Of a stretch of 64,000 nt of DNA, positions 1-64,000 are shown piece after piece. The notes beneath the pieces were generated by a model. That model was given only the letters and a program-made list of their open reading frames with translations, had not been told where the DNA came from and searched no databases. Source of the stretch: Jiangella gansuensis DSM 44835. Lineage in GTDB: Bacteria; Actinomycetota; Actinomycetes; Jiangellales; Jiangellaceae. Both the position numbers and the translations under genes were made by a program. The DNA lies in the NCBI RefSeq assembly GCF_000515395.1, contig NZ_KI911782.1, forward strand, positions 2,912,606 to 2,976,605. Direction: 5' to 3'. How positions within the stretch are numbered: position 1 is the stretch's first letter; each line of letters starts with the position of its first letter.

Positions 1-603
1 GACGACGTCGGTGTCGCCACGGACCGTGGTGAGCCAGTCGCCGAACTCCTCGGCGTTGGAGACGGTGGCGGACAGCGAGATCACACTCACCGACTCAGGC
101 AGGTTGATGATCACTTCTTCCCAGACCGCGCCGCGGAACCGGTCGGCCAGGTAGTGCACCTCGTCCATGACCACATAGCTCAGCCCGGTCAGCGTCGACG
201 AGCCGGCATAGAGCATGTTGCGCAGCACCTCGGTGGTCATGACGACCACCGGAGCCTCGCCGTTGACGGTGTTGTCACCGGTCAGCAGGCCGACCCGGGA
301 TTCGCCGTGGCGGGCGACGAGGTCGTGGTACTTCTGGTTCGACAGCGCCTTGATGGGTGTCGTGTAGAAGCACTTGCGGCCCTGTTCGAGTGCCAGGTGC
401 ACGGCGAACTCGCCGACCAGCGTCTTGCCCGCCCCCGTCGGCGCGGCCACCAGAACACCCCGGCCGGCCTCGACGCTGCGGCAGGCGCGGACCTGGAAGT
501 CGTCGAACTCGAAACCGTAATCACCCTGGAAGTGCCGCAGATGCGGCGACGGGTCGCGCCGCCGGTCGTGTGCTGCCGCGTACCGCTCCGCCGGCGAACT
601 CAT
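1..603 (-). CDS. helY: Ski2-like DEAD/DEAH-box helicase HelY, partial (C-terminus outside window)
   Basis: The reverse strand from 603 encodes the N-terminal 201 residues of a superfamily 2 helicase. Walker A is visible as APTGAGKT, the Walker B/DEVH box as VVMDEVHYLAD, and motif III as SLSAT. The first 30 residues (RYAAAHDRR...LRHFQGDYGFEFDDFQ) match the start of actinobacterial HelY/Ski2-type RNA helicases. The start ATG is preceded by AAGGA at good distance. The gene has no stop in the window, so this is a truncation by the window edge, not a pseudogene. In mycobacteria helY follows tatC; here dagK and a lanthipeptide cluster lie between them. Role in RNA or DNA remodelling is by family only. 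Confidence 0.93.
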   Translation of the reverse strand, partial: MSSPAERYAAAHDRRRDPSPHLRHFQGDYGFEFDDFQVRACRSVEAGRGVLVAAPTGAGKTLVGEFAVHLALEQGRKCFYTTPIKALSNQKYHDLVARHGESRVGLLTGDNTVNGEAPVVVMTTEVLRNMLYAGSSTLTGLSYVVMDEVHYLADRFRGAVWEEVIINLPESVSVISLSATVSNAEEFGDWLTTVRGDTDVV

Positions 604-727
604 GGTCCTTACGCTATCCCGGCCCGCCACCCGGTGCGACAGACCCGCGCGGGCCCGCGGGGCGCACACCGATCCCTGCCCCGCGTAGCGTGCGGCGATC
701 GGCCGCCAAAAGATCCATTGGGAGGTA

Positions 728-756
728 TTGACAACCCCATCACCCGGGAGCACGTT
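728..756 (+). promoter_or_regulatory. Candidate promoter for the lanthipeptide island
   Basis: Position 728-733 reads TTGACA, a perfect -35 hexamer, and 17 bases later lies CACGTT (751-756), a weak -10. A strong Shine-Dalgarno GGAGG follows at about 757-761. The 604-1032 stretch otherwise holds no convincing long gene, so this is the only good promoter-like signal upstream of the plus-strand cluster. It is inferred from sequence alone, and the -10 match is poor. Confidence 0.35.
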
Positions 757-768
757 TGGAGGTGACGC

Positions 769-1025
769 GTGGATCTGCACCGCGTTTGGGGGGTTTCAGA
801 GTTTTCGTGTCCCGCCCGCAGTAGCCGCTGGCGGACACGTCCAGACCGTGCGTCCGCCTCCTCCGCAGGAGCTGTACGACCATGACGCGCAGCCGGGCGG
901 TCGTCGCCGTTCTCGGTCGGCTGTCGGTACTGGCACCGACCATCACTGGCCATGGGGGGCATGGTGCACACCAGGGGCACATCATCGGCCGGCATCGACG
1001 AGCGAGCCGGCTGGACGCACGCTGA
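769..1025 (+). other. Two overlapping tiny ORFs upstream of the lanthipeptide genes (uncertain coding)
   Basis: A GTG ORF (769-885, 38 codons) has GGAGG six bases upstream and overlaps by ATGA a second ORF (882-1025, 47 codons) that has AGGAG ten bases upstream. The second starts MTRSRAVVAVLGRLSVLAP, continues with a Gly/His-rich stretch, and ends five bases before the GTG/ATG pair at 1030/1033. The next gene has no Shine-Dalgarno of its own, so coupled reinitiation from this ORF is possible. Against coding: G/C at third positions is only about 55% and 72% by hand count, below what the neighbouring genes show. No family is recognised. They may be chance ORFs in the leader. Confidence 0.2.
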
Positions 1026-1032
1026 TCACGTG

Positions 1033-1620
1033 ATGGACCAGCTGGAGGAGACGATCCTCCGTGACTACCTCAACGCACAGTGCCGAGTGCTGGCCCGTCG
1101 GCACCCGTACAAGGACTTCCTGCTCGTTCGAACGCTCGCCGACCAACACCAGCACGCCGCCTGGGAGGCGAAGCAAGGGCGGCAGCAGCGCGCCCGGGTC
1201 ATCCTGAGCGCGCTCGAGCGGTTCCATCCGATGTCGACGGAGCTCATCCTGGTCTGCCGCGTCACCTCCGACCCCGCGTGGGCGCTCGCCGACTGGACCG
1301 AGGGCCTGCACCGCCGGGCCATCGAACGGCTGCACTCGGCGCTGGCGGCGTGCGCCGTCCTGGCCGGAGGGTACGACCACGACTACCTGACGCCCCGGCG
1401 CATCTACCTCGCGTCGCACGTCGCGCGGGTCGAACTGTCACGTGGCGCGCCACAGCGGGCGGCCAGCCTGGCCGACGCACTCACCGCGGTGGCGGCTGGT
1501 TCGGCGCGGCGTTGGCCGTTCGAGGACGCCGCGACCCTGCGGGTTCCGCTCCACGGCAACGAGCGGATGATGCTCGACGCCCAACTGGCCAAGCTGCGGT
1601 CGATCGCCGCTTCGCGATGA
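1033..1620 (+). CDS. Unrecognised helical protein encoded just before the lanthipeptide synthetase
   Basis: The ORF encodes 195 residues from ATG 1033; in-frame starts at 1030 (GTG), 961 and 952 (ATG) are also possible, and none has a clear ribosome-binding site. Its stop overlaps the next start as ATGA (1617-1620), so it is almost certainly translated with the synthetase. The protein is rich in Ala, Leu and Arg and predicted by eye to be all-helical (for example RRAIERLHSALAACAVLAG, then VARVELSRGAPQRAASLADA), with a TPR-like feel, but I do not recognise a family. There are no membrane segments or catalytic motifs. Tight coupling suggests an accessory role in lanthipeptide maturation; this is inference. 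Confidence 0.75.
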   Translation: MDQLEETILRDYLNAQCRVLARRHPYKDFLLVRTLADQHQHAAWEAKQGRQQRARVILSALERFHPMSTELILVCRVTSDPAWALADWTEGLHRRAIERLHSALAACAVLAGGYDHDYLTPRRIYLASHVARVELSRGAPQRAASLADALTAVAAGSARRWPFEDAATLRVPLHGNERMMLDAQLAKLRSIAASR

Positions 1621-4286
1621 ACGACCACGACGGCATCCAGGTCGCGGCGGCGCGCGCCGGTGCGACGGGCCTGTTCGCCGGCTGGCAGGTCGGCGGAGGC
1701 GGCGACGGCGGAGCGTGGACGGTGTACCGCCCCTCGGGGCTGTACGACGCCGAGGTCGGCCTCAAGATCCACATCTCGGCTGGCCTCGGGGCGGCGGCCG
1801 ACCTGCTCGACCGAGTGCTCCCGATCCTGGCCCGGGCCCGTTACCCGTTCAAGCACGCTGCCACCATGCAGCACTTGGCCTGGCTTTCCAGCGGACGCGC
1901 AGGGGCCGCTCAGATCGGCAAGTTCCTCACCGTCTATCCACCGAGCTCCCCGGACGCGCGCCGGCTCGCCTGGGCGCTGCACGAAGCCACCACCGGCCTG
2001 GGCGGCCCCCGGATCGCCGGCGACGTCCCCGTGACGGCGGGCAGCCTCGTCCACGTCCGCTACGGCGCGTTCACCGAGCACTGGCTGCAGCTCCCGACCG
2101 GCCGCATCACCACGGCGCGGCGGGCCGGCGACGGCTGGGAGCCCGACGAGCGTGAGGCACCGGCGCCCGGACCTCGGCCGGCGGGTGGCCGGTACATGCT
2201 CGCGCAGCGGCTGCACGCCAGCCCGAAGGGGTCCACCTGGCTGGGATTCCGGATCGACGGCGACGGCGACGATCTGCTGGTGGTGAAACAGGCCCACGCG
2301 TTCGTCATGGAGGCCGCCGACGGCGCCGACGCCCGGTCCCGCCTGCGGCACGAGGCGGAGCTGCTGCGGACCCTGGCCGGCACGGGCGTCACCCCGGCTC
2401 TGGTCGATGCTTGGGACGAGCCCGACCTGTCGTTCCTCGTATACCGGCTGGTCGAAGGGCCGACCTTCGCCTCACTCCTGACCGCGCTGGCCGAACAGCT
2501 GACCCGGCCGCCGATCTCCGTCCTGCGCGGCTGGGCGACTCAACTGTGCGACGCCGTCGGCGCGATCCACGCCGCCGGGATGGTCCTCGGTGACGTCAAG
2601 CCGGCGAACCTCATCGTGACCGACCGGGGGTTCCGGGTCGTGGACGTCGAGCTGACCGGCCCGCCGACCTCCGAGCCGGTCCCCGGCATCGGCACGCCCG
2701 GCTACACGTCTCCGCAGCAGGGCGATCCGGCGCTGGGCCGCGGATTCTCCGACGACGTCTACGCCGTCGGAGCAACCCTGTTGTCCGCAGCGCTGCTGGT
2801 CGACGCGTCGGCGCTACCTGACAGCCGCCGCGCGGCGCTCTACGAGCTCGCGCGCGACCCGGGCAACGCGTACTTCACGACGGTCGCGCGCTGCCTGGAC
2901 CCGGACCCTGCCGGCCGCCCCGGTTCGGTCGAGGAGATCCGCCACGCGGTGCATCGGACTCGTGCCCGCGGCCGGTCGGCCACGCTGCGCCGCCGGCCGT
3001 CGTTGTCGTCGTCCTCGGCACCACGCCGGCTCGAACTCGCCCGCGAAGTCGGCGACATCCTCCTGCGCTCGGCTGTGCGCCGCGGCCGCCATGTCTTCTG
3101 GACGTCCCAGCATCCCATCCAGAGCGGCCAGGCCGGCAGAGACCTCTATGCGGGATCCGCGGGCCCGGCGCTCTTCCTCGCCGCCATGGCAGCGGCCACC
3201 CGCGACGGCGACTACCTGGAGGCCGCGCTCGGCACCGGCCGCTGGCTGTGGGAGGCGCCGCCCGGCTACGCGCGCCAGGTCCCGATGCCGGGTCTGTACT
3301 TCGGTGAGTGCGGGCCGGGTCTGCTCTACCTCGCGCTGGCCGGGCTGACCGGCGACGACGGCTGGGCCCGCCGCGCCCGAGCCGTCGCCGACCGCGTGCA
3401 CGCGATGCCGGCGCATTCCCCCGACCTGATGACCGGCGCGGCCGGCACCGTCCTGTACCTCCTCGCCATGCACCGGGCACTAGGAGACGAGTCCATGCTG
3501 GCGCGGGCGGGCGCGCTCGTCGAGGACCTGGCCCGCACCTGCGACGGTCCCGGCTTCCGCTGGCCGATCCCGCCGGGCCACGACGGGCTCAGCGGCCAGG
3601 CGTACCTGGGCATGTCCCACGGCACCGCCGGCATCGGTTACGCGATTGCCGAGTACGCCGCCGCGGCCGACGACGCCGCCGCCCACCGCCTGTGCGCTGA
3701 CGTCGCGGCCTGGCTCGTCGACCAGGCCGTCCCTTGCCTGCCCGACGGCACCGGCCTGACCTGGTCCGCGTCGGGCGACCCGGGGTCCCCCCGGGCGGTC
3801 TACTGGTGCCATGGCGCCCCCGGCATCCTCCGCTTCCTCGTCCGGGCCTTCGAGGTGACCGGCGAGGCCGCGCTCGTCGACGCAGCCGAGCGTGCCGGGC
3901 GGACCGTCGTCGCCGGCTCCGTCTGGTGCGGCACCTCGCAGTGTCACGGCCTGGCCGGCAACACCGAGGCTCTGGTCGATCTCTGGCAGGGCACCGGCGA
4001 CGACCGCTGGCTTCGGCAGGCCTGGGAACTCGGCGACAACCTCGCCGCTTGCCGCCGCGGTGACGGCGACTGGCCCACGGAGTATCGGGACGTGGTCGCC
4101 CCCGACCTGATGGTCGGGCGGGCCGGCATCGGTGCCGGGTTCCTCCGCCTCGCCATGCCCCACTCGGCGCACCTGCTCTCGCCGGCCGCGTCCCGGCCGG
4201 TGACCGAGCCGTTGGGGATCTCCAACGGCCGCCCACGCGAAGGGAGAACGGACCATGCCCAACATGCGGAAGAGAGGACCGGGTGA
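1617..4286 (+). CDS. lanL: Class IV-type lanthipeptide synthetase (lyase-kinase-cyclase, LanL)
   Basis: The 889-residue protein should phosphorylate Ser/Thr of a precursor, eliminate phosphate to give dehydro residues, and cyclise them with Cys. The lyase domain (about 1-160) has KIH (K50, H52), FKH (K79), GKFLTVYP and VRYGAF. The kinase domain (about 190-450) has VVK (K224), LGDVKPANLIV (D326, N331) and VDVE (D343). The LanC-like cyclase (about 475-850) has SHGTAGIG (H668), YWCHG (C731) and SQCHG (C776, H777). Class III LanKC cyclases usually lack the zinc Cys/Cys/His set; its presence here points to class IV. The start follows from ATGA coupling to the preceding gene. Its 3' end overlaps the precursor gene by 32 bases. 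No transporter or protease gene is adjacent. Confidence 0.88.
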   Translation: MNDHDGIQVAAARAGATGLFAGWQVGGGGDGGAWTVYRPSGLYDAEVGLKIHISAGLGAAADLLDRVLPILARARYPFKHAATMQHLAWLSSGRAGAAQIGKFLTVYPPSSPDARRLAWALHEATTGLGGPRIAGDVPVTAGSLVHVRYGAFTEHWLQLPTGRITTARRAGDGWEPDEREAPAPGPRPAGGRYMLAQRLHASPKGSTWLGFRIDGDGDDLLVVKQAHAFVMEAADGADARSRLRHEAELLRTLAGTGVTPALVDAWDEPDLSFLVYRLVEGPTFASLLTALAEQLTRPPISVLRGWATQLCDAVGAIHAAGMVLGDVKPANLIVTDRGFRVVDVELTGPPTSEPVPGIGTPGYTSPQQGDPALGRGFSDDVYAVGATLLSAALLVDASALPDSRRAALYELARDPGNAYFTTVARCLDPDPAGRPGSVEEIRHAVHRTRARGRSATLRRRPSLSSSSAPRRLELAREVGDILLRSAVRRGRHVFWTSQHPIQSGQAGRDLYAGSAGPALFLAAMAAATRDGDYLEAALGTGRWLWEAPPGYARQVPMPGLYFGECGPGLLYLALAGLTGDDGWARRARAVADRVHAMPAHSPDLMTGAAGTVLYLLAMHRALGDESMLARAGALVEDLARTCDGPGFRWPIPPGHDGLSGQAYLGMSHGTAGIGYAIAEYAAAADDAAAHRLCADVAAWLVDQAVPCLPDGTGLTWSASGDPGSPRAVYWCHGAPGILRFLVRAFEVTGEAALVDAAERAGRTVVAGSVWCGTSQCHGLAGNTEALVDLWQGTGDDRWLRQAWELGDNLAACRRGDGDWPTEYRDVVAPDLMVGRAGIGAGFLRLAMPHSAHLLSPAASRPVTEPLGISNGRPREGRTDHAQHAEERTG

Positions 4287-4641
4287 GGATGATCTCGAGA
4301 TCGCCGCCCGCGTCATGGACACGGTGGAACGGCAGATCGGCGCCTACCGCATCTCGCTGGAGAAGGTCCGGATGTTGCGCAAGGAGTTCGCTCTCGACCC
4401 GGATCTGCAGAAGCGGGCCCTGGCGAACGGCGAGGCCATGTCGCGCCTGCTGATCGAGCGCGGGGTGCCGGAGAACTTCGCCTACGGCATGGCTGCCGAG
4501 GACTTCCAGGACGAGGCCCTTGCCGCCCGCGCCGGCATCTGGACGTGGGACTGTTGCTGCACGTCGTGCTGCCTCACCAGCTGCGAGTGCACGCTCATCA
4601 CGAGCATCGGAGCCTCGCCGGGCCAGGTGAAGCAGGGTTAG
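4255..4641 (+). CDS. lanA: Lanthipeptide precursor with long leader and Cys-rich core (LanA)
   Basis: The 128-residue peptide has an acidic, helical leader (about 1-94) containing EFALDPDLQKRA and AMSRLLIERGVPENF, loosely like Nif11/NHLP-type leaders, ending in ALAARAG. A core from about residue 95 follows: IWTWDCCCTSCC, then LTSCECTLITS, then a Gly/Ser/Pro/Gln tail. The core has 7 Cys (100-102, 105, 106, 110, 112) and 9 Ser/Thr, enough for several lanthionine rings. AAGGGAG lies upstream of ATG 4255 at good spacing; ATG 4264 is an alternative. The gene overlaps the synthetase 3' end, and its TAG stop interlocks with the convergent dagK stop. The cleavage site is inferred; no core of this exact sequence is known to me. 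Confidence 0.82.
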   Translation: MPNMRKRGPGEDDLEIAARVMDTVERQIGAYRISLEKVRMLRKEFALDPDLQKRALANGEAMSRLLIERGVPENFAYGMAAEDFQDEALAARAGIWTWDCCCTSCCLTSCECTLITSIGASPGQVKQG

Positions 4642-5525
4642 CGCGGCCGTAGCGGCGCGAACACGCGCAGGGCGCGCGGGACGAGGTCGAAGGTCCGCGG
4701 CAACGGGCCGAGCCGTTCGCCGTCGACGTAGGCCGTGATGCCGGGCGCGTCGAGCTTGACCCGCCGCGCCCGGCGCACCGACACGAACGGGTAGCCGGTG
4801 TAGGTGCCCCGCCGGACCCGGCGGAACGCTCGTACCAGCGTCAACCTGCTGACCGGCGCGACGATGACCACGTCGAACAGGCCGTTGTCGAGTTCGGCCC
4901 CCGGAGTCATGCGCAGTCCGCCGCCGTAGGACGGCAGGTTCCCGACGGCGACGAGCATCGCCTCGACGTCGGTGACCTCGCCGTCCAGCTCCAGGTGGTA
5001 CGGAATGGGCCGGAACACGCCCAGCTCGGCGAAAGTGGCGATGTCGTAGCGGCGCGGCCCGCGCGGCCAGCGCATCCGGTTCACGCGGTCGTTGACCTTC
5101 GCGTCGAAGCCGGTGGCCACCACGCCGGCGAACCACTGGCCCTCGGAGCGGCCGAGGTCGACGTCGCGGTGCCGACCGCCGGCGACGACGGCCACGGCGG
5201 CCCGCGGGTCGTTCAGCGGTATGCCGAGCCCGCGGGCGAAGTCGTTGCCGGTACCGGCCGGGATGACGCCGAGCGGGGTGGTGGTACCGGCGACCGCCTG
5301 CAGGCCCAGGTGGACCATGCCGTCGCCGCCGACCACCACCAGCGCCCGGACACCGTCCTGAACGCTCTCGCGGGCGAGGTCGGCGGCCTCACGCACGTCG
5401 CGCCCGGCCAGCTCCCGGACCGTCAGCCCGGCATCAGTCAGCCGGCCGGCCGCCCGCCGGCCCGCCCGCGCGCCGCGCCCCCGACCGGCCGCCGGGTTGA
5501 CCAGGAGCGCGATCTCCTCGCCCAT
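4638..5525 (-). CDS. Diacylglycerol/lipid kinase (DagK/YegS-like)
   Basis: This 295-residue enzyme of the diacylglycerol/sphingosine kinase-like family phosphorylates a lipid alcohol with ATP. The catalytic-domain signature appears as VVGGDGMVH (most members have GGDGT) and GVIPAGTGNDFARG. ALLVNPAAGRG near the N-terminus is the conserved first strand and phosphate loop. The C-terminal half has the family's beta-rich lid with GELDNG-like (here AELDNGLFD) and YVDGE motifs. It lies three bases downstream of tatC on the same strand, so they are probably cotranscribed. Its stop overlaps the lanA stop from the other strand. Substrate (diacylglycerol or a related lipid) is inferred. Confidence 0.9.
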   Translation of the reverse strand: MGEEIALLVNPAAGRGRGARAGRRAAGRLTDAGLTVRELAGRDVREAADLARESVQDGVRALVVVGGDGMVHLGLQAVAGTTTPLGVIPAGTGNDFARGLGIPLNDPRAAVAVVAGGRHRDVDLGRSEGQWFAGVVATGFDAKVNDRVNRMRWPRGPRRYDIATFAELGVFRPIPYHLELDGEVTDVEAMLVAVGNLPSYGGGLRMTPGAELDNGLFDVVIVAPVSRLTLVRAFRRVRRGTYTGYPFVSVRRARRVKLDAPGITAYVDGERLGPLPRTFDLVPRALRVFAPLRPR

Positions 5526-5528
5526 GGG

Positions 5529-6392
5529 TCACAGGTCGTCGTCGACGCGTCCCAGCCGGCGCAGTTCGTCGTCCGGAGTGGCTTCGTCGTCGGCCAGCAC
5601 GGCGCCGGTGGTGCGGTCGCGGCGCCGGTCCATGACCCGGCAGATCAGCACCGCCGCCTCGAACAGCAACCACATCGGTGTGGCCAGCACCAGCAGCGAC
5701 AGCGGGTCGCCGGTGGGCGTGGCGATGGCGCCGAAGGCGAAGATGCCGACGATGACCCAGCGCCGCGCCGTACTCAGCGTCTCGTGCCGCAGCACGCCGA
5801 CCGCATTGAGCAGCACCACGAAGATGGGCAGCAGGAAGCCGACGCCGAAGACGAGCACGAGCCGGATGGCGAAGCTCAGATAGCTGCCGAAGTCGACGAT
5901 CATGCTGACGTTGTCCGGGGCGAAGTTCTGCATGAAGACCATCGCCCGCGGCATCAGCCACATGGCCAGCAGCACGCCGAGACCGAACATCGGCACCGCC
6001 GCACCCACCACGGCCAGCGCCCAGCGCTTCTCGTTGCGGTACAGGGCCGGCGTGATGAACGCCCACAGCTGGTAGATCCAGACCGGTGCGCCGAAAACCA
6101 AGCCGGTCAGCATGGCGATGCGCAGCGGCACCACCAGCGGGTCCATCATCTCGCGGAAGTTCAGATCGGCGTCCATGCCGGTCTGCGCCCGCGCGTCCTC
6201 GAACGGCCCGATGAGGAAGTCGAAGATCCAGTCGCGGAAGATGAACCCGACGATGCCGAAAGCCACCACGGCCAGGGCTGACTTGAGCACCCGCGAACGA
6301 AGCTCGCGCAGGTGCTCGGTCAGTGTCATACGGCCTTCGGGGTCCGGTTCGGGCTTCGAGCCCTTGCCCCGCCGGCCAATCACCGTCGCCAC
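5529..6392 (-). CDS. tatC: Sec-independent translocase subunit TatC
   Basis: TatC recognises twin-arginine signal peptides and forms the membrane core of the Tat export complex. The 287-residue protein has the signature MTLTEHLRELRSRV near the N-terminus, six hydrophobic segments, and the conserved loop region GLVFGAPVWIYQLWAF. The GTG start at 6392 gives a 21-residue basic extension; ATG at residue 22 (MTLTEHL) is an alternative nearer the family's usual start. tatA lies 22 bases upstream on the same strand and dagK three bases downstream, an actinobacterial tatAC arrangement. No tatB is present here. Confidence 0.95.
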   Translation of the reverse strand: MATVIGRRGKGSKPEPDPEGRMTLTEHLRELRSRVLKSALAVVAFGIVGFIFRDWIFDFLIGPFEDARAQTGMDADLNFREMMDPLVVPLRIAMLTGLVFGAPVWIYQLWAFITPALYRNEKRWALAVVGAAVPMFGLGVLLAMWLMPRAMVFMQNFAPDNVSMIVDFGSYLSFAIRLVLVFGVGFLLPIFVVLLNAVGVLRHETLSTARRWVIVGIFAFGAIATPTGDPLSLLVLATPMWLLFEAAVLICRVMDRRRDRTTGAVLADDEATPDDELRRLGRVDDDL

Positions 6393-6414
6393 GTCGTCGG
6401 GTGTGTTACCGGGA

Positions 6415-6702
6415 TCAGGCGTCGCGACGCGTCTGGTCGTTCACCGGCTGAGCCGGCTCCTGCGGCGTGGCCGGCGGCTCCACCGCACGCTGGGGCTGCG
6501 GCTGGGCCGGCTGCTGCTGCGGGGTCTCGCCGGTGACGTCGTCGGCCTTGTCGTCGTTGTTGATGAGGCCCTGCGTCTCGGTCTTGAAGATCTTCAGCGA
6601 GCGCCCCAGCCCACGGGCCGCTTCCGGCAGCCGCTTGGCGCCGAAGAGCAGGAGCACGATGGCCAAGACGATGACCAGCTGCCAGGTGCCGATGCTACCC
6701 AT
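6415..6702 (-). CDS. tatA: Twin-arginine translocase subunit TatA
   Basis: TatA oligomerises to form the passage for folded Tat substrates. The 95-residue protein has a short N-terminal membrane helix ([15 protein letters not shown]) followed directly by the amphipathic helix [15 protein letters not shown], the TatA/E signature with FG at the hinge. The C-terminal 45 residues are a Pro/Gln/Ala-rich tail, common in actinobacterial TatA. ATG at 6702 is chosen because AGGAAGAGG lies just upstream and the helix then begins at residue 7; a longer ORF extends to 6804 without support. The start overlaps the preceding gene by 8 bases. Confidence 0.95.
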
Positions 6703-6976
6703 GGTCGACCTCTTCCTGACGGGGGACGTCCCGTCGATGGTACCCGTTAGGCACGATGCGCTCCGCATGCCCGAGATGCCCCTCCGGGCGTGCGTTCGGG
6801 TCATACTCCACCCTCGATCCTATGGCGGAGTCAAGGTCACCGTGGAGTTCCTGGAACTCGTCGTTCAACCGGCCGAGCTTGCGGACCAGCACCACGACGG
6901 CGCGCACGACCCACGCGATGGCGCCCAGCAGGGCCACCCCGAGGAGCACGAACAGCCATGCGGCGAGGGTCGACAT
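6695..6976 (-). CDS. Small single-pass membrane protein upstream of tatA
   Basis: This 93-residue protein has one N-terminal hydrophobic segment (about residues 4-31, [20 protein letters not shown] then VVVLV), then a charged cytoplasmic region with a short heptad-like stretch ([18 protein letters not shown]). No enzyme motif is visible and I do not recognise the family. It lies 11 bases downstream of pafC and overlaps tatA by 8 bases, so it is most likely part of a pafBC-tatA-tatC transcript. Similar small proteins occur at this position in other actinobacteria, from memory. Confidence 0.75.
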
Positions 6977-6987
6977 GAATGCCGACC

Positions 6988-8058
6988 CTACTGCACGTCG
7001 TAGGCGCTGAGGGCAGCCCGGGCCTCCGCGGTGACCTCGGCGCCCAGGTCAGCGGGTTCTACGACCCGGCCGGTCTCGCCCAGCCGCAGCGCGAGGCGCC
7101 GCACCCACTCGCGGTCACGCGCCCGCAGCCGCAACCGCAGACCGTCGCCGGGGAGCTCCTCGGCGCTCTCGTGCGGGTAGTAGTCGGCCACCCAGCGGCC
7201 AGCCGGGGTCAGCTCGATCGTCACCAATTCGTCACTCGGCGACGGCTGGAAGAGCCCGGCGTCGAGGTCGCGCGGACGGGCCTGGCTCGGAACCTCGGCC
7301 GCCACGTCGAGCATCTTGACGTCCAGCACCCGGTCCAGCCGGAACAGCCGCACCGACTCCGCGCGGTGGCACCAACCCTCGAGGTAGAGCCGCCCGTCGA
7401 CCACCACCAGCCGCATCGGGTCGACGTCGCGCTCGGTGGCTTCGTCGCGCGCCGGCACCCAGTACGACAGGTGCAGCCGGTTCTTGCCGTCCAGCGCGGT
7501 ACGCACCGTAGCGGCGACGTCGGCGACGGCGTCGGCGTCCACCTGGACCTGCACGGACGCAGCACGCTGGGCGGCCTCGCCGGCGGCGTCCTCGAGCTTG
7601 GCGATGGCCCGCTCGACGGCCCCGCGCTCGAAGGACCCCGGCACCGCCGCGAGCGTGCGCAGTGCCACGATCAGCGCCACCGCCTCGTCGGCGTGCAGCC
7701 GCAACGGGCGGGCGAGGTAGTCGGCGTTGGAGACGCTGATGATCCCTTCGCCCTCGACGGCCTCCATGTCGACCTCGATGTAGTCGCCCATCTGCAGGCC
7801 GGGCAGGCCGGAGAACCACAGCACCTGCAGGTCGCGGATGACCTGGCGTTCGCTCACACCGAACAACGCCGCCACCTCCGACACCCGGGCGCTGGGGTGC
7901 GAACGCAGGTACGGCAGCATCGACAGCAGGCGCGTCACCTGGGCCTGGGCGCTGTCCGCGCGCCGGGCCGGCGCCCGGCCGGTGGACGCCTTCGCCTTGC
8001 GCGTCCCGGTGCGGCGGCGGCCGGCAGCGCCGTCTGCGGCTTTGTTCGTGGTGCTCAC
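6988..8058 (-). CDS. pafC: WYL-domain DNA-damage regulator PafC
   Basis: PafC pairs with PafB to form a transcription activator of the LexA-independent DNA-damage response in actinobacteria. The 356-residue protein has a basic disordered N-terminus (about 1-35), a winged HTH (VSEVAALFGVSERQVIRDL), then a WYL-type domain (LHLSYWVPARDEATERDVDP, LYLEGWCHRAESVRLFRLDR) and a C-terminal WCX region. The GTG start at 8058 overlaps the pafB stop as GTGA, so translation is coupled; longer ORFs upstream are antisense read-through. The WYL domain is thought to sense a nucleic-acid ligand. Position next to pafB and the proteasome genes supports the assignment. Confidence 0.93.
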   Translation of the reverse strand: MSTTNKAADGAAGRRRTGTRKAKASTGRAPARRADSAQAQVTRLLSMLPYLRSHPSARVSEVAALFGVSERQVIRDLQVLWFSGLPGLQMGDYIEVDMEAVEGEGIISVSNADYLARPLRLHADEAVALIVALRTLAAVPGSFERGAVERAIAKLEDAAGEAAQRAASVQVQVDADAVADVAATVRTALDGKNRLHLSYWVPARDEATERDVDPMRLVVVDGRLYLEGWCHRAESVRLFRLDRVLDVKMLDVAAEVPSQARPRDLDAGLFQPSPSDELVTIELTPAGRWVADYYPHESAEELPGDGLRLRLRARDREWVRRLALRLGETGRVVEPADLGAEVTAEARAALSAYDVQ

Positions 8059-9029
8059 GCCGGCACCGCCACGATGGCGCGCAACCGCTCGACGACGGCA
8101 TCGCGCAGCTCGGTCGGCTCCAGCGCCACGACGTCGGCGCCATGACTGACCAGCTCTTCGGCCAGCGCCTGGTTGCTCGTGTAGGGCACGTTCACCTCGT
8201 CCCATCCGGTACTCAGGTCCGACGAGACGAACGTAGCGCGCCGCCGCAGCCCGTGCCCGCTGCCGAACCGGACCCGGATCTTCGCGGTCAGCACCGGCGA
8301 GCGCTCGGGCGGAGCCAGCGAGGCGGCCGCCTCGCGGACCGTCTCCGGTGCGGGGACGTCGTAGCTGCCGGCCGGACCGTCCGGGCGGACCTCGTCGACG
8401 ATGCGCGACATCCGGAACATCCGCGCCGCGCCCCGGTCGGTGTCGAAACCGACCACGTACCACCGGCCATGCCACGACAACACGCTCCACGGCTGCACGT
8501 GCCGCAGCAGCGGCTGCGCCGTCGAACTCTTGCGGTGCAGGAAGGCCACCGGCCGGCGGTCACGCACCGCCTCCCAGAGCGGCCAGAACGCCGGCTCCTC
8601 TCCCCCGACCCGTGGCTCGACGGCGCCCAGCGACCGGGTGTCGGCCTCGACCCCGACCGCCTGCAACTTCAGCACGGCGGTGCTGGATGCCTCGGACAGA
8701 TACGTGTGCTGCCAGACCCGGGCGGCCAGGCCGACGACGGCGGCCTCGTCCGGCTCGAGCCGGATCTCGGGCAGCTCGAACTCGTGCCGCTGGATGCGGT
8801 AGCCGGGCTCCTCGTCGCCGACCGGATCGAACGAACCGGTCTCGATCGGGATGCCGACCTCGCGCAGTTCCTCCTTGTCACGCTCGAACATCCGCTCGAA
8901 GGCCTCGTCGGTCTGGTCGCCGTAGCCGCCGACGACCTCTCGAATACGACTTTTCGGCACATACCCCCGCGCAACGAGCAAACAGATGACCAGGTTCATC
9001 AGCCGTTCGCTCTTGGCCGCCTGCGACAC
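8055..9029 (-). CDS. pafB: WYL-domain DNA-damage regulator PafB
   Basis: PafB is the partner of PafC. The 324-residue protein begins MSQAAKSERLMNLVICLLVA, the typical PafB wHTH start (RLMNLV..LL...), with the recognition region following at YVPKSRIREVVGGY. The WYL domain spans about 145-225, with HVQPWSVLSWHGRWYVVGFD and a MFRMSRI segment, and a C-terminal WCX-like domain follows. ATG 9029 is supported by this conserved start. It diverges from the DUF3866 gene across only 56 bases, so both promoters must overlap there. Regulation of its own promoter cannot be judged from sequence. Confidence 0.93.
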   Translation of the reverse strand: MSQAAKSERLMNLVICLLVARGYVPKSRIREVVGGYGDQTDEAFERMFERDKEELREVGIPIETGSFDPVGDEEPGYRIQRHEFELPEIRLEPDEAAVVGLAARVWQHTYLSEASSTAVLKLQAVGVEADTRSLGAVEPRVGGEEPAFWPLWEAVRDRRPVAFLHRKSSTAQPLLRHVQPWSVLSWHGRWYVVGFDTDRGAARMFRMSRIVDEVRPDGPAGSYDVPAPETVREAAASLAPPERSPVLTAKIRVRFGSGHGLRRRATFVSSDLSTGWDEVNVPYTSNQALAEELVSHGADVVALEPTELRDAVVERLRAIVAVPA

Positions 9030-9085
9030 GCCCTACCCCCAATCCCGATGCCAGCGCGAGAGTATCCGGTGGCTAGTCTCTGCGC

Positions 9086-10174
9086 GTGATCCGCTGGCGA
9101 AACGGTGTAGTCAAAACAGTAGACGGCTCCTGGCCCGGAGCCATGGAGCTGCGGGTGAATGTCGACGGTGAGGTCGTGCGCGCGCTGGCGTACGTGGACC
9201 TGGTGGGCCGGCCGCAGCCGGGCGACATCGTCGTGCTGAACACCACGGCACTCGCGATGGGGCTCGGCACCGGCGGCTACGCGCACGTCGTCGCCATCCC
9301 CAACCGGTTGCCGCCCGACCCCCCGCCCGGCCCCGGCCACCTGGTGAAGGCCCGCTACACGCCTCTGCAGGCCACCGTCCTGGGCGTGGACGAACAGGAC
9401 TCGGACTGGCACGAGCTGCTGCGCGACGCCGACGACCTCGAAGGCATGCCCGTCGTCGCCGCCGACCTGCACTCGGCACTGCCGGCGATCCTCGCCGGGC
9501 TGACCACGGAAGCGGAGTACCCGGCGTCGGTGCGGGTGGCCTACGTCATGACCGACGGCGGCGCGCTCCCGGCATGGTTCAGCCGCTCGGCCGCGGCGCT
9601 GCGCGAGGCCGGGTGGCTCACCGGCACCGTCACCGTCGGGCAGGCCTTCGGCGGCGACCTGGAGGCCGTCACCCTGCACACGGGCCTGCTGGCCGCCCGG
9701 CACGTCCTGGGCGCGGACATCGCCGTCGTGGCGCAGGGGCCCGGCAACCTCGGTACCGGGACCCGGTGGGGCTTCTCCGGCGTCGCCTGCGGCGAGGCCG
9801 TCAACGCCGCCGTCGTGCTGGGCGGCCGGCCGGTCGCGTCGCTGCGGGTCAGCTCGGCCGACCCGCGGGCCCGTCACCACGGCGTGTCGCACCACAGCCT
9901 GACCGCGTACGGCAAGGTCGCGCTGGCGCCGGCCGACGTCGTGGTGCCCGACCTGCCCGGCGAGTTCGGCGAGAAGGTGCGCGACCAGGCCGCCCGCCTC
10001 AGGTCGCGGCACAACGTCATCACGGTTCCGGTGGACGGCCTGGCCGACGCGCTCGCCCAGGTGCCGGTGCGGCTGTCGACCATGGGCCGCGGTCTGGACG
10101 AGGACGCCGCGTACTTCCTCGCCGCGGCCGCTGCCGGCCGCCATGCCGGAGGCCTGCTCCGCCACGACGGCTGA
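9086..10174 (+). CDS. DUF3866 family protein
   Basis: This 362-residue soluble protein matches my memory of the DUF3866 family, which sits beside pafBC in many actinobacteria. It starts with a GTG codon and VIRWRNGVVKTVDGSWPGAME. The middle contains conserved Gly-rich segments (VAQGPGNLGTGTRWGFSG) and SADPRARHHGVSHHSLTAYG, which could form a nucleotide or metal site, but no biochemical role is known to me. There is no signal peptide or membrane segment. It is divergent from pafB and convergent with the FKBP gene, with a long palindromic repeat between the two stops. Confidence 0.85.
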   Translation: MIRWRNGVVKTVDGSWPGAMELRVNVDGEVVRALAYVDLVGRPQPGDIVVLNTTALAMGLGTGGYAHVVAIPNRLPPDPPPGPGHLVKARYTPLQATVLGVDEQDSDWHELLRDADDLEGMPVVAADLHSALPAILAGLTTEAEYPASVRVAYVMTDGGALPAWFSRSAAALREAGWLTGTVTVGQAFGGDLEAVTLHTGLLAARHVLGADIAVVAQGPGNLGTGTRWGFSGVACGEAVNAAVVLGGRPVASLRVSSADPRARHHGVSHHSLTAYGKVALAPADVVVPDLPGEFGEKVRDQAARLRSRHNVITVPVDGLADALAQVPVRLSTMGRGLDEDAAYFLAAAAAGRHAGGLLRHDG

Positions 10175-10216
10175 CGCCGCGGCGGGCGGCCCCGCCCCCG
10201 GGCCCGCCCCCGACGC

Positions 10217-10304
10217 AAATGATCACGTTGACCATGGGTCCTCCCGCCTCACCAGGGATGCTTGCCTGGTGAGGCGGGGGTACCCATGGTCAACGTGATC
10301 ATTT
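10217..10304. repeat. Palindromic repeat A, full symmetric copy (A1)
   Basis: The arms 10217-10256 and 10265-10304 are inverted repeats with 38 of 40 positions paired. The outer 23 bases match perfectly and contain AAATGATCACGT and CCATGGGT; the inner 14 bases CCCGCCTCACCAGG match perfectly; the loop is GATGCTTG. It lies between the convergent DUF3866 and FKBP genes, so it could act as a bidirectional terminator. Related half-copies occur at 15256-15321, 45428-45494 and 46601-46661, so it belongs to a dispersed family. Confidence 0.9.
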
Positions 10305-10335
10305 TCCGGCTCGACACGCGGAGCCGGGCAGTGCG

Positions 10336-10695
10336 TCAGCGGACCGCCAGGAGGTCGATCACGAAGACCAGCGTCTTGCCGGAGAGGCGGTGACCGCCAC
10401 CGGCCGGGCCGTAGGCCTGCTCCGGCGGGACCACGAGCTGCCGGCGGCCGCCCACGCGCATGCCCGGGATGCCGTCCTGCCAGCCCTGGATGAGACCGCG
10501 CAGCGGGAACTCGATCGGCGCGCCGCGGTTCCACGACGCGTCGAACTCCTCGCCCGACTCGAACTCCACGCCGACGTAGTGCACCAGGACGGTGGCACCC
10601 GGGGTCGCCTCGGCCCCGTCGCCGACGGTGAGGTCGCTGATCTGGAGCGTGGTCGGGGCGTCGCCGCCGATGAAGTCGATCTCCGGCCGCTCCAT
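10336..10695 (-). CDS. FKBP-type peptidyl-prolyl isomerase, cytoplasmic
   Basis: This 119-residue protein is a single FKBP domain that isomerises X-Pro bonds. It shows the family's core: VLVHYVGVEFESGEEFDASW, IEFPLRGLIQGWQDGIPGMR, VGGRRQLVVPPEQAYGP and a final LVFVIDLL strand. The aromatic pocket positions (Y, F, W, Y, F) are present. There is no signal peptide, so it acts in the cytoplasm, unlike its upstream neighbour. The ATG overlaps the stop of the lipoprotein FKBP gene by one base (TGATG), showing a translationally coupled pair downstream of pafA. Confidence 0.94.
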   Translation of the reverse strand: MERPEIDFIGGDAPTTLQISDLTVGDGAEATPGATVLVHYVGVEFESGEEFDASWNRGAPIEFPLRGLIQGWQDGIPGMRVGGRRQLVVPPEQAYGPAGGGHRLSGKTLVFVIDLLAVR

Positions 10696-11804
10696 CAGAA
10701 CGATCCGATGATGTCGATGACCAGCACGAGCGGTGTGCCCTCGCCGCCGTCCGGGCTGGGGTTGTCGGTGGCCGAGATGCGGCTGACGACGCGCGTGCCC
10801 ACGGTCTGCCCGGTCAGCGCCTCGGCGAGACCCGGGATGCCGGCCAGCTGCTCCGGTGCGAGCACGATGGGCGCCTGACCCTCGTCCCAGGTGCTGATGA
10901 CGTCCGCACCGTCCGGGTAGGACGCCTGCACCATGTTGACGACGAGGTTCGCGCCCAGCTCCGGGCCGTCACCGGTGACGACGACGGTGGTGTCGGACGC
11001 CTCGGGCGGCGTGGCTCCCGCGAAGTCGAGGGTGGGCGCGGCGCCCTCTTCGCCGTCCGTGACGGCCGGCATGCCCTCGGGCAGGTCGGCGACAGCCTCA
11101 CCGGACGCGCTGGCCGTCGGGTCGATCGAGTCGATGATGTCGACGACGAAGACGAGCGTGTCGTTCTGGAGGTCGTGACCCTCCTGCGCGCCGTAACCCT
11201 GGTCCGGCGGAATGGACAGCAACACCCGGGAGCCGATGGGCTGGCCGGTCAGGCCGTCCTTCCAACCCGGGATGACCTGGTTGAGCGAGAAGCCCGCGGC
11301 CTGGCCGCGGTCGTAGGAGTTGTCGAACACGTACGGCTCGGCGTCGGCCGGTGCCTCGCTCGGGTCCTCGGTGGCGCTCGGGTCCTCGGTGGCGCTCGGG
11401 TCGGTCGCCCCGCCGGCCGAACCCTCGGTCGCCGCCGGGTCCTCAGCCGGGTCGGTGGCGGCGGGGTCCTCCGGAGCCGGCGCCTCGGCGGCGCGCGGCT
11501 CCCAGGTCTGCCCCAGGTAGTTCGCCACGACGACGTCGTTCTCGCCGACCTCTTCGCCGTCGCCCTCGGAGAGCACCTGAACCTGCAGGTCCGACGGCGG
11601 GTCCTCGTCCGGGATGGTCAGCGTGGGCTTCTCGCCAGCCTCGCCGGCGACCTCGATGCCCAGGTCGGAAGTGGTGACGGGACCGTCGGTGGAGTCGCCA
11701 CCGCCGTCGCCCTCGTCGGAGCCGCAGGCCGTCAGCGCCACGGCGGACGCCACGATCAGCGCGGCCAGTGCCTTTCTAGTGCGCACGGTGAACAAGTCCT
11801 TCAT
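10695..11804 (-). CDS. FKBP-type isomerase lipoprotein with two FKBP-like domains
   Basis: The 369-residue protein has a lipoprotein signal with lipobox LTAC (C27), so it is probably anchored outside the membrane. After an acidic linker, an FKBP domain (about 80-225) carries VANYLGQTW, FSLNQVIPGWKDGLTGQPIG and LLSIPPDQGYG, interrupted at about 105-150 by a Pro/Asp/Glu/Thr-rich insert. That insert includes a tandem 18-bp DNA repeat (about 11350-11400) encoding ATEDPS units. The C-terminal 130 residues look like a second, degenerate FKBP domain that keeps the fold pattern (IPGLAEALTGQTVGTRVVS) but has lost pocket aromatics. It is coupled to the small FKBP gene. Likely a chaperone for exported proteins. 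Confidence 0.9.
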   Translation of the reverse strand: MKDLFTVRTRKALAALIVASAVALTACGSDEGDGGGDSTDGPVTTSDLGIEVAGEAGEKPTLTIPDEDPPSDLQVQVLSEGDGEEVGENDVVVANYLGQTWEPRAAEAPAPEDPAATDPAEDPAATEGSAGGATDPSATEDPSATEDPSEAPADAEPYVFDNSYDRGQAAGFSLNQVIPGWKDGLTGQPIGSRVLLSIPPDQGYGAQEGHDLQNDTLVFVVDIIDSIDPTASASGEAVADLPEGMPAVTDGEEGAAPTLDFAGATPPEASDTTVVVTGDGPELGANLVVNMVQASYPDGADVISTWDEGQAPIVLAPEQLAGIPGLAEALTGQTVGTRVVSRISATDNPSPDGGEGTPLVLVIDIIGSF

Positions 11805-11897
11805 CTCTTCGCGGGCTGGAGGTGTTCGGTTGGAAAGGGCAACCCTAAACGCAGCACCTGAGAACTACCTGAACGGGTCGCGGCACGCAGCTTACGC

Positions 11898-13259
11898 CTA
11901 CATGCCCTCGATCAGCCTGGCCACCCGCTCGTCGACGGAGCGGAACGGGTCCTTGCAGAGGACAGTCCGCTGGGCCTGGTCGTTCAGCTTCAGGTGCACC
12001 CAGTCGACGGTGAAGTCGCGGCGCCGTTCCTGGGCGCGCTTGATGAACTCACCGCGCAGCTTCGCCCGGGTGGTCTGCGGCGGCACCGACTTCGCTTCGA
12101 AGATCTCGACATCGCGGGCGACCCGCTGAACCTGCCCGCGCTTCTCGAGCAGGTAGTAGAGGCCGCGGCCGCGGTGGATGTCGTGGTAGGCGAGGTCGAG
12201 CTGCGCCACCCGGGGGTGCGTCAGGGTCATGTTGTGCTTGGCCCGGTACCGCTCGATCAGCCGGTACTTCGTGACCCAGTCGATCTCGCCTTCGACCAGC
12301 GCGAGGTCGGCGGAGTCGATGGCCTTGATGGTGCGTTCCCACAGCTCCAGGACCCGGCGGATGGCGGGGGTGGCGATCTCGCGCCGTTCGACGAAATCGC
12401 GCGCCTTGGTGAAGTACTCCTCCTGGATCTCCAGCGCGGATGCCTCACGCCCGCCGGCCAGGCGGACCTTGCGCCGGCCGGTGAGGTCGTGGCTGATCTC
12501 GCGGATGGCCCGGATCGGGTTCTCCAGGGTCATGTCGCGCAGCCCGACGCCGGACTCGATCATGCGCAGGACGAGGTCGGTGGCGCCCACCTTGAGCAGC
12601 GTGGTGCACTCGTTCATGTTGGAGTCGCCGACGATGACGTGCAGCCGCCGGTACCGCTCGGCGTCGGCGTGCGGCTCGTCACGGGTGTTGATGATGGGGC
12701 GGCTGCGGGTGGTGGCGCTGGACACGCCCTCCCAGATGTGCTCGGCCCGCTGACTGACGGCGAACACCGCGCCCCGCGGGGTCTGCAGCACCTTGCCGGC
12801 CCCGCAGATGATCTGCCGCGTGACCAGGAAGGGAATGAGCACGTCGGCCAGCCGGGAGAACTCACCGTGCCGGCCGACCAGGTAGTTCTCGTGGCAACCG
12901 TAAGAATTGCCGGCGGAGTCGGTGTTGTTCTTGAACAGGTAGACGTCGCCGGCGATGCCCTCTTCGGCCAGCCGCTTCTCCGCGTCGACGAGCAGGCCCT
13001 CGAGCACCCGCTCACCGGCCTTGTCGTGCGTGACCAGGTCGGTGATGGAGTCGCACTCGGGCGTCGCGTACTCGGGGTGGCTGCCCACGTCGAGGTACAG
13101 CCGGGCGCCGTTGGAGAGGAACACGTTGCTGCTGCGGCCCCAGGTGACCACCCGCCGGAACAGGTAGCGCGCCACCTCGTCCGGCGACAGGCGCCGCTGT
13201 CCGCGGAACGTGCACGTGACGCCGTACTCGTTCTCGAGCCCGAAGATGCGGCGGTCCAT
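11898..13259 (-). CDS. pafA: Pup-protein ligase PafA
   Basis: PafA phosphorylates the C-terminal Glu of Pup with ATP and joins it to substrate lysines. The 453-residue protein belongs to the glutamine-synthetase-like carboxylate-amine ligases. It starts [16 protein letters not shown], carries the catalytic-base region [18 protein letters not shown], the ATP/metal segment [17 protein letters not shown], and [13 protein letters not shown] followed by [11 protein letters not shown]. It lacks the extra Dop loop near residue 40, which separates it from Dop. ATG 13259 is chosen over an in-frame extension to 13319 because the family begins at MDRRI. It lies 10 bases downstream of prcA. Confidence 0.97.
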
Positions 13260-13269
13260 GATGTCGACC

Positions 13270-14010
13270 TTAGTCGCCCGACTGCTCTGAGCCGGGCTCC
13301 GGTCCAGGCTCGGAATCACCTCGGTTCAGCAACGAATCGAGCATCGCTCGCGGGATACGCCGGAACGTGCGCCGCGGCCGGTCCCGGTCGAGGACGGCGA
13401 CCTCGAGGGACGACGTGGCCAACTGCCGCGGCTCGTCGGTGTCTCGGCCGAGCGCGTCGACGGCCAGGCGCAGCGAACCCTCCAGCGATGCGCCCTCGCT
13501 GAAGTGTTCGCTGACGTACCGCCCGACCTGCTCCGCCGCCCCGCCCATGACCGAGAAGCCGCTGTCGGCGGCCACCGAGCCGTCGTAGGTGATGCGGTAG
13601 ATCTGGTCGTCGCCCAAGGTCAGCCCCACCTCGGCCACCACGAGCTCGACCTCGTACGGCTTCGGGTCCTGCGTGAAGATGGTGCCCAGCGTCTGGGCGT
13701 AGACGTTGGCCAGCGCCCGGCCGGACACGTCGACCCGGTCGAACGAATACCCCCGCAGGTCGGCCAGCCGAACCCCGGCCTGGCGGAGATTCTCGAACTC
13801 GTTGTACTTGCCGACGGCGGCGAACGCGATGCGGTCGTAGATCTCGCTGATCTTGTGCAGCGACGGCGACGGGCTCTCGGCCGCGAACAGGATTCCGCCC
13901 GCGTACTGGATGACGATGACGGACCGGCCGCGAGCGATGCCCTTGCGGGCATAGTCGGCCCGGTCCTTCATGATCTGCTCGGGCGAAACGTAACCGAACT
14001 GCATCGACAC
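13270..14010 (-). CDS. prcA: 20S proteasome alpha subunit PrcA
   Basis: PrcA forms the outer heptameric rings that gate the proteasome and bind the Mpa C-terminus. The 246-residue sequence starts [30 protein letters not shown], matching the conserved alpha-subunit N-terminal helix (ATG two codons later is an alternative). It continues with [36 protein letters not shown] and [23 protein letters not shown]. The C-terminus has an acidic disordered tail ([12 protein letters not shown]). It lies between prcB (53 bases upstream) and pafA (10 bases downstream). Confidence 0.97.
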
Positions 14011-14063
14011 CGATGGTCCTCTCGACGGACGTGTTACTCAGCGGCTCTGGGTGGTCTGACCGG

Positions 14064-14903
14064 TCATCGCAACGGGGCGACGGGGCCGTCGGGGCGGGTG
14101 TTGCGGGCCTCGACGACCGCTTCGACGATCTCCGCGACCGCGGCCTCGTCACGCTTGCGGAAGCCGTCGCCGTCGACGACCGCCACGATCGGGTAGATGC
14201 GCCGCTGGAGGTCCGGACCGCCGGTCGCGGAGTCGTCGTCGGCGGCGTCGTACAGCGCCTGGACGGTGACCGTGATGGCCTCGTCGACGGTGAGGTCGTC
14301 GCGGTACAGCTTCTTCAGCGCGCCGCGGGCGAAGATGGAGCCGGAGCCCACGGAGTAGAACTGGTGCTCCTCGTACCGCCCGCCGGTGGCGTCGTAGGAG
14401 AAAATGCGGCCCTCGCCGCTGCCGTGGTCGTAGCCGGCGAACAGCGGAACCACGACGAAGCCCTGCATGGCCAGGCCGAGGTTGCCACGGATCATGTGCG
14501 ACAGCCGGTTCGCCTTGCCCTCTAGGGACAGCACCGTGCCCTCGATCTTCTCGTAGTGCTCCAGCTCCAGCTGGAACAGCCGCACGATCTCGGTCGCGAT
14601 GCCCGCGCTGCCGGCGATGCCCACCGCCGAGAACTCGTCGGCCTGGAACACCTTCTCGATGTCGCGCTGGGCGATGAGGTTGCCGCTGGTGGCCCGCCGG
14701 TCACCGGACATCACCACGCCGCCGGAGAACGTCGTGGCCACGATGGTGGTGCCGTGCGGGGCCAGGCCGCCCGCGTCGGCGCCGGCCGGTATCCGGTTCC
14801 CAGGGAGCAACTCGGGTGAGTGCTGCCGGAGGAACTCCGTGAACGACGACGTCCCCGGGGTCAGGAACGCCGCCGGCAGGCTGCCGATGCGGGACACGTC
14901 CAC
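14064..14903 (-). CDS. prcB: 20S proteasome beta subunit PrcB (proteolytic)
   Basis: PrcB carries the active-site threonine of the proteasome. The 279-residue precursor has a propeptide of 51 residues ending [10 protein letters not shown], then [20 protein letters not shown], so the nucleophile Thr after autocleavage is residue 52; the essential Lys/Asp positions of the fold are in GDRRATSGN and later segments. A GTG start at 14903 abuts the pup stop with no spacing (TAA then GTG), so pup and prcB are cotranslated. prcA follows after 53 bases. Length and propeptide fit the actinobacterial family. Confidence 0.97.
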
Positions 14904-15113
14904 TTACTCTCCACCCTTCTGCACGAACGACCGGACGAAGTCCTCGGCGTTCTCCTCCAGCACCTCGTCGATCTCGTCGAGGATGGAGTCGACGTCGTCA
15001 TCGAGCTTGTCCTGCCGCTCCTTGAGCTCTTCGCTCGTTTCGGCCGTCTCGGTATCCTCGACGTCCTCGTTCTTCCGCGGCTGCTTGTGGCCGCCGGTTG
15101 TCTCACGCGCCAT
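14904..15113 (-). CDS. pup: Prokaryotic ubiquitin-like protein Pup, ending GGE
   Basis: Pup is the tag attached to proteins destined for the proteasome. The 69-residue protein begins MARETTGGHKQ, has the conserved acidic/coiled segment (ELKERQDKLDDDVDSILDEI), and ends VRSFVQKGGE. The C-terminal residue is Glu (codon GAG before TAA), whereas many Pups end in Gln and need deamidation by Dop before ligation. This Pup should therefore be ligation-ready on translation. The start ATG 15113 has GGAGG seven bases upstream; the in-frame extension to 15170 is unsupported. TAGGGT about 35 bases upstream could be a -10. Confidence 0.97.
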   Translation of the reverse strand: MARETTGGHKQPRKNEDVEDTETAETSEELKERQDKLDDDVDSILDEIDEVLEENAEDFVRSFVQKGGE

Positions 15114-15255
15114 CGCCAACCTCCACCTCGGTCGCCTAGTCCCGACCCTATCCAGGAGTGGTGACATCATGCCGCCCCCGGGCCGTCTCCGGTCGAGTGA
15201 GATCGCGGGTTACGCCGACAGCGAAGCGCCCGCGGCCGGCGGGCCACCAGGCGAA

Positions 15256-15321
15256 CTCACGCCTCACCAGGCATGCATGGGTGGTGAGGCGTGAGCACCC
15301 CAACGCCACGTGATCATTTCC
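15256..15321. repeat. Palindromic repeat A, half copy (A2) between dop and pup
   Basis: A perfect 14-bp stem, CTCACGCCTCACCA (15256-15269) with TGGTGAGGCGTGAG (15282-15295), is followed by the family end sequence ACGTGATCATTTCC (15308-15321). The left outer arm seen in copy A1 is absent. The element sits in the 244-base gap between dop (upstream) and pup (downstream), so its hairpin could reduce read-through and uncouple pup-prcBA expression from dop. Its sequence matches A3/A4 rather than ordinary terminators; there is no T-tract. Confidence 0.85.
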
Positions 15322-15357
15322 AACCCGGCGGGCGTGGAGCCGGGCGCGGGGCCGCCG

Positions 15358-16869
15358 TCAGCGCTTGGTCAGCGCGCTCACCAGCTCGACAGCGGTGTCA
15401 CAGGCGTCGAGCAGGTCACCGACGTGTGCGCGCGTGCCGCGGGAGGGGTCCAGGGTGGGCACCCGCTGCAGCGCCTCGCGGCCGGGCAGGTCGAAGATCA
15501 CGGAGTCCCAGGACGCCGCCGCAATCGAGTCGGCGTACTTGTCCAGGCAGCGGCCGCGGAAGTACGCGCGGGTGTCCTCGGGCGGCTGGTGCACGGCGTC
15601 GTCGATGTCCTGGTCGGTGACGAGCCGGCGCATCCGGCCCTTGGCGACCAGCCGCCGGTACAGCCCCCGCTCGGGCCGGATGTCGGCGTACTGCAGGTCG
15701 ATCAGGTGCAGCTTCGGGTGCGACCAGTCCATGCCGTCGCGGTCGCGGTAGGACTCCAGCAATGCCAGCTTGGCCACCCAGTCGAGCTGGTCCGACAGCG
15801 ACATCGGGTCGGTGGCCAGAGCGGTGAGCGTGGCCTCCCAGCGCCCGAGGACGTCGGCGGTGACGGGGTCGACGTCGGCGCCGTAGCGGTCCTCGACGAA
15901 CTTGCGGGCCTGTTCGGCGTACTCGGTCTGCAGCTGGACGGCGGTGATGCGGCGGCCGTCGGCCAGCTCGACCAGGTGCCGCAGGGACGGGTCGTGGGAG
16001 ACGTCGTGCAGCGCGCCGACGGGCCGGGACACCGTGAGGTCGCCGGCGAGGAAGCCCTCCTCGATCATGGCGAGCACCAGGGCCGTGGTGCCGAGCTTCA
16101 GGTACGTGGAGATCTCGGACAGGTTGGCGTCGCCGATGATGACGTGCAGCCGCCGGTACCGCTCGGGGTCGGCGTGCGGTTCGTCGCGCGTGTTGATGAT
16201 GGGGCGCTTCAGCGTGGTCTCCAGCCCCACCTCGACCTCGAAGTAGTCGGCGCGCTGCGAGATCTGGAAGCCGTCGGTGCTGCCGTCCTGGCCGATGCCG
16301 ACCCGGCCGGCGCCGCAGACCACCTGACGCGACACGAAGAACGGGATGAGGTGGCGCACGATGTCGGCGAACGGCGTCGCGCGGTTCATCAGGTAGTTCT
16401 CGTGGCAGCCGTACGAGGCGCCCTTGTTGTCGATGTTGTTCTTGTACAGCTGGATGGGCTGCGCACCGGGAAGCCGGCCGGCCCAGCTGGCCGCCACCCC
16501 CATGATGGACTCGCCGGCCTTGTCCCACACGACGGCGTCGCGCGGCGAGGTGACCTCGGGAGAGGAGTATTCCGGGTGCGCGTGGTCGACGTAGAGCCGT
16601 GCACCGTTGGTGAGGATGAGGTTGGCCAGCCCGATCTCCTCGTCGGTGAGCTGGCTGGCGTCGGCGCCACCCCGGGAGAGTTCGAAGCCCCGGGCGTCGC
16701 GCAGCGGGTTTTCCTCCTCGAAGTCCCAGCGGGCCCGCCGGGCGTGCGCACGCTGAGCGGCGTAGCCGTTCACCACCTGCGAGGACGCCAACATGGAGTT
16801 GGCCGCGGGGTTGCTCGGCACCGAGATGCCGTACTCGGTCTCGATTCCCATGATGCGCCGGGCACTCAT
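15358..16869 (-). CDS. dop: Depupylase/deamidase Dop
   Basis: Dop removes Pup from proteins and, where Pup ends in Gln, deamidates it. The 503-residue protein resembles PafA ([48 protein letters not shown]) but has the extra Dop loop at about residues 37-75 ([19 protein letters not shown]), the usual discriminator. The catalytic Asp region is [14 protein letters not shown]. Because Pup here ends in Glu, its main role should be depupylation. It is separated from pup by repeat A2 and diverges from the MNT gene across 86 bases. Confidence 0.96.
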
Positions 16870-16955
16870 GCATCGAGCCTACGGCAGCGACCGCCCCACA
16901 CCCACGCGGCGACGTCTATACACTTGCCTGGACGATCTCTCTGCGAGGCAGGGCC

Positions 16956-17336
16956 ATGACCGAGCTCGACGACCGTGTCGCCACGACGATCGCGGCGCTA
17001 CGCGCCCGTGGTGCGAGCTTCGCCCTGGTCCACGGCAGTCGAGCGCGCGGCGACCACCGGCCCGAGTCCGATCTCGACGTCGCCGCCTGGTGGCCTGCGA
17101 ACCCCCCTCAGCAGTTCGAGATCCTGTTGCCACCGCGGGTCGATCTTCTCGTCCTCAACCACGCCCCACTGGAGCTGGCCGGACGGGCCGCAATGGAGGG
17201 CATCGTCCTCTTCGACGACGACCCGCCGGCGCGCGTGCGCTGGACCGCCACCACGCGCAAGATCTATGCCGATGAACTGCCCCGACTGACCCGGGCGCAC
17301 CGCGAGTTCGCCGAAAGGGTGCGCCGTGGTCGATGA
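16956..17336 (+). CDS. MNT-type minimal nucleotidyltransferase (MntA-like antitoxin)
   Basis: This 126-residue protein has the complete minimal nucleotidyltransferase site: VHGSRARGD (G27, S28), SDLDVAAW (D39, D41) and a third acidic residue in RVDLLVLNHAP (D63). Such proteins usually pair with a HEPN RNase toxin encoded immediately downstream and neutralise it by AMPylation. Here the next ORF, overlapping by 11 bases, is a HEPN-like N-terminus of only 29 residues, so this antitoxin appears orphaned. All catalytic residues are intact, so it may still have enzymatic activity on some other target. It is divergent from dop. Confidence 0.87.
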   Translation: MTELDDRVATTIAALRARGASFALVHGSRARGDHRPESDLDVAAWWPANPPQQFEILLPPRVDLLVLNHAPLELAGRAAMEGIVLFDDDPPARVRWTATTRKIYADELPRLTRAHREFAERVRRGR

Positions 17337-17415
17337 GACGCGGATCCTGCGCCTGCTGCGTTCCGCCGCCGACGACGTCGCCGCGCTGCGGGCGGTCGCC
17401 TACCTGGATCGCTGA
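17326..17415 (+). pseudogene. Truncated HEPN toxin remnant
   Basis: A GTG at 17326 overlaps the MNT gene end, as in HEPN/MNT operons, and opens VVDETRILRLLRSAADDVAA, the typical first helix of MNT-partner HEPN proteins. The frame stops at 17413-17415 after 29 residues; full HEPN proteins are about 110-150 residues with an Rx4-6H active site, absent here. Beyond it lies the 3' end of the convergent oxidoreductase gene, whose last 16 bases overlap the remnant. A deletion or rearrangement probably joined them. Assignment rests on position and the short similarity only. Confidence 0.6.
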
Positions 17416-18440
17416 GCGGCGCCCAGCGCGCCAAGGGGTGCCGGTTCCGGGTACTCCACGCCCAGCAGGCCCAGCGCCTCGTCGAGGATGGCGGCGATCT
17501 CGACGGTGTCGGACAACGGCATCTCCGGACACTCGGTGCGGCCCTCGCGGACGGCCTGGGCCACGGCGCGCAGCATCGGGACGTAACCGCGGCCCTCGGC
17601 CTCCAGTTCGATCTCCCGGACCTCCTCGACCCCGCGGCCGGGCGTGTTCACGTGCCGCAGGAGCGACGGGTGGTGGAACCGCGGCGGCACCTCCAGCCGG
17701 CCGGTCGTGCCCAGGACCAGCGCCGAGCCGGGTACCGGTGACACGAGGGATGCCTCCAGGTGCGCCCGCGCACCGCCGGTCCAGCGCAGCAGCATGCCCG
17801 CCTCGGCGTCGATGCCCTGCTCGTTCAGCGAACCGCTCACCGTGACATCCTGCGGCGCGCCCAGCAGCATCTGCGCGAACGCCACCGGGTAGATGCCGAC
17901 GTCGAGCAGCACGCCGCCGCCCTGTGCCGGGTCCCACAGCCGATGCGACCGGTCGTGCGGCGCGACGAACCCGAGGTCGGCGGAGACGGACCGGACGTCG
18001 CCGATGACGCCGTCGGCGACCAGCTGCCGCAGCTGGACGATGAGCGGATTGAACCGCGTCCACATGGCCTCCATGCAGAACACCCCCCGGTCGCGGGCCA
18101 ACTCCACCAGGCGGGTGGTCTCGGCCAGGGACGTACTGAACGCCTTCTCACACAGCACGGCCTTGCCTGCTTCGAGGGCGAGTTCGACCACCGGTGGGTG
18201 CTGGGCGTGTGGCGTGGCGACGTAGACGACGTCGACGGCCGGGTCTTCGACCAGGGCGCGGACGTCGTCGTAGGCGCGCTCGACACCGTACTGGCGGGCG
18301 AACTCCTCGGCCCGGAAGTGCAGCCGGGAGCTGACGGCCGCGAGCCGGCTGTTCTCCAGCAGGCGCAGGTCACCGGTGACGGAGTGGGCGATGGATCCGG
18401 TGGCGACGATGCCCCACCCGATGGCGCGTTCGGAAGTCAC
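17400..18440 (-). CDS. Gfo/Idh/MocA family oxidoreductase
   Basis: This 346-residue NAD(P)-dependent dehydrogenase-like protein has an N-terminal Rossmann domain (GWGIVATGSIAHSV, then VDVVYVATPHAQHPPVVELAL) and the family EKAFS segment (LCEKAFSTSLAET, where Lys is the usual catalytic residue, E-K-P in most members). The C-terminal substrate domain has GGGVLLDVGIYPVAF. It acts on a sugar, polyol or related compound that cannot be named from sequence. A GTG start at 18440 gives VTSERAIGWG. Neighbours give no pathway. It ends over the HEPN remnant. Confidence 0.9.
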   Translation of the reverse strand: MTSERAIGWGIVATGSIAHSVTGDLRLLENSRLAAVSSRLHFRAEEFARQYGVERAYDDVRALVEDPAVDVVYVATPHAQHPPVVELALEAGKAVLCEKAFSTSLAETTRLVELARDRGVFCMEAMWTRFNPLIVQLRQLVADGVIGDVRSVSADLGFVAPHDRSHRLWDPAQGGGVLLDVGIYPVAFAQMLLGAPQDVTVSGSLNEQGIDAEAGMLLRWTGGARAHLEASLVSPVPGSALVLGTTGRLEVPPRFHHPSLLRHVNTPGRGVEEVREIELEAEGRGYVPMLRAVAQAVREGRTECPEMPLSDTVEIAAILDEALGLLGVEYPEPAPLGALGAAQRSR

Positions 18441-18476
18441 GGAACCCGAACCTATCCTCCCGTCCCGATCGCTCGG

Positions 18477-19433
18477 CTACGCGGCCACGTGGACGGCAGG
18501 TGCTGGGACGCCCTTGCGTGCCAGCCGGTAGGCGGCTCGGTTGAACATCGCGCGCACGATCAACGGGTGGAGGTGGCGGATCAGCGCATAGTAGGCCCGT
18601 CCGCGTCGATCGTGCAGCTGCACGGCACCGCTCAGTACGATCCGTGTCGGCTCGCACCGCACCGCGGTGCGGAAGTCCAGATGACCGGCGTCGGCCCCGA
18701 GCAGCACCTCGTCCTCGCCCCGCTCGATGACGGCGAAGGTGTCCGGACTCCCCCGGTCGATTCCGACGAGTCCGACGAGGCGCTCGCGTATCCCCATCAG
18801 CGCGCCGCCCCACGGCGGCAGGTCGGTGAAGATCGCCTGCGCCCAGAGGTCCGGGTCGGCCGGAGTCTCGCGGCGGCGCTCGATCACGAACACGTCGGAG
18901 TCGTCGACTCGCGGCAGTGCGCCGACGATCAGGCCGGCCTGCGGCTGCTCGACTGCGCGGGCTCTCGGCCGCTCGAACCAGCGCAGCAGTCGTGCGTAAG
19001 CGGACAAGGCGGTCGGGCGCGCGGGCGGCGCATCCACGGCGGCCTGCAGGCGGTCCAGCACCTGCTCGAGGACGGCGTCGTGGGACGGCTCGATCAGGGT
19101 CTTCCAGGCGAGCCACGCCGCCGGCCCGGCGTCCGCATCGACCTCGTGCCGGACAGCCGAGCGCCCCGGACCGAGCGTTGTCACGGTGAAGGTGTGCGTG
19201 CCGGTGATGCCGAGCCCGTCAGGGAACGTGAACTCGACCAGCCGACCGGGCTCGTAGGCGCTGATCGTGCCGTGGGTGCCGCTCGCACCGACCGCGAGCG
19301 GCCCATCGAGCCGCATCGGCTCCCACAGCGGGGGGTAGAGCACGTCGTCGGGCTGGCCCATCGTGGCCAACAGCGGCGCGATGTCCTCCGCGCCGGCGTC
19401 GACGACTCTCTCGTGGACGTTGCGGATTCTCAT
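18477..19433 (-). CDS. SRPBCC-like plus DUF2867-like fusion protein
   Basis: The 318-residue protein appears to join two lipid-binding-type folds. The first half (about 1-150) has an SRPBCC/polyketide-cyclase pattern (LVEFTFPDGLGITGTHTFTV, HEVDADAG). The second half (about 165-318) resembles DUF2867 (LWAQAIFTDLPPWGGALMGI, DTFAVIERGEDEVLLGAD, HLHPLIVRAMFNRA). No catalytic residues can be assigned. ATG 19433 is chosen because GAAGGGGA precedes it and because longer reading enters the divergent tetR promoter. It shares a 49-base promoter region, with two operators, with the tetR gene and is probably repressed by it. Confidence 0.85.
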   Translation of the reverse strand: MRIRNVHERVVDAGAEDIAPLLATMGQPDDVLYPPLWEPMRLDGPLAVGASGTHGTISAYEPGRLVEFTFPDGLGITGTHTFTVTTLGPGRSAVRHEVDADAGPAAWLAWKTLIEPSHDAVLEQVLDRLQAAVDAPPARPTALSAYARLLRWFERPRARAVEQPQAGLIVGALPRVDDSDVFVIERRRETPADPDLWAQAIFTDLPPWGGALMGIRERLVGLVGIDRGSPDTFAVIERGEDEVLLGADAGHLDFRTAVRCEPTRIVLSGAVQLHDRRGRAYYALIRHLHPLIVRAMFNRAAYRLARKGVPAPAVHVAA

Positions 19434-19444
19434 GCGATCCCCTT

Positions 19445-19485
19445 CCATACGCCACCGTATGGCGTAACCATACGGTACCGTATGG
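19445..19485. promoter_or_regulatory. Double palindromic operator between DUF2867-like gene and tetR
   Basis: Two 18-bp dyads lie 23 bp centre to centre: CCATACGCCACCGTATGG (19445-19462) and CCATACGGTACCGTATGG (19468-19485). Both have the half-sites CCATAC/GTATGG and the second is a perfect palindrome. The second covers the tetR start codon at 19482. The dyads are the obvious binding sites for the adjacent TetR regulator, which would repress both genes; this is inference from position and symmetry. Confidence 0.85.
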
Positions 19486-20060
19486 CTGTGCCGTCGAGAC
19501 AACGTCTTTCCGCCGCCGACTGGACGGTCGCGGCGTTCGAGGCGCTGGCCGACGGCGGACTCGCCGCCGTCGCCGTCGAGCCGATCGCGGTCCGTCTCGG
19601 CGCGACAAAGGGCAGCTTCTACTGGCATTTCACCGGCCGGGACGCGCTGATCACGGCGGCGCTGGAGCTGTGGGAGCGCGTCGACACCGAAGAGGTCATC
19701 GCCGAGATCGACGTCCTGCCCGCGGGCCTGCCCCGCCTGCGCGCCCTGATCGTCGGGGCGGTGGAGAGCCGCAACGACCAGGGTGCGCGCGCGGAGTTGG
19801 CGCTGCAGCCGACCGCCCGCCATCCGCTCGTCGCCCCGGTGCTGGCCCGGGTCACCCGCCGACGCCTCGGCTACCTCGCCGAACAGTTCGCCGAGCTGGG
19901 GTTCTCACCGGACGAGGCGGCGCGCCGGGCCCAGCTCGCCTACACCAGCTATCTCGGGCTTGCACAGCTCGCGCACGCGACACCCGGTGAGGCAGATCTC
20001 TCGCCCGCCTTCCTGGACACGATGCTCGAGGTGCTCGCCAATCCCACCCAGCCGGCGTGA
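19482..20060 (+). CDS. TetR family transcriptional regulator
   Basis: This 192-residue regulator has an N-terminal TetR HTH (FEALADGGLAAVAVEPIAVR then LGATKGSFYWHFTGRDALI, with the signature KGSFYWHF) and a helical ligand domain from about residue 60. It is divergent from the SRPBCC/DUF2867 gene, its likely target. The ATG at 19482 lies inside the right operator and leaves no room for a Shine-Dalgarno, so the mRNA may be leaderless and autorepressed; GTG 19488 is an alternative start. The ligand is unknown. Confidence 0.92.
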   Translation: MAVPSRQRLSAADWTVAAFEALADGGLAAVAVEPIAVRLGATKGSFYWHFTGRDALITAALELWERVDTEEVIAEIDVLPAGLPRLRALIVGAVESRNDQGARAELALQPTARHPLVAPVLARVTRRRLGYLAEQFAELGFSPDEAARRAQLAYTSYLGLAQLAHATPGEADLSPAFLDTMLEVLANPTQPA

Positions 20061-20100
20061 CCGGCTGACCGATTGTCGGCGGTCGCGTGGCGTGATCTCG

Positions 20101-20106
20101 TATGAT
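20101..20106 (+). promoter_or_regulatory. -10 element TATGAT of a likely leaderless promoter
   Basis: TATGAT matches the -10 consensus at five of six positions and lies eight bases before the ATG at 20115. Transcription would begin at about 20113-20115, at or next to the start codon, so the mRNA of the exported-protein trio would be leaderless. No clear -35 is seen at the proper distance; TTGTCG at 20073-20078 is too far (22 bases). Confidence 0.5.
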
Positions 20107-20114
20107 CGCCCGCG

Positions 20115-20714
20115 ATGAGGACGTCGTTGCGCTGGGCCATCGCCGCGGGGACGGTGGTCGCCGCGGGTGCCGGCGCCGTCGCCGTGACCGGGGGTTTCGG
20201 TGCCGCCGCTCCCCCGCCGCGCGAGACGGCCGCCGCGGGCGACCCCGTCGACGCCGGCCCGGCCGAGCTCGCGGCCCATGCGTGGACCGTCCGCGACGAC
20301 ATCGCCACCCGGGCGCTGGAGGGCATCGACGGCGCCGAAGCCTGGCTGGTGCTCGCGGCCGAGGTCACCGCCGCAACCGACCTGACCACGAAGTTCCCGG
20401 ACGACGCGCTCGCGCTGCCCGACGGCCTGGGGGTGGACGATCCGGAACAGGTTGTCCTCCTGCCCGACCTGCGCCGGGGTCCGGACCTGCAGCCCGGCCT
20501 GCCGAGTCAGGTCCTGCTGCTGTGGCCGCTGCCCGGGGACGTCCTCGCCGGCGACGCGCTGGCCGACGACGATCTCCCACTCGACTACGTCCGGCTGCGG
20601 CTGGACGACAGCACCATCGACTCCAGCCAGGTGTGGCGGGTCGACGGCGTCGCGGCCACTACCGTCGTGCCCCGCGACGATGCCGTCGGCGACGAACTGG
20701 CCGAGGAGGACTGA
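20115..20714 (+). CDS. Exported protein of unknown function, first of a coupled trio
   Basis: This 199-residue protein has an N-terminal hydrophobic segment (about 7-31) consistent with a signal peptide or anchor, then a Pro/Ala-rich stretch and an acidic, low-Cys extracellular domain (for example DPEQVVLLPDLRRGPDLQPG). No family is recognised. Its stop overlaps the next start (TGATG), so it is translated together with two other small exported proteins. Gene order and coupling suggest a surface or secreted complex. Confidence 0.8.
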   Translation: MRTSLRWAIAAGTVVAAGAGAVAVTGGFGAAAPPPRETAAAGDPVDAGPAELAAHAWTVRDDIATRALEGIDGAEAWLVLAAEVTAATDLTTKFPDDALALPDGLGVDDPEQVVLLPDLRRGPDLQPGLPSQVLLLWPLPGDVLAGDALADDDLPLDYVRLRLDDSTIDSSQVWRVDGVAATTVVPRDDAVGDELAEED

Positions 20715-21295
20715 TGGCGCGGCACGCCCGGCGGCGCCGGCCCTCCAGGACCGGCCTGGCCGCTATGACGCTGGTCGCCGTGGCGGCGGGCGCCCTGGCT
20801 TCCGAGGCCGAGTCCCGCTGGCCGGTGAACGCGCCGTTCGTCCGCACCGGCGCGGTCGGCACGGTGCTCGACATCGAGCCGGTCCGGGTGACGGTGCACG
20901 GCGTCCGCTCCGCGACCGTGCTGTCCGACGGCCTCGACGAGCTGGAGTCCGCGGGCACGTGGATCGCCGTCGACGTGTCCGCCGCCGCCCTCACCGAACC
21001 GGCCACCATCGCGGAGATGGCGTTGCGCGACACGGCCGGCCGGGAGTTCCGGCAGACCGACCGCTCGTCCAACCCGATGGTGGGCAGCGCGTTCGATCCG
21101 CTGATCACCGAGCGCGGCGAGGTGGTCTTCGAAGTGCCCGACGACGTCGCCGGTGAGGTCGTCCCGGTGATCAGCCCGGACGCGCCGCGCCGCGCCGTAC
21201 CGCGGGCGGCGGCCGAGGTGCCGCTGACCGTCGAAGCGCCTAGTCCGGAGCCCCTGGTCCCACGTGGTCGCGAGCTGGCGACGGAGGACGCATGA
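20714..21295 (+). CDS. Exported protein of unknown function, second of the trio
   Basis: The 193-residue protein starts MARHARRRRPSRTGLAAMTL, a basic head followed by a hydrophobic segment (about 14-32), then a beta-rich domain. Segments such as VLDIEPVRVTVHGVRSATV, GTWIAVDVSAAAL and GEVVFEVPDDVAGE resemble the pattern of DUF4352/immunoglobulin-like extracellular domains, though I cannot confirm a family. The start and end overlap neighbours by TGATG and ATGA. It is likely an anchored periplasmic-side protein. Confidence 0.8.
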   Translation: MARHARRRRPSRTGLAAMTLVAVAAGALASEAESRWPVNAPFVRTGAVGTVLDIEPVRVTVHGVRSATVLSDGLDELESAGTWIAVDVSAAALTEPATIAEMALRDTAGREFRQTDRSSNPMVGSAFDPLITERGEVVFEVPDDVAGEVVPVISPDAPRRAVPRAAAEVPLTVEAPSPEPLVPRGRELATEDA

Positions 21296-21798
21296 GCGGC
21301 GGCTGGTGGCGGCGCAACCGGCTGGCGTTGCCGGCCATGGTGCTGGCCCTCGGCGCGCTGACCTGGCCGGCGTCGGAATCCGCGCGCGAGCAGTGGTGGC
21401 CCAACGGCGAACACGTCGCCCACTCCCCCGGCGCCGACGGCTGGACCACCGTCGACGGCGTCGGGTTGCGGCTGGCGAGCTTCGGCCCGGCCGAGGCACC
21501 CGATCCCGACGACCCGATCCCGGCCGGGCACACCGTCTGGCGGGCCGAGGTCGAGGGCACGCCCGCGGACGAGTCGCTGTCCTGCGACGTGACGCTGCAG
21601 GACACCGAGGGTCTCCGATACGGCAGCCGCGGCCACTACCTGCCGTCGTTCGACGACGAGACCTTCGGCCTCGCCTGCGGCGGCGACGAGCCGGGCGGCG
21701 TCGTCTACTTCATGCTGCCGGACGACAGTGAGCCGCACGCGGTACGGGTGCGGTCGCTCAGCACCCTGCCGGACTACTGGCTGCTGCCCGCCGGCTGA
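21292..21798 (+). CDS. Exported protein of unknown function, third of the trio
   Basis: This 168-residue protein has an N-terminal hydrophobic segment (LALPAMVLALGALTWPA) after a short basic head, then an extracellular domain with Cys at SLSCDVTL and GLACGG that could form a disulfide. It shares the overall layout of the preceding gene (anchor, then a beta-type domain with GLRLASFG, VWRAEVEG and RVRSL segments). It is coupled by ATGA to that gene and overlaps the 3' end of the convergent membrane-protein gene by 25 bases. Confidence 0.8.
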   Translation: MSGGWWRRNRLALPAMVLALGALTWPASESAREQWWPNGEHVAHSPGADGWTTVDGVGLRLASFGPAEAPDPDDPIPAGHTVWRAEVEGTPADESLSCDVTLQDTEGLRYGSRGHYLPSFDDETFGLACGGDEPGGVVYFMLPDDSEPHAVRVRSLSTLPDYWLLPAG

Positions 21799-23054
21799 CC
21801 GGCGGAGCGGATCTCGGCGGGAGCGCCGCCCGCGGCCGGTTCCGCCGCCACCGTCGAGGTCACCGGGAGCCGCCCCACCAGCGCGTCGGCCGCCGCGGCC
21901 AGTAGGGCCGCCGAGAGTATCTGGACGACGATGGTCGTCACCATGTCCAGCGGCCGGGCCACGGCGAGCCAGTCGATGATGGGCGCGGGACCGACGACCA
22001 GCCGCGCGGCGCCCCAGATGACGTACCCGACCTGCCCCACCGCGACATAGGCCAGGCAGAACAGCAGCGCCGAGTTCCACCCGGACCGCCAGATCATGGC
22101 CACGCCACCGATGAGCGGTCCGAACCGCCGCTCGGAGTCGAGGCTCGCCCGCCAGGCGCGTTCCACCGTGCGCTCGCCCACCCGCGCCGACACCCGTCCG
22201 ACCAGCCGTGATGCCCGGGACGCGCCGTCACCGGACACGGACACGGCCGCCGCCGGCTGGGTGCCGTACACAACCGCGCCGAAGGCCAGCCACGAGATCG
22301 GCACCACGATGCCCACGAACAAGCCCGCCGCCAGCACCTCTCCGGCCGGGCCGGCGATCTCCGACAGAGTGGCCAGTGCCTGAAACCGCTCGGTCAGCCC
22401 CTCCCGCCAGGTGTTGATCCGTTCGGTCACCACGCGCGTGCCGAGCCACTCCCGGCCGATGGACGTGGCCAGCGCGATCACGAAGACACTCAGCACGATC
22501 CACACCACGTCGCAGTAACCGCCGAGCGCCTGCAGCATGCCCCGGCGCAGCGACGTGTGCTCACGGCGGCGGGCCAGCCGGCCGGCCAGCCAGCGCACCG
22601 CCAGCGCGCCGAGCGCGGTGCCGAGGACGACGGCGGACGCCGCCTGCGGGATGCGGGAACCCACCTCGAGACCGCTGCCCATCAGGGCGACGGTGTCGTG
22701 GGCGGACTCGTTGTAGTACTGCCGTTGGTCCTGTTCGAGCGTGCCGTAGTGCTCGTAGACGACGAGGAACGGCACGATCATGCTGCCGAGCACGGCGAAC
22801 ACCGTGCGCACGCGCCGCCCGGCCGGCACCGTGGACGGCCGCATGACCAGCAGCATCGCGACGGTCACGAGCATCGCGCTCAGCGGCACGAGGGCCAGGA
22901 CCAGCAGCCCGAGTACCGCCGAGTGCCGGCCGGCCCAGACCGCCGCGTCGAGGGTGAACTCACGCACCACCAGACCGGCCGCGGCCAGGGCGACCAGGGC
23001 GGGCCAGCAACGGCGAAGGCGCCGCCATGCGTCGAGCAGGACGGCGCCTCTCAC
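21774..23054 (-). CDS. Multi-pass membrane protein of unknown function
   Basis: The 426-residue protein has about eight to nine hydrophobic segments, including ALVALAAAGLVVREF, VLGLLVLALVPLSAMLVTVA and VVWIVLSVFVIALAT. The conserved-looking loop FLVVYEHYGTLEQDQRQYYN lies in the first third. No transporter or enzyme signature is seen. A GTG at 23054 (VRGAVLLDAW) is used because the ORF runs antisense to mpa beyond it. It lies 14 bases downstream of mpa, so it may be cotranscribed with it. Its 3' end overlaps the third exported-protein gene, which suggests a possible link with that trio. Confidence 0.78.
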   Translation of the reverse strand: MRGAVLLDAWRRLRRCWPALVALAAAGLVVREFTLDAAVWAGRHSAVLGLLVLALVPLSAMLVTVAMLLVMRPSTVPAGRRVRTVFAVLGSMIVPFLVVYEHYGTLEQDQRQYYNESAHDTVALMGSGLEVGSRIPQAASAVVLGTALGALAVRWLAGRLARRREHTSLRRGMLQALGGYCDVVWIVLSVFVIALATSIGREWLGTRVVTERINTWREGLTERFQALATLSEIAGPAGEVLAAGLFVGIVVPISWLAFGAVVYGTQPAAAVSVSGDGASRASRLVGRVSARVGERTVERAWRASLDSERRFGPLIGGVAMIWRSGWNSALLFCLAYVAVGQVGYVIWGAARLVVGPAPIIDWLAVARPLDMVTTIVVQILSAALLAAAADALVGRLPVTSTVAAEPAAGGAPAEIRSAGQPAGSSQ

Positions 23055-23068
23055 CGCGGACGGGCCCC

Positions 23069-24754
23069 TTACAGGTACTGGCCGGTGTTGGCCACGGTGT
23101 CGATGGACCGGCCGGCCTCGCTGCCCTGCTTGCCGGAGATGAGCGTGCGGATGTAGACGATCCGCTCGCCCTTCTTGCCGGAGATGCGCGCCCAGTCGTC
23201 GGGGTTGGTGGTGTTGGGCAGGTCCTCGTTCTCCTTGAACTCGTCGAAGCACGCGGTGAGCAGGTGCTGCACCCGCAGGCCCTTCGAGCCGGTGTCGAGG
23301 AGGTCCTTGATCGCCATCTTCTTCGCCCGGTCGACGATGTTCTGGATCATCGCGCCGGAGTTGAAGTCGCGGAAGTACAGGACCTCTTTGTCACCGTTGG
23401 CGTAGGTGACCTCGAGGAACCGGTTCTCCTCGGTCTCGGAGTACATCTTCTCGACCGCCCGCTGGATCATGGCCGCCGTCGTCGCCGCCGAGTCGCCGCC
23501 GTGCTCGGCGAGGTCGTCGGGGTGCAGCGGCAGGGTGGTCGTGAGGTACTTGCTGAAGATGTCGCGAGCAGCCTCGGCGTCCGGTCGCTCGATCTTGATC
23601 TTCACGTCCAGGCGACCGGGCCGCAGGATGGCCGGGTCGATCATGTCCTCGCGGTTGGACGCGCCGATGACGATGACGTTCTCGAGGCTCTCGACGCCGT
23701 CGATCTCGCTCAGCAACTGCGGGACGATGGTGTTCTCGACGTCGGACGACACGCCGGACCCGCGGGTGCGGAACAGCGAGTCCATCTCGTCGAAGAACAC
23801 GATGACCGGCGTGCCCTCGCTGGCCTTCTCACGAGCCCGCTGGAAGACCAGCCGGATGTGCCGTTCGGTCTCGCCGACGTACTTGTTGAGCAGCTCCGGG
23901 CCCTTGATGTTGAGGAAGTACGACTTGTGCTCGGACATCCCCTTGAGCTTCGCGATCTGCTTGGCCAGGGAGTTCGCGACCGCCTTGGCGATCAGCGTCT
24001 TGCCGCATCCGGGCGGGCCGTAGAGCAGGACGCCCTTCGGCGGGCGCAGTTCGTGCTCGCGGAACAGCTCCGCGTGCAGGAACGGAAGCTCGACCGCGTC
24101 GCGGATCTGGTCGATCTGCCGCGTCAGGCCGCCGATGTCAGTGTAGTCGATGTCCGGGACCTCTTCGAGGATGAGCTCCTCGACCTCGGACTTCGGGATG
24201 CGCTCGTAGACGAAACCGGCGCGCGGCTCCAGCAGCAGCGAGTCACCGACGCGCAAGCCGGAGTCCTGAAGCGGGGAGGCGATGCGCACCACCCGCTCCT
24301 CGTCGGTGTGCCCGATGACCAGGGCGCGATCGCCGTCGGCCAGCAGCTCCTTGAGCATGACGACCTCGCCGATGCGTTCGTACTCGAGGGCGCGCACGAC
24401 GTTGAGAGCCTCGTTGAGCATGACCTCCTGACCGGGCCGCAGCTCGTCGAGGTCGACCTCGGGGCTGACGGCCACGCGCAGCTTGCGGCCGCCGGTGAAC
24501 ACGTCGACGGTGCCGTCGTCGTGTCGCACCAGGAAGGTGCCGAACCCGGACGGCGGCTGCGCCAGCCGGTCGATCTCCTCCTTCAGCGCGACGATCTGGT
24601 CGCGCGCCTCGCGGAGAGTGGCCGCCAGCCGCTCGTTCTGGGCGTTCACCGATGCCAGGCGGGCCTCGAGGAACGCCACCTCCCCAGCCATGTCGGACGG
24701 CTCCCGCCCGGAGCCCCGACGGCCGTGGTCGAAGCCATCGTCGTACGAAGCCAT
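23069..24754 (-). CDS. mpa: Proteasome-associated AAA+ ATPase Mpa/ARC
   Basis: Mpa binds Pup through its N-terminal coiled coil, unfolds the tagged protein and threads it into PrcA/PrcB. The 561-residue protein has the coiled coil (about 25-65, [20 protein letters not shown]), two OB-like interdomain folds (about 70-200), then one AAA+ module with Walker A GPPGCGKT, Walker [13 protein letters not shown] and sensor/arginine-finger region RPGRLD. It ends GQYL, the C-terminal motif that docks into the alpha ring. ATG 24754 follows GAGGAGGTGCGAG; TAGGGT and a possible TATAG box lie just upstream. It is separated from dop by a 6-kb accessory block. Confidence 0.97.
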
Positions 24755-24957
24755 CTCGCACCTCCTCGTAAGGGGGTCGTCTATAGCCAGACCCTACAGT
24801 CGCGGCGCCCGAACGCCACGCAGGAGATCAGGTAGTGACCAGATGTTGACGTTCGGTGTCATCCGGCGGTGATTGTCTCTACCCCAACTCGCGACCGGCA
24901 CCACGGGTTCCACCCCCGTCCGACCTGCGCCGAGGCGCCGGCTCACGCTCAGCCGCG

Positions 24958-26022
<1,065 letters not shown>

Positions 26023-27129
26023 TCAGCGGGCGGCCAGCGCCGCGTCGACGTCGGCGGTGGCGAGCACGCCGTACACGCGGCCGTGCTCGTCCACCACCAG
26101 GTACTCCGACGCGGGTGTCTCCCGGATGGCGCGCAACAGCGCGTCGCCTGTGACGTCCAGCGCCAGCACCATGCCCTTCTCCAAGGAGCGCGCCGACTGG
26201 GCGATGGTGACCCACGGCCGGCGCTGCTCCGGGATGGCGGTCACCGCGGCCTCGCTGACCAGGCCGGTGGGACGGCCCGCGCTGTCGACCACCACGAGGG
26301 ACGTGACCCCGGCGAGGTCGGCCTGCTTGAGCGCCTCGGACACGGGGAGGTCCGGGGCGACCGGCGCGGCCCGCCGCGCCAGCGTCCGGGTGTCGAGCCG
26401 GGGCAGCCGGGCGCGCATCCGCCCTACCGCCAGCGCCTGGGTGGCGCCGGTCCACATCAGCGCGGCCACCAGCCCGGCCCACACCATGCCGAACAGGGTC
26501 GGCTGACCGCCGCTGAGCACGAACGGCGTCACCAGCACGAGGGCCGCGAGGACCTGCCCGGCCCGGGCAGCCACGACGGTGCCCCGGTTCTCGTCGCCGC
26601 TCAGCCGCCACACCGTGGCCCGCAGCATGTGCCCGCCGTCCAGCGGCAGCGCCGGGAGGAGGTTGAACACGCCGACGACGAGGTTGGCGAGGGCGAGCTC
26701 CCAGACCAGGAACCGAAGCACGTCGTCGTCGACGACCTGGGTGCCGAGCAGCCCCAGCCCGCCCAGCACCAGCGACAGCGCGGGACCGGCCGCGGACACG
26801 ACGATGTCGCGGCCGGGTGTCGGCGACTCGCGCTCGATCTCGGTGTAGCCGCCGAGGAAGTGCAGCGTGATGCCGCGCACCGGAAGGCCGAACGCGCGCG
26901 CGGTGAGGGCGTGGCCGAACTCGTGCAGCAGCACCGACACGTACAGCAGGACGGCGAACGCCCCGGCCACGACGTAGGCGCCGTTGCCGAGACCGGGCAG
27001 ATAGTCGGTGACCAGCGGCTCGCCCCAGTAGGTGATCACCGCAGCCACGATGAACCACGTCGGGCTGACGTGCACGGGTATGCCCGCCATCCGCCCGAGG
27101 CTCAGCTTCCGCCCGTCACGAGTCGCCAC
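26023..27129 (-). CDS. Site-2-type zinc metalloprotease (M50) with CBS domains
   Basis: This 368-residue membrane protease should cleave a transmembrane substrate. It has the zinc motif HEFGH (69-73) in LLYVSVLLHEFGHALTARAF, a second motif LPLDGGHML supplying the third ligand Asp, several membrane segments, and a C-terminal pair of CBS-like repeats (about 250-365, with SLVVVDSAGRPTGLVSEA and EYLVVDEHGRVYGVLATADV). CBS pairs usually bind adenine nucleotides and may regulate the enzyme. A GTG start at 27129 gives VATRDGRKLSLGRMAG. The physiological substrate is unknown; an anti-sigma factor is possible. It diverges from the RecB-like gene. Confidence 0.93.
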   Translation of the reverse strand: MATRDGRKLSLGRMAGIPVHVSPTWFIVAAVITYWGEPLVTDYLPGLGNGAYVVAGAFAVLLYVSVLLHEFGHALTARAFGLPVRGITLHFLGGYTEIERESPTPGRDIVVSAAGPALSLVLGGLGLLGTQVVDDDVLRFLVWELALANLVVGVFNLLPALPLDGGHMLRATVWRLSGDENRGTVVAARAGQVLAALVLVTPFVLSGGQPTLFGMVWAGLVAALMWTGATQALAVGRMRARLPRLDTRTLARRAAPVAPDLPVSEALKQADLAGVTSLVVVDSAGRPTGLVSEAAVTAIPEQRRPWVTIAQSARSLEKGMVLALDVTGDALLRAIRETPASEYLVVDEHGRVYGVLATADVDAALAAR

Positions 27130-27189
27130 AGCACAAGGCTACGGCGTGTGCCGGCCACTCTGTCGGTGGTGTGTTCTACGCTCGCGAAC

Positions 27190-28122
27190 ATGACCATCCG
27201 CATCCGCACCGCCGCCGAGGAGACCCCCGGCGCCGCTGCGCGGGCGGACGGCACCGACGCCGAAGAACGGGCGCTGAGCCTGTCGCCGTCGCGGGCTTCC
27301 GACTTCATGACCTGCCCGTTGCTGTACCGCTTCCGCACCATCGACCGGTTGCCCGAACCACCCAGTCCCGACGCCACCCGTGGCACCGTCGTCCACAGCG
27401 TCCTGGAGCGGCTGTTCGACCTGCCCGCCGCCGAGCGCACTCCCGAGCGCGCCCGCACCATGGTGCGGCCGGCCTGGGACGAGCTGCTGGAACTCGAGCC
27501 CGCGGTGGCCGACCTGTTCACCGACGACGGCGACGGCTCGGCACTGGCCACGTGGCTCACCAGCGCCGAAGAGCTGGTGCAGCGGTATTTCGCCCTGGAG
27601 GATCCACGGCATCTCGAACCGGCCGAGCGGGAGTTGTACGTCGAGACGACACTCGAGTCCGGGCTGCGGCTTCGCGGCTACGTCGACCGGCTCGACCGCG
27701 CCGTCCAGACCGGTGACCTCCGCGTCGTGGACTACAAGACCGGCAAGGCGCCGCGTGCCGGGTTCGAGCAGCGGGCCATGTTCCAGATGCGCTTCTACGC
27801 CCTGGTGCTGTGGCGGCTGCACGGCCGGGTGCCGCGGCTGCTGCAGCTGGTCTATCTGGGCAGTGGCGAGATCCTGCGCTACGAACCGGACGAGGCCGAC
27901 CTGCGCGCCACCGAACGCAAGCTGGCTGCGCTGTGGCAGGCCATCCAGCGGGCCACCGAGAGCGGCGACTGGCGGCCCAGCCCCAGCCGGCTGTGCGACT
28001 GGTGCAGCCACCAGGCGCTCTGCCCGGCCTACGGCGGCACCCCGCCGCCGTTGCCGTCCACCGTCGTGGCCGACGCTGACGACGAGGCGCCGTCGCCGCG
28101 CACGTCACCGGTCGACGCCTAG
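27190..28122 (+). CDS. RecB family exonuclease (PD-(D/E)XK, probable Fe-S)
   Basis: The 310-residue protein is a stand-alone RecB-type nuclease domain. It has the entry motif LSPSRASDFMTCPLLYRFR, the GTVVHSVLERLF helix, the active-site strands LRGYVDRLDR and LRVVDYKTGKAPR (D...YKTG), and the QMRFYALVL helix. Four Cys, C42 and three in LCDWCSHQALCPAY, are placed as in AddB/RecB-like Fe-S nucleases, so it probably carries a 4Fe-4S cluster. ATG 27190 matches the family start. It is divergent from the M50 gene and lies in the conserved trmI-M50-recB order of actinobacteria. Confidence 0.93.
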   Translation: MTIRIRTAAEETPGAAARADGTDAEERALSLSPSRASDFMTCPLLYRFRTIDRLPEPPSPDATRGTVVHSVLERLFDLPAAERTPERARTMVRPAWDELLELEPAVADLFTDDGDGSALATWLTSAEELVQRYFALEDPRHLEPAERELYVETTLESGLRLRGYVDRLDRAVQTGDLRVVDYKTGKAPRAGFEQRAMFQMRFYALVLWRLHGRVPRLLQLVYLGSGEILRYEPDEADLRATERKLAALWQAIQRATESGDWRPSPSRLCDWCSHQALCPAYGGTPPPLPSTVVADADDEAPSPRTSPVDA

Positions 28123-28237
28123 CGGCTTCGCCGGCCTGGTGGGCTCCGAGCCCGGGCGTGTCATCCTGCCGGTGGAGGCCACACCTCGCCGTCACGGACG
28201 AGCCGCGGCACCGGCCGGGCGGCCTACCGTTGATCGC

Positions 28238-29503
28238 GTGACGGCGCGTTCCCGACTGTTCCCGCGGATCCACCCGTGGCTGCTGGATGCCAGCCTGACC
28301 GTGGTGCTCGCCGTCTCCGCGGTCATCGCGCTGTTCGTCTACACCGACCCCAACGGCATCGATTTCCAGGACGGCGACGCGCTCGGTGTGGTCGTCGTGC
28401 TGGCCATCACGGCGCCGTTGATCGTGCGGCGGCGCTGGCCGGTCCCGGTCGGCCTGGTCGTCGCGGCCGGACTGTTCAGCTTCGTCGCCGTCGACTACGC
28501 GATGCCCACCGCGGCGATGGTGATGCTGATCGCGGTCTACAGCGCCGCCAACTACGCTGCCCTGCTGCCGTCACTGGCGGTCCTGGCCGTCAACGTGGCC
28601 GCGTCCATGGCATACACGGCGGCCAGCAGCGCCCGCCATCCCGAACAGTCCATGGACAGCGCCGCCAGCATCTTCATCAGCGTGTTGCTGATCGTCGGCG
28701 CCTGGGGGGTCGGCCGGGCGGTGCGCAACCGGCGCCTGTACACCGCCGAACTGGAGGACCGCGCCCGGCGGCTGGAACGGGCCAACGACGTGGAGGTGCG
28801 GGCCGCCATCGCCGAGGAGCGCTCGCGGATCGCCCGCGAGCTGCACGATGTCGTCGCCCATCACGTGTCGGTGATGACGGTGCAGGCCGCCGGCGCGCGC
28901 CGGTCGCTGCACCGCGATGTCGAGCGCAGCGCCGACGCGCTGCGCTCCATCGAGGAGACGGGCCGGGCCGCGCTGGCCGAGATGCGCCGCGTCGTCGGCG
29001 TCCTGCGCACCCCGGACGGCGACGGCCGCGACGTCCCGCAGCTGGCCACGTTGACCCCGCAGCCCGGTCTGGCGGACCTGGACGAGCTGGCCGAGCACAT
29101 GCGTTCGGCCGGTCTGCCGGTGCGGGTCGAGGTCGACGGCGAGCCGGGCGCGGTCCCGGTCGGCGTGGAGCTGACGGCGTTCCGGGTCATCCAGGAGGCG
29201 CTCACCAACACCATCAAGCACGCCGGCCCGTCGGCCGCCACCGTCCACGTCCGGTACCTGCCGACCGAGCTGCACCTCCAGGTCTGCGACGACGGCCACG
29301 GTGTCGCGGCGGCGCTGGAGGGCGGCCGGCCGGGTCACGGCCTGCTCGGTATGCGCGAACGAGTCGCCCTCTATGGTGGAACCCTCGCGGTCGGCCCGCG
29401 CCGCGGCGGGGGTTTCGAGGTGCGGGCGAAGATCCCCTACGACGAGGCCGCCCGCGCGGCGAACGCGTCGCGGAACATGACCGAACAGAACGGAACGGTG
29501 TGA
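28238..29503 (+). CDS. Sensor histidine kinase (NarL/DesK class)
   Basis: The 421-residue kinase has about five N-terminal membrane segments (to about 160), a short coiled linker, the HisKA_3 dimerisation helix with ARELHDVVAHHVSVM (phospho-accepting H203), and a HATPase domain with EALTNTIKHA (N box) and GHGLLGMRERV (G box). A GTG at 28238 is used; upstream in-frame sequence is antisense read of the RecB gene. The next gene, two bases on, is its response regulator. The following ABC transporter genes, 180 bases away, are the likely target. The signal is unknown. Confidence 0.94.
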   Translation: MTARSRLFPRIHPWLLDASLTVVLAVSAVIALFVYTDPNGIDFQDGDALGVVVVLAITAPLIVRRRWPVPVGLVVAAGLFSFVAVDYAMPTAAMVMLIAVYSAANYAALLPSLAVLAVNVAASMAYTAASSARHPEQSMDSAASIFISVLLIVGAWGVGRAVRNRRLYTAELEDRARRLERANDVEVRAAIAEERSRIARELHDVVAHHVSVMTVQAAGARRSLHRDVERSADALRSIEETGRAALAEMRRVVGVLRTPDGDGRDVPQLATLTPQPGLADLDELAEHMRSAGLPVRVEVDGEPGAVPVGVELTAFRVIQEALTNTIKHAGPSAATVHVRYLPTELHLQVCDDGHGVAAALEGGRPGHGLLGMRERVALYGGTLAVGPRRGGGFEVRAKIPYDEAARAANASRNMTEQNGTV

Positions 29504-29505
29504 CG

Positions 29506-30186
29506 ATGACGGCCCAGCCCATCCGGGTGCTCCTGGTCGACGACCAGCCGCTGCTGCGCACCGGGTTCCGCATGATCCTCGAGGCGGAGGCCGACATCGC
29601 CGTCGTGGGTGAGTCCGGTGACGGTGAGGCCGCGGTGGCCGACACCCGGGCGCTGCAGCCCGACGTGGTGCTCATGGACATCCGGATGCCGCGCATGGAC
29701 GGCGTGCAGGCCACCCGGCTGATCACGGGCGCCGAGCGCGCCGCCGCGCCGCGGGTGCTGGTGCTCACCACGTTCGATCTGGACGAATACGTCGTCGAGG
29801 CGCTGCGGGCCGGTGCCAGCGGGTTCCTGCTCAAGGACGTGCCGGCCGAGGATCTGGTGACGGCCATCCGGACGGTGTCGCGGGGCGACGCCGTGGTGGC
29901 GCCGAGCATCACCCGCCGGCTGCTCGACATGTTCGCGACCCGTTTCCCGGCCGCCGACTCCCCCACCCCGGCCAACCTGAAGCACCTCACCGACCGCGAG
30001 CGTGAGGTGCTGACGCTGGTGGCCCGCGGCTACTCCAACGCCGAGATCGCCGCCGAGCTCGTGGTGTCCGAGACCACGGTGAAGACGCACGTGGGCAACG
30101 TGCTCACGAAGCTGGGGCTGCGCGACCGGGTTCAGGCGGCCGTGTTCGCCTACGAGAGCGGCCTGGTCCAGCCCGGCGCCATCTGA
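29506..30186 (+). CDS. LuxR-type response regulator
   Basis: The 226-residue regulator has a receiver domain with acidic D12/D13 (VLLVDDQPLLR), phosphorylation site D58 (VVLMDIRMPRMDG) and the later Thr/Lys of VLVLTTFD and GFLLKDVP. A LuxR HTH follows (LTDREREVLTLVARGYSNAE, then IAAELVVSETTVKTHV). ATG 29506 is used; an in-frame GTG at 29500 would overlap the kinase stop as GTGA and is equally possible. It forms a two-component pair with the preceding kinase and probably controls the ABC exporter downstream. Confidence 0.94.
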   Translation: MTAQPIRVLLVDDQPLLRTGFRMILEAEADIAVVGESGDGEAAVADTRALQPDVVLMDIRMPRMDGVQATRLITGAERAAAPRVLVLTTFDLDEYVVEALRAGASGFLLKDVPAEDLVTAIRTVSRGDAVVAPSITRRLLDMFATRFPAADSPTPANLKHLTDREREVLTLVARGYSNAEIAAELVVSETTVKTHVGNVLTKLGLRDRVQAAVFAYESGLVQPGAI

Positions 30187-30365
30187 CCCGTCCGCCGCCC
30201 GGACGGGCGTGGCGCCGAGTCTCGTCGTACTCCTCGCGGACGACCCCCGCTCCCGGGTCGTCCCCACGACGGAGCGGGCAGACCGTGCCGTTCGCCGATC
30301 ATCTCGCCGGGTCGGAGTCCTAGCGTGGAACACGATAGAACGACCAGCTGACGAGGAGCGCACCG

Positions 30366-31124
30366 GTGACGACGGATCCCAGCTCGCCGCGCACGGCGGC
30401 CCGCGCCGCGGACCTGACCAAGATCTACGGGACGGGCGACACCGAGGTCGCCGCGCTCGGCGGCGTGTCGGTGGAGTTCGCCGCCGGCCAGTTCACCGCC
30501 ATCATGGGCCCGTCCGGGTCCGGCAAGTCCACGCTCATGCACTGCATGGCGGCCCTGGACTCGGCGACGTCGGGCGAGGTGTACATCGGCGACACCGAAC
30601 TGAGCAAGCTCAACGACAAGGAGCTGACGAAGCTGCGCCGTGACAGCGTCGGCTTCATCTTCCAGGCGTTCAACCTGGTGCCGACGCTGACGGCGCGGGA
30701 GAACATCACACTGCCGCTCGACATCGCCGGCCGCGACCTCGACAAGGAGTGGTTCGACACCGTCATCGCCACCGTCGGGCTCGGCGACCGGCTCACCCAC
30801 AAGCCCAATCAGCTCTCCGGTGGGCAGCAACAGCGGGTGGCGTGCGCCCGGGCCCTGGTCAGCAAGCCCGACATCATCTTCGCCGACGAGCCCACCGGCA
30901 ACCTCGACTCCCGCTCCGGCACCGAGGTGCTGTCGTTCCTGCGCCGCTCGGTGCGCGAGTTCGGGCAGACCATCGTCATGGTGACGCACGACCCGAACGC
31001 CGCCGCGTACTCCGACCGGGTGCTGTTCCTCGGCGACGGGCTCATCGTCGACGAGATGGCCGACCCCACCGCCGAGAAGGTTCTCGAGCGGATGAAGGGC
31101 TTCGACGCGGTGGGGCAGGCATGA
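30366..31124 (+). CDS. ABC transporter ATPase (MacB/LolD type)
   Basis: This 252-residue ATPase powers the large permease encoded next. It has Walker A GPSGSGKST, the Q-loop GFIFQAFNLVP, signature LSGGQQQRVA, Walker B IIFADEPTGNLD and the H-loop VMVTHD. The sequence LVPTLTARENI is typical of MacB/FtsE/LolD ATPases. A GTG start at 30366 is preceded by GAGGAG. The preceding 179-base gap contains TAGCGT, a possible -10. Its stop overlaps the permease start as ATGA. Confidence 0.95.
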   Translation: MTTDPSSPRTAARAADLTKIYGTGDTEVAALGGVSVEFAAGQFTAIMGPSGSGKSTLMHCMAALDSATSGEVYIGDTELSKLNDKELTKLRRDSVGFIFQAFNLVPTLTARENITLPLDIAGRDLDKEWFDTVIATVGLGDRLTHKPNQLSGGQQQRVACARALVSKPDIIFADEPTGNLDSRSGTEVLSFLRRSVREFGQTIVMVTHDPNAAAYSDRVLFLGDGLIVDEMADPTAEKVLERMKGFDAVGQA

Positions 31125-33676
31125 TCCGCGCCACCCTGAAGAACCTGGCCGCGCGGAAGCTGCGGCTGGCCATGAGCGCGTTCGCCATCGTGCTCGGCGT
31201 GGCGTTCGTCGCGGGTTCCTACGTCTTCACCGACACGATCGACAGGACCTTCGACGACATCTTCGGCGGCCTGTCCTCCGACGTCGTCGTCCGGCCCGAC
31301 CTGCCCGGCGACGCGGACTTCTTCGCCGGCTTCAACGCCGGCACCACCACGACCATCCCGGCCGAGGTGGTGGACGACGTCGCCGAGCTGCCCGGGGTCG
31401 ATCGCGCCGACGGCGAGATCGAGAGCCAGAGCATGTTCGTGCTCGACTCCGAGGGCGAGCTCATGACCACCCAGGGCGCCCCCGGCGTCGCCGTGAACTG
31501 GCACGACGGTCCCGCGGCCGACGGCAGCCAGGTGCTGGAGCTGGTCGACGGCGAGGTGCCGGACGGCCCCGGCGAGGTGGCGCTCGACGACCGCACGTTC
31601 GAGGACTCCGGCTATCAGCTCGGCGACGAGGTGCAGTTCGTCAGCACCGGCGACGAGCCGCGGGTCAGCGCCGAACTCGTCGGCGTCGTGCGGTTCGGCG
31701 AGTCCGGCAGCCTGGCCGGCGCCAGCCTGTCGGTGTTCGACACGCGCACCGCCCAGGAGCTGTTCCTCGGCGGCGAGGACGGCTTCTCGCGCATCTCCGT
31801 CACCGCGGCCGAGGGCAGCACGCCCGAGGAGGTCCGCGACGAGGTCCGCGCGGCCCTGCCGTCCGGCCTGGAGGCGCTCACCGGTGCCGAGGTCGACGAC
31901 GAGACCGCGTCCGCGATCGAGGAGGGCCTCGGGTTCTTCAACACGTTCCTCCTGGTGTTCGCCGCGATCGCGCTGTTCGTCGGGATCTTCCTGATCCTGA
32001 ACACGTTCTCGATCCTGGTGGCGCAACGCTCGCAGGAAATGGCGCTGTACCGGGCGCTCGGCGCCGGGCGGCAACAGGTGACCAGGTCGGTGATGCTGGA
32101 AGCGGCCGTCGTCGGCGTGGTGGGTTCCACCCTCGGCCTGCTGCTGGGGCTGGGAGTGGCGCAGCTGCTCAAGACCGTATTCGGGGCGTTCGGGCTGGAG
32201 CTCGGCGGCGGCCTGGTGGTGGCGCCACGCACCATCATCGTGTCCTACGTCGTCGGCATCGTGGTCACCATGGTGGCGGCGTACGTGCCGGCCCGGCGCG
32301 CGTCCAAGGTGCCGCCGGTGGCCGCGATGCGCGACGACGTCGTCCTGCCGGAGTCGTCGCGGCGCCGGTCCGGCTGGCTGGGCGGTGCGCTCGTGCTGCT
32401 CGGCGGCGGCGCCATGGCGGTCGGCCTGCTGACCAGCGTGAACGACGCCGCCCTGCTGGTCGGCGTCGGCATCCTCGGGGTCTTCATCGGGGTGGCGCTG
32501 CTTGCGCCGGTGCTGGCGCCGCCGCTGCTCAAGGTCCTGGCCGGCTGGTACCCGTCCGCGTTCGGCACCGTCGGCCGGCTGGCCCGCGAGAACGCGCTGC
32601 GCAATCCGCGCCGTACCGCGGCCACCTCGTCCGCGCTGATGATCGGCATGGCGCTGGTGACGGCCATCTCCATCGTGGGTGCGTCGGCCAACGCCACCGT
32701 CGACCGTGCCCTCGACGACGGCGTCCGGGCCGAGTTCGTCGTGTCCAACGCGGTGGGCCAGCCGTTCTCGCCGGCGGTGGCGCAGACGGTCAGCCAGGTC
32801 GACGGCGTCGACGAGGTCGTCTCCGTCCGGGCCGCACCGGGGCTCGTCGACGGCGACCAGACGTACCTGCAGGCCTTCGACCCGGCGGCGTACAGCCGCG
32901 CGGCGGACATCGAGATCGTCGAGGGCTCCGACGACCTCGGCGACGGCGGATTCCTCATCGGCGAGGACCAGGCCGAGTCGGAAGGGCTCTCCGTCGGCGA
33001 CACCGTCCGGCTGACGCTGCCCGGGTCGGACGAGGAGATCGAGCTGGTCGGTGTCTACGCGCAGTCGCCGCTGCTGTCCGGGGGCGTCATCGTCAGCCAG
33101 CAGACGCTCGAGGACGGCGCGGTACCGGCCGTCGACTCGATGCTCTACGTCGTCGCCGACGAGGGCGCGGACCTCACCACCCTGCACGCCGGCCTGGACG
33201 AGGCCACAGCGGACCTGCCCACGGTCACCGTGCAGGACCAGGAGGAGTACAAGCAGCAGTCCCGCGACCAGGTCAACCAGCTGCTGTTCCTGGTGTATGC
33301 GCTGCTGGGGCTGGCGGTACTCATCGCCGTGCTCGGTATCGTCAACACGCTGGCGCTGTCGGTCATGGAGCGTACCCGCGAGGTCGGGCTGCTGCGCGCC
33401 GTGGGCCTGAGCCGGCGGCAGTTGCGCCGCACCATCCGGCTGGAGTCCATCGCGATCGCCGTCCTGGGTGCGGTGCTCGGCGTGGCCCTCGGCCTGCTGT
33501 TCGGGGTGTCTCTGCAGCAGGCCATCGCCGACGACGGCCTCGAGGTGCTGTCGATCCCGGGCGGCCAGCTGGTGGTGTTCGTCCTGCTGGCCGCCGTGAT
33601 CGGGGTGCTGGCCGCGGTCTGGCCGGCGCGCCGGGCGGCGAAGCTCGACGTGCTGCGGGCGATCACGACGGAGTAA
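31121..33676 (+). CDS. ABC transporter permease (FtsX/MacB-like, double unit)
   Basis: The 851-residue permease has the actinobacterial layout of two FtsX-type units. An N-terminal membrane helix (LAMSAFAIVLGVAFVAGSYV) is followed by a large extracellular MacB-like domain, four helices around 265-410, a second extracellular domain (about 530-690), and three final helices with RTREVGLLRAVGLSRRQL. Such transporters export lipids or peptides or act as mechanotransmitters; the substrate cannot be named. Regulation by the preceding two-component system is inferred from order. The gene ends five bases before repeat C. Confidence 0.94.
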   Translation: MIRATLKNLAARKLRLAMSAFAIVLGVAFVAGSYVFTDTIDRTFDDIFGGLSSDVVVRPDLPGDADFFAGFNAGTTTTIPAEVVDDVAELPGVDRADGEIESQSMFVLDSEGELMTTQGAPGVAVNWHDGPAADGSQVLELVDGEVPDGPGEVALDDRTFEDSGYQLGDEVQFVSTGDEPRVSAELVGVVRFGESGSLAGASLSVFDTRTAQELFLGGEDGFSRISVTAAEGSTPEEVRDEVRAALPSGLEALTGAEVDDETASAIEEGLGFFNTFLLVFAAIALFVGIFLILNTFSILVAQRSQEMALYRALGAGRQQVTRSVMLEAAVVGVVGSTLGLLLGLGVAQLLKTVFGAFGLELGGGLVVAPRTIIVSYVVGIVVTMVAAYVPARRASKVPPVAAMRDDVVLPESSRRRSGWLGGALVLLGGGAMAVGLLTSVNDAALLVGVGILGVFIGVALLAPVLAPPLLKVLAGWYPSAFGTVGRLARENALRNPRRTAATSSALMIGMALVTAISIVGASANATVDRALDDGVRAEFVVSNAVGQPFSPAVAQTVSQVDGVDEVVSVRAAPGLVDGDQTYLQAFDPAAYSRAADIEIVEGSDDLGDGGFLIGEDQAESEGLSVGDTVRLTLPGSDEEIELVGVYAQSPLLSGGVIVSQQTLEDGAVPAVDSMLYVVADEGADLTTLHAGLDEATADLPTVTVQDQEEYKQQSRDQVNQLLFLVYALLGLAVLIAVLGIVNTLALSVMERTREVGLLRAVGLSRRQLRRTIRLESIAIAVLGAVLGVALGLLFGVSLQQAIADDGLEVLSIPGGQLVVFVLLAAVIGVLAAVWPARRAAKLDVLRAITTE

Positions 33677-33711
33677 CCGACCCCTCCCATGATCATCAGG
33701 AGTTGGTACGG

Positions 33712-34817
<1,106 letters not shown>

Positions 34818-34821
<4 letters not shown>

Positions 34822-35831
34822 GCCGGCACCTCCTCGGGCTCGGTCAACGGGTTCAGGCAGCGCAGCGACCGGCCGCCGATCGACTCCAGCGGCGGCGGGC
34901 CGTCCGTGCACGCGTCGATACGGTTCGGGCAGCGCGGCGCGAACGCGCACCCGTCCGGCCAGGCCAGCACGTCCGTCGGCGAGCCGGGGATCGGGTGCAG
35001 CGGCGCGCCGCGGGGCGCGTCCAGCCGCGGCACCGACGCCAGCAGGCCGCCGGTGTACGGGTGCCGGGGCGCGCCGAACAGGTCCCGCCGGCCGGCCGAT
35101 TCCACCACCCGGCCGGAGTACATGACGTGGACGGTGTCGCACAGGCCGGCCACGACGCCGAGGTCGTGCGTGATCATCACCAGCGCCGCACCGGTGTCCT
35201 GCACCAGCTCCTTGAGCAGCTCGATGATCTGCGCCTGGATGGTGACGTCGAGCGCCGTCGTCGGTTCGTCGGCGATGAGCAGCCGCGGCTGGCAGGCCAG
35301 CGCCATCGCGATGAGAGCGCGCTGGCGCATGCCACCGGACAGCTGGTGCGGGTACTCCTTGAGCCGGCGGTTCGGGTCCGGGATGCCGACGCGTTCCAGC
35401 AGCCCTTCGGCGGCCTTCCGGGCCGCGTCACCCTTGAGGTCCTGATGCCGTTCCAGCACCTCGGTGACCTGGATCCCGATCGGCACCACCGGGTTGAGCG
35501 ACGACATCGGGTCCTGGAACACCATCGCGATGTCGCGGCCCCGGATGTCGCGCATCCGGTCACGCGGCAGGGTCAGCAGGTCCTCGGTGTCGAACAGCAC
35601 CTGCCCGCCGACCCGGACACTGCGGCGCGGCAGCAGGCCCATGACCGCAAGCGAGGTGACGCTCTTGCCGCTGCCGGACTCCCCCACCAGGCCGACGGTC
35701 TCGCCGGGGCTGACGGTGAACGTGACACCGTCGACGGCGCGCACGTCCGGGCTGCCCTTGCGGGTGAACGCGACGGACAGGTCACGGACGTCCAGGAGCG
35801 GGCCGCGGGCTTCGGAGATGATCACGCTCAC
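34818..35831 (-). CDS. Oligo/dipeptide ABC importer ATPase (OppD/DppD type)
   Basis: This 337-residue ATPase pairs with the OppF-type protein. It has Walker [11 protein letters not shown]-loop [13 protein letters not shown], signature [14 protein letters not shown], Walker [14 protein letters not shown]-loop MITHDLG, and the C-terminal [14 protein letters not shown] Cys motif that in relatives can hold an Fe-S cluster. The GTG at 35831 overlaps the permease stop as GTGA; a second GTG lies two codons later. Coupled translation with both neighbours is clear. Confidence 0.94.
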
Positions 35832-36742
35832 CGCCGGTACTTGGGGTCGATGGCCTCGCGCAGCCGCTCGCCGAGCATGGTGAACCCGAGCGCGGCGATG
35901 ACGATGGCGATGCCGGGGAACAGAGCCAGGTGCGGCGCGGAGGCCAGGTACCGCTGGGTGTCGGCGAGCATCCGGCCCCACTCCGGGACCCGCGGATCGG
36001 CGCTGCCCAGGCCCAGGAACGACAGCGCGGCCGCCTCGATGATGGCCGTCGCCAGTGTCAGCGTCGCCTGGACGATCACCGGCGAGATCGAGTTCGGCAG
36101 GATGTGCCCGAACACGATGGACCGCCGCCGCACCCCGAGCGACTCCGCGGCCAGCACGTAGTCGCTCTGGCGCTGGGACAACATCTGCCCGCGCAACAGC
36201 CGGGCGAACACCGGCACGTTCACGATCGCGATGGCGATCATGACCGAGGTGAGGCTGGCACCCAGCAGCGCGGCGATGGCGATCGCCATCAGCAGCCCCG
36301 GGATGGACAGCATGACGTCGACGATCCGCATGACCAGGGAGTCGACCCACCGGCCGAACGCCCCGGCCAGCACGCCCAGGCTCAACCCGCCGATCATGCC
36401 CAGCAGCATCGCGACCACGCCCACCAGCAGCGATTGCCGGGCACCGTAGATGACCCGGCTCAGCTCGTCGCGACCGGACGCGTCCAGCCCGAACCAGTGC
36501 TCCGCGGACGGGCCCGGGATGTTGGTCGGGGTGATCTGCCCGGAGCCGGGCCGGGCGTCCGGCGCGTAGGGCGCCAACAACGGCGCCAGGATCGCCACCA
36601 GCACGAAGAAGGCGATCAGGCAGAACCCGACGATGGCCACCGGGTCACGCCGCAGCCGCCGCCACGCCTCGCGCCGCAGGTTGCCGGCGCTCTGCTCGAC
36701 CTGTTCGGACTCGGTCGCCGACTCGATCTCGGACAAGCTCAT
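35828..36742 (-). CDS. Peptide ABC importer permease (DppC type)
   Basis: The 304-residue permease has the N-terminal cytoplasmic segment and first helix (IVGFCLIAFFVLVAILAPLL), a large extracellular loop with the family HWFGLDASGRDELSRVIYGA, five further helices, and the EAA loop (AAESLGVRRRSIVFGHILPN). It should form a heterodimer with the DppB-type permease. A 99-base gap, low in recognisable signals, separates it from that gene; no terminator is evident there. Confidence 0.94.
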   Translation of the reverse strand: MSLSEIESATESEQVEQSAGNLRREAWRRLRRDPVAIVGFCLIAFFVLVAILAPLLAPYAPDARPGSGQITPTNIPGPSAEHWFGLDASGRDELSRVIYGARQSLLVGVVAMLLGMIGGLSLGVLAGAFGRWVDSLVMRIVDVMLSIPGLLMAIAIAALLGASLTSVMIAIAIVNVPVFARLLRGQMLSQRQSDYVLAAESLGVRRRSIVFGHILPNSISPVIVQATLTLATAIIEAAALSFLGLGSADPRVPEWGRMLADTQRYLASAPHLALFPGIAIVIAALGFTMLGERLREAIDPKYRR

Positions 36743-36841
36743 TGGTCGCGCTCGCCTCCTCGTTCGGCTCCGCGGGCGGACCTCGTTCCTCGGCCAACCA
36801 CTCCGCTCACTCGTCGGCTCGGCTGCTCCGGCCTCATGGGG

Positions 36842-37846
36842 TCACCTCACCCTCACTCTCGGGTCGATCAGCCCGTAGGAGATGTCGACGAGGAGGTTCA
36901 CCATGACGTACATGGCGGCGATCACCAGGATGAAGCCCTGCAGCACCGCGTAGTCGCGCGTGCTGATGGCGTCGTAGATGAACCGCCCGACACCGTCGAA
37001 CGCGAACACCGTCTCGGTCAAGATGGCGCCGGAGAACAGCAAGCCGGCCTGCAGGCCGATGACGGTCACCACCGGCAGCAGGGCGTTGCGCAGCACGTGC
37101 CGGCGGGTGATGGTGCGCTCCATCAGGCCCTTGGCCTCGGCCGTGCGCACGTAGTCCTCGTGGGCCACGTCCAGCACGCTGGCCCGGGTGATACGCACGA
37201 TGATGGCCAGCGGGATCGATCCCAGCGCGATGGCCGGCAGCACCAGGTGCACTATCGCGTCCCAACTGGCCTCGAGATCGCCCGTGAGTATCCCGTCCAG
37301 CACGTACAACCCGGTGGGATGCTCCGTGTCCAGGCGCGGGTCCTGCCGCCCCTGGGTCGGGAACCAGCCCAGCCGCACCGAGAACACGTACTTGAGGATG
37401 TAGGCGAGGAAGAACACCGGCACCGCGACCCCCAGCAGCGAGCCGGACACCGAGAGGTTGTCCAGCCAGGTGCCGTAGCGCCGCGCCGCGAAGTACCCCA
37501 GCGGGATGCCGATGCCGATCGCGAAGATCAGCGCGGCGAGCGACAGCTCCAGGGTCGCCGGGAACGTCCGCACCATCTCCTCGGTGACCGGCCGATTGGT
37601 CCGGGCGCTGTTGCCGAAGTCCAACTGCACGGCCTGGGAGATGAACTTCCAGTACTGGACGTACCAGGGTTGGTCAAGGCCGTACAGCCGCTCGATGCGG
37701 GCGACGGACTCGGCGGTGGCGCGCTCCCCCAGGAGGGCCTGGGCGGGCCCTCCCGGGAGCGCGCGCAACCACACGAACAGCAGCACCGACAGCCCGAAGA
37801 GGATCGGGACGAGCAGCAGCAGCCGCCGTACGACGAACTTGAGCAT
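36842..37846 (-). CDS. Peptide ABC importer permease (DppB type)
   Basis: The 334-residue permease starts MLKFVVRRLLLLVPILFGLS, the conserved first helix of DppB/OppB, continues with ERIERLYGLDQPW-like sequence (here RIERLYGLDQPWYVQYWKF), and has the EAA loop VRTAEAKGLMERTITRRHVL. Six membrane segments are visible. It lies between the binding protein gene (51 bases upstream) and the DppC gene. The substrate is set by the binding protein and is probably a peptide. Confidence 0.94.
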   Translation of the reverse strand: MLKFVVRRLLLLVPILFGLSVLLFVWLRALPGGPAQALLGERATAESVARIERLYGLDQPWYVQYWKFISQAVQLDFGNSARTNRPVTEEMVRTFPATLELSLAALIFAIGIGIPLGYFAARRYGTWLDNLSVSGSLLGVAVPVFFLAYILKYVFSVRLGWFPTQGRQDPRLDTEHPTGLYVLDGILTGDLEASWDAIVHLVLPAIALGSIPLAIIVRITRASVLDVAHEDYVRTAEAKGLMERTITRRHVLRNALLPVVTVIGLQAGLLFSGAILTETVFAFDGVGRFIYDAISTRDYAVLQGFILVIAAMYVMVNLLVDISYGLIDPRVRVR

Positions 37847-37897
37847 CTACGCGTCAATCCAGGTGAGCGTTGGTGTCAGTGGCATGACTCGAGATCC

Positions 37898-39565
37898 TCA
37901 GTCGACTGTCACCGTGGCGAAGCTCTCGTTCGACAACGGGTCGGGCACGAACCCGTCGACGCCTTCGCGGAAGGCGATGGCCGGTTCGCTGTGCACGTAC
38001 GGGATGCCCGGCAGGAAGTCCATGATCAAGCGGTTGGCTTCCTGGTAGAGCTCGGTGCGGCGATCCGGGTCGGTCTCCTGCTCGGCCTCGTCGAGCTTGG
38101 CGAAGATCTCCGGGTTGTTGAAGCTGCCGAACTGCGGGTTGACCGTCTGGAAGAAGGTGCCGACGAAGTTGTCCGGGTCACCGAAGTCGCCGTTCCATCC
38201 GAGCAGGAACATGGGCGTCCCGCCGGTCTGGGTGGCGTCGAGGTAGTCCGGGTTCCACGGCGCGGTGTGCGGCTCGATGGTGAAGCCGACGGCCTCCAGG
38301 TCCGCCGCCATGAGCTCCCAGTTGGCCTGGGCGTTCGGCATGTACGGCCGCGAGACGTCGGTCGGGTACCAGAACGGCAGCGTCAGGTCGGTGACGCCGG
38401 ACTGGGCGATCAGCTGCCGGGCGAGGTCCGGGTCGTAGTCGTAGGTCGTGACGTCATCGGCCCAGCCGAACAGCTCCGGCGGCATGAACTGCGTCGCCTT
38501 GACCGCGCCTTCGGGATAGTTGCTGCGGATCAGGTTGTCGAAGTCGATCGCGTGCGCGATGGCCTGCCGGATCTGGAGGTTGTCGAACGGCGGGTAGTTC
38601 TGCTGGAACCCGATGTAGGCCACGTTGAACGCCGGCCGCCGCAGGATCTGGAACCCGCTGGACTCCAGCAGGTCGACGTCGGCCGGGTCGACCAGGTCGT
38701 AGCCGTCGATCTCGCCGCTCTCCAGCGCCTGCCGGCGCGCCGGACCGTCCGGGATGACGGTGAAGATGAGCTCGTCGACGTTCGCCGGCTCGTCCCAGTA
38801 GTCCTCGTACCGGGACAGGCGCACCTCACTCCCGCGCTGCCAGGACTCGAACTGGAACGGGCCGGTGCCGATGGGGTGCTCGTAGCCGAAGGTCCCTTCG
38901 AACGACGGCGACTCGCCGGTGCCGCTGACGGCGTCGGCCTGGAACTCCTGCAGCGCCGCCGGGCTGGCGATGGTGAACGCCGGCATGGCCAGCGCGGACA
39001 GGAACGCCGACGAGGGCCGCGACAGGCTGATGACGGCCGTGTGCTCGTCGGTGGCCTCGCACCCGGTGTAGAGGCTCTCGCCCAGGTTGGGGTCCTCGTT
39101 GGCGGCGAACCCGCCCATCACGGTGCCCCAGTAATAGGAGACCGCCGGGCTCTGCAGCACGCCGGCGAAGTTGTACCAGCGCTCGAAGTTGAAGCAGACC
39201 GCCTCGGCGTCGAACGGCTCGCCGTCGTGGAAGGTCACGTCCTGCCGCAGGGTGAACGTCCATTGCAGGCCGTCCGGGCTGGCCTCCCATGACTCCGCCA
39301 GCGCGGGTTCGATCTCGGTGCCGCCCTCCTCGCTGCGCACCAGACCCTCGAAGATCTGGTTGATCACCCGGGTGGACTCGCCGTCGCTGACCAGGGCACC
39401 GTCCAGGATCACCGGATCGGCCGATCCGGCGAAGACGAGGGTGCCGCCACCGTCGGAAGCGGAGCCGCCGCCGTCGTCATCGCCGCCACACGCCGTGAGC
39501 CCTACAGCCAGTGCACCGGCCAGGGCTCCCGCGGCCAGCCTGCGGTTCAGGCTCATGCCACGCAT
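37898..39565 (-). CDS. Peptide-type ABC importer substrate-binding lipoprotein
   Basis: The 555-residue protein has a lipoprotein signal with lipobox GLTAC (C26), a Gly/Ser/Asp-rich linker, and the solute-binding family 5 fold (WTFTLRQDVTFHDGEPFDAE, IGTGPFQFESW, NLQIRQAIAHAIDFDNLI). It delivers a peptide or similar ligand to the DppB/C permeases. ATG 39565 is chosen because GAGG lies six bases upstream and because the signal then begins properly; in-frame ATGs at 39601 and 39556 exist. It is the first gene of the importer operon. Confidence 0.94.
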   Translation of the reverse strand: MRGMSLNRRLAAGALAGALAVGLTACGGDDDGGGSASDGGGTLVFAGSADPVILDGALVSDGESTRVINQIFEGLVRSEEGGTEIEPALAESWEASPDGLQWTFTLRQDVTFHDGEPFDAEAVCFNFERWYNFAGVLQSPAVSYYWGTVMGGFAANEDPNLGESLYTGCEATDEHTAVISLSRPSSAFLSALAMPAFTIASPAALQEFQADAVSGTGESPSFEGTFGYEHPIGTGPFQFESWQRGSEVRLSRYEDYWDEPANVDELIFTVIPDGPARRQALESGEIDGYDLVDPADVDLLESSGFQILRRPAFNVAYIGFQQNYPPFDNLQIRQAIAHAIDFDNLIRSNYPEGAVKATQFMPPELFGWADDVTTYDYDPDLARQLIAQSGVTDLTLPFWYPTDVSRPYMPNAQANWELMAADLEAVGFTIEPHTAPWNPDYLDATQTGGTPMFLLGWNGDFGDPDNFVGTFFQTVNPQFGSFNNPEIFAKLDEAEQETDPDRRTELYQEANRLIMDFLPGIPYVHSEPAIAFREGVDGFVPDPLSNESFATVTVD

Positions 39566-39674
39566 GTCACACCTCACACAGCTCGACTGCCGGGCGGTCA
39601 TCCGACCGGCTGGGCTGTGACAGTACTTCCTTACACGCGGACGACAGTCACCGCTGAGTCATGATGACATCGCG

Positions 39675-39711
39675 ATTTCGCAACAGTCTTTTAGAGTGAA
39701 ACATGCGAAAT
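39675..39711. promoter_or_regulatory. Inverted repeat in AT-rich control region upstream of the importer operon
   Basis: ATTTCGCA (39675-39682) and TGCGAAAT (39704-39711) are a perfect 8-bp inverted repeat with 21 bases between. The region 39640-39725 is unusually A/T-rich for this window and lies between the binding-protein gene and the stop of the HAD gene, so it probably holds the operon promoter. It could be an operator or a hairpin; no regulator is encoded nearby. Confidence 0.45.
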
Positions 39712-39724
39712 TGCACCTGTCACA

Positions 39725-40411
39725 TCACACGCGATCCAACCGCGAGTCATCGAACATCGCCAGCAGATCCGCTGCCCGGACTCCGGCGAGCGTGTCGATG
39801 ACGATCATGCCCGGCTCCGGCTCCGCGGCAACCGCGTTCGGTATGGACACCACCCGGGCGCCGGCCGCCAGCCCGGACGCCGCACCCCGCGGCGAATCCT
39901 CGACCACCACGCAGTCGGCGGGGTCGACGCCGAGCCGCCTGGCTGCGGTCTCGTACGGCTCCGGGTGCGGCTTGCCGTTGGTGACCTCGTCACCGACGAC
40001 GACCACCTGGAACGTGCCGGACGGCAGCAACGCCACCACCGCGTCCGCGAGCACCCGGTACGACATGGTCACCAGTGCCGACGGCACGCCCAGCGTACGT
40101 AGCTCGGCCAGCAGCTCCGCGGCGCCGGGCTGCCACGTCACCCCGTCGGCGAGACCACGCAACACCTCGCCGATCATGTGGTCCACGATCTGCGGTGGCG
40201 TCATCGGGATGTCGCCCTTGTCACGGATGTAGGCAGCGGCCTCCAAGAGGTCGCTGCCGACGAGCGCCAGGCTGTCGGCCTCGGTCCAGGTGCCGCCGTG
40301 CCGGTTCACGAGCGCCTCCTCGGCGCCCATCCACAGTGGTTCGGTGTCGATGATGGTGCCGTCCATGTCCCACAGGACGGCAGCGGGTAGATGCGACGTC
40401 ACATACGGCAT
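39725..40411 (-). CDS. HAD superfamily phosphatase/phosphomutase-like hydrolase
   Basis: This 228-residue protein has all HAD motifs: AVLWDMDGTIIDTEPLW (nucleophile and acid Asp), SALVTMSY (motif II Thr/Ser), GKPHPEPY (motif III Lys) and CVVVEDSPRGAASG (motif IV). The cap is helical, as in beta-phosphoglucomutase and phosphoglycolate phosphatase relatives. The substrate cannot be fixed. A HAD gene near metH is known in streptomycetes from memory. It is divergent from the HesB-like gene, separated by 196 bases. Confidence 0.92.
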   Translation of the reverse strand: MPYVTSHLPAAVLWDMDGTIIDTEPLWMGAEEALVNRHGGTWTEADSLALVGSDLLEAAAYIRDKGDIPMTPPQIVDHMIGEVLRGLADGVTWQPGAAELLAELRTLGVPSALVTMSYRVLADAVVALLPSGTFQVVVVGDEVTNGKPHPEPYETAARRLGVDPADCVVVEDSPRGAASGLAAGARVVSIPNAVAAEPEPGMIVIDTLAGVRAADLLAMFDDSRLDRV

Positions 40412-40607
40412 CGTCCCATGCGCGGCCGCCGGAGCCGTGGGCGGTCCATCCCGCGGAAGGACTTGACGGATCCGTCGTCAGCGGGAAGCGTGGATGACGC
40501 GAACGGTCGCCAGTCGGCCCATGACCACGGCATCCACGGCGCGATGCCGACATCCATACAACCGATGCGGAGCGCCGACCTGACGGTGCGCTCCGTCGGA
40601 GGTCACC

Positions 40608-40886
40608 ATGCTCACCCTCACCGAGAACGCCGCCGCCGTCATCCGCAACATCGCCGGGCAGCAGGACATGCCGGAAGGCACCGGCATGCGCATCGCCGCC
40701 GCCGTCGACGGCGGGCTCAATCTCAACCTGTCCCCCGGTCCCGAGGACGGCGACCAGGTCGTCGACCAGGGCGGTGCCCGGCTGTTCCTCGACTCCCAGG
40801 CCGCGCAGATGCTCGACGACAAGGCGCTAGACGCCGCGGTCGACCCCGACGGAGCCGTCCAGTTCGCCCTCGCCGAGCAGGAGTAG
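40608..40886 (+). CDS. HesB/IscA-like small protein lacking all cysteines
   Basis: The 92-residue protein starts MLTLTENAAAVIRNIAGQQ, the typical HesB/IscA start (LTxxAAxxIxxL), and has the GMRIAAAV and GARLFLDSQAAQMLDDKALD segments that in A-type carriers precede the Cys ligands. It contains no Cys, so it cannot bind an Fe-S cluster in the usual way. Such Cys-free relatives are common in actinobacteria and their role is unknown. GGAGGT precedes the ATG at good spacing. Its stop is seven bases from the convergent metH stop. Confidence 0.85.
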   Translation: MLTLTENAAAVIRNIAGQQDMPEGTGMRIAAAVDGGLNLNLSPGPEDGDQVVDQGGARLFLDSQAAQMLDDKALDAAVDPDGAVQFALAEQE

Positions 40887-40893
40887 GCGCCCG

Positions 40894-43800
40894 CTACGTC
40901 GCGTTGAAGTACTTCGCCTCGGGGTGATGCACGACCAGCGCGTCCGTGGACTGCTCGGGGTGCAGCTGCAGCTCCTCGGACAGGTTCACGCCGATCCGCT
41001 CCGGGCGCAGCAGCCGCACCAGCTTGACCCGGTCGGCCAGCTCGGGGCAGGCCGGGTAGCCGAAGGAGTACCGCGACCCGCGGTATTCCTGCTTGAGGAT
41101 GCCGCCGAGCGCGGGGTCGTCCTCGGCGCCGAACCCGAGCTCGTCGCGGACGCGCGCGTGCCAGTACTCCGCCAGTGCCTCGGTGAGCTGCACCGACAGT
41201 CCGTGCAGCTCCAGGTAGTCGCGGTAGGAGTTGCTCTCGAACAGCTTCCCCGTCGCCTCGGCCACTCCGGAGCCCATGGTCACCAGCTGGAATGCGACGA
41301 CGTCGACGTCGCCGGACGCACGGGACCGGAAGAAGTCGGACAGGCACAGCCGGCGGTCGCGGCGCTGCCGCGGGAACGTGAAGCGCTCCAGTTCCTTGCG
41401 CTGATCGTCCGGATCCAGGATGACGAGGTCCCGGCCCTCGGACACGGCCGGGAAGTACCCGTACACGACGGCCGCCTCGAGGATGCCCTCGGTGTGCAGG
41501 CGGTCCAGCCACATGCGCAGCCGCGGCCGCCCCTCGGTCTCGACCAGGTCCTCGTACGACGGGCCGCCGCGGCTGCCCTTCAGCCCCCACTGGCCGAGGA
41601 ACGTCGCCCGCTCGTCCAGGTACGCCGCGTAGTCGGCCAGGCGCAGGCCCCGCACCACGCGGGTGCCCCAGAACGGCGGTACCGGCACGGGGTTGTCGGC
41701 GGCGACATCGGAGCGCACGTCGGCGGCGTCGTCGTCGGCTGTGCGCTCGCGTGCCGTGCCGCGTGCGACGCGCCGCTTGCGCAGTGCCGGCAGCGCCTCG
41801 GCCAGGTCCTTGCCCGGGTCGGTGCGCACACTGGCGACCGCGTCCATGAGCCGCAGCCCTTCGAACGCGTCGCGCGCGTACCGGACCTCGCCCTGGTAGA
41901 TCTCGGCGAGGTCGTCCTCGACGAAGGCGCGGGTCAGCGCGGCGCCGCCGAGGATGACCGGCCAGCGCGCCGACACCCCGCGCTGGTTCATCTCCTCCAG
42001 GTTCTCCCTCATGACCACGGTGCTCTTCACCAGCAGCCCGGACATGCCGATGACGTCGGCACGGTGTTCCTCGGCGGCGTCGAGGATCGCGTTGATCGGT
42101 TGCTTGATGCCGAGGTTGACCACGTCGTAGCCGTTGTTCGACAGGATGATGTCGACGAGATTCTTGCCGATGTCGTGGACGTCACCCTTGACCGTGGCGA
42201 GCACGATCGTGCCCTTCGACGCGTCGCTGCCGTCGTCCAGCTTCTCCATGTGCGGTTCGAGGTGGGCGACGGCGGCCTTCATGACCTCCGCGCTCTGCAG
42301 CACGAACGGCAGCTGCATCTGGCCCGAGCCGAACAGCTCGCCGACGGTGCGCATGCCGCTCAGCAGGGTGTCGTTCACGATCGCCAGAGCGGGCTTCTGC
42401 GTCAGAGCTTGATCTAGGTCCGCCTCCAGACCCTTGCGCTCGCCGTCGACGATGCGCCGCTCCAGCCGCTCGAACAGCGGCAGCCCCGCCAGGGCGGCCG
42501 CGCGGTCCTCCGTCGTCGCCGTCACGCCCTCGAACAGCTCGAGGAACCGGGTCAGCGGGTCGTAACCGGGCTCGTCGCCGTCGGCCGGGCGGCGCCGGTC
42601 GTAGACCAGGTCGAGGGCCACCTCGTAATGCTCCTGCGGGATCCTCGAGATCGGCAGGATCCGGGCGGAGTGCACGATCGCGGAGTCCAGGCCGGCGGCC
42701 ACGCACTCGTGCAGGAACACCGAGTTCAGCACCGTCCGGGCGGCCGGATTCAGGCCGAACGAGACGTTCGAGACGCCCAGCGTCGTCTGGACGCCGGGGT
42801 GGCGGCGCTTGATCTCGCGGATCGCCTCGATGGTCTCGATGCCGTCGCGGCGCGTCTCCTCCTGTCCGGTGGCGATGGGGAACGTCAGGCAGTCGACGAT
42901 GATGTCCTCGACCCGCATCCCCCACTCACCGGTCAGCTGGCCGATGAGCCGCTCGGCCACCCGGACCTTCCACTCGGCGGTGCGCGCCTGGCCTTCCTCG
43001 TCGATGGTGAGCGCGATGACGGCGGCACCGTGCTCCTTGACGACCGGCATGATCTTGCGGATGCGGGAGTTCGGGCCGTCGCCGTCCTCGTAGTTCACGG
43101 AGTTGACGACGCTGCGCCCACCCAGGCATTGCAGGCCGGCCTCGATGACCGCCGGCTCCGTGGAGTCGAGCACGAGCGGAAGGGTGCTCGCGGTCGCCAG
43201 CCGGGCGGCCAGCTCACGCATGTCGGCCGCGCCGTCGCGGCCCACGTAGTCGACACACAGGTCCAGCAGGTGTGAGCCGTCGCGGGTCTGTGAGCGGGCG
43301 ATCTCGACACAGTCGTCGAGGCGGCCTTCGAGCATGGCTTCGCGGAACGCCTTCGAGCCGTTGGCGTTGGTGCGCTCGCCGATGGCCAGGTACGAGGTGT
43401 CCTGCCGGAACGGGACGTGCTGGTACAGGCTGGCCGCGCCGGCCTCGACCTGCGGGCTGCGCGGCGCGACCTCGCGGCCGCCGACCCGCTCCACCACCTG
43501 CCGCAGGTGCTCCGGCGTGGTGCCACAGCACCCGCCGACCAGCGACAACCCGTACTCGGCGGTGAACAGGTCGTGCGCGTCCGCCAGCTGCCGCGGCGTC
43601 AGCGGGTAGTGCGCGCCGTCGGAGGTCAGCTCCGGCAGTCCGGCGTTCGGCATGCAGGCCAGGCCGGTAGTCGCGTAGCGCGCCAGGTGCCGCAGGTGCT
43701 CGCTCATCTCGGCCGGGCCGGTGGCGCAGTTGAGCCCGATGTGGTCGAGGCCGAGCGGTTCGAGCGCGGTCAGCGCGGCGCCGATCTCGGAACCCAGCAG

Positions 43801-44397
43801 CATGGTGCCGGTGGTCTCCACCGTCACGTTGACGATCAGCGGGACGTCGACGCCCGCGGCCTTCATGGCTCGGCGGGCGCCGATGACGGCGGCCTTGGCC
43901 TGGAGCAGGTCCTGTGCGGTCTCGACGAGCACGGCGTCGGCGCCGCCGGCCAGCAGCCCGTCCACCTGGGCGCGGTAGGCATCGCGCAGGGTCGTGAAGT
44001 CGACGTGGCCCAGCGACGGCAGCTTCGTGCCGGGCCCCACGCTGCCCAGCACCCAGCGCGGCCGGTCGGCGGTGGACCACCCGTCGGCGACCTCGCGGGC
44101 CAGCCGGGCGCCGGCTTCGGCGAGTTCGTGGATGCGGTCGGCGATGTCGTACTCAGCAAGATTGGCGTGGTTCGCCCCGAACGTGTTCGTCTCCACGCAG
44201 TCGACGCCAACCGCGAAGTAGGCGTCGTGGACGGAGCGGACCACGTCCGGGCGTGTCACGTTGAGGATCTCGTTGCAGCCCTCGAGCCCCTCGAAGTCGT
44301 CCAGGGTGAGGTCCGCGGCCTGGAGCATGGTGCCCATGGCACCGTCGGCCACCACGACGCGCCGCTTCAGGGCCTCGCGCAAGCTCCCCCGCATCAC
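40894..44397 (-). CDS. metH: Cobalamin-dependent methionine synthase MetH
   Basis: MetH transfers methyl from methyltetrahydrofolate to homocysteine through B12. The 1167-residue protein has the homocysteine domain (VVADGAMGTMLQAADLTLDD, zinc Cys in VETNTFGANHAN onward and GGCCGTTPEH), the pterin domain (IGERTNANGSKAF), the B12 cap, and the B12 domain with VKGDVHDIGKNLVDIILSNN (base-off His ligand). The C-terminal activation domain is present (YFPAVSEGRDLVI, RYSFGYPACPE). A basic linker (about 885-920) separates the last two. It starts GTG-ATG (44397 or 44394). Only 165 bases separate it from the divergent PAC2 gene and no cobalamin riboswitch fold was recognised there. Confidence 0.97.
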   Translation of the reverse strand: MMRGSLREALKRRVVVADGAMGTMLQAADLTLDDFEGLEGCNEILNVTRPDVVRSVHDAYFAVGVDCVETNTFGANHANLAEYDIADRIHELAEAGARLAREVADGWSTADRPRWVLGSVGPGTKLPSLGHVDFTTLRDAYRAQVDGLLAGGADAVLVETAQDLLQAKAAVIGARRAMKAAGVDVPLIVNVTVETTGTMLLGSEIGAALTALEPLGLDHIGLNCATGPAEMSEHLRHLARYATTGLACMPNAGLPELTSDGAHYPLTPRQLADAHDLFTAEYGLSLVGGCCGTTPEHLRQVVERVGGREVAPRSPQVEAGAASLYQHVPFRQDTSYLAIGERTNANGSKAFREAMLEGRLDDCVEIARSQTRDGSHLLDLCVDYVGRDGAADMRELAARLATASTLPLVLDSTEPAVIEAGLQCLGGRSVVNSVNYEDGDGPNSRIRKIMPVVKEHGAAVIALTIDEEGQARTAEWKVRVAERLIGQLTGEWGMRVEDIIVDCLTFPIATGQEETRRDGIETIEAIREIKRRHPGVQTTLGVSNVSFGLNPAARTVLNSVFLHECVAAGLDSAIVHSARILPISRIPQEHYEVALDLVYDRRRPADGDEPGYDPLTRFLELFEGVTATTEDRAAALAGLPLFERLERRIVDGERKGLEADLDQALTQKPALAIVNDTLLSGMRTVGELFGSGQMQLPFVLQSAEVMKAAVAHLEPHMEKLDDGSDASKGTIVLATVKGDVHDIGKNLVDIILSNNGYDVVNLGIKQPINAILDAAEEHRADVIGMSGLLVKSTVVMRENLEEMNQRGVSARWPVILGGAALTRAFVEDDLAEIYQGEVRYARDAFEGLRLMDAVASVRTDPGKDLAEALPALRKRRVARGTARERTADDDAADVRSDVAADNPVPVPPFWGTRVVRGLRLADYAAYLDERATFLGQWGLKGSRGGPSYEDLVETEGRPRLRMWLDRLHTEGILEAAVVYGYFPAVSEGRDLVILDPDDQRKELERFTFPRQRRDRRLCLSDFFRSRASGDVDVVAFQLVTMGSGVAEATGKLFESNSYRDYLELHGLSVQLTEALAEYWHARVRDELGFGAEDDPALGGILKQEYRGSRYSFGYPACPELADRVKLVRLLRPERIGVNLSEELQLHPEQSTDALVVHHPEAKYFNAT

Positions 44398-44433
44398 GCC
44401 AGAGTACGGCCATCATCACAGCTCACAAGGAAA

Positions 44434-44473
44434 CGTCCGCGATACGGACGATTCGTCTCTCGATTCGAGACGA
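44434..44473. promoter_or_regulatory. Paired inverted repeats in the metH/PAC2 divergent promoter region
   Basis: CGTCCG (44434-44439) with CGGACG (44445-44450) and TCGTCTC (44453-44459) with GAGACGA (44467-44473) form two adjacent dyads in the intergenic region. They may be regulator sites or short hairpins in the metH leader. No matching repressor is encoded close by, so function is speculative. Confidence 0.4.
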
Positions 44474-44562
44474 GTGGGCGAGCCAAGCAGCGCCGAGAGC
44501 CGTAGTGTTGGCCCAAGGACGAGGGAGTCTGAACTGACGATCGCTCAGCAGGGAGACGAAGC

Positions 44563-45405
44563 GTGATGGAGCTCGACGGTACGCCGCAGCTGCGCGATCC
44601 TGTCCTGATCGCGGCGTTCGAGGGCTGGAACGACGCCGGCGAGGCCGCCACCGCCGGTATCGAGCACCTCGAACGCGAATGGGAAGCCACCCCGGTGGCG
44701 GCACTCGACCCCGACCAGTACTACGACTTCCAGGTCAACCGGCCGCAGGTCAGCGTCGACGAAACCGGGACCCGCAGCCTCCAGTGGCCCACCACGCGCC
44801 TGTCCGTGGTCACGCTCGAGGACGCCGACCGCGACATCATCCTGCTGCGCGGCATCGAGCCCAACATGCGCTGGCGCGGGTTCTGCGCCGAGCTGCTCGC
44901 CACCGCGGCCGACCTCGGCGTCGAGCAGGTCATCACGCTCGGCGCGCTGCTCGCCGACGTCCCGCACACCCGTCCGGTCCCGGTCACCGCCTCGGCCAGC
45001 GACCCCGAGCAGGCCGAGCGGCTCGGGCTGGAGACCTCCAAGTACGAGGGACCCACCGGCATCGTCGGCGTCTTCCAGGACGCCGCCACCAAAGCCGGGC
45101 TCGACTCCATCTCCCTCTGGGCCGCCGTTCCCCACTACGTCGCCCAGTCCCCCTGCCCCAAGGCGACACTCGTGCTCATGCAGCGCGTCGAGGACGTCCT
45201 GCGGCTCCCGGTGCCCCTGGGTGATCTGGTCGAGCAGACCGAAGCGTGGCAGCACGGCGTCGACGAACTCGCCGAGGAGGACTCCGACGTCGCCGAGTAC
45301 GTCCGCCGGCTCGAAGAGGCCCGCGACACCGTCGACCTCCCCGAAGCCTCCGGCGAGCACATCGCCCGCGAGTTCGAGCGCTACCTGCGCCGCCGGGACA
45401 ACTGA
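44563..45405 (+). CDS. PAC2 family protein
   Basis: The 280-residue protein belongs to the PAC2 (proteasome assembly chaperone-like) family of actinobacteria and archaea. It begins LRDPVLIAAFEGWNDAGEAA, contains IILLRGIEPNMRWRGFC, and has the conserved ALLADVPHTRPVPVTASASD followed by YEGPTGIVGVFQDAA and AAVPHYVAQSPCPKA. The fold is nucleosidase-like; its role in bacteria is unknown, though the organism has a proteasome. GTG 44563 or ATG 44566 is the start; AGGGAG lies just upstream. It is divergent from metH and followed by repeat A3. Confidence 0.92.
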   Translation: MMELDGTPQLRDPVLIAAFEGWNDAGEAATAGIEHLEREWEATPVAALDPDQYYDFQVNRPQVSVDETGTRSLQWPTTRLSVVTLEDADRDIILLRGIEPNMRWRGFCAELLATAADLGVEQVITLGALLADVPHTRPVPVTASASDPEQAERLGLETSKYEGPTGIVGVFQDAATKAGLDSISLWAAVPHYVAQSPCPKATLVLMQRVEDVLRLPVPLGDLVEQTEAWQHGVDELAEEDSDVAEYVRRLEEARDTVDLPEASGEHIAREFERYLRRRDN

Positions 45406-45427
45406 CCCTAACCACTCGTCCCGGCCT

Positions 45428-45494
45428 GGAAATGATCACGTGCACCATGGGTACTCCCGCTCCACCATGAATGCTTGCCCGGTGGAGCGGGAGT
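45428..45494. repeat. Palindromic repeat A, half copy (A3), forward
   Basis: The family end sequence GGAAATGATCACGT (45428-45441) is followed by CCATGGGT and a perfect 14-bp stem ACTCCCGCTCCACC (45453-45466) with GGTGGAGCGGGAGT (45481-45494). Its loop reads ATGAATGCTTGCCC, the exact complement of most of the loop of copy A4. It lies just after the PAC2 gene and before the AbiEi/DUF559 gene. Confidence 0.88.
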
Positions 45495-45605
45495 TCGCCT
45501 GAGGGTGGCCTCGGGCGGCGCTGTCCACAGGGCTCACGGATCCGCCCGGCAGTCCACAGATCGCCGTATCGGGGTTCCGTCCGCGACGGTTTCCAGGGAC
45601 GTTCG

Positions 45606-46568
45606 GTGCCCATGGACGAACACCTCCGCGGCCTCGCCGCCAGCCAGGGCAACGTCGTACTGCGACGGCAGCTCCTCCGAGCCGGCTACTCCGACAACGA
45701 GCTCTACCGCCTCCGTCAGCGCGGCGAGCTCGTCCCGATCAGGCGCGGCGCCTACGCCGAGACCCGGGTCTGGGAGACGCTCGACGCGTTCGAGCGCCAC
45801 AAGACGCTCGTGCGGGCCGTCATGATGCAGCTCGACCAGCCGGCGGTGCCGAGTCACGTCTCGGCGGCCGTGATGTGCGGGCTCCGGGTGTGGAATGCTG
45901 ATCTGTCGCTCGTCCACGTCACCCGTGCCGACCTGCATTCGCCCCGGCGCGAGGCCGGCGTCGTCCACCATGCCGGCCCCCTCACCGACAGTGACCTCGT
46001 CACCGTCGTCCACGATGTCGTCGTCACCGCCCCGCACCGCACCGCGCTCGACATCGCTCGCACGGTCGGGTTCGAAGCCGCGATCGTCGTCGCCGACAGT
46101 GCCCTGGCCCAGCTGGACCATGATCGCGGCCTCCTGCTCCGTACCCTCGACGGGATGCGTGACTGGGCCGGCGCACGGGCGGCGGGCCGGGTGGTGGAGT
46201 TCGCGGACGGGTTGTCCGAGTCGGTCGGCGAGTCGCGGGCCCGGGTCCAGTTCGAGCGGGTGGGCCTGCCGCGGCCGCGGCTCCAGGTCCCCGTGGCCGT
46301 TCCCGGGCAACCCCAGGATCGGGTGGACTTCCTGTTCGAGGAGCAGCGCACGGTGGTGGAGTTCGACGGACGCGTGAAGTACGGCAGGCTGCCGGGGCCT
46401 GGCGAGGACGCCGCCGACGCCGTGTGGCGGGAGAAGGTGCGCGAGGACCGCATCCGCGATCAGGGGTACCGCTTCGCCCGGGTCGTCTGGGCTGATCTGT
46501 ATCGCGACGACGTCGTCCGGGCCCGTCTGCGTCGCGCCTTCGGGCGCCTGGGGCGACGCGCCGCGTGA
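45606..46568 (+). CDS. AbiEi-type winged-helix plus DUF559/PD-(D/E)XK-like protein
   Basis: The 320-residue protein has an N-terminal AbiEi_4-type winged helix (QLLRAGYSDNELYRLRQRGE, then LVPIRRGAYAE) and a C-terminal nuclease-like region with RVDFLFEEQRTVVEFDGRVK (D...E-x-D) and VREDRIRDQGYRFARVVWAD, as in DUF559/Vsr-like folds. The family is common in actinobacteria, often near mobile DNA; the biological role is undefined. GTG 45606 has AGGGA six bases upstream; ATG 45612 is an alternative. GTCCACAG occurs twice upstream (45523 and 45552). Inverted copies of repeat A flank the gene. Confidence 0.85.
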   Translation: MPMDEHLRGLAASQGNVVLRRQLLRAGYSDNELYRLRQRGELVPIRRGAYAETRVWETLDAFERHKTLVRAVMMQLDQPAVPSHVSAAVMCGLRVWNADLSLVHVTRADLHSPRREAGVVHHAGPLTDSDLVTVVHDVVVTAPHRTALDIARTVGFEAAIVVADSALAQLDHDRGLLLRTLDGMRDWAGARAAGRVVEFADGLSESVGESRARVQFERVGLPRPRLQVPVAVPGQPQDRVDFLFEEQRTVVEFDGRVKYGRLPGPGEDAADAVWREKVREDRIRDQGYRFARVVWADLYRDDVVRARLRRAFGRLGRRAA

Positions 46569-46600
46569 GGGCGCTGGGCACCTCCCCCTAGGCGTGTGTT

Positions 46601-46654
46601 CGCCTCACCAGGCAAGCATTCATGGTGAGGCGGGAGCACCCATGCCGAACGTGA

Positions 46655-46661
<7 letters not shown>
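46601..46661. repeat. Palindromic repeat A, half copy (A4), reverse
   Basis: Stem arms CGCCTCACC (46601-46609) and GGTGAGGCG (46624-46632) are followed by GAGCACCCATG and the family end ACGTGATCATTTC (46649-46661). The loop matches the complement of the A3 loop. The TGA stop of mshC is formed within the ATGATCA part of this element (46655-46657). It sits between the convergent AbiEi/DUF559 and mshC genes. Confidence 0.88.
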
Positions 46662-47863
<1,202 letters not shown>

Positions 47864-47882
47864 GATTGAAGAGCCTAGGTGG

Positions 47883-48686
47883 TCAGAACACGGGCCAGGG
47901 AACCGGCATCCGCCCCTCGGGACTGGGCAGGGCTCCCCGGGCCAGCAGGACGTCGACCCGCTGGGCGGTCGCGGCCACCTCGTCGTCGTCCAGCAGACCG
48001 CCCAGGGTGGCACCCAGCGGGCCGTCGAGCAGCGTCCGCACCGATTCCAGCTCGGCCCGTTCGCCGGCGGTGATGGGTTCGCCCGCCCAGCCCCACAGGA
48101 CGGTGCGCAGCTTGGGCTCGACGTTGAAGCAGACGCCGTGGTCGACGCCCACGATCGCGGCCAGCCCCGAGGCGACGGCGGGGTCGGCGGCCAGGACATG
48201 CCCGCCTTTGCGGTCGGCGTTGTTCACGACGGCGTCGAACAGCGCCAGCCGCCGCAGGCCGGGGTCATCGGCATGGACGAGCACCACCGGGTCGCCGTCC
48301 CCGTCGACCGCGTGCAGGATGGGCAGCCAGCCCTCCCCCGCGGCACCGGGCGCGACGACGTCCACCCACGACGGGGCCGGCGCGGACGGCTGTTCCATCC
48401 ACGCCTGGCACATGCCCGGTCCGAATGGGCCGTCGGGCCGGAACACCGTCGGCGGCACGACGTGCCACCCGGCGGCCCGGGACAGCTCGTACGCGGCGAC
48501 CTCGCGGGCGGCCAGGGTGCCGTCGGGGAAGTCCCAGAGCGGCTGTTCGCCCCGGATCGGCTTGTAGACGCAGCGCACCGTCTGCTCGCCGTGGCTAACC
48601 TGCCCGACGAGGGTGAGGTTGGACGCGACGACCAACCGCCCTTCGACCGTCAGCTCACCGTCGCGCAGCAGGCTCAGCAGGTCCAC
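47883..48686 (-). CDS. SCO1664 family protein (phosphatidylinositol kinase-like fold)
   Basis: This 267-residue protein matches the SCO1664 family from memory. It has a PI3/4-kinase-like pattern: [20 protein letters not shown] (lysine strand), [20 protein letters not shown], then [16 protein letters not shown] (N-x2-D-R-K catalytic loop) and [10 protein letters not shown] (metal Asp). Its substrate is unknown. It lies six bases downstream of the DUF3090 gene and 19 bases upstream of mshC on the same strand, so these are probably cotranscribed. Confidence 0.9.
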
Positions 48687-48692
48687 GCGGGG

Positions 48693-49253
48693 TCAGTCCC
48701 GCCGCCGGTAGCCGTTCTGGCGTGGGCAGACGTGACCGGCCGGGTCGAGCGGCAGGCTGCACAGCGGGCACGGCGGCCGCCCGGCCGCGACGACGGCCTG
48801 GGCGCGTTTGGCGAACGCCCGCGCCTCCTGCCCGGACAGCCGCACCACCATGACGTCGCGGTCGGATTCGTCGGGGTCGTCCGGCGGCTCGCTCTCGTCG
48901 TCGGTGACGGCGTAGGCGGCGACGACGACCCGTTCGGCGTCGGTGTCCCAGGACAGCGTCATGGCGCCGACCCGGAACTCCTCGACGATGGGCTGCTCCA
49001 GCGGGTCGAGGTCCTCGGTGTCCGGTGGCGCGACCGCCGGCACGGACGTGAGCCCGCCGGCCCGGCGAAGGATCTCGTCGAGCATGGCGTCGACCCGCTC
49101 GGCGAGCACCGACACCTGCTCCTTCTCGAGCAGAACGCTGATCAGCTGGGTGGCGTCGCGTGCCTGGAGGAAGAAGGAACGCTCGCCGGGGCGCCCGACG
49201 GTGCCGGCGACGAACCGGTCGGGCGAATCGAATCGGTACACCTGCGCGACCAC
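48693..49253 (-). CDS. DUF3090 family protein
   Basis: The 186-residue protein starts MVAQVYRFDSPDRFVAGTVG and has GERSFFLQARDATQLISVLL, a pattern I recall for DUF3090. It ends with a probable zinc knuckle: PPCPLCSLPLDPAGHVCPRQNG gives CxxC and a later Cys. A long acidic loop (ESEPPDDPDESDRD) lies in the second half. Function is unknown. It is always found next to SCO1664-like and phosphomutase-like genes in actinobacteria, as here. Confidence 0.9.
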   Translation of the reverse strand: MVAQVYRFDSPDRFVAGTVGRPGERSFFLQARDATQLISVLLEKEQVSVLAERVDAMLDEILRRAGGLTSVPAVAPPDTEDLDPLEQPIVEEFRVGAMTLSWDTDAERVVVAAYAVTDDESEPPDDPDESDRDVMVVRLSGQEARAFAKRAQAVVAAGRPPCPLCSLPLDPAGHVCPRQNGYRRRD

Positions 49254-49333
49254 GGCTGCAGCCTATCTCGGGCCACGCGGCGCGCGTTGATCACCTGTCA
49301 GCGCGGCGCGGCCGGGCTGCTCAGCCGCCCGGC

Positions 49334-50029
49334 TCACGTGCCCGCGCCACCGCCGACGACGGCGTCGCCGGCGGGCACGCTGCGCTGCTCCTGCCGGGCA
49401 GGCGGGGCCAGGAAGCCCAGGTCGCCGCTGACGTCGTTGAGGCGCAGCACGAACGGGCGGTGCTCGGTGTAGGAGACGACGGTGACCGAGCAGGGGTCGA
49501 TCACGATGCGCTGGAAATGGTCCAGGTGCATGCCCAGCGCGTCGGCGACGACGGCTTTGATGACGTCGGCGTGGGACACCGCCAGCCACACCGCCCCGGC
49601 GCCGCCGTCCGTGGCGGCCAGCCGGGTGTCGTGGTCGCGTACCGCCGCCACGGCCCGTTCCTGCACGGCGCGCAGCGACTCGCCGCCTGGGAAGACCACG
49701 CCGGAGGGGTGGTCCTGCACGACCTTCCAGAGCCGTTCCTCGCGCAGCTCGGCCAGCGGCCGCCCGGTCCAGCTGCCGTAGTCGCACTCGGTGAGGCGGT
49801 CGTCGATGACGACGTCGCGGCCGGCGGCGATGCCGCGGGCGGTCTCGGCACAGCGTTCGAGCGGGCTGCTGACGACGGCCGCGGGCCGCGCCGCCCGCAA
49901 CCGCTCCGCGAGCCGGACGACCGCGGCCCGGCCGTTCTCGTCGAGGGCGACTCCGGGGGTCCGGCCTGCCAGCACGCCGGCCGCGTTCGCGGCGGTCCGG
50001 CCGTGCCGTACGAGGACGACTGTTGGCAT
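49334..50029 (-). CDS. Histidine phosphatase (MSMEG_4193-like putative phosphomutase)
   Basis: The 231-residue protein belongs to the histidine phosphatase superfamily. It has the catalytic RHG motif in VLVRHGRTAANAAGVLAGRT, the Arg of SSPLERCAETA, the acid-base ECDYGSWTGRPL and the second His in LAVSHADVIKAVV. The 80-base gap upstream of the DUF3090 gene has no visible terminator. Its substrate is unknown. It is divergent from the M23 peptidase gene, across 206 bases that hold no recognised riboswitch. Confidence 0.91.
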   Translation of the reverse strand: MPTVVLVRHGRTAANAAGVLAGRTPGVALDENGRAAVVRLAERLRAARPAAVVSSPLERCAETARGIAAGRDVVIDDRLTECDYGSWTGRPLAELREERLWKVVQDHPSGVVFPGGESLRAVQERAVAAVRDHDTRLAATDGGAGAVWLAVSHADVIKAVVADALGMHLDHFQRIVIDPCSVTVVSYTEHRPFVLRLNDVSGDLGFLAPPARQEQRSVPAGDAVVGGGAGT

Positions 50030-50235
50030 GTCCGAAGCCTACGAGGCGTCGGCAGCACCCGAACATCTGGGCGATTTGTTCCAGTTGGCGGTTACCTCGG
50101 CGTACATTGAGGTGGGCCAAGGGGGTCGCAATGGGCGTCAATCTGGGCTAGGTATGTCTGGGACGAACGTTGTCGCCGGTGGGCCGTACGGCCGAACCGG
50201 CGGCGCGGGCCGGGCGGAGGGAGACACGACGCGGT

Positions 50236-51669
50236 ATGCGGTGCCTCGAACGTCAGCGGAGGGTCGCGGTGGCGGCCGCGACGAGCTTCGCCCTGGCCCT
50301 GGCCATCACGCCGGCCCGGGCCGAGCCCACTCCGGACCCGGACTCCCCAACCCCGACGGTCACCACGCAGCCGCCGACGGCCACCACCCAGCCGCCGGCT
50401 GAGACCGAACAGCCGACGACACCCCCGACGACGCCGCTACCCACCACACCACCCGCGACACCGCCCGCCGGCACGCCGGCCCCGCCCGACCCGCCGCAGC
50501 CGCCCAGGCCGCCGAACACCGACGAGGAACCGCCCGCACCACCGGCCGACCCGAACGAGGCCTACGAGCAGGCGCTCCAGGGCGCCCAGACGGTGGCCGT
50601 CGCCGAGGCGCAGCGGCTGCTCTCCCAGGTGATGGGCGATCTCGACACCGCCCGCGCGTCGTTCGCCGAAGCGTCCGCGGCCGCCGACGACGCCCGCGCC
50701 ACCGACGTGCAGGCGCGCCAGCAGCTGGCCATCGCCGCCGAAGCCGTCGCCCGCACCCAGCGGCAGATCGACGAGCTCAGTGCCCGCACCGAGTCCACCC
50801 GCAACTCCTTGGGTGCGCTGGCCCGGCAGGCCTACCAGGGCAACAACCTCAGCGCTCTGGGTGTGGTGCTGGCGGCCGAGACGCCGGACGAGCTGGCCTC
50901 GCGCTACATGGGCATGCGGGCGATGCTGCGTACCGGCAGTGCCGCGCTCGAGCAGATGGCCGTCGACCAGGCCGAGCTGAGCAACGCCCACGCCCGGCTG
51001 GAGGCACAGCGCCGGCAGCGGGAGCGAAGCGCCGACGCCGCCAGTGAGTCGCTGGCCGCCCGCGAGGCCGCCGAGCAGGCAGCGCTGGCCGCACAGCAGG
51101 TGCTCGACGACACCACCACGCTGGTCAACGCGGCGTTGCAGGCCGCCGAGCAGGCCAAGCTCGAGGACTACCAGCGGCACATGGAGATGTTGCAGCAGTC
51201 CACCGCGGTCGGCGAGATGCTGACGGCCGTCGACTACGGACCCGGCTACGGCACCGGCACGTTCGTCCGCCCGGCCACCGGCCCGACGACGTCGGAGTAC
51301 GGCCAGCGGCTGCACCCGATCCTGGGTTACGTGAAGATGCACACCGGTCTGGACTTCGGCCGCGGCGACGGGCGCATCTACGCCGCCGACGCCGGCACCG
51401 TCGTCGAGGCGCGCTGGAACAACGCCTACGGCAACATGGTGATCGTCGACCACGGCATGGTGAACGGCCAGCGGCTCACCACGATGTACGCGCACCAGAC
51501 CGACCTCATGGTCCAGCCGGGCCAGCGGGTCGAGAAGGGCCAGTACATCGGGAACATCGGGTCGACGGGCTACTCGACCGGGCCGCACCTGCACTTCGAG
51601 GTGCGCCTGGACGGGCAGCACACCGACCCGTGGCCGTGGGTGTCGAACGCGCCGCTGCCGGGCAGCTGA
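50236..51669 (+). CDS. Secreted M23 endopeptidase (NlpD/EnvC-like)
   Basis: The 477-residue protein has a signal peptide (RRVAVAAATSFALALAITPA), a long Thr/Pro-rich region (about 30-105), a coiled-coil domain (about 110-330, Ala/Gln/Glu-rich) and a C-terminal M23 domain with MHTGLDFGRGDG (first zinc His/Asp), TTMYAHQTDL and GPHLHFEVRLDG (HxH). The active-site residues are complete, so it should cut peptidoglycan cross-bridges. ATG 50236 follows GGAGGGAG with somewhat long spacing. The upstream gap has GGTTACC, possibly part of a regulator site. Confidence 0.92.
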   Translation: MRCLERQRRVAVAAATSFALALAITPARAEPTPDPDSPTPTVTTQPPTATTQPPAETEQPTTPPTTPLPTTPPATPPAGTPAPPDPPQPPRPPNTDEEPPAPPADPNEAYEQALQGAQTVAVAEAQRLLSQVMGDLDTARASFAEASAAADDARATDVQARQQLAIAAEAVARTQRQIDELSARTESTRNSLGALARQAYQGNNLSALGVVLAAETPDELASRYMGMRAMLRTGSAALEQMAVDQAELSNAHARLEAQRRQRERSADAASESLAAREAAEQAALAAQQVLDDTTTLVNAALQAAEQAKLEDYQRHMEMLQQSTAVGEMLTAVDYGPGYGTGTFVRPATGPTTSEYGQRLHPILGYVKMHTGLDFGRGDGRIYAADAGTVVEARWNNAYGNMVIVDHGMVNGQRLTTMYAHQTDLMVQPGQRVEKGQYIGNIGSTGYSTGPHLHFEVRLDGQHTDPWPWVSNAPLPGS

Positions 51670-51695
51670 CGCCGTCGTTCCAGCGGCCAGGCCGG

Positions 51696-52835
51696 TCAGT
51701 CGCGTAGCAGTTCGGCGAGCTGCTTGGCCACCGCCGCGGTCTCGATCAGGAAGCCGTCGTGGCCGTAAGGTGAATTCACCACCCGCACCTCGCCGCTGCG
51801 GGGGATGGCCGTGGCCAGTTCCTGCTGCTGCCACAGCGGGTACAGCCGGTCGGAGTCGATCCCGACGACGACGGTCTCCGCGCTGACCCGGGCCAGCGCC
51901 GCCGGGATGCCGCCGCGGCCACGGCCCACATCGTGGGTGTTCATCGCCTCGCTGAGCACGATGTAGGAGTTGGCGTCGAACCGACGCACCAGCTTGGCGG
52001 CCTGGTGGTCCAGGTAGGACTCGACGGCGAACCGCCCGCCCGCGGCGGGGTCCTCGCCGTCCTGGGGCAGGCGGCCGAACCTGGCCTGGAGCTCCGGCTC
52101 GCTGCGGTAGCTCAGGTGGGCGATGCGGCGGGCGACGCCCAGCCCTGCGGACGGTCCGCCACCGGGGCCGGCGTCGTAGTAGTCGCCGCCGCGAAACCTG
52201 GCGTCGGCCCGTACCGCGTGTGCCTGGGCCGAGCACAGGCCGATCTGCTCGGCCGATGCCGCGGCGCAGGTGGCGGCGAGCAGCAGCCCGCTGACGCGGT
52301 CCGGGTGGGTCACCGCCCACTCCAGCGCCCGCATCCCGCCCATCGACCCGCCGACGACCGCGGCCCAGGTGTCCACCCTCAGCACATCGGCCAGCAGGGC
52401 TTCGGCGGCCACCTGGTCGCGCACGGTGATCCGCGGGAAGCGGCCGGCCCACCGCCGCCCGTCCGGCGCCCGCGACGACGGCCCGGTGGTTCCCTGGCAG
52501 CCGCCGAGGACGTTCGGGGCGACGACGAAGTACCGATCGGTGTCGATGGCCCGGCCGGGGCCTACCAGTTCGTCCCACCATCCGGGTGTGGGGTGGCCGG
52601 GACCGGCGGGGCCGGCCACATGGCTGTCGCCGGTGAGTGCGTGCAGGACGAGGACGGCGTTCGACGCGTCCGGTGCGAGGGTCCCCCAGGTCTCGTAGGC
52701 GACCCGGACACCGGGCAGCGTCGTCCCGGACTCCAGCCGGAGGTCACCCGCGTCGGCGAACCTCCTGTTGCCGAGTGGGTCGCCCTCGTCCCAGGCACCG
52801 CTGGCCGCCGGGTCCCCGACTGCTTGCTCAGTCAC
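51696..52835 (-). CDS. metX: Homoserine O-acetyltransferase MetX
   Basis: MetX acetylates homoserine, giving the substrate for MetY. The 379-residue protein has the alpha/beta-hydrolase fold: LVLHALTGDSHVAG (oxyanion region), NVLGGCQGTTGPSS, nucleophile elbow VVGGSMGGMRALEW, Asp in VVVGIDSDRLYPL and catalytic His in SPYGHDGFL. A GTG at 52835 lies one base after the metY stop, so the pair is cotranslated; the ORF further upstream overlaps metY and is a shadow. Convergent with the M23 gene. Confidence 0.95.
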   Translation of the reverse strand: MTEQAVGDPAASGAWDEGDPLGNRRFADAGDLRLESGTTLPGVRVAYETWGTLAPDASNAVLVLHALTGDSHVAGPAGPGHPTPGWWDELVGPGRAIDTDRYFVVAPNVLGGCQGTTGPSSRAPDGRRWAGRFPRITVRDQVAAEALLADVLRVDTWAAVVGGSMGGMRALEWAVTHPDRVSGLLLAATCAAASAEQIGLCSAQAHAVRADARFRGGDYYDAGPGGGPSAGLGVARRIAHLSYRSEPELQARFGRLPQDGEDPAAGGRFAVESYLDHQAAKLVRRFDANSYIVLSEAMNTHDVGRGRGGIPAALARVSAETVVVGIDSDRLYPLWQQQELATAIPRSGEVRVVNSPYGHDGFLIETAAVAKQLAELLRD

Positions 52836-52836
52836 C

Positions 52837-54129
52837 TCAGCCCTTGACCGCCCGCAGGCCCGCCTCCAGGTCCGCGAGGATGTCCCCGATCCCCTCCAGT
52901 CCGACGGCCAGCCGGACCTGCCCTGCCGTGACGCCGGCACTGAGCTGCTCCTGCGGTGAAAGCTGCGAGTGCGTGGTGCTCGCCGGGTGGATGGCGAGGC
53001 TGCGCACGTCGCCGATGTTCGCCACGTGGCTGAACAGCTCCAGCGAGTCGATGAACGTGCGACCGGCTTCGATCCCGCCGGGCAGTTCGAACGTCAACAC
53101 CGCGCCGGCGCCATTCGGCAGATACTTCTGGGCGGTGGCATACCACGGACTGGACGCCAGGCCGGGGTAGTTGACCGAGGCGACCTCGTCGCGGCCTGTG
53201 AGCCACTCGGCCACCGCCTGCGCGTTCTGTACATGGCGCTCGAGCCGCAGGCTCAGCGTCTCCAGCCCCTGGGCGAGCAGGAACGCGTTGAACGGCGAGA
53301 TGGCCGTACCGAGGTTGCGGAGGAACTGCACGCGGGCTTTGGCGATGTAGGCCGCCGGGCCCAGAGCATCGGCGTACACCAGGCCGTGGTAGCTGGGGTC
53401 CGGGGTGGTGAACCCGGGGAACCGGTCGCCGTGCGCGGCGTAGTCGAAGCTGCCGCCGTCGACGACGACGCCGGCGATCGCGGTGCCGTGCCCGCCGATG
53501 TACTTGGTCGCCGAGTGCACGACGACGTCCGCGCCGAAGGCCAGCGGCCTGAGCAGATAGGGGGTTGCGATGGTGTTGTCGACGATCAGCGGCACGCCCA
53601 CCTCGTGCGCGACGGCGGCCACGGACTCGATGTCGAGGACGTCGCCCTTCGGGTTACCGATCGTCTCGCCGAAGAACGCCTTGGTCCGGTCCGTGACGGC
53701 GGCACGCCACGTCTGCGGGTCGTCCGGATGCTCGACGAAGCTCACCGAGACACCCATCTTCGGAAAGCTGTGCCGCAACAGGCTGTCCGTGCCGCCGTAC
53801 AGGCTGGCCGACGCCACGATGTGGTCGCCGGCTTCGGCGACGTTGAGCAGAGCCGCGGTGGTGGCACTCTGGCCGGACGAGACCAGCAGGGCGCCGACAC
53901 CACCCTCGAGGCTGGCCAGCCGCTGCTCGACGACGTCCTGTGTCGGGTTCATGATCCGTGTGTAGATGTTGCCCGGCTCGGCCAGGCTGAACAGGTCCGC
54001 GGCATGTTGCGTGTCGCGGAAGGCGTAGGACGTGGTCTGGTAGATCGGCAACGCCCGGGCACCGGTGGCGCTGTCCGGGGTCTGGCCGGCGTGGATCTGG
54101 CGGGTCTCGAAGGACCACTGGTCGCTCAT
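52837..54129 (-). CDS. metY: O-acetylhomoserine sulfhydrylase MetY
   Basis: MetY makes homocysteine from O-acetylhomoserine and sulfide using PLP. The 430-residue length and sequence fit the family: RALPIYQTTSYAFRDTQHAA, NPTQDVVEQRLASLEGG, then the PLP lysine in VVHSATKYIGGHG (K209) and the N-terminal part GETIGNPKGDVLDI. ATG 54129 is preceded by GAGGAG. A 193-base leader with a small Cys-containing ORF and a GC-rich hairpin precedes it. It forms a two-gene operon with metX. Confidence 0.96.
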   Translation of the reverse strand: MSDQWSFETRQIHAGQTPDSATGARALPIYQTTSYAFRDTQHAADLFSLAEPGNIYTRIMNPTQDVVEQRLASLEGGVGALLVSSGQSATTAALLNVAEAGDHIVASASLYGGTDSLLRHSFPKMGVSVSFVEHPDDPQTWRAAVTDRTKAFFGETIGNPKGDVLDIESVAAVAHEVGVPLIVDNTIATPYLLRPLAFGADVVVHSATKYIGGHGTAIAGVVVDGGSFDYAAHGDRFPGFTTPDPSYHGLVYADALGPAAYIAKARVQFLRNLGTAISPFNAFLLAQGLETLSLRLERHVQNAQAVAEWLTGRDEVASVNYPGLASSPWYATAQKYLPNGAGAVLTFELPGGIEAGRTFIDSLELFSHVANIGDVRSLAIHPASTTHSQLSPQEQLSAGVTAGQVRLAVGLEGIGDILADLEAGLRAVKG

Positions 54130-54202
54130 GCTGCTCCTCGGCAGGGTGGGTGTGACGGACGCGCGGCGGCGTGCTCCGGGCTGCGCCGTGCTCAGGACTC
54201 GG

Positions 54203-54228
54203 CCCGCGCGTACGCGGCGACGCGCGGG
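54203..54228 (-). promoter_or_regulatory. GC-rich hairpin in the metY leader
   Basis: On the minus strand CCCGCGCGT and ACGCGCGGG form a perfect 9-bp stem with an 8-base loop, 22 bases after the stop of the leader ORF and 74 bases before the metY start. No T-tract follows, so it is not a standard terminator; it could be the downstream structure of an attenuator or serve Rho-dependent control. This is inferred from position. Confidence 0.5.
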
Positions 54229-54250
54229 AGCTGTGGAGAGGCCGGCCAGG

Positions 54251-54322
54251 TCAGCGACACAGGCGGCTGGGTGCGCACATGGACTCGACGGGACGGCGAC
54301 GGGTCAACGTGGGCGCGAACAT
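54251..54322 (-). CDS. Cys-containing leader peptide ORF upstream of metYX
   Basis: An ORF of 23 codons, too short for ordinary gene tracks, reads MFAPTLTRRRPVESM then CAPSRLCR and stop. It resembles the actinobacterial 'putative leader peptide' type found before sulfur genes (LTRRRHVDLxRVASxLCR pattern, recalled from memory), sharing LTRRR, V-E/D and the S-x-LCR end. Two Cys codons, TGC and TGT, lie near its end. A GGAAG stretch lies upstream. Ribosome stalling when cysteine is scarce could control metYX expression through the downstream hairpin; this model follows cysteine-attenuation known in mycobacteria. Confidence 0.55.
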   Translation of the reverse strand: MFAPTLTRRRPVESMCAPSRLCR

Positions 54323-54371
54323 GGCGCCATTCTTCCCGGAGGATCGCCCAGCCGCCCAGGCGACGTTCATG

Positions 54372-54393
54372 ATGTGAGATTCACGTCTCACAT
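54372..54393. promoter_or_regulatory. Inverted repeat ATGTGAGA-n6-TCTCACAT in the metYX promoter region
   Basis: A perfect 8-bp inverted repeat with a 6-base spacer lies 18 bases beyond the uppP stop and about 50 bases upstream of the leader ORF. It is well placed for an operator of the metYX transcript. No regulator gene is nearby, and the site does not match the McbR consensus I recall. It could also be a short hairpin at the end of uppP. Confidence 0.5.
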
Positions 54394-54411
54394 ATCGGTG
54401 ATTCTGGTCGG

Positions 54412-55329
54412 TCACGCGCTCCAGGTTCCGGTCGCCAGCATCGCGAAGGTGAACAGCCCCAGCGCGATGCGGTAGACGATGAACGGCGCGAAGGACCGCT
54501 TCTCCAGCCACGACATCAGCCAGGCGATGACACCGAGGCCGACCAGGAAGGCGATCACCGTCGCGAGGATCGTCGGCCCGACACCGATGACGGACCCCTC
54601 CGCCATGGCGCCCGGCCATTCGAAGATGCCCGACCCGAGGACGGCGGGAATGGCCAGGAGGAACGCGAACCGGGCCGCCGCCGCGCGGTCGAGGCCGAGG
54701 AACAGGCCCATGCTGATGGATGCTCCCGACCGCGAGACGCCGGGGACCAGCGCCATCGCCTGCGCGAACCCGATGAGGACGGCGTCCTTGTACGTGAGCG
54801 CGGCGACGGGGCGTTCCTTGCGGCCGACGCGGTCGGCGACGCCGAGGATGATGCCGAGTACCACGAGCGTGGTGGCGATGATCCACAGCGAGCGGAAGTC
54901 GTCGCGGATGATGTCCTGCAGGAGGTAGCCGAGCGCGCCGATGGGGATGGTGCCGATGATGACGAACCAGCCCATGCGGGCGTCCTGCGGGTCGTAGTTC
55001 TGCTTCCGGCGCCGGCGCCCGCGCACCGGCCCCGATGCGGACCCCGATCCCGACGAGGCCAGCGCACTGGACGCCGACGCACCGGACGCGACCGACGACC
55101 GCGTGAAGAGCGACCGGAACCAGGCGCTGACGATCCGGCCGATGTCACGGGCGAAGTACAGGATGACCGCTGCCTCGGTGCCGATCTGTGTGACGGCGGT
55201 GAAGGCGGCGCCGGGGTCGTCCCAGCCGAACAGCTCGGGGTAGATGCGCAGATGCGCGCTGGACGAGATCGGCAGGAACTCAGTCAGGCCCTGCAAGATG
55301 CCCAGGACGGCAGCCTGAAACCACTCCAT
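54412..55329 (-). CDS. uppP: Undecaprenyl-diphosphatase UppP (BacA)
   Basis: UppP recycles the lipid carrier for cell-wall synthesis by hydrolysing undecaprenyl diphosphate. The 305-residue membrane protein has both signature regions: LQGLTEFLPISSSAHLRI (with the catalytic Glu) and LVPGVSRSGASISMGLFLGL. About eight membrane segments are visible. A Ser/Ala/Gly-rich insert (about residues 76-105, ending in basic RGRRRRK) enlarges a cytoplasmic loop and is unusual. It lies upstream of metYX on the same strand, 90 bases before the leader ORF. Confidence 0.95.
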   Translation of the reverse strand: MEWFQAAVLGILQGLTEFLPISSSAHLRIYPELFGWDDPGAAFTAVTQIGTEAAVILYFARDIGRIVSAWFRSLFTRSSVASGASASSALASSGSGSASGPVRGRRRRKQNYDPQDARMGWFVIIGTIPIGALGYLLQDIIRDDFRSLWIIATTLVVLGIILGVADRVGRKERPVAALTYKDAVLIGFAQAMALVPGVSRSGASISMGLFLGLDRAAAARFAFLLAIPAVLGSGIFEWPGAMAEGSVIGVGPTILATVIAFLVGLGVIAWLMSWLEKRSFAPFIVYRIALGLFTFAMLATGTWSA

Positions 55330-55357
55330 CTGACCGTTCGACTCCTCTGTTGCCCGC

Positions 55358-56407
55358 TCAGGACGCCAGTCCGGCCGCGTCCAACGCCTCGGCGACGGTT
55401 CGCAGCGTGGCCATCCGCTGATCGAGATCGCCCGCGTGGGCTGCGACGGACAGCGTCGTCACGCCGGATTCGGCGTAGGCGTGCAGCCGGTCGCGGATCC
55501 GCTCCGGCGGCCCGATCAGCGCGGTCCGGTCGACGAACTCCAGCGGAACGGCCGCCGCGGCCTCGCGGTGCTTTCGGTCCAGGAAGAGGTCCTGGACGGC
55601 GCGGGCGGCGGCGCCGAACCCCATCCGGACGGCGAGTGCGTTGTAGAAGTTCTGCTGCCGGCTGCCCATGCCGCCGAGGTACAGCGCGGAATAGGCGCGG
55701 ATGGGCGCGGCACAGGCGTCGAGGTCGTCGCCGACCGCGACCGGCACGGTGGGGACGACGTCGAAGCCGTCCAGCGTGGCGCCGGTCTTCTCGCGGCCGG
55801 CGCGGATCAACTCCAGCGAGTCGGCGGCATGCTCGGGTGCGTAGAACACACCCAGCCAGCCGTCGGCCAGCTCACCTGTCAGTTCGAGGTTGCGCGGGCC
55901 GATCGAGGCCAGGTACAGCGGGATGGACGGCCGCGCCGGGTGCACGGTCAGCTGCAGCGACTTGCCGGGGCCGTCGGGCAGCGGCAGCTGCCAGTGGTCG
56001 CCGTCGTAGGCCAGGCGCTGCCGCGAGAGCGCCAGCCGGACGATGTCGACGTATTCGCGGGTGCGGGCCAGCGGCCGGTCGAACCGGACACCGTGCCAGC
56101 CTTCGGAGACCTGCGGGCCGGAGACGCCGAGCCCGAGCCGGAACCGCCCGCCGGACAGGGTGTCCAGGGTGGCGGCGGTCATGGCAGTGGCGGCGGGCGT
56201 GCGGGCCGGGATCTGCATGACGGCGCTGCCGACGTCGATGCGCTCGGTCTGCGCGGCCACCCAGGCGAGCACCGTGGGCGCGTCTGATCCGTAGGCTTCC
56301 GCCGCCCAGACGACGCTGTAGCCCAGCCGGTCGGCTTCCCTGGCCAATGCCAGGTTGTCGGCGTTGTCGCCGCCGCCCCAGTAGCCGAGGTTGAGCCCCA
56401 GCCGCAT
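55358..56407 (-). CDS. LLM class F420-dependent oxidoreductase
   Basis: The 349-residue protein belongs to the luciferase-like monooxygenase superfamily, F420 branch: MRLGLNLGYWGGGDNADNLA, AREADRLGYSVVWAAEAYGS, VMQIPARTPAATAMTAATLD, SGGRFRLGLGVSGPQVSEGWHG and PIPLYL-like (here SIPLYLASIGPRNLELTGE). These are the segments that bind F420. The substrate is unknown. ATG 56407 fits the family. It lies 28 bases upstream of uppP and is divergent from the aldo/keto reductase. Confidence 0.93.
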   Translation of the reverse strand: MRLGLNLGYWGGGDNADNLALAREADRLGYSVVWAAEAYGSDAPTVLAWVAAQTERIDVGSAVMQIPARTPAATAMTAATLDTLSGGRFRLGLGVSGPQVSEGWHGVRFDRPLARTREYVDIVRLALSRQRLAYDGDHWQLPLPDGPGKSLQLTVHPARPSIPLYLASIGPRNLELTGELADGWLGVFYAPEHAADSLELIRAGREKTGATLDGFDVVPTVPVAVGDDLDACAAPIRAYSALYLGGMGSRQQNFYNALAVRMGFGAAARAVQDLFLDRKHREAAAAVPLEFVDRTALIGPPERIRDRLHAYAESGVTTLSVAAHAGDLDQRMATLRTVAEALDAAGLAS

Positions 56408-56503
56408 TCGTCACCTCCCGAACACCGTTCGTCGCTGCCGCGGACTCTACCCGTCCGGCGATCCGCACCCCGCGTCCGTGTCCCCACCGGGTAGCCTCGC
56501 GGC

Positions 56504-57496
56504 GTGGAACAGCGACGACTCGGGGGAAGCGGGCTGTCGGTCTCGCGGCTGGGCCTCGGCACCATGACGTGGGGACGCGACACCGACCAGCACGACGCAC
56601 GGGAGCAGCTCACGGCGTTCGCCGCTGCCGGTGGCACCTTGCTGGACACCGCGGCGGGGTACGGCGACGGCGAGAGCGAGCGCCTCATCGGCACGCTGCT
56701 GGACACGGCGGTGCCGCGCGCGGACCTCGTCATCGCGACCAAGGCGGGCATCTCTCGATCCTCGTCGCAGCAGGTCGTGGACGTCTCGCGCAAGGCGCTG
56801 CTCGATCAGCTCGACGACTCCCTCGACCGGCTCGACCTCGACTACGTCGACCTCTGGCAGGTGCACGACTGGAGCAACGCCGTCCCGCTGGAGGAGACCC
56901 TCGGGGCGCTGGAGTACGCCGTCACGTCCGGCCGGGCCCGCTACGTCGGAGTCTCCAACTACGCCGGCTGGCAGACCGCCGCGGCGGCGGTGCACCAGCG
57001 GGCGGTCGCGGGCGCCCAGGCCCCGCTGGTGTCCACCCAGGTCGAGTACTCGCTGGTGCAACGCGGCATCGAGCGTGAGGTCTTGCCTGCGGCGCAGCGG
57101 CTGGGGCTCGGCGTGCTGGCGTGGTCGCCGCTCGGGCGGGGCGTGCTGACCGGCAAGTACCGCAGCGGCACGCCGGCGGACTCGCGCGCGGCCACCGCCC
57201 ATCTGGCACCGTTCGTCGACCGCTACCTGGACGGCGCCTCGGCGAAGATCGTGGACGCGGTCTGCACCGCAGCCGACGGGCTCGACGCGCTGCCGCTGGA
57301 GGTGGCCCTGGCGTGGGTGCGCGACCGGCCCGGGGTGACCTCGGCCATCGTGGGCGCCCGTACCGCCGCCCAGCTGCGCGACGTGCTCGGCACCGACGAC
57401 CTCGACCTGCCGCCGGAGATCCGCGCGGCCCTGGACGAGGTGTCCGCGGTCCCGATCGGCTACCCGGAGAACCGCTCGGTCACCCCGCCTCGGTGA
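56504..57496 (+). CDS. Aldo/keto reductase
   Basis: The 330-residue protein has the TIM-barrel AKR pattern: LGLGTMTWGRDTDQ, LLDTAAGYGDGESERLIG (Asp and Tyr of the tetrad), the Lys of VIATKAGIS, the LDYVDLWQVHDWS (His) segment and the NADPH-binding end VALAWVRDRPGVTSAIVGAR. All four catalytic residues seem present. The substrate is unknown. The gene starts with GTG at 56504 and ends exactly where the convergent hypothetical gene ends. Confidence 0.93.
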   Translation: MEQRRLGGSGLSVSRLGLGTMTWGRDTDQHDAREQLTAFAAAGGTLLDTAAGYGDGESERLIGTLLDTAVPRADLVIATKAGISRSSSQQVVDVSRKALLDQLDDSLDRLDLDYVDLWQVHDWSNAVPLEETLGALEYAVTSGRARYVGVSNYAGWQTAAAAVHQRAVAGAQAPLVSTQVEYSLVQRGIEREVLPAAQRLGLGVLAWSPLGRGVLTGKYRSGTPADSRAATAHLAPFVDRYLDGASAKIVDAVCTAADGLDALPLEVALAWVRDRPGVTSAIVGARTAAQLRDVLGTDDLDLPPEIRAALDEVSAVPIGYPENRSVTPPR

Positions 57497-58114
57497 TCAC
57501 CCGAGGTCGTCGTCGGTGTGGATGACCTCGTCGACGCGGTACACGAGCAGCTCCTCGTCGGCGACGGCGAACGGTTCGGTCGTCAGCGTCTCGTCGTCGC
57601 CGGGTGCCAGCGCCTGCACCCACACCGTGCCACCGCGCGGCCGCAGCCCGGAGTCCTCGGCCCGCTCGTCCAGGCCGTCCACCCCGTAGGCGTGCAGCAT
57701 CTGGTAGAGCGCCCGGCCCGGATGCGACACGTCGGCGACGGCCGACTCCGCCGGGTCGCGCGGGTACAGCTCGCTGTACGCCTCGCGGCCGGCCCCGAGC
57801 AGGGAGTCGGTGTCGTCGATCTCGTAGTCGCGGCGGACCAGCACGCCGACCTGGGCCGGGGCGGCGTCGTCGGCCTCGAACTCCGGGTCGGCGGGGTCCT
57901 CCGGGAACTCCCAGGGGGTGACCTCGTCGGTCACGTCGTAGAGCAGGTTGTCGTACCGATCGGCGGCGTTGCGCAGCGCGCTGTAGGCGGAGATGACCGC
58001 CGGATCGGTCTCGCCGGTGCGGGCCAGACAGGCCTGCAGGTGGGCTTCCAGGGCGTCGGTGAGTTCGTCGAGCGCGGACTGCAGGCGCTCGATGTCGTGC
58101 GGCGGCGTGGTCAC
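57497..58114 (-). CDS. Acidic hypothetical protein
   Basis: This 205-residue, very acidic soluble protein starts from GTG 58114 (VTTPPHDIERLQSALDELTD). It has an N-terminal helical part and a C-terminal part with PGRALYQMLHAYGVDGLDER and GGTVWVQALAPGDDETLTTE. No family or motif is recognised, though similar proteins occur near DUF5703 genes in actinobacteria from memory. It shares a 42-base divergent region with the DUF5703 gene. Confidence 0.8.
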   Translation of the reverse strand: MTTPPHDIERLQSALDELTDALEAHLQACLARTGETDPAVISAYSALRNAADRYDNLLYDVTDEVTPWEFPEDPADPEFEADDAAPAQVGVLVRRDYEIDDTDSLLGAGREAYSELYPRDPAESAVADVSHPGRALYQMLHAYGVDGLDERAEDSGLRPRGGTVWVQALAPGDDETLTTEPFAVADEELLVYRVDEVIHTDDDLG

Positions 58115-58156
58115 AGTGCACGACCGTACCCGCTGTGGCCATGGCAAGATACGTGA

Positions 58157-58387
58157 ATGGAATGGTCGGTGGCGACGAGTCGCAGCTCCCGGTTCGCGCA
58201 GGCCACCGAGTACGAGTACCGGCACCTGTTCCTACCCCGCACCACCTCGCGCGGTGCTGCCCGCCGGCTGCTCACCGAGCACGCGGAACACGGCCACTGG
58301 GAACTCGCACGCCTGCGCCTCAACCCCGACGGCACCCGCAAGGTGGTGCTGCGACGCAAGATCCTGCGGGTGCGGCCGACGCTCTGA
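58157..58387 (+). CDS. DUF5703-like small basic protein
   Basis: This 76-residue protein contains ATEYEYRHLFLPRTTSRGAA, LLTEHAEHGHWELARLRLNP and GTRKVVLRRKILRVRP. I recall this pattern as the DUF5703 family, small conserved actinobacterial proteins of unknown function. It is basic, has no membrane segment, and probably has a beta-alpha-beta fold. ATG 58157 lies close to ATG 58141 in another frame. It converges with the M20 peptidase gene after 36 bases. Confidence 0.85.
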   Translation: MEWSVATSRSSRFAQATEYEYRHLFLPRTTSRGAARRLLTEHAEHGHWELARLRLNPDGTRKVVLRRKILRVRPTL

Positions 58388-58423
58388 GGCTGCCGCGCGC
58401 CGGTGCGCGGGTCGGCAGCCGGG

Positions 58424-59752
58424 TCAGGCGAGGTCGAGCAGGCGGTCCAGGACGCGGGCGCCGAACCGGAGCCCGTCGACCGGTACGCGCTCGTCGACGC
58501 CGTGGAACATGCCGGCGAACTCCAGGTCCGGTGGCAGCCGCAGCGGCGCGAATCCGAAGTTGCGGATGCCCAGCAGGCTGAACGACTTCGCGTCGGTGCC
58601 ACCGGACAGGCAGTACGGGACGGTCTGGGCGCCCGGGTCCTCCGCACGCAGCGCCTCGCCCATGGCCTCGACGAGGGCGCCGTCGAACGACGTCTCGACC
58701 GCGATGTCACGGACCACCGACTCGCGCTTGACTCGCGGTCCCAGGATGGAGTCGAGGGTCTCCTGGAACTCCTCTTCGTACCCGGGCAGGAAGCGCCCGT
58801 CAACATACGCCTCGGCCTTGCCGGGAATGACGTTGTGCTTGTACCCGGCCCGCAGGATGGTCGGGTTGGTGGTGTTGCGCAGGGTGGCCCGGACGATGCG
58901 CCCGGCGTCGCCCAGCGCGCCCAGCAGGGCCTCCGGGTCGTCGGGGTCGAACTCCAGGCCGAACGCCTGGCTGGCCTCCTCCAGGAACGCCCGCACCGTG
59001 GGTGTGAGGCGGGTCGGCCACTCGTAGCGGCCCAGCCGGGCGACCGCCTCGGCCAGTTCGGTGACGGCGTTGGCGGTACTGACCATCGATCCGTGTCCGG
59101 CCCGGCCCTCGACCGTCAGGCGCATCCAGTCGATGCCCTTCTGCGCGGTCTCGACGAGGTAGAGCCGGTGGTCGTCGCGGACGGTGACGCTGAAGCCGCC
59201 GACCTCGCTGATGGCCTCAGTGACGCCGTCGAACAGCTCTGGCCGGTGGTCGACCGCCCAGTGGGCCCCCAGCACCCCGCCGGCTTCCTCGTCGGCCAGG
59301 AACGCCAGCACCACGGGGCGAGCCGGCCGCCGCCCGGTGCGCAGCCGGTCGCGCACGACGGACAGGATCATCGCGTCCATGTCCTTCATGTCGACCGCGC
59401 CGCGGCCCCAGAGGCAGTCGTCGGCGAGCTCGCCCGAGAACGGGTCATGGCTCCAGTCCGCCGCGTCGGCCGGCACCACGTCGAGGTGACCGTGCAGCAG
59501 CAGCGCATCGGTGCGAGCCGGGTCGGCGCCCTCGATGCGGGTGACGACGGTGGTGCGCCCCGGCGCGGCCTCGAAGACGGTGGTCTCCAGGCCGACGTCG
59601 GTGAGCTTCTCGGCGACGTACTCCGCCGCCTTCCGCTCCCCCGGGCCACTGTCGTCGCCGAAGTTCGAGGTGTCGATGCGCAGCAGGTCGCGGCAGAGGT
59701 CGACGACCTCGGCGTCGGGCGAACCTGCGGCGGGCGTCGAGGCGTCGGTCAT
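58424..59752 (-). CDS. M20 family metallopeptidase
   Basis: The 442-residue hydrolase has the M20 zinc motifs: LLLHGHLDVVPADAADW (H, D), CLWGRGAVDMKDMDAM (bridging Asp), FLADEEAGG (catalytic Glu and ligand) and a late His in FAGMFHGVDERV. The dimerisation domain lies at about 205-330. It should cleave a dipeptide or an N-acyl amino acid; the exact substrate is unknown. ATG 59752 overlaps the YqeB-like stop (ATGA), so the two are coupled. Confidence 0.94.
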   Translation of the reverse strand: MTDASTPAAGSPDAEVVDLCRDLLRIDTSNFGDDSGPGERKAAEYVAEKLTDVGLETTVFEAAPGRTTVVTRIEGADPARTDALLLHGHLDVVPADAADWSHDPFSGELADDCLWGRGAVDMKDMDAMILSVVRDRLRTGRRPARPVVLAFLADEEAGGVLGAHWAVDHRPELFDGVTEAISEVGGFSVTVRDDHRLYLVETAQKGIDWMRLTVEGRAGHGSMVSTANAVTELAEAVARLGRYEWPTRLTPTVRAFLEEASQAFGLEFDPDDPEALLGALGDAGRIVRATLRNTTNPTILRAGYKHNVIPGKAEAYVDGRFLPGYEEEFQETLDSILGPRVKRESVVRDIAVETSFDGALVEAMGEALRAEDPGAQTVPYCLSGGTDAKSFSLLGIRNFGFAPLRLPPDLEFAGMFHGVDERVPVDGLRFGARVLDRLLDLA

Positions 59753-60459
59753 CCGCCTATCCTGGCATGCCGCCAGTACTGCCTCTTCTCCTCGTCCCGG
59801 ACGACGACACCCATCCGGCCCAGCTCGTCCCGCAGCTCGGCGGCGTCCTCCTTCTCGCCCTTCTCCAACGCCCGCTGCCGCGCCTTGAGCACGGCGTCGG
59901 CGCCGGCCGGAAGGTCCGGCGTCTCCGGCACCCACCGGCGGTACGCGTCGCGGTGCGGGTCGGTGGCGCTCCACGGATATCCGTGCGTGGTGAACGCCGC
60001 CTCCAGCCGGCCCGCGGGCAGGTCTGACGCCTCCCGGGCCAGCTCCTCGCCGCCGCGGCCGAGCAGCACCAGGGACTTGCCGTCCACGAAGACCGTGCGC
60101 ACGTCGGCCCGGTCGACGGTGCGGGTGGTGCCGTCGCGGGTCAGGGTCACCCGGCCACGGTCGACGCCCACCCGCAGGGCTTCCCCCTCTGCGGTCAGTG
60201 CCAGGACGATCCCCAGCACGACGCCGGCCGCCACCGCGATGACGGTGCCCTGGGGTTGCGGCAGTTCCGCCACCACCCGCGCCGGGCCGAAGTCCGGGAC
60301 CCAGTCGACGTCCAGGATCCATTCCGCCACCGGCCGCAGTGCCAGTCCGAGCAGGCTGCCGGCGACGGGGAACCCCACCCAGACGAGTACCGCTTCCCAG
60401 AGCGGGCGGCCGACGACGGTCTCGTCTCCGGCCGGCCCGTTCACCGGAACCACGCTCAC
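59749..60459 (-). CDS. YqeB-like membrane protein
   Basis: The 236-residue protein has two membrane segments (PLWEAVLVWVGFPVAGSLLG and GTVIAVAAGVVLGIVLAL) followed by a PH-like beta domain (GRVTLTRDGTTRTVDRADVR, VFVDGKSLVLLG) and a charged C-terminal helix. It resembles actinobacterial YqeB from memory. Three GTG starts occur (60459, 60453, 60444); the first overlaps the ABC permease stop as GTGA. Function is unknown. It sits between an ABC exporter and the M20 peptidase in one run. Confidence 0.82.
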   Translation of the reverse strand: MSVVPVNGPAGDETVVGRPLWEAVLVWVGFPVAGSLLGLALRPVAEWILDVDWVPDFGPARVVAELPQPQGTVIAVAAGVVLGIVLALTAEGEALRVGVDRGRVTLTRDGTTRTVDRADVRTVFVDGKSLVLLGRGGEELAREASDLPAGRLEAAFTTHGYPWSATDPHRDAYRRWVPETPDLPAGADAVLKARQRALEKGEKEDAAELRDELGRMGVVVRDEEKRQYWRHARIGG

Positions 60460-61247
60460 TTCACCTCCGACCTCAGCACGCGCATCGTCCCCAGGACCAG
60501 CGGCAGGGCCAGCCACAGGGCGAGCGACGTGCCCAGCTGGCCCCACGCCTCGCCGGTCAGCTCACCGTCCAGGAGCACCGTAGTGGTCGTGGACAGGTCC
60601 AGCCATTCCGCCGGGGTCTTCAGGGCGGAGATGAGGCTCCCGAGGATCGTCCACGCCGTGGGCAGGACGAAGTAGAGCACGATGGCCAGCGGCGTGCTCA
60701 GAAGAGCGAGGCCGAACGCCGAGCCGACCAGGACGTTGACCACCTGGAACAGCAGCACCCGGCCGAGGCCCTCGAACCCGAACTCCCAGCTCGCCGACGC
60801 ATCGGTGATGACCGGAGCGAGCAGGTTCGCCAACGCCGCCCACACGAGGCTGGCGGCGACGGCGGCCGCGGCCAGCACGGCGCTCGCGGCCAGCTTGGCG
60901 GTGACGATCCGCTCGCGCCGCGGCTCCAGCGCGAACGTCGTCAAGGTGGTGCGCTGCGACCACTCGCCGGTGACCGCCAGGATGCCGACGACGGGGAGCA
61001 GCAACCCGATGCCCAGCTGGGCGCCGCCGAAGAAGTCGGCGAAGTTCCGGTCGGCGGCGTCGCCGGTGAAGATCTGCACCACCACCATGGCGAGCGCGAC
61101 CAGCGCGATGACGGCCATCAGCCAGAATCCGGCGCGCGTGTTGATGGCCTTGCGCAGCTCGACGAGGGTGAGCCGGGGCAGCGACGGCCGGGCGGTGCGG
61201 ACGGGCCGGTGCGTACCGGCGGCGGGAACGGTCGTGAGGGCGGACAT
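60456..61247 (-). CDS. ABC-2 type exporter permease
   Basis: The 263-residue membrane protein has six hydrophobic segments, the first after LTLVELRKAINTRAGFWLMA, a conserved start of actinobacterial ABC-2 permeases. LAVTGEWSQRTTLTTFALEP is the family motif between helices 2 and 3. It works with the ATPase encoded upstream, whose stop overlaps its start by one base. The exported substrate is unknown. Confidence 0.92.
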   Translation of the reverse strand: MSALTTVPAAGTHRPVRTARPSLPRLTLVELRKAINTRAGFWLMAVIALVALAMVVVQIFTGDAADRNFADFFGGAQLGIGLLLPVVGILAVTGEWSQRTTLTTFALEPRRERIVTAKLAASAVLAAAAVAASLVWAALANLLAPVITDASASWEFGFEGLGRVLLFQVVNVLVGSAFGLALLSTPLAIVLYFVLPTAWTILGSLISALKTPAEWLDLSTTTTVLLDGELTGEAWGQLGTSLALWLALPLVLGTMRVLRSEVK

Positions 61248-62143
61248 CAGGCGGCATCCTTCCGGGTGTCGTTCGACGTGAGGCGCAGGAACATCTCCTC
61301 GAGGCCACCGGAGTCGGCGGCGCGCAGTTCGAGCAGGACGATGCCCGCTGACGCGGCCGCCCGGCCCACGGTCTCGGCGTCGGCGGCCACGGCGAAGCCG
61401 CCGTCGCGGGTCGGCTGGGCGGACAGCCCGGCGTCGACGAGCACCTTCTCCAGGGCGTCCGGCTCCAGGCCGCGCACGTACAGACCGCCGGCCCGCAGCA
61501 GGTCGTCCTTGCCCCCGTCGGCGACGATCTTCCCGTTGCCGATGACGACGAGGTGGTCGGCAACGGCCTCCACCTCGCGCAGCAGATGCGAGGAGAGCAT
61601 CACGGTGCCGCCCCGGTCGGCGAAGTCGCGCAGCACCCCGCGCATCCAGAAGATGCCCTCGGGGTCCAGGCCGTTCGCCGGTTCGTCGAGCATGAGCACA
61701 CTCGGGTCGCCGAGCAGGGCGTGGGCGAGGCCGAGCCGCTGCCGCATGCCCAGCGAGTAGTTGCCGACCCGCCGCTTCTCCGGCGCGCCGGCCAGGCCCA
61801 CCAGCTCCAGCATCGCCGTCACGCGCTTCTGCCCGACACCGAGCAGCTGCGCGGACAGGCTCAGGACCTCGCGGCCGGTACGGCCCGCATGCTGCGCCGA
61901 GGCGTCCAGCAGTACGCCGATGTGCCGGCCCGGGTTGGGCAGGTCACGGAACGCGACTCCGTTGACGGTGGTGGCGCCGGAGGTCGGCGGGGTCAGTCCG
62001 CAGATCATCCGCATGGTGGTGGACTTCCCGGCCCCGTTCGGCCCCAGGAAGCCGGTGACGGTGCCCGGCTCGCAGCCGAACGACACGTCGTCGACGGCGG
62101 TGAAGCCTCCGTAGCGCTTCGTGAGGTGCTCGACAGTGATCAT
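61247..62143 (-). CDS. ABC exporter ATPase
   Basis: The 298-residue ATPase has Walker A FLGPNGAGKSTTMRM, Q-loop GVLLDASAQHAG (with Gln shifted to Asp/Ala surroundings, as in the bacitracin-type BcrA relatives), signature YSLGMRQRLGLA, Walker B VLMLDEPANGLD and H-loop MLSSHLLRE. The sequence fits drug- or lantibiotic-type exporters. ATG 62143 is chosen; the ORF extends to 62209 without support. The divergent kinase/regulator genes are 132 bases away, with two identical dyads between. Confidence 0.94.
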   Translation of the reverse strand: MITVEHLTKRYGGFTAVDDVSFGCEPGTVTGFLGPNGAGKSTTMRMICGLTPPTSGATTVNGVAFRDLPNPGRHIGVLLDASAQHAGRTGREVLSLSAQLLGVGQKRVTAMLELVGLAGAPEKRRVGNYSLGMRQRLGLAHALLGDPSVLMLDEPANGLDPEGIFWMRGVLRDFADRGGTVMLSSHLLREVEAVADHLVVIGNGKIVADGGKDDLLRAGGLYVRGLEPDALEKVLVDAGLSAQPTRDGGFAVAADAETVGRAAASAGIVLLELRAADSGGLEEMFLRLTSNDTRKDAA

Positions 62144-62202
62144 GGCACCCACAGTGCCGCTCCGAGCAGCCGGTCCGCGTCGGCCGGCGGGCTGCCGTCG
62201 TG

Positions 62203-62236
62203 CGACCAAGGTCGAGGCGCCGATCGACCAAGGTCG
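62203..62236. promoter_or_regulatory. Twin dyads CGACCAAGGTCG between exporter and two-component genes
   Basis: CGACCAAGGTCG occurs at 62203-62214 and again at 62225-62236, exactly 22 bases apart, that is two helical turns. Each has the dyad CGACC/GGTCG. A weaker related sequence (AGGTCGATCG) follows. This spacing and location between divergent ABC exporter and two-component genes strongly suggest binding by a dimeric regulator, most likely the LuxR-type response regulator at 63541. Confidence 0.8.
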
Positions 62237-62275
62237 CTACCCGCCCAGGTCGATCGGCTCGTAGCGTGGTGTTCC

Positions 62276-63544
62276 ATGACGACGCCAGTGCCCGCGGACT
62301 CGGCCCGGCCGGCGCCCAGCCGGCCGGAGCTGCCGTCGCTGCTGCCGGGCATGCTGCTCGCCGACCCCGACCCCAGCGACACGCGTCATGGCCGGGCCCG
62401 CCGCTCGGTCCGCGACTGGGTGGTCGACTCCGTGTGCTTCGTGCTCGCCGTCGTCATCGGGCTCATGACGTTCGACGCGGCGATGACGACCGACCCGCCC
62501 GAGATCGTGCAGCTGGCCGACCTCGTCGTCGGAGCGGCGTTCTGCCTGACCCTGTGGTGGCGCCGGCGCTGGCCGGTGCAGCTGGCCGTCGCCGGCGCGG
62601 TGCTGGCCTCTGCGGTCGCGTCCAGCGCCGGCGCGTCGGTGATCCTGCTGTTCACGGTCGCGGTGCATCGCCGGTATGTGGTGGCCATCGCCGTCGCGCT
62701 GCTGCAGCTCGCCTCCGCCGCGCTCTTCTACGAGATCTACCCCGACCCGGAGCTCTCGTACCGCGGCACGATCGCCTTCACCGTCCTGCTGGTGGGCGCC
62801 GTCACGTTGTGGGGCATGTTCGTGCGGGCCCGCCGGCAGCTGGTGCTGTCGCTGCGGGAGCGGGCGTACCAGGCCGAGTCGGAGGCGGCGCTGCGGGTCG
62901 ACCGGGCCCGGCATCTGGAGCGCGAACGCATCGCCCGCGAGATGCACGACGTCCTGGCGCACCGCATCTCGCTGTTGAGCGTGCACGCCGGCGCGCTGGA
63001 GTACCGCCCGGACGCGCCCGGCACAGACATCGCGAACGCGGCCTCGGTCATCCGGGCCAGCGCGCACCAGGCGCTGCAGGACCTGCGCGAGATCATCGGC
63101 GTGCTGCGGGCGCCGTCGTCCGACGACGACCCGGACCGGCCGCAGCCCACCCTGGCGCAGCTGCCGGCCCTGGTCGAGGAGTCCCGGCAGGCCGGAATGC
63201 GGGTCAGCGTCGTCGACGAGCTCACCGGCGACGGCGCCGAGCCGCCGCCCGCGGTGGCCCGATGCGCTTACCGCGTCGTGCAGGAGGCCCTGACGAACGT
63301 GCGCAAGCACGCCCGCGGCACCGGCGTCTGCGTGACCCTCACCGGAGGGCCCGGCGACGCCCTGGGGGTCGAGATCCGCAACCGGATGCCGGTCGGCTCG
63401 TCCGGCCGGTCGGAGATCCCCGGTACCGGCACCGGGCTCATCGGACTGGCCGAGCGGGTGGAGCTGGCCGGCGGCACCCTGGACCACGGGATCACGCCCG
63501 ACGGCGACTTCCGGGTCCGTGCCTGGCTACCGTGGCCGGCATGA
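62276..63544 (+). CDS. Sensor histidine kinase
   Basis: The 422-residue kinase has about five membrane segments (45-185), a short linker, the HisKA_3 helix IAREMHDVLAHRISLL (H224), and a HATPase domain with VVQEALTNVRKHA (N box) and GTGLIGLAERV (G box). ATG 62276 is used; the ORF upstream is antisense to the exporter ATPase. It overlaps the regulator gene by ATGA. With the divergent ABC exporter it resembles envelope-stress or drug-resistance modules. Confidence 0.94.
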   Translation: MTTPVPADSARPAPSRPELPSLLPGMLLADPDPSDTRHGRARRSVRDWVVDSVCFVLAVVIGLMTFDAAMTTDPPEIVQLADLVVGAAFCLTLWWRRRWPVQLAVAGAVLASAVASSAGASVILLFTVAVHRRYVVAIAVALLQLASAALFYEIYPDPELSYRGTIAFTVLLVGAVTLWGMFVRARRQLVLSLRERAYQAESEAALRVDRARHLERERIAREMHDVLAHRISLLSVHAGALEYRPDAPGTDIANAASVIRASAHQALQDLREIIGVLRAPSSDDDPDRPQPTLAQLPALVEESRQAGMRVSVVDELTGDGAEPPPAVARCAYRVVQEALTNVRKHARGTGVCVTLTGGPGDALGVEIRNRMPVGSSGRSEIPGTGTGLIGLAERVELAGGTLDHGITPDGDFRVRAWLPWPA

Positions 63545-64000
63545 CGGAGGTCGTGAACGTACTCATCGTCGACGACGACGCCCTGGTGCGGGCCGGACTG
63601 TCCATGATGCTGGCCGGAGTGCCCGAGCTGCGCATCGTGGGCGAGGCCGCCGACGGGGCGGACGTGCCGGCCCTGGTGGAGTCGACGAGGCCGGACGTGG
63701 TGCTGATGGACATCCGGATGCCCAAGGTCGACGGGCTGGCCGCCACCGAGGCGCTGCGCCGCCGCGCCGACCCGCCGGAGATCGTCATCCTGACCACGTT
63801 CGACACCGACGACCACGTCCTGCGGGCCCTGCGCGCCGGCGCCACCGGGTTCCTGCTCAAGGACACCCCGCCGGCGGACATCGTCGCCGCGGTCCGGCGC
63901 GCCGCGGCCGGCGAGCCGATCCTGTCGCCGTCGGTCACCCGTCAGCTCATCGCGCACGTGGCGGACGGCGACGACGGCGCCCGGCTGCGGCGGGCGGCCG
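63541..64000 (+). CDS. LuxR-type response regulator, partial
   Basis: The visible 153 residues hold the whole receiver domain: acidic pair D11/D12 in VLIVDDDALVRAG, phosphorylation site D57 in VVLMDIRMPKVDG, Thr in VILTTFDTD and Lys in GFLLKDTPP. The C-terminal HTH lies beyond the window edge; LuxR type is inferred from similarity to the regulator at 29506 and its kinase. The start overlaps the kinase stop as ATGA. It probably binds the twin dyads at 62203-62236. Confidence 0.92.
   Translation, partial: MTEVVNVLIVDDDALVRAGLSMMLAGVPELRIVGEAADGADVPALVESTRPDVVLMDIRMPKVDGLAATEALRRRADPPEIVILTTFDTDDHVLRALRAGATGFLLKDTPPADIVAAVRRAAAGEPILSPSVTRQLIAHVADGDDGARLRRAA

Follow-up and report, generated by a model that had tools for sequence, protein, structure and literature searches.

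A lanthipeptide cassette of Jiangella gansuensis with a LanL-like synthetase, a long-leader precursor and a predicted helical-repeat partner protein

To our knowledge, lanthipeptide synthetases recognise their precursors alone. Class IV enzymes (LanL; NCBIfam NF038150) unite an N-terminal lyase, a central Ser/Thr kinase and a C-terminal LanC-like cyclase in one protein, with zinc ligands in the cyclase and an adjoining gene for a precursor of the ALQxL family. Class III enzymes (LanKC; NF038151) share this domain order; a large survey describes their cyclase as lacking the zinc ligands (PMC7268733). Few class IV lanthipeptides have been characterised, two of them before the two added by PMC9576775, according to that paper.

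The window analysed here is a stretch of 64,000 nucleotides from J. gansuensis DSM 44835. By comparison with congeners, positions 604–4637 are an acquired three-gene lanthipeptide cassette. Congeners without the island set its bounds (approx. 604–4637, about 4 kb), and in 10 out of 12 Jiangella loci a gap of only 19–23 nt separates the aligned ends of the flanking core genes. The features are as follows.

601–603, minus strand: start codon of the left flanking helicase gene (name read by eye)
604–4637, no strand: acquired island, between the helicase gene and a diacylglycerol-kinase-like gene
964–1620, plus strand: partner gene from an alternative start, GTG 964, 218 residues; GGGGGG precedes the GTG; frame conserved in J. 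asiatica
1033–1620, plus strand: partner gene, 195 residues; relatives in J. asiatica and Rhodococcus oxybenzonivorans; all-helical, TPR-like predicted fold
1617–1620, plus strand: ATGA shared by the partner stop and the synthetase start; likewise ATGA in J. asiatica, TTGA in Rhodococcus
1617–4286, plus strand: LanL-like lanthionine synthetase, 889 residues, with lyase, kinase and zinc LanC cyclase (Pfam, NF038150, tree)
4255–4641, plus strand: precursor gene, 128 residues; AGGGAG upstream of the ATG; Rhodococcus relative 45% identical
4288–4350, plus strand: leader segment DDLEIAARVMDTVERQIGAYR, the longest conserved leader stretch; Rhodococcus shares 18 of its 21 residues
4540–4638, plus strand: putative core counted from W96, WTWDCCCTSCCLTSCECTLITSIGASPGQVKQG, with 7 Cys and 9 Ser/Thr
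4638, minus strand: stop of the right flanking diacylglycerol-kinase-like gene (name read by eye)

The three genes lie where the first-pass annotation had placed them (1033–1620, 1617–4286 and 4255–4641), and the ATGA junction that it had read between partner and synthetase genes is indeed an overlap. These open reading frames are not chance, because the whole trio recurs in Rhodococcus; long antisense frames in the GC-rich window were not accepted as genes. The partner protein may have 218 rather than 195 residues, since J. asiatica conserves the frame upstream to GTG 964 (over 23 aligned codons there are a 9-nt indel and 4, 4 and 9 changes at the three codon positions). Among the titles and abstracts listed on accessory and TPR proteins of lanthipeptides, on Jiangella lanthipeptides and on R. 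oxybenzonivorans, none describes this cassette.

The J. asiatica locus keeps a remnant of the island between the same flanking genes: the partner is intact, while the precursor and most of lanL, now a stub, are deleted. It is quite improbable that the J. gansuensis island, too, is silent or in decay and yields no peptide, a state that would fit any role of the partner. The loss in the congener points that way, as does a scan of 560–4720 that found neither promoter nor terminator; its promoter part, however, spans sigma-70 consensus sites only, and all three frames are intact and have motifs in common with Rhodococcus.

The synthetase has the class IV domain order, with RamC_N (1.1e-35), Pkinase (5.1e-8) and LANC_like (3.3e-34) all over the Pfam cut-off. 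The complete set of zinc ligands claimed for it earlier, C731, C776 and H777, is present and conserved in the Rhodococcus synthetase (P0006); their exact roles as ligands are presumed. In these ligands it departs from class III LanKC, and on NF038151 it scores 272.8 bits, against 1092.9 for the genome's own LanKC. NF038150 is the best NCBIfam match of both trio synthetases (508.9 bits in the window, 489.9 in Rhodococcus), and both fall under the NCBI naming cut-off of 650 bits, so that the enzyme is, by its sequence, a LanL-like sister lineage and not a typical LanL. In an unrooted tree in which four rows, P0006 and L066 among them, have deviant composition, the two form a 100/100 pair inside a six-row set (99/97) and outside a 13-row group (98/99) to which the annotated LanL enzymes L065 and L066 belong. 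The conserved partner gene further separates the trio from class IV LanL. L039, the nearest synthetase outside the pair, has no detectable partner and no conserved leader segment.

The precursor gene overlaps the 3' end of lanL by 32 nt. The two trio precursors have 128 and 135 residues and leaders of 95–106 residues, whereas the two ALQxL precursors annotated at L065 are 39 residues in all. The putative core starts with WTWDCCCTSCC, 10 of these first 11 residues being identical in Rhodococcus (motif WTWDCCC[TS]SCC), and each of the two cores has 7 Cys. The leader segment lies within a predicted helix (residues 11–47), in a model that was built from a single sequence and is weak (mean pLDDT 68); an amphipathic character was not clearly supported, as 1182 of 5000 and 199 of 5000 shuffles reach its moment. 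A long and probably helical leader recalls NHLP/Nif11-type RiPP precursors (PMC2887384, PMC12455567), but the two WTWDCCC precursors match no such family in Pfam or NCBIfam. NHLP-like frames adjoin the related synthetases L039, L049 and L054 (the last two by eye); against an HMM of these three frames the trio precursors score at the borderline (equalled by 1 and by 10 of 2000 shuffles), and their similarity to the L039 precursor is not significant.

The earlier view that the lack of transporter and protease genes is remarkable finds no support. An ABC ATPase is encoded at just 10 of 18 related synthetase loci, and none is seen at the other eight, in stretches of 10.9–19.9 kb. In an annotated Kitasatospora LanL cluster, the 15 features given for its 17-kb stretch include no ABC ATPase, in a gene table incomplete by its own description. 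The majority of reported class III and IV clusters have no protease, according to PMC8960859. The missing transporter is ordinary. The same Jiangella genome carries a class III LanKC gene followed by prolyl oligopeptidase and ABC exporter-type genes, and one may speculate that these class III genes act in trans on the cassette.

The full trio is found again on the R. oxybenzonivorans megaplasmid pRB98, with partner, synthetase and precursor 39, 43 and 45% identical to those of the window. There too the partner gene overlaps the synthetase start; the precursor gene comes first, however, whereas it is last in Jiangella. These are the two intact trios in this analysis. Since it turns up on the Rhodococcus plasmid next to a peptide and an enzyme of the same kinds, the third gene probably functions in the peptide machinery and is not a stray neighbour. 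It appears very improbable that the partner travels with the island as a passenger, without a role in the peptide pathway: it is found at none of the 18 other synthetase loci, which would suit a passenger, yet it adjoins and overlaps the synthetase gene in two genera far apart, even though the precursor gene has changed place. The proposal that it is a new maturation factor stands in part. It is plausible, because the protein is of no common family and adjoins another lanL-like gene with the same kind of precursor; the search beside other lanL genes, proposed earlier as a refuting check, had a mixed outcome, with this intact case and the J. asiatica stub but none of the 18 others.

The two Jiangella partners are 76% identical (dN 0.159, dS 0.633). 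Viral contigs held no confirmed relative of partner or precursor. Several weak partner matches were rejected. The frame of G146 reads, by eye, like an NADH-quinone oxidoreductase subunit; G945, G950, G993 and G1000, which with G146 belong to family f19 (taken as Streptomycetaceae) and match query residues 70–163, were set aside on the same query range and a similar open frame. The frame of G874 (E 3.7e-4, query residues 92–185) reads by eye like a TetR regulator. Attraction between a basic partner and an acidic leader was discarded as an explanation of binding, because the isoelectric points of the three partners are 9.65, 6.66 and 5.74.

The partner is predicted to be a TPR-like, helical-repeat protein. 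Its model, built on a two-sequence alignment, is all-helical and without strands (mean pLDDT 77.6, pTM 0.73). The earlier description of a protein of no recognised family holds, in that no Pfam or NCBIfam cut-off is reached: TPR_14 scores 11.6 bits under a cut-off of 23.5 (P0007, 11.2; P0005, no match), and the type III secretion chaperone family SctY matches weakly over 24 residues (E 0.0028; 18.1 bits, the cut-off being 70). Foldseek with the model returned nothing at E <= 0.001 (best 0.019), and a PDB sequence search with the partner alone gave one match, at E 0.66. The RiPP recognition element is a winged-helix fold with beta strands; the partner model has no such strands, and no Pfam match. 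The protein resembles TPR peptide-binding proteins (PlcR, NprR, the PcrH/IpgC chaperones) in its predicted all-helical repeat and weak SctY match, and differs from them in having no sequence match over any cut-off. Peptide-binding TPR proteins are among the top VIA-align rows (PlcR–PapR, Z 11.9; NprR–NprX, Z 11.5), where values up to about 13 may reflect merely a common arrangement of helical repeats.

The rank of PlcR and NprR would also suit a regulator that acts on the operon or answers the peptide, be it an RRNPP-like peptide-sensing TPR protein or a helical protein remotely like TetR. A PDB search with the partner alignment has as its sole match a putative TetR-family regulator (weak, E 0.052, residues 93–135), within the query region that the TetR-like frame of G874 also matches. 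The reading is nevertheless improbable: the PlcR and NprR rows differ by less than 1–2 Z from many unrelated helical repeats, and Pfam gives no TetR or other DNA-binding domain in the three partners. Helical-repeat proteins often bind peptides, and the partner could instead be a self-protection (immunity) or product-binding protein that binds the finished or leader-bearing peptide in a cluster without exporter. Its persistence in J. asiatica after most of the synthetase gene and the precursor were lost agrees with such a role. In two genera, however, the stop–start overlap is with the synthetase and not the precursor gene, which favours a partner–synthetase link and leaves immunity unlikely.

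The partner is most likely a leader- or synthetase-binding adaptor, and we give a probability of a little under one in two to a three-gene cassette working as follows. (i) A precursor with an unusually long, largely helical leader would be made, and the TPR-like partner would be translated in step with the synthetase. (ii) The partner would bind the leader, perhaps at the segment DDLxIAARVMDTVxRQIGxYR, and/or the synthetase. (iii) Once bound, it would present or hold the core during modification. (iv) The synthetase would phosphorylate core Ser/Thr, eliminate the phosphate and close (methyl)lanthionine rings with core Cys. (v) Leader removal and export would fall to functions encoded elsewhere in the genome.

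Several observations speak for the adaptor. The trio is kept between a Jiangella chromosome and pRB98, and all three partner genes show the stop–start overlap. The partner is conserved in two Jiangella species, the synthetases pair at 100/100, and L039 is without both partner and leader segment. The predicted fold is TPR-like, and its highest VIA-align rows include TPR proteins that bind peptides; the same genome also has LanKC, peptidase and exporter-type genes. On the other side, the J. asiatica partner outlives lanL and precursor, which points to an independent role or just a recent deletion; the TPR assignment comes from a model on a two-sequence alignment, with Foldseek and TPR_14 both short of their thresholds; and the TetR-type PDB match of the partner profile would suit a regulator. 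The link between partner and leader comes from n = 2, because there are just two intact trios.

The survey cited above took candidate precursors of 30–120 residues (PMC7268733); precursors of 128 and 135 residues would therefore go unseen, or be read from an internal start as shorter peptides. This length limit is a blind spot for long-leader lanthipeptide precursors. It is a tentative and rather doubtful suggestion that the trio represents a synthetase lineage in which a dedicated helical-repeat subunit, encoded by its own gene, recognises a long, protein-like leader; substrate recognition would then take two components and serve a conserved CCCxSCC core. The three-gene set makes it testable whether a lanthipeptide synthetase ever needs a separate leader-binding subunit.

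The trio lies in a 5.59 Mb genome held on one contig, and the three genes proposed by the first-pass annotation were confirmed:

1033–1620, + strand, partner, 195 aa (ORF reading)
1617–4286, + strand, synthetase (ORF reading and domains)
4255–4641, + strand, precursor (ORF reading)

Partner and synthetase overlap by ATGA, and synthetase and precursor by 32 nt. Modest sequence evidence suggests that the partner may instead comprise 218 residues, starting at GTG 964. The frame is kept upstream to that codon in the window and in Jiangella asiatica, with a 9-nt indel; changes across the 23 added codons fall 4/4/9 by codon position, and in both species GGGGGG stands just before GTG 964. ATG 1033 has no such stretch ahead of it.

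A second trio is found on plasmid pRB98 of R. oxybenzonivorans. A tblastn search of 72,556 plasmid records returned this single relative of the partner (37.7%, E 4e-17). It is preceded by a 135-aa ORF ending in WTWDCCCSSCCFTCSMATQVTGCTSTFVQ and followed by an 869-aa synthetase frame that overlaps the partner stop by TTGA; the record annotates the synthetase from a later start. Identities to the window proteins are 39% (partner), 43% (synthetase) and 45% (precursor). Leader residues 12–32 are identical at 18 of 21 positions, and the first 11 core residues at 10; each core holds seven cysteines. The precursor comes first in Rhodococcus and last in the window, while the partner–synthetase overlap is kept in both.

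The window synthetase has RamC_N, Pkinase and LANC_like domains (Pfam). C731, C776 and H777, within WCHG and SQCHG motifs, are present as first described and are kept in the Rhodococcus synthetase, and so are K224, D326, N331 and D343 in the kinase region; we take these residues to form the zinc and kinase sites. The class IV LanL model is the top NCBIfam match (508.9 bits, below the 650 cut-off), and the Rhodococcus enzyme scores 489.9 bits on it, also below cut-off. The genome's own class III enzyme reaches 400.8 bits on that model and 1092.9 on the model of its own class. Eighteen related loci, the highest ranked beside G000 (the window's genome), were fetched from 50 genomes with synthetase matches; G162 was skipped. 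An unrooted tree joined these with the class III locus (L063), four annotated plasmid loci, and the window and Rhodococcus enzymes. Among these 25 synthetases, four of deviant composition (including the Rhodococcus enzyme and the annotated Streptomyces LanL, L066), the window and Rhodococcus form a pair (100/100) within a six-member set (99/97), apart from a 13-member group (98/99) containing two annotated LanL enzymes.

Sequence comparison indicates that the island is acquired. Of 12 Jiangella genomes, 10 have the aligned ends of the island's flanking genes 19–23 nt apart; the window's genome has the full island, and J. asiatica a remnant. J. asiatica DNA matches the window to 1838 and again from 4653, so most of lanL (all except about 72 codons) and the whole precursor are gone and the partner ORF is intact. 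At L001 8585–8800, the J. asiatica locus, the lanL stub runs straight into the region following the precursor; this deletion is natural and spares the partner ORF. Partner divergence between window and J. asiatica is dN 0.159 and dS 0.633 (NG86), values that also span time preceding the deletion.

The partner is rare. Of the genomes sampled, convincing matches came from two of 22 in the order, two of 393 in the class, one of 401 in the family reached via G051 (G603, taken as R. oxybenzonivorans because the position of the match agrees with the plasmid record), one of 28 in the genus of G603 and none of 35 in the family that includes G145; these samples overlap. One further match in the class sample was judged chance, as were all six, weak, in family f19 (317 genomes). 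The 393-, 401- and 317-genome searches scored only 8–10 first-look candidates per genome, and relatives that have diverged could therefore have escaped detection. Sensitive to close relatives only, a scan across 84,980 species genomes found the partner in J. asiatica alone. Its profile matched nothing at the 18 related synthetase loci, one of which (L042) offers just 733 bases before the synthetase.

The first-pass annotation had also stressed the missing exporter. This emphasis was misplaced: with ABC ORFs from the same loci and the window as queries, an ABC ATPase was found in only 10 of the 18 related loci (stretches of 10.9–19.9 kb; 11 counting an edge fragment in L048), so its lack in the island is ordinary. 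None was found in the 30.5 kb Rhodococcus stretch (L005). An annotated Kitasatospora LanL locus with ALQxL precursors lists no ABC gene in 17 kb and has an MFS gene upstream; the annotated Streptomyces LanL locus has an ABC gene. The nearest ABC ATPase in the window starts at 30339, and an ABC pair with an oligopeptide-transporter C-terminal domain occupies 33715–36644. Elsewhere in the genome (G000:C1, about 1.21 Mb), L063 8709–17127 carries a class III LanKC gene, with a prolyl oligopeptidase gene and genes of ABC exporter type after it. Jiangella is reported to have FlaA-like precursors and FlaP-like proteases (PMC8960859). It is speculative that these functions serve the island. On L005, a subtilase (S8) gene at 10821–12599 lies upstream of the Rhodococcus precursor, at a distance of about 1.9 kb and with a single gene in the interval; it could encode a leader protease or be unrelated. 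A serine/threonine kinase gene with a weak synthetase-profile match lies about 6.6 kb past the cassette (24793–26103).

Three of the other four members of the six-member set (L039, L049 and L054) adjoin 99–120-aa ORFs with NHLP-like stretches, as judged by eye; no such ORF was seen beside the L048 synthetase. Two are precursor candidates of 99–100 aa, beside LanL-like synthetases and replacing the short class IV type:

L049 7045–7347, NHLP-like precursor candidate
L039 11244–11543, NHLP-like precursor candidate

Weak NHLP-type matches were obtained only for the L039 ORF (E 0.013 and above); the core of the L054 ORF is poor, and this ORF could be a misreading. The score of the window precursor on an HMM of the three ORFs was reached by 1 of 2000 shuffles, and that of the Rhodococcus precursor by 10 of 2000, which is no more than suggestive. 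Compared directly with the L039 precursor, neither showed significant likeness. L039 has the nearest synthetase outside the pair, with no detectable partner and no conserved leader segment. Extra ORFs occur near LanL-type synthetases at L041 10884–12098, L043 11104–12189 and L066 15040–16335; two are weak matches to the synthetase profile, and the annotation of the third reads lanthionine synthetase C family protein. A second cyclase adjoining a complete synthetase would be odd.

The partner model (AlphaFold2, two-sequence alignment) has eight helices, with pLDDT 77.6 and pTM 0.73. Foldseek gave no match at E <= 0.001 and a weak list of chiefly TPR and 14-3-3 proteins. VIA-align placed PlcR, LGN, NprR and others at Z 11–12, values within the default range of helical repeats. 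The Pfam model TPR_14 fell below cut-off, and NCBIfam gave a short weak match to the chaperone SctY. Since these matches are weak or at default level, 'TPR-like' is a fold guess. The single match of the partner profile to PDB sequences, a TetR regulator (E 0.052), speaks against it. Weak TetR-type matches to residues 92–135 arose in two independent searches and may reflect chance or remote relationship.

The partner is most likely a leader- or synthetase-binding adaptor, because it overlaps the synthetase start in three species, is linked to the synthetase–precursor pair in two genera, and is absent from a related lineage without the conserved leader segment. PMC12455567 describes, for another enzyme class, how long structured leaders are recognised through protein–protein contacts, which fits the adaptor idea in general. 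Less probably, the partner is an immunity protein, a regulator or a passenger.

No title or abstract describing the cassette was found among open-access papers; one survey limited candidate precursors to 30–120 residues (PMC7268733). The early stress on the unfamiliar partner was justified. The trio is real, rare and conserved, and adds an extra, testable component to lanthipeptide biosynthesis.
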